DNA from: a bacterium
GTDB taxonomy: Bacteria > UBP14 > UBA6098 > 4484-93
Assembly: GCA_021158465.1 (NCBI GenBank)
Contig: JAGGUN010000034.1
Span: forward strand, 1-9,747
Direction: 5' to 3'
DNA: 9,747 nt
Shown: piece by piece, positions 1 to 9,747 of the stretch
Layout: every line of letters starts with the position of its first letter
How positions within the stretch are numbered: position 1 is the first letter of the stretch
Made by a program: the position numbers and the translations under genes
The notes under the pieces: generated by a model
What the model was told of the DNA's origin: nothing
Database searches by the model: none
The model's input: only the letters and a program-made list of their open reading frames with translations

Positions 1-1
1 A

Positions 2-151
2 GAGAATAATGTTAGTCTTAATCAATATATAACTTCCATCCTATCGAGTGTGCGCTCTGAGGTGCAGATTCCTCGAAAGGAGTGGTTCCCAAGGGTTAAG
101 TCCAGCCGAACCGTTAGTGGGAAAGAAGAAGGAGAATTAAGTGCAGCATAA
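2..151 (+). CDS. HicB-like antitoxin, C-terminal fragment with extension (partial, 5' end outside window)
   Basis: An open frame runs from the left edge to TAA at 149-151 and gives 49 visible residues. It opens with ENNVSLNQYITSIL, which resembles the second helix of the ribbon-helix-helix DNA-binding domain at the C-terminus of HicB-type antitoxins. HicB antitoxins normally end soon after that helix. Here about 33 further residues follow, polar and basic, with a short hydrophobic/aromatic patch (V21-Q-I-P, then E27-W-F-P). In TAC systems the antitoxin carries such an extension, called the chaperone addiction (ChAD) sequence, which a SecB-like chaperone binds. The next gene here is SecB-like and starts inside this gene's last codons, which supports that role. 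Only the fragment is visible, so the HicB assignment rests on one short motif plus context. Another RHH-type antitoxin is possible. Confidence 0.62.
   Translation, partial: ENNVSLNQYITSILSSVRSEVQIPRKEWFPRVKSSRTVSGKEEGELSAA
131..134 (+). promoter_or_regulatory. Ribosome binding site of the SecB-like gene
   Basis: GGAG lies six bases before the GTG start at 141, inside the coding sequence of the preceding antitoxin gene. It decides the GTG start and suggests the chaperone is translated from the same mRNA as the antitoxin. Confidence 0.75.
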
Positions 152-572
152 GATAACTCCAAAGGAGTACAATAGAATTCTCGAGGGGCTTCAGCCGGTA
201 ATCGTGAGTTTGGAATCCCTTTCTGCTTGGGTCGATAGAGAAAATGCTTTCGAAATGGGCACTAGACCGAGTGCTGGATGTAAGGATGCGACTTTTGTCC
301 AGGGTGGGGAGAATGTGGTTGTAATTGCATCTTATCGATGTAGAGTAAGAAAGGGGCGGAAGGTTATTCTGAAAATTGACGCTACATACAGGGTCGAATT
401 TTCTTCAGAGGAGCCATTTTCTGACGAGTTCTTCGATACTTACAAGGAAAGCTCTCTCCAGCTTCTCCTGTGGCCCTTTTTCCGGGAGCTGGTTTATGAT
501 ATAACCTCGAAGATGTATATTCCGCCGCTTGTTTTGCCGTTCCAGATCGTCTATCAGCCCCCGAAGGAGTGA
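141..572 (+). CDS. SecB-like chaperone of a toxin-antitoxin-chaperone (TAC) module
   Basis: The 143-residue product has the size and layout of the SecB family. Residues 5-30 form the first strand region. Residues 58-88 form beta strands (VVVIASYRCRV, then KVILKIDATYRVEF). Residues 92-106 are a short acidic segment. The family hallmark comes last, LWPFFRELVYDITSKM (110-125), followed by the proline-rich IPPLVLPF (127-134). SecB is a cytosolic homotetramer that holds unfolded clients. TAC-type SecB homologues instead protect the antitoxin from aggregation and proteolysis so that it can neutralise its toxin. The GTG start has a good GGAG site and overlaps the upstream antitoxin gene by 11 bases, so the two are probably translationally coupled. 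A housekeeping SecB would not normally sit behind an antitoxin gene. The SecB fold is well supported by motif; the TAC role is inferred from context. Confidence 0.85.
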   Translation: MQHKITPKEYNRILEGLQPVIVSLESLSAWVDRENAFEMGTRPSAGCKDATFVQGGENVVVIASYRCRVRKGRKVILKIDATYRVEFSSEEPFSDEFFDTYKESSLQLLLWPFFRELVYDITSKMYIPPLVLPFQIVYQPPKE

Positions 573-693
573 GGGCGACAGCCAGACTGCTTGTGAGTGG
601 GGAGAAAATTTAGTTGTAAGCTCTGGAACTGGCTTTTTCAGGCTGGCAAGAAGCAGAAGGGAGCACATAAAATAGGATAGGAAATCTTATCTG
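573..693. other. Convergent intergenic region between the TAC module and the yggS operon
   Basis: This 121-base gap separates two gene ends. A weak inverted pair (AGCCAG near 580, CTGGCT followed by five T near 635) could help end the plus-strand transcript, but the loop is long and I do not call a terminator. A sigma-70-like element pointing to the left is listed separately. No gene is seen here. Confidence 0.5.
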
Positions 694-697
694 TCAA
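669..697 (-). promoter_or_regulatory. Candidate minus-strand promoter facing the TAC genes
   Basis: Read on the minus strand, a perfect TTGACA (692-697) is followed after exactly 17 bases by TATTTT (669-674), a 4/6 match to TATAAT. The -35 box overlaps the stop codon of the membrane protein gene. Transcription from it would run antisense through the SecB-like and antitoxin genes. A chance match is possible; no experimental support. Confidence 0.35.
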
Positions 698-1632
698 GTT
701 TTTCCGGTATGTTCCCCTGTTATCGTTTCAAGAGCCATCGGGATGAGAACGAGATATGCTGGCAGGAACTTTGCCAGTTCCCACAAAAGACCCTTGAGCA
801 GGAAGAGTAAGAGGTAGATACCAAGCGAGACGAACGCAAGCTTAAAAAATCTATTTGTTTTCCTCCAGGAGGCAATAGCCAGAACAACAAACCCGAATAC
901 CACAGGCAACCAGATAGCTGTTATTTTGTTGCTAAAGTTATCCCAATTAAGATTGCTCTTTAGATGATGAAGCACGGTGAAGCGGCTCGGCATAAAACCG
1001 AGTATGAATCTCAAGCCGAGAAATACTGCTCCCCAGGCAAGAAGGCTTGCTACCACCGTTAGGACAGTTTTCTTATCCCGAAGCTGGTTTATGCTTGCCT
1101 TATAAAGGATATAAAAAACAAGTAGAAACAGCATCTGTTCCCTGTTAAATGTTCCAAGGAGAATGATGAGCGGGATTGCCCAGTCCTTTTCTTTGTGGAA
1201 GCACCAGAACCCGAGGATGAAGAGGAGAAGTGTGAGAAAATCTCCCTCCATAAGGTAGCCTGTCACAGAGACGGGGATGACAACAGCGAGAAGTAGTACC
1301 CCCAAAAGTGAGCTGTTTTCCGTAAGATACAGTCGGAGCAACTGGTGGAAAAGATAATAGATGAGAAAGAAAACAGGGGAAAATGTGGCAGTGAATCCGA
1401 AGAGATGCTGGCTTCTTATGGAGGAAGAGGGACACAGGTTAGCGATATTATCTTCGAGAAATGGGACAAGCAGCCTGTATCGGTAAGGGGGGTCTGACTG
1501 GTTTGAGAGAACATCGGAGATGAACCTCATTCGGGTAGCTGCGTGCGGTGTGACAAGGTAGTTGCGTAGATATGCCACCGAGATGGCGGCGAGCACAAGG
1601 AAGAGTGTCACTCTTCCAGTCTTCTGGCTCAT
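694..1632 (-). CDS. Polytopic membrane protein of unknown function
   Basis: The 312-residue product is very hydrophobic, with about nine or ten predicted membrane segments. Examples are residues 8-27 (VTLFLVLAAISVAYLRNYLV), a segment near FFLIYYLFHQLL, one at LLLAVVIPVSVTGYL, and a cluster at the C-terminus. After the first segment comes a polar loop with PPYRYRLLVPFLED, and mid-protein there is GTFNREQMLFL. Similar loops (YRYR-LLP and NRE) occur in uncharacterised multi-pass proteins that resemble GT-C type lipid-linked glycosyltransferases, but I see no clear DxD or ExD catalytic motif in the first loop, so no enzyme function is assigned. Its ATG overlaps the TGA of the yggS-like gene by four bases (ATGA), so it is translationally coupled and the last gene of the operon. 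Confidence 0.8.
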   Translation of the reverse strand: MSQKTGRVTLFLVLAAISVAYLRNYLVTPHAATRMRFISDVLSNQSDPPYRYRLLVPFLEDNIANLCPSSSIRSQHLFGFTATFSPVFFLIYYLFHQLLRLYLTENSSLLGVLLLAVVIPVSVTGYLMEGDFLTLLLFILGFWCFHKEKDWAIPLIILLGTFNREQMLFLLVFYILYKASINQLRDKKTVLTVVASLLAWGAVFLGLRFILGFMPSRFTVLHHLKSNLNWDNFSNKITAIWLPVVFGFVVLAIASWRKTNRFFKLAFVSLGIYLLLFLLKGLLWELAKFLPAYLVLIPMALETITGEHTGKT

Positions 1633-2300
1633 ACAGATTTCCCCCGCCTGCCGAATATGAGCGTTCCGATGCGGACGATGTTTGCACCCTCCTGAACCGC
1701 TATCCTGTATGAGTTTGTCATACCCATAGAGAGGTAGCGCATCTCGACATTGGGGATATCGAGCTTGCCGATTTTATCGAACAATCTTCTTGTCTCGACG
1801 AAATACGGGCGAGCATCCTCAGGGTCGCCTGTCCTTGGTCCCATCGTCATAAGCCCGAGGATTTTTATATTCTCCAGTGTGGCAATTTCCCTTATGCCGT
1901 TCTCTGCTTCCTCTGGCAGGAAACCGAACTTCTGTGGTTCCCTTCCGGAGTTTATCTCGATTAGGACGGGCATCTGTTTGCCGAGCTTATCGCACCTTTT
2001 ATCGATTTCCCGTGCGAGTGAGACAGAATCGACCGATTCTATCATATCGAAGTTCGGAACGACATATTTTACCTTGTTTTTTTGCAGGTGCCCGATGAAG
2101 TGCCATTCAGCCTTATTCTTTACCGCCCGAATTACAGCGAGCGCCTCCTGGACATAGTTCTCGCCGATGAGCCTAACCCCTGCCTCGATCGCCTCGTCTA
2201 TCTCCTCGGCTGTTCTCGATTTCGCTGCAGCAACAAGTAGGACATGCTCAGGAAGTTCATCGAGTAACCTCTTTACATTTTCTGTTATATTTGTTTTCAT
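1629..2300 (-). CDS. yggS: YggS/PLPBP-family pyridoxal-phosphate homeostasis protein
   Basis: The 223-residue product matches the single-domain TIM-barrel family (YggS, YBL036C, human PLPBP) that binds pyridoxal 5'-phosphate and buffers vitamin B6 levels, with no confirmed catalytic activity. Family motifs appear in order: VAAAKSR with the PLP Schiff-base lysine at K27; GENYVQEA (46-53); WHFIGHLQKNK (66-76); IEINSGREPQKFGF; LGLMTMGP; LSMGMTNSY; and the phosphate-binding end VRIGTLIFGRR. The length is normal for the family. The ATG is preceded by AGGAA at a slightly long distance, so initiation may be moderate. It lies 54 bases after the ferredoxin gene with no evident promoter or terminator between, and its end overlaps the membrane protein start by 4 bases. 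In many bacteria yggS sits near proC or division genes; here it follows a DUF134/ferredoxin set. Confidence 0.95.
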   Translation of the reverse strand: MKTNITENVKRLLDELPEHVLLVAAAKSRTAEEIDEAIEAGVRLIGENYVQEALAVIRAVKNKAEWHFIGHLQKNKVKYVVPNFDMIESVDSVSLAREIDKRCDKLGKQMPVLIEINSGREPQKFGFLPEEAENGIREIATLENIKILGLMTMGPRTGDPEDARPYFVETRRLFDKIGKLDIPNVEMRYLSMGMTNSYRIAVQEGANIVRIGTLIFGRRGKSV

Positions 2301-2354
2301 CTGGTGTCTTCCTGTTTAATCTAACCTGGATAGCGGCGGGGTCAAATGAATTTT

Positions 2355-2744
2355 TTACCCTCGTATCATTGTTGAGCCGCATTTTGGGCATTTTTGAGTT
2401 GTGCAGGGAACACCTCGAGTGTGTGGGAGCTTTGCTCCGCATCTTGGACATACACAGAAGCCAGATGGACCCATTCCTCTGCCCCCACCTCTACCTCTCC
2501 CCATACCGTATCGGGGAGCTGGAGGGTAAGTTCCGCTGCCGACGGTCGGTGCAACACCCGATTCTGCTATGGATATTGCTCCCTCGGGGCATTCATTCAC
2601 GCAGATACCACAGCCGATGCATTTCGGTTCGTCTACCTCTGCCTTTCCATCGGCTATTCCTATTGCATCCACCGGGCAGACCGATACACAGTCACCGCAA
2701 CCGGTGCATTTCGCTTTGTCTATCTTCGCTTTGATACTTCTCAT
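2355..2744 (-). CDS. Two-cluster 4Fe-4S ferredoxin with glycine-rich linker and C-terminal zinc ribbon
   Basis: The 129-residue product has two parts. Residues 1-60 are a bacterial-type 2[4Fe-4S] ferredoxin with binding cysteines C13/C16/C19 plus C23 and C42/C45/C48 plus C52, each last cysteine followed by proline. A linker rich in Gly, Met and Arg (about 69-95) leads to a small zinc-ribbon-like module with C99-x2-C102 and C119-x2-C122 and additional cysteines C97 and C114. Ferredoxins with this tail are known next to DUF134 and DUF5320 genes and NifX/NifB-like proteins, where they probably supply electrons or shape Fe-S cargo; the partner is not known here. It follows the DUF5320 gene after 46 bases that contain a G/C-run hairpin. 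The ribosome site is weak (AAGAAG next to the ATG), so expression may depend on upstream translation. Confidence 0.9.
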   Translation of the reverse strand: MRSIKAKIDKAKCTGCGDCVSVCPVDAIGIADGKAEVDEPKCIGCGICVNECPEGAISIAESGVAPTVGSGTYPPAPRYGMGRGRGGGRGMGPSGFCVCPRCGAKLPHTRGVPCTTQKCPKCGSTMIRG

Positions 2745-2769
2745 CTTCTTGCTTCTTTTGTTTTGGAGA

Positions 2770-2784
2770 GGGGGGTCTCCCCCC
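2770..2784 (-). repeat. G6/C6 hairpin between the DUF5320 and ferredoxin genes
   Basis: Six G (2770-2775) and six C (2779-2784) flank a three-base loop, giving a very stable small stem on either strand. On the minus-strand mRNA it falls just after the DUF5320 stop and about 25 bases before the ferredoxin start. It is followed by an A-rich stretch rather than a U tract, so it looks more like a processing or stability element than an intrinsic terminator. Confidence 0.5.
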
Positions 2785-2790
2785 CCTTCT

Positions 2791-3126
2791 TCAGCTGGAC
2801 TTCTCGAGCTCGGATATCCTCTTCTCGATGGCTTCGAGTTCCTTCTTGAGGCTGGTAGCTATATTCTCCAGCATACTCTTTTCATCCGATGGATTGACCG
2901 CCGGGTTATACATAGGAGCGCCGTAGAATGGCCACCACAACCTGCCGGGGATACCTGTCGCATAGTATCTCCACCTGTAGCCCCAGCCTCCTCTGCCAAA
3001 TCCTATACCGAATCTGCCGCCGTATGGATTAGCATAACCTGGGACGGGATAACCGGCGCAGTATCCAGCAGCTCTTCCTGTCATCGGTCCCATTCCAGCA
3101 GGACCTGTTCTGTCACCCCATGGCAT
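2791..3126 (-). CDS. DUF5320 protein (Gly/Tyr/Pro-rich head, coiled-coil tail)
   Basis: The 111-residue product starts with MPWGDRTGPAGMGPMTGRAA, the hallmark of the DUF5320 family, then AGYCAGYPVPGY and a long low-complexity stretch of Gly, Tyr, Arg and Trp (about 30-80). Residues 84-111 form a charged heptad-like helix (LENIATSLKKELEAIEKRI), predicted to be a coiled coil that could mediate oligomerisation. The family has no established function; it travels with DUF134 regulators, ferredoxins and dinitrogenase-cofactor-like NifX proteins, suggesting a role in metal or Fe-S handling. A strong GGAGG (3133-3137) sits six bases before the ATG, and the gap to the DUF134 stop is only 18 bases, so it is co-transcribed and probably the best translated gene in the operon. 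Confidence 0.85.
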   Translation of the reverse strand: MPWGDRTGPAGMGPMTGRAAGYCAGYPVPGYANPYGGRFGIGFGRGGWGYRWRYYATGIPGRLWWPFYGAPMYNPAVNPSDEKSMLENIATSLKKELEAIEKRISELEKSS

Positions 3127-3144
3127 ATCACACCTCCTTTTGTT

Positions 3145-3507
3145 TTATGGTTCAAAATCTCTTCTGCCTCTTCTTCTGCATCTGCCCCGGTTCGGCGGTG
3201 GGCAGCTATCGCAGGGAAGATTTCCCCTCTGGATGCTTCCACCTACTACCTCGATGGGGCGGTTCTGTATCAGTGCTGAGGCGAGCTTCTTGTGAGCTGA
3301 TGATATTATCCTGCCAAAGGTTGCGCGGGATACCATCATAAGCGTTCCCGCCTCCTCCTGAGAAAGGTTCTCTATATCCGCAAGACGCATCGCCTCTAAC
3401 TCATCAAAGCCGAGAACGATGGGAGGACCTACTTCACCATCCACAGGGACAAAAAACCTCCTCCCAGGACAGAAAGCTATATACCTCCTCTTTACCCTTC
3501 TCGGCAT
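3145..3507 (-). CDS. DUF134 (UPF0251) predicted DNA-binding regulator
   Basis: The 120-residue product begins MPRRVKRRYIAF and has the family segment GFDELEAMRLADIENLSQEE (33-52) leading into a helix-turn-helix like sigma-70 region 4 (about 48-79; recognition region VSRATFGRIISSAHKKL). The C-terminal tail holds C99-x2-C102 and C110, with another cysteine at C13, so a metal or Fe-S cluster could act as the sensing element; that is inference. It is the first gene of the minus-strand operon. Its ATG has GAGG (3515-3518) seven bases upstream. A perfect palindrome directly between the promoter and this start suggests it represses its own operon. The DUF134 call is secure; ligand and direction of control are not known. 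Confidence 0.9.
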   Translation of the reverse strand: MPRRVKRRYIAFCPGRRFFVPVDGEVGPPIVLGFDELEAMRLADIENLSQEEAGTLMMVSRATFGRIISSAHKKLASALIQNRPIEVVGGSIQRGNLPCDSCPPPNRGRCRRRGRRDFEP

Positions 3508-3519
3508 AGATTTACCTCG

Positions 3520-3539
3520 TTATGAGCATATGCTCATAA
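3520..3539. promoter_or_regulatory. Perfect 20-bp palindrome, predicted operator of the DUF134 operon
   Basis: TTATGAGCATATGCTCATAA reads identically on both strands. It begins two bases downstream of the proposed -10 box and covers the expected transcription start, 12 bases before the DUF134 ATG. A bound dimer there would block initiation. I find no second copy in this window. Confidence 0.75.
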
Positions 3540-3541
3540 TT

Positions 3542-3569
3542 ATTTAACAAATATTCTTTGGTTTGTCAA
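3542..3569 (-). promoter_or_regulatory. Sigma-70-like promoter of the DUF134 operon
   Basis: On the minus strand TTGACA (3564-3569, perfect consensus) is followed after 16 bases by TTAAAT (3542-3547, four of six matching TATAAT). The region is A/T-rich and lies in the 90-base gap between the MEMO-AMMECR1 stop and the DUF134 start. The operator palindrome follows immediately. Confidence 0.6.
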
Positions 3570-3597
3570 GTTATTTTTCAGGAATTTTTTCAGTGGT

Positions 3598-5118
3598 CTA
3601 CTCTTTTTCGTGGAACTTCACAACCTGGAATGTATATATTTCGATATCTGGGTCTTTGTAGCAATCTGGTGGCATGCCTGCTTTCTGGTAGCAGAGCTGA
3701 GAGAGAAACTCCTCCTTTGTCCAGCCTGTCTCATCTGCCACCTGCGGCAAGAACACCCCTGAGCGGTATCCTTTTCTGATGTAGACGCCATCTCTTCCGA
3801 GAACAATATCCTCCCAGGATGGGACGGATTTGAGAGGGGTCAGAATAGAGATTTCGATGTTGATATCGTCGAGCTCTTCTGGTTTGACAGGAGGGAATCT
3901 GTAGTCGTGTGCGGCGGCGGAGACTGACATATCGATAACAGCCTTGTACAAAGCCTCCTGTGCGACCATCTGCCCGATGCAACCCCGCAGCTGCCCTTTT
4001 TTGTTCAGGGTTACGAAGACGGCGAGCTTCTTTTTCAAAATCTCGTCTTCCGGTGGCGCTATGGACATCTTTTCCCCTGTCTTCAGATAATACGATATGG
4101 ACCGCCTTGCAAGGTGGAGAAGATACTCTTTTTGCTTGTTGGTGATATTCAGGAACGGTTTTTCCTTCTCGTCTTTGTTATCCTCTTTTTTCTCATTTCC
4201 TGCTGTATAGACAGCGGAGAGGTAGCCTACTACCCTTGAGCTGTCTCCGTATCGGACATCGCCGGAGTTTGCACGGTTGAGAACCACAGGGTTGTTCCAG
4301 CCGGCGGAGAGGGCAAGCTTCATGAGGGTGAGCACTGCCATGTATCCGCACATCTCCACCTCATGGGACTCGAGGGCGCTGAGCATACGGTCTATCTCTC
4401 CCGACACAAGGATTTCGGCAAGCAGGGAGTCTTTTCTGTTGCATTCACTGTAAGAGTGGTAGTGCGACAGGTCTGAGCTTGCGATGAACACCACATTTGT
4501 GTCGCTTGCAAAGGGAAGAAGCGCCTTATATACCGCCTCTATCTCCTCCATTCCTCCCGAGCCAAAGAGAACGGGGACTATCTTGAGGTCGGAATCGAGG
4601 GCTACCTGCAAAAAAGGCAGTTGCGACTCGATAGAATGCTCCTTTTTGTGCATCGATGGCTTGTAATCTATCAGGGGAGAGGAATTGATTATCTTGCGGG
4701 CGCGCTCCTCATCGATAGGGATATCACCCAGCGGGGTTCCGTATACACCTTCTGCAAATACGGATACACCGGAGAATGAGACATAGTGCGATGGTCCCAT
4801 TATAACGAATGTTTTGCCCCGATAAGATGCTTTCTGATTTTCGAGCAGCTTGTATCCATAAGCCGCAACAGGACCTGAGAAGATGAACCCTGCATGAGGG
4901 GAGATAATTCCTCGGATGCTACCTTTGACATCCTTTGGGTGGGTTTGACTGAGGAACCCTTTGACGAATTTGAAGAGCGTATCCTTGTCCGCAGGATACC
5001 ACATTCCAGCCACCGCAGGCTGCCTTACGACCATTTCCTTTTCCCCCTTCCTTGTTTCCACTCTCTTGCAGAAGAGGAGGAGAGGCAGAACAAGCAGGAT
5101 AGCAATTCTCCTTATCAT
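3598..5118 (-). CDS. Exported MEMO-AMMECR1 fusion (AmmeMemoRadiSam proteins B and A in one chain)
   Basis: The 506-residue product has three parts. Residues 1-17 look like an export signal: MIRR, a run of Ile/Leu/Val, then a cysteine at C17. The preceding LLF is not a standard lipobox because Phe replaces the small residue at -1, so lipoprotein status is uncertain. Residues about 31-305 are a MEMO domain with RQPAVAGMWYPAD, SPHAGFIFSG (H75), GPSHY (H111), SSDLSHYH and MCGYMAV (C257). H75, H111 and C257 correspond to the two His and one Cys that hold metal in MEMO proteins. After a charged linker (307-320), residues about 325-500 are an AMMECR1 domain with the signature LRGCIG (377-382). In many prokaryotes these domains are separate proteins encoded with a radical SAM enzyme; none is visible here. 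The biochemical role is unknown. It is monocistronic by position. The ATG lacks a Shine-Dalgarno site. Confidence 0.93.
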   Translation of the reverse strand: MIRRIAILLVLPLLLFCKRVETRKGEKEMVVRQPAVAGMWYPADKDTLFKFVKGFLSQTHPKDVKGSIRGIISPHAGFIFSGPVAAYGYKLLENQKASYRGKTFVIMGPSHYVSFSGVSVFAEGVYGTPLGDIPIDEERARKIINSSPLIDYKPSMHKKEHSIESQLPFLQVALDSDLKIVPVLFGSGGMEEIEAVYKALLPFASDTNVVFIASSDLSHYHSYSECNRKDSLLAEILVSGEIDRMLSALESHEVEMCGYMAVLTLMKLALSAGWNNPVVLNRANSGDVRYGDSSRVVGYLSAVYTAGNEKKEDNKDEKEKPFLNITNKQKEYLLHLARRSISYYLKTGEKMSIAPPEDEILKKKLAVFVTLNKKGQLRGCIGQMVAQEALYKAVIDMSVSAAAHDYRFPPVKPEELDDINIEISILTPLKSVPSWEDIVLGRDGVYIRKGYRSGVFLPQVADETGWTKEEFLSQLCYQKAGMPPDCYKDPDIEIYTFQVVKFHEKE

Positions 5119-5124
5119 ACCACA

Positions 5125-5155
5125 ATCATAATAAGGAATTTTTCAAGAAAGTCAA
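5125..5155 (-). promoter_or_regulatory. Candidate promoter of the MEMO-AMMECR1 gene
   Basis: On the minus strand TTGACT (5150-5155) is followed by TATGAT (5125-5130) after 19 bases, longer than the ideal 17. The -10 box is only six bases before the ATG, which would put the transcript start at or next to the start codon. Confidence 0.35.
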
Positions 5156-5161
5156 AAAGTT

Positions 5162-5190
5162 TTGCAAATGGTGAGCGTGTCGAGTATATT
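5162..5190 (+). promoter_or_regulatory. Sigma-70-like promoter of the secreted-protein gene
   Basis: TTGCAA (5162-5167) and TATATT (5185-5190) are exactly 17 bases apart, matching consensus at four and five of six positions. The pair lies 32 bases before the chosen ATG at 5222 and diverges from the MEMO-AMMECR1 gene. Confidence 0.55.
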
Positions 5191-5221
5191 AGAAAGTCAA
5201 GTGAAAGATCAAGGAGAGGGT

Positions 5222-7387
5222 ATGAGGTATTTTAGGTATTTCTTGCTTGCAGGATTCCTTTTGACCTCGGTTGGCTCTTTATCGTCGAGGGTGCTTGTCT
5301 CGGCGTTGCCGGATGTTAAGCTGACCGTCGGAGACTCGGCTACCAGTCACTACATTCTCAAGGGGACATTCGGTGTCGGAACAAATGCCCCCGAGCTACC
5401 GCTTTTGTTCGATTTCCCTGATCCTGTCAGCCGATGCCGCTCGTATTTTAACCTCAAACTCGATGGAACGCTGTATTCACTTTCTCCCTTTGTTCCCGCC
5501 GATGAATGTATAGGTGATTATGTCGAGGGAGGGACGCCGTTCGTATCTGGTCCATCCATCGTAACATCCTGGGCTGTGCCCGACACAGATGGGTTGAGGA
5601 TAACCCAGACCCTTGTGCCAGAGCGGCTCGGTAGCGGGAGGGGGGTAGTGCGTTTCTGCTGGGAATTTGTGAACAATTCCTCCGAGAGCCATACTGTTGG
5701 TCTTCTGCTCGTTTTCGACCTGCTCATATCCGGTCCTATTGGTGATGATGCACCGACAAGTATCGGTGGGGTATATTCGGAGAACGAGCGTGTATTCGAG
5801 GGCGATATCCCCACCGACTATCTTGCCTTCAGCTCCACACCTACTGATACGAGCGTGGTCGTTGCGAGGGGGATACTCTACGGCTACAATGCAACCATAC
5901 CCGATATATTCGGCGTGCTGGATGCATCGAGGCGGTATCCTCTCCTCTGGGATTACGATTTCGACCCACTCTGGCGATACTCCGACTGTATGGTTTTCTA
6001 CCGCTGGAACGAGCAGGAGATGCTACCGGGTGACACACTTATTATTGAGACATTCTTTGGACCGTCCGATATGGTAACATCGTCGGGTGAGATGACGATT
6101 GGAATCCCGGAGATAGAGATAACGAGCACCGGCTGCCGGTTCGACCCTGACAGTATCTTCATCCGTGGTTTTGTCCAGAACAAGCTGCGCATCCCGACGA
6201 CGCTGTTCGATGTTCAGCTCTGCATACACCTCCCCGATGGGTTCTATTTCCCCTGCTCACCGGAGACGAGGGATTCCTGCCGGCTCGTCGACCCATCGAC
6301 GCTTCTACCCGATTCCGTCGGCTTCACATCCTGGTGGGTCTGGCTCGATGAGGCGGAGTTCCCAGAACCGGGAACGGTGTTTGTCTCATTCACCGCAACA
6401 ACAACGACAGCGGGCGTCTTGCCATCTTCCATCGATGTCCCCACTGCTATCCCGTATCTTATCAGTATGGACTATGAGGTGATGCCTGTCTCTCCTGACA
6501 CAGCGATTATGTTTTTCTCCTGCCCATCGACAGATTTTGTCTACATAATATCGGGTGATATATCTGCCGTGGATACATCCTCGGCTCAGTTCCTCTTCGA
6601 GGGTGAGATATTCGACTGCTCATCGGGCAGGATTGAGTTTGTGGACTCGCTTATTATCTTCCATCCGGACGGGTTTGTTCACGGAGAGGAGGTTTCAGCT
6701 TGCATTGTTTCCCTGTATGACACATCGGGCTGCTCCGTATTGAGGAGACCTGGTGGCTGGAATTTTACCGTTGACCTCGAGCCACCATCCGTTGAGTTCG
6801 TCTCGCCGGGCGAGGATACGGTTGTCGCATCACTGTTCGAGCCTGTTGTAATCCATATCGAAGACCCATCGGGAATTGTGGTGGATTCTATTTTGCTTTT
6901 GCTCAATGGTGAGCCTGTCTCTCCCGACGAGATAGTCTGGAACCCCGATGATGCTCTGCTGACATATGTTCCAGCGGATGGTTTCCCCGACTCAACGGAT
7001 ATTACCGTCTGCATATCGAATGTTCAGGACATAGCTGAGGGATGTGGAGCGAACATCCTTGTTGATACCCTGTGCAGGCATTTCCGTGTCGAGACATCGG
7101 GAATCAACGAGACACTCCCTCTCTCACTTGCGATAAAGAGCGTCCAACCAAATCCGTTCAACGCGTCCTGCAGGATAACGCTCGATATTCCACGGGGGAT
7201 AGCCTATCCTGCTTCGCTTGAGATTTACAATATAGCAGGCGAGCTTGTCGATAATATGGCGATTTTACCTATTCCCGGGGAGAAGGGCGTTATCTGGAAT
7301 GCAAACAATCTCCCATCGGGGATATACATCCTTTCGCTCGAGGCAGGCTCAGAAAAGGTTATCAGGAAGCTTGTTCTTATCCGTTAG
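5222..7387 (+). CDS. Large secreted Ig-like protein with C-terminal PNPFN sorting/FlgD-like domain
   Basis: The start is set at ATG 5222 because AAGGAGAGG (5211-5219) precedes it and the protein then opens with a signal peptide (MRYFRYFLLAGFLLTSVGS); the in-frame TTG at 5162 lies in the promoter. The 721-residue product is all-beta in appearance. Residues about 30-290 form a domain with RITQTLVPER, VRFCWEFVNNSSESHTVGLL and a closing MLPGDTLIIETFFGP, a pattern seen in uncharacterised surface proteins of candidate phyla. Two or three Ig/Big-like sandwiches follow, one beginning LEPPSVEFVSPGEDTVV. The last ~85 residues form the sorting domain: SVQPNPFN (PNPFN at 643-647), LEIYNIAGELV, LPSGIYILSL and a terminal RKLVLIR. 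In Bacteroidota such domains direct type IX secretion; in candidate phyla the route is less certain. About 16 cysteines suggest disulfides outside the cell. No catalytic motif is seen, so a structural or adhesive role is likely. Confidence 0.85.
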   Translation: MRYFRYFLLAGFLLTSVGSLSSRVLVSALPDVKLTVGDSATSHYILKGTFGVGTNAPELPLLFDFPDPVSRCRSYFNLKLDGTLYSLSPFVPADECIGDYVEGGTPFVSGPSIVTSWAVPDTDGLRITQTLVPERLGSGRGVVRFCWEFVNNSSESHTVGLLLVFDLLISGPIGDDAPTSIGGVYSENERVFEGDIPTDYLAFSSTPTDTSVVVARGILYGYNATIPDIFGVLDASRRYPLLWDYDFDPLWRYSDCMVFYRWNEQEMLPGDTLIIETFFGPSDMVTSSGEMTIGIPEIEITSTGCRFDPDSIFIRGFVQNKLRIPTTLFDVQLCIHLPDGFYFPCSPETRDSCRLVDPSTLLPDSVGFTSWWVWLDEAEFPEPGTVFVSFTATTTTAGVLPSSIDVPTAIPYLISMDYEVMPVSPDTAIMFFSCPSTDFVYIISGDISAVDTSSAQFLFEGEIFDCSSGRIEFVDSLIIFHPDGFVHGEEVSACIVSLYDTSGCSVLRRPGGWNFTVDLEPPSVEFVSPGEDTVVASLFEPVVIHIEDPSGIVVDSILLLLNGEPVSPDEIVWNPDDALLTYVPADGFPDSTDITVCISNVQDIAEGCGANILVDTLCRHFRVETSGINETLPLSLAIKSVQPNPFNASCRITLDIPRGIAYPASLEIYNIAGELVDNMAILPIPGEKGVIWNANNLPSGIYILSLEAGSEKVIRKLVLIR

Positions 7388-8294
7388 GGAATATCCCCTC
7401 GATAAAATCATCTGCTGAGAACGGTGCAATATTCTCAATCTTTTCCCCTGTGCCAACGAAGAGCACCGGGATATTTAGCTCCTTCTTGATAGCGATGACC
7501 ACGCCGCCCTTCGATGAGCTGTCCAGCTTGGCGAGTATGATGCCTGTAATATCTATCGCCTCGTCGAACATCTTTGCCTGTTGAATGCTGTTCTGTCCGA
7601 TGGTTGCATCGAGGACAAGCCATCTTTCCTGTGGTGCGCCGGGGAGACGCTTCGAGACAACGCGGCACACCTTCTTCAACTCCTCCATAAGATTTTTCTT
7701 CGTGTGAAGCCTGCCCGCTGTATCGATTATGAGAACATCATATCCCCTACTTATAGCCTTGGTTGTTGCGTCGAATGCGACGGATGCCGGGTCTGCTCCC
7801 TCTATCCCCTTGACTATATCGGCACCTGCTCGCTCTGCCCAGATATCCAGCTGCTCGTTTGCTGCGGTTCGGAATGTATCACATCCCGCGAGAAGAACAC
7901 TCTTCCCATCCTGCTTGAAGATGTATGCGAGCTTGCCGATAGTCGTTGTCTTGCCTGTCCCGTTGACGCCGGCAACAAGGATAACGAGGGGATGTACATC
8001 AGGCGGCTGCCAGATTTTGGTTTCGCCGAGTATCCTGGTTATCTCATCCCGCAGGAGGCTCAAGACCTCATCGCTCTCCTTGAGCCTCTTTTCCCTCCAA
8101 AGATGCCTGATGTCGTTTATTATTTCCTCCGTTGCCTTAACGCCGACATCCGAGCCGATTAGGAGCTCCTCCAGCTCATCGAGCATCTCTTCATCGAAGA
8201 GCCTGTGCCGTAGGATAAGCCCTGATAGCTTACCAGATAGCCTTACCCTCGTTCTGGAAAGCGAACGGGCAATCCCTTTGAGGAAATTAGCCAA
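7377..8294 (-). CDS. ftsY: Signal recognition particle receptor FtsY
   Basis: The 305-residue product is the NG domain of the SRP receptor GTPase, which docks SRP-ribosome complexes at the membrane and sends proteins to SecYEG. The N domain (about 1-95) contains DELEELLIGSDVGV. The G domain has GVNGTGKT (109-116, P-loop), GCDTFRTAA (137-145), DTAGRLHTKKNLMEEL (191-206), LDATIGQN (228-235), and AKLD (255-258) followed by SSSKGG. The usual family form is TKLDGTAKGG, so this copy departs at several positions. There is no acidic A domain; membrane binding would rely on the basic amphipathic N-terminus (FLKGIARSLSRTRVRL). The start is TTG, fixed by GGAGG (8302-8306) seven bases upstream. The gene lies 25 bases after tRNA-Ala on the same strand, and its last 11 bases overlap the end of the convergent secreted-protein gene. 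Confidence 0.97.
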   Translation of the reverse strand: MANFLKGIARSLSRTRVRLSGKLSGLILRHRLFDEEMLDELEELLIGSDVGVKATEEIINDIRHLWREKRLKESDEVLSLLRDEITRILGETKIWQPPDVHPLVILVAGVNGTGKTTTIGKLAYIFKQDGKSVLLAGCDTFRTAANEQLDIWAERAGADIVKGIEGADPASVAFDATTKAISRGYDVLIIDTAGRLHTKKNLMEELKKVCRVVSKRLPGAPQERWLVLDATIGQNSIQQAKMFDEAIDITGIILAKLDSSSKGGVVIAIKKELNIPVLFVGTGEKIENIAPFSADDFIEGIFPNG

Positions 8295-8301
8295 GGTTTT
8301 A

Positions 8302-8306
8302 CCTCC
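8302..8306 (-). promoter_or_regulatory. Ribosome binding site fixing the TTG start of ftsY
   Basis: GGAGG on the minus strand sits seven bases before TTG 8292-8294. It makes the unusual start codon convincing. Confidence 0.8.
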
Positions 8307-8319
8307 GATAAGAAAAGAA

Positions 8320-8392
8320 TGGAGCTGAAGGGAGTCGAACCCTCGACCTTCGGAGTGCGATTCCGACGCTCTCCCAACTGAGCTACAGCCCC
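8320..8392 (-). tRNA. tRNA-Ala (anticodon CGC)
   Basis: A 73-base cloverleaf folds on the minus strand. The acceptor is GGGGCTG with CAGCTCC, the D arm GCTC/GAGC, and the anticodon stem TCGGA/TCCGA around loop ATCGCAC, giving anticodon CGC (codon GCG). The T arm is GAGGG/CCCTT with loop TTCGACT. Position 3 is G and position 70 is U, the G3:U70 wobble pair recognised by alanyl-tRNA synthetase, which confirms Ala. The discriminator base is A73. The CCA tail is not encoded, so it must be added by a nucleotidyltransferase. Confidence 0.96.
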
Positions 8393-8399
8393 ATTATCG

Positions 8400-8432
8400 A
8401 TTATAACTTATGAGGATAGTGGGTTTTGTCAA
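8400..8432 (-). promoter_or_regulatory. Candidate promoter of tRNA-Ala and ftsY
   Basis: On the minus strand a perfect TTGACA (8427-8432) and a perfect TATAAT (8400-8405) occur, but 21 bases apart, too far for a standard sigma-70 promoter. A weaker -10 (TAAGTT, 16 bases after the -35) may be the real one. The box sits just before the tRNA 5' end at 8392. Confidence 0.45.
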
Positions 8433-8456
8433 GTTGTTTTACGAAGTATGTATGAG

Positions 8457-8530
8457 CCGCTAACGGCACGGGTAGCAGAAACCGCTTGGTAGTAGGATAT
8501 GCATTACCCATCCGCTTCGTGAGTTAGCGG
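8457..8530. repeat. Inverted repeat at the 3' end of the cstA gene
   Basis: CCGCTAAC (8457-8464) and GTTAGCGG (8523-8530) are exact complements 58 bases apart. A second, inner pair GGGTA/TACCC lies between them, so the RNA could fold into a two-part stem. The cstA stop codon (8504-8506) lies inside. No U tract follows on the minus strand, so it is not a standard terminator, although it could protect or end the cstA transcript. Confidence 0.4.
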
Positions 8531-9747
8531 TCTTTTGACCAGTATTTTCAATGCACTGGTTACCACAATACCTGCCAACAAAAGCAGCACGGAACCCACT
8601 ATGCCCAACAAGGTTTTGCCTTGAGGGAAGAAGTGGAAAAGCTCCCAGATTAGGGCTGCTATAGTAGTGAACAGCATAAAGATACCAGGGATTAAACAAT
8701 ACCAAATATTTTTTCTGATGGTTACCAGATAGGTGCTCACCACCAGCAGGACTAAGGCTGCGACAAGTTGGTTAGCTGCTCCGAAGACGGGCCATATTGC
8801 CTGCCAGGAACCCAGGGCAAGGTAGAGAGCAAATCCAACAACCACTGCTGTATTGAGATACGGATTGCGCATCGGTTTGATTCGGAGCCTCTCGCCGAAC
8901 AGTTCGTCTCCGATATATCTGGTAATTCGTGTGGCACTGTCCAGGGTGGTCAGGATAAAAGTCTTTAACATAGTTATCCCTATTAGCATCCCAAGGGTGC
9001 CGAATATCGGCTTTGTGATCTGGCCGTAGCCCTTGCCGAAGGTGGCTATCCAGTTTCCTCCTTTCATAAGATCCGGATATACCAGCCCAGCAGGTCCTCT
9101 CTTCCAGTAGAGACCAGCAGTGACGGAGATGAGGGCGAGAACGGCTAATGCAGCCTCGGTAATCATTCCGCCATAGCCGATTCTTTTTGCATCCCTCTCA
9201 TTGGGCAACTGCTTTGAGGTAGTTCCCCCAGAGACCAGTGAGTGAAACCCGGAGATGGCTCCACAGGCGATAATGACGCACATCATCGGCCACAGCGGTC
9301 CTTCTGTCCCGGAAAAGCTGACAAACAATGGGGTATGCATAGCAGGATGTGTGAGCAGTAGTCCGATGTAGCCCACTAATAGTCCGAAGAAAAGAACAAA
9401 AGCAGCCAGATAGTCCCGTGGCTGCAGAAGGATATTTACCGGCAACACCGAGGCTATGAAGGCATAGGCAAAAAGTACATACAGCCAGAAATGGAACGAG
9501 GCATTGATGGGATAATAATACCCCAGAGCAATCAGACCAAAGAGCAACCCTATTCCTACTGCTGTAGAGAGCGCCAGATTGAGCTTCAGCTTGTAAACCA
9601 TAGCTCCCACCAGGATAGCGACCAGGATCAAGCCGAAAGTGGGTATCACTACCTGTGGTGTGGTAGAAAGTGTCTTGGCAGCGGAGGCAGCAAACACAGC
9701 CACCACCAGTACAAGAACAATCCAGATCAGGAAAGAGAAGATAAGCC
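8504..9747 (-). CDS. cstA: CstA-family carbon-starvation/peptide or pyruvate transporter (partial, N-terminus outside window)
   Basis: The frame stays open to the right edge. The visible ~413 residues start inside a membrane segment (LIFSFLIWIVLVLVVAVFAA), so the GTG at 9706 is not taken as the start. CstA-family features are PVNILLQPRDYLAAFVLFFG, then CGAISGFHSLVSGGTTSKQL, then the segment RIGYGGMITEAALAVLALIS, and near the end TLDSATRITRYIGDELFG and IWPVFGAANQLVAALVLL. About ten or more membrane segments are visible. CstA proteins of Enterobacteria take up pyruvate and have been linked to peptide use during carbon starvation. This copy ends soon after the core transport domain, like the shorter CstA forms of anaerobes and archaea, rather than the ~700-residue E. 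coli protein. It is separated from tRNA-Ala by about 110 bases and is not obviously part of that transcript. Confidence 0.95.
   Translation of the reverse strand, partial: LIFSFLIWIVLVLVVAVFAASAAKTLSTTPQVVIPTFGLILVAILVGAMVYKLKLNLALSTAVGIGLLFGLIALGYYYPINASFHFWLYVLFAYAFIASVLPVNILLQPRDYLAAFVLFFGLLVGYIGLLLTHPAMHTPLFVSFSGTEGPLWPMMCVIIACGAISGFHSLVSGGTTSKQLPNERDAKRIGYGGMITEAALAVLALISVTAGLYWKRGPAGLVYPDLMKGGNWIATFGKGYGQITKPIFGTLGMLIGITMLKTFILTTLDSATRITRYIGDELFGERLRIKPMRNPYLNTAVVVGFALYLALGSWQAIWPVFGAANQLVAALVLLVVSTYLVTIRKNIWYCLIPGIFMLFTTIAALIWELFHFFPQGKTLLGIVGSVLLLLAGIVVTSALKILVKRPLTHEADG

Follow-up and report, generated by a model that had tools for sequence, protein, structure and literature searches.

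The stretch of DNA analysed here (the window) is a complete contig of 9747 bases from a genome of 2.04 Mb in 54 contigs, and it opens with the 3' end of a hicB gene running into a complete gene for a SecB-like protein (Table 1). The open hicB frame comprises a ribbon-helix-helix DNA-binding end, NNVSLNQYITSILSS, followed by a C-terminal tail, VRSEVQIPRKEWFPRVKSSRTVSGKEEGELSAA, and terminates in SLNQYITSILSSVRSEVQIPRKEWFPRVKSSRTVSGKEEGELSAA. An AAGGAG read directly within hicB stands 6 bases before the GTG of the SecB-like gene, a position that makes it a likely ribosome-binding site.

The window begins with 127 bases that are identical to the last 127 bases of another contig (C51) of the same genome, an exact match of the type presumably left by a fixed k-mer assembler, and hicB is a single intact frame when read across this overlap. 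A sister MAG, from a record titled candidate division Zixibacteria bacterium 4484_93, holds the stretch to the left of the window start, contiguous with hicB and secB; when this upstream stretch was used as query on the window's genome, it matched the extreme end of C51 with 97% identity. The SecB-like gene thus shares an operon with a type II toxin-antitoxin pair in the sister MAG and, across the contig overlap, in the window's genome. In these two genomes of one genus, hicA, hicB and secB are co-directional, with overlaps of 4 bases (the GTG start of hicB overlaps the hicA stop as GTGA) and 11 bases. On C51, purH lies about 50 bases farther upstream of hicA, and the gap between them contains, just before hicA, a TTGACA-16-TATTGT site that resembles a sigma-70 promoter by consensus match only. 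The first-pass annotation had recognised the tail of a HicB-like gene at the left edge and an overlapping complete SecB-like gene, and had placed a toxin just upstream; the first two were confirmed, and the third was supported by the leftward extension it had proposed, which through C51 and the sister MAG led to an 84-aa gene probably of HicA type.

Table 1. Coordinates of the genes and features described in the text.
Feature	Location	Strand	Remarks
Exact overlap with C51	window 1..127	.	C51 continues left with rest of hicB, hicA, then purH
hicB, 3' end	window 2..151	+	open at 5' end, ORF runs to contig start; contains SLNQYI
AAGGAG, likely ribosome-binding site of secB-like gene	window 129..134	+	within hicB
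SecB-like gene	window 141..572	+	143 aa, GTG start; contains LWPFFRELVYDITSKM; 11-base overlap with hicB
Spacer behind SecB-like gene	window 573-668; L004 1115-1410		
Memo + AMMECR1 protein gene	window 3598-5118	-	
Large secreted protein gene	window 5162-7387	+	
Toxin-position gene, probable hicA	L024 (C51) 4883-5137		84 aa; 4-base overlap with hicB
Second HicA-type gene	C51 2338-2484 (L062)		also G001:C122
Small gene, 3' part, sister MAG	L004 2-235		
hicB, sister MAG	L004 232-693		
SecB-like gene, sister MAG	L004 683-1114		
Toxin-position genes of class-mates	L005 506-931; L006 1719-2108; L007 580-954		
Thermus Hma locus	L083 2226-3992		T. thermophilus HB8 pVV8; also L082, L090, L091
Deinococcus radiophilus pRadio2 locus	L092 1595-3013		
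Escherichia phage PhiR70_1 locus	L093 694-2216		
Acinetobacter haemolyticus pAHTJS1 locus	L095 589-2099		

Behind the SecB-like gene, about 90 bases of the spacer are conserved between both MAGs; beyond that point the sister MAG carries about 200 additional bases, and the gene that follows is the same in both. Elsewhere in the window, one gene encodes a single protein that combines a Memo domain (202.6 bits) with an AMMECR1 domain (191.7 bits), and another encodes a large secreted protein bearing a C-terminal sorting domain of the Por secretion system (29.6 bits), which suggests that the lineage may use type IX secretion.

The complete HicB of the sister MAG matched the Pfam HicB family (PF05534) with an E-value of 2.1e-11 and 44 bits (cut-off 21), with a C-terminal ribbon-helix-helix as expected of a HicB, and it was 33% identical over 152 residues to an annotated Thermus HicB. 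The 49-aa fragment held by the window matched no Pfam or NCBIfam family, so that SLNQYI alone is weak evidence and the HicB call could not have been proved from the window itself. The HicB tail comprises 42 residues after the SLN of the ribbon-helix-helix. The five chaperone-linked HicBs of the phylum have tails of 42, 42, 65, 65 and 56 residues, against 16 in the one PF05534 HicB of the phylum that has no SecB-like gene next to it (G011) and 9, 17 and 26 in three two-component HicBs; judged by length (42 versus 16 and 9-26), the antitoxin thus has the C-terminal extension beyond its conserved domain that characterises toxin-antitoxin-chaperone (TAC) systems. In composition, the tail combines W-F-P-R with additional basic residues (W...R...R). 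The ChAD of M. tuberculosis HigA1, 108-WHRLSSYR-115, makes its contacts through W108, R110 and Y114 (PMC6377645). By composition and length the HicB tail resembles this ChAD and may be a candidate chaperone-addiction region, a likeness that is suggestive only. Indeed, one Thermus HicB has a 49-residue tail and no directly adjacent SecB-like gene, an HTH-SecB fusion being two genes away, so that a long tail alone is no proof and is not exclusive to plain TACs.

Against Pfam SecB the chaperone scored 13.2 bits, under the cut-off of 26; the HMM searches suggested by the first-pass annotation therefore upheld HicB and left SecB below threshold. The best solved relative of the chaperone was Rv1957, the TAC chaperone of M. 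tuberculosis (E 2.1e-4, single sequence against PDB sequences). A profile of seven such TAC-type chaperones, the window protein included (A5 profile), matched Rv1957 nearly end to end (5.5e-9, residues 21-163) and export SecB with only 0.25. It is through Rv1957 that the protein joins the SecB family by a match along its length, although in Pfam alone it stays sub-cut-off. It also matched PHROG 16879 (E 1.4e-10) and the PADLOC model PD-T4-9_C for CmdC-type chaperones (E 6.5e-4). Residues 127-130, IPPL, align with LPPL 154-157 of Rv1957, the residues that bind tyrosine 114 of the ChAD (PMC6377645; from the residues named, we inferred that PDB chain and paper differ by 3 in their numbering). By our reading of the profile alignment, D27 and R29 of Rv1957, which hold the ChAD tryptophan, are not conserved and correspond to I21 and S23. 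A two-sequence AlphaFold model of the chaperone was too poor to use (pLDDT 40). The chaperone of the sister MAG is 94-95% identical. No second SecB-like gene was found in the window's genome; a weak chaperone match on another of its contigs (C9, L009) was dropped because it had no TA-like neighbour.

Searches for relatives in viral contigs, with three queries, and for matches of the window chaperone in phages and plasmids at E 0.01 returned none. At E 10, weak phage and plasmid matches, backed by gene context, led to loci in Thermus, Deinococcus, Acinetobacter and a phage. On Thermus plasmids, PADLOC recognised HmaB and HmaC of an Hma anti-phage locus, and inside this locus lie HicAB or a toxin of RelE type, an HTH regulator whose tail contains tryptophan, and a protein of 185 aa with an N-terminal HTH and a SecB-like C-terminal part (PD-T4-9_C, 3.2e-5); this cassette is TAC-like, includes an HTH-SecB fusion and sits within a different defence system. 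The D. radiophilus plasmid carries another HicAB-type TAC, made of a HicA (PF07927, 36 bits), an unannotated long-tailed HicB-like frame and a SecB-like gene. In PhiR70_1, an MqsA-like antitoxin gene, a SecB-like gene and a small upstream gene, all annotated hypothetical, lie beside a lambda-like phage cI repressor. On the Acinetobacter plasmid, MqsA and SecB, with a gene in the toxin position upstream of them, follow immediately on the BREX gene brxL.

The gene in the toxin position of the window's genome encodes a protein of 84 codons, MGSIEKRLERWRGLKNFQTVPRNEEEAVLNRYFKGRWGFPRGGSSHIKIKAKGRSISIAVVGQKVYGFYLKRILELIAQEKEGQ. This protein had no match to Pfam HicA (PF07927), and a genome scan with that model did not report it either; a profile built from the GSH-type HicAs, the commoner type in the phylum, gave it E 0.66, below the best shuffles and thus not separated from chance. 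Against a profile of nine HicAs sharing its N-terminal extension and architecture, it scored 15.9 bits, with 11.4 for the best of 20,000 shuffles (0/20,000 as high); this profile was chosen after the commoner-type one had failed, which makes the comparison less strict than a single test. A four-sequence version separated incompletely, 2 of 20,000 shuffles scoring higher. In local alignments, none of 2000 shuffles scored as high as the match to a Treponema HicA, with which the protein has GGSSH in common, and 5 of 2000 scored as high as the match to a Thermus HicA. The predicted model (pLDDT 84.5) has the order helix-strand-strand-strand-helix, and a helix, three strands and a helix are the order expected of HicA. 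No PDB match was found by sequence, and none was significant in the fold search with the model (best Foldseek E 0.82); VIA, with Z of at most 2.9, placed a few double-stranded-RNA-binding domains amid unrelated rows and was not used as evidence. By profile, gene position and predicted element order, this toxin is probably a divergent HicA. A second, ordinary HicA-type gene lies on C51 about 8.5 kb upstream of it.

A single-protein search found a SecB-like chaperone in 5 of the 17 genomes of the phylum and none in the other 12. The SecB model PF02556 had no match in the phylum at E 0.01 and is therefore too strict for these chaperones. All five chaperone genes lie directly behind a HicB that has a short ORF before it; of the six PF05534 HicBs that the phylum yielded, five are linked to a SecB-like gene in this way. 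The triads are spread over four genera, with chaperones about 20% identical; among them are those of three other genomes of the same class. The hicB/secB overlap is about 35 bases in L005 and L006, and the toxin-position ORFs of three genomes (G016, G012, G008) are longer, at 125-142 aa. Two of the three class-mate toxin-position genes had no Pfam HicA match and the third reached 18 to 19.5 bits, under the cut-off; they possibly represent an undescribed HicA subtype tied to TACs.

Taken together, these data lead us to read the locus, with a probability of about 0.88, as a chromosomal tripartite TAC operon, hicA-hicB-secB(TA), with HicA as toxin, HicB as antitoxin and a HicB tail dependent on the SecB-like chaperone. 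The gene order, the overlaps, the HicB and SecB-like family memberships, the HicA-type profile score of the toxin candidate and the recurrence in five genomes were all observed. Toxicity, chaperone dependence, autoregulation and the trigger would follow the tested TACs (PMC5105189, PMC6377645), from which each step below is drawn by analogy. HicA, predicted to be a small toxin with a double-stranded-RNA-binding fold, should cut or block mRNA. HicB would bind HicA, and its ribbon-helix-helix part probably binds the operon's own promoter, while its C-terminal tail would make it dependent on the SecB-like protein, which would bind the tail, let HicB fold and shield it from proteases. When the chaperone is drawn away, be it by proteins that are misfolded or blocked in export or by a phage protein, HicB would be degraded and HicA freed, and growth would stop. 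Export stress could thus act as the trigger, and so could a phage protein, which is the trigger in CmdTAC and MqsRAC.

Could the SecB-like protein instead be a general export chaperone that lies behind hicB by chance, next to an ordinary two-gene HicAB system? No other SecB-like gene was found in the genome, and TAC chaperones of other bacteria can substitute for E. coli SecB (PMC5105189); export and TAC roles could coexist. However, the linkage to hicB recurs in five genomes of four genera with such divergent chaperones, the 12 genomes in which the same search found no SecB-like gene suggest that a general SecB is dispensable in the phylum, and the sequence is closest to Rv1957 rather than to export SecB; we consider this explanation very improbable. 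The first-pass annotation had named a sole SecB with no toxin nearby as speaking against its proposal; only half of this was found, as the gene is the only one of its kind but does have a toxin gene nearby. Somewhat less improbable, though still unlikely, is that the locus is decayed, or a remnant of antitoxin and chaperone only, with no working HicA in the toxin position. The divergence of the toxin and its lack of a Pfam HicA match would fit, and toxin-less antitoxin-chaperone pairs are known in M. smegmatis (PMC3968373). Yet the toxin frame is intact in two genomes at 94% identity and retains its 4-base overlap with hicB, and the histidine of GGSSH is kept, as is the order of HicA elements.

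Within the TAC reading, and not exclusive of it, the operon might serve as an anti-phage system whose chaperone detects a phage protein, in the way that CmdC responds to the T4 capsid protein. The match to the PD-T4-9_C (CmdC) model, the protection of E. coli against phages by the CmdTAC and MqsRAC TACs, and the presence of relatives in defence loci (the Thermus Hma locus and the Acinetobacter BREX plasmid) are in line with this idea. The neighbours, on the other hand, are housekeeping genes (purH, pyrB and pyrR on one side; YggS, CstA and FtsY on the other) and form no defence island, and we regard the anti-phage role as a tentative option, less likely than not. More speculative still is the idea that the genome's only SecB homologue could be at once antitoxin chaperone and sensor, tying growth arrest, through a divergent HicA, to the export of envelope proteins (or the synthesis of phage capsids), with no export-SecB background and in a phylum most of whose genomes show no SecB.

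The TAC operon that we favour belongs to a known kind, since TACs are spread over many phyla and use HigA or MqsA, more rarely HicB, as antitoxin (PMC3968373, PMC5105189), and the HicAB-type TAC of Methylomonas methanica is functional in E. coli (PMC5105189). The proposal of the first-pass annotation that a HicB-SecB pair would extend the TAC group thus stands for the lineage, and gives way where TACs of many phyla, and of HicAB type, were already published. Our literature search found no paper joining Zixibacteria with TACs, only papers mentioning both terms. Among the three antitoxin families that TACs are reported to use, HicB is the rarest, and only a few cases have been examined experimentally. 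The triads of five genomes and four genera of this poorly known phylum, with chaperones only about 20% alike, are natural variants for the recognition of antitoxin tails by chaperones; in a host that has no other SecB, the TAC function stands apart from that in export, and the locus is small and testable in E. coli.

Compared with Mmet-TAC (M. methanica MC09, Metme_2813-2812 + SecB-TA; PMC5105189), the locus has the same set of HicA, HicB and SecB-like genes and a HicB C-terminal extension, a likeness by description and not by sequence identity; it lies in another phylum and is known from its genes alone, whereas Mmet-TAC is functional in E. coli. HigBA1-SecB(TA) of M. tuberculosis (Rv1955-Rv1956-Rv1957) is likewise a tripartite operon and provides the nearest solved relative of the chaperone, with the LPPL/IPPL motif of the ChAD-binding site and W and R in the antitoxin tail in common, but its toxin and antitoxin are of the HigBA family and its D27 and R29 are not shared. 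To CmdTAC (PD-T4-9) of E. coli ECOR22, an experimentally demonstrated TAC, the link is the PD-T4-9_C match of the chaperone, while CmdT is an mRNA ADP-ribosyltransferase, CmdA is not HicB-like and the genomic setting is another. The HicA-HicB-SecB-like locus of D. radiophilus pRadio2 follows the same three-gene plan, with a chaperone 23% identical and a VWPFMRELV motif, but has a HicA of the GSR...HRPHP type, a hicB unannotated in the record and longer tails. The present locus therefore extends the known HicAB-type TACs to a new lineage and is no new kind of switch; the novelty lies in the lineage, in a divergent toxin that the Pfam HicA model does not match, and in a chaperone besides which no SecB homologue was found in the genome.
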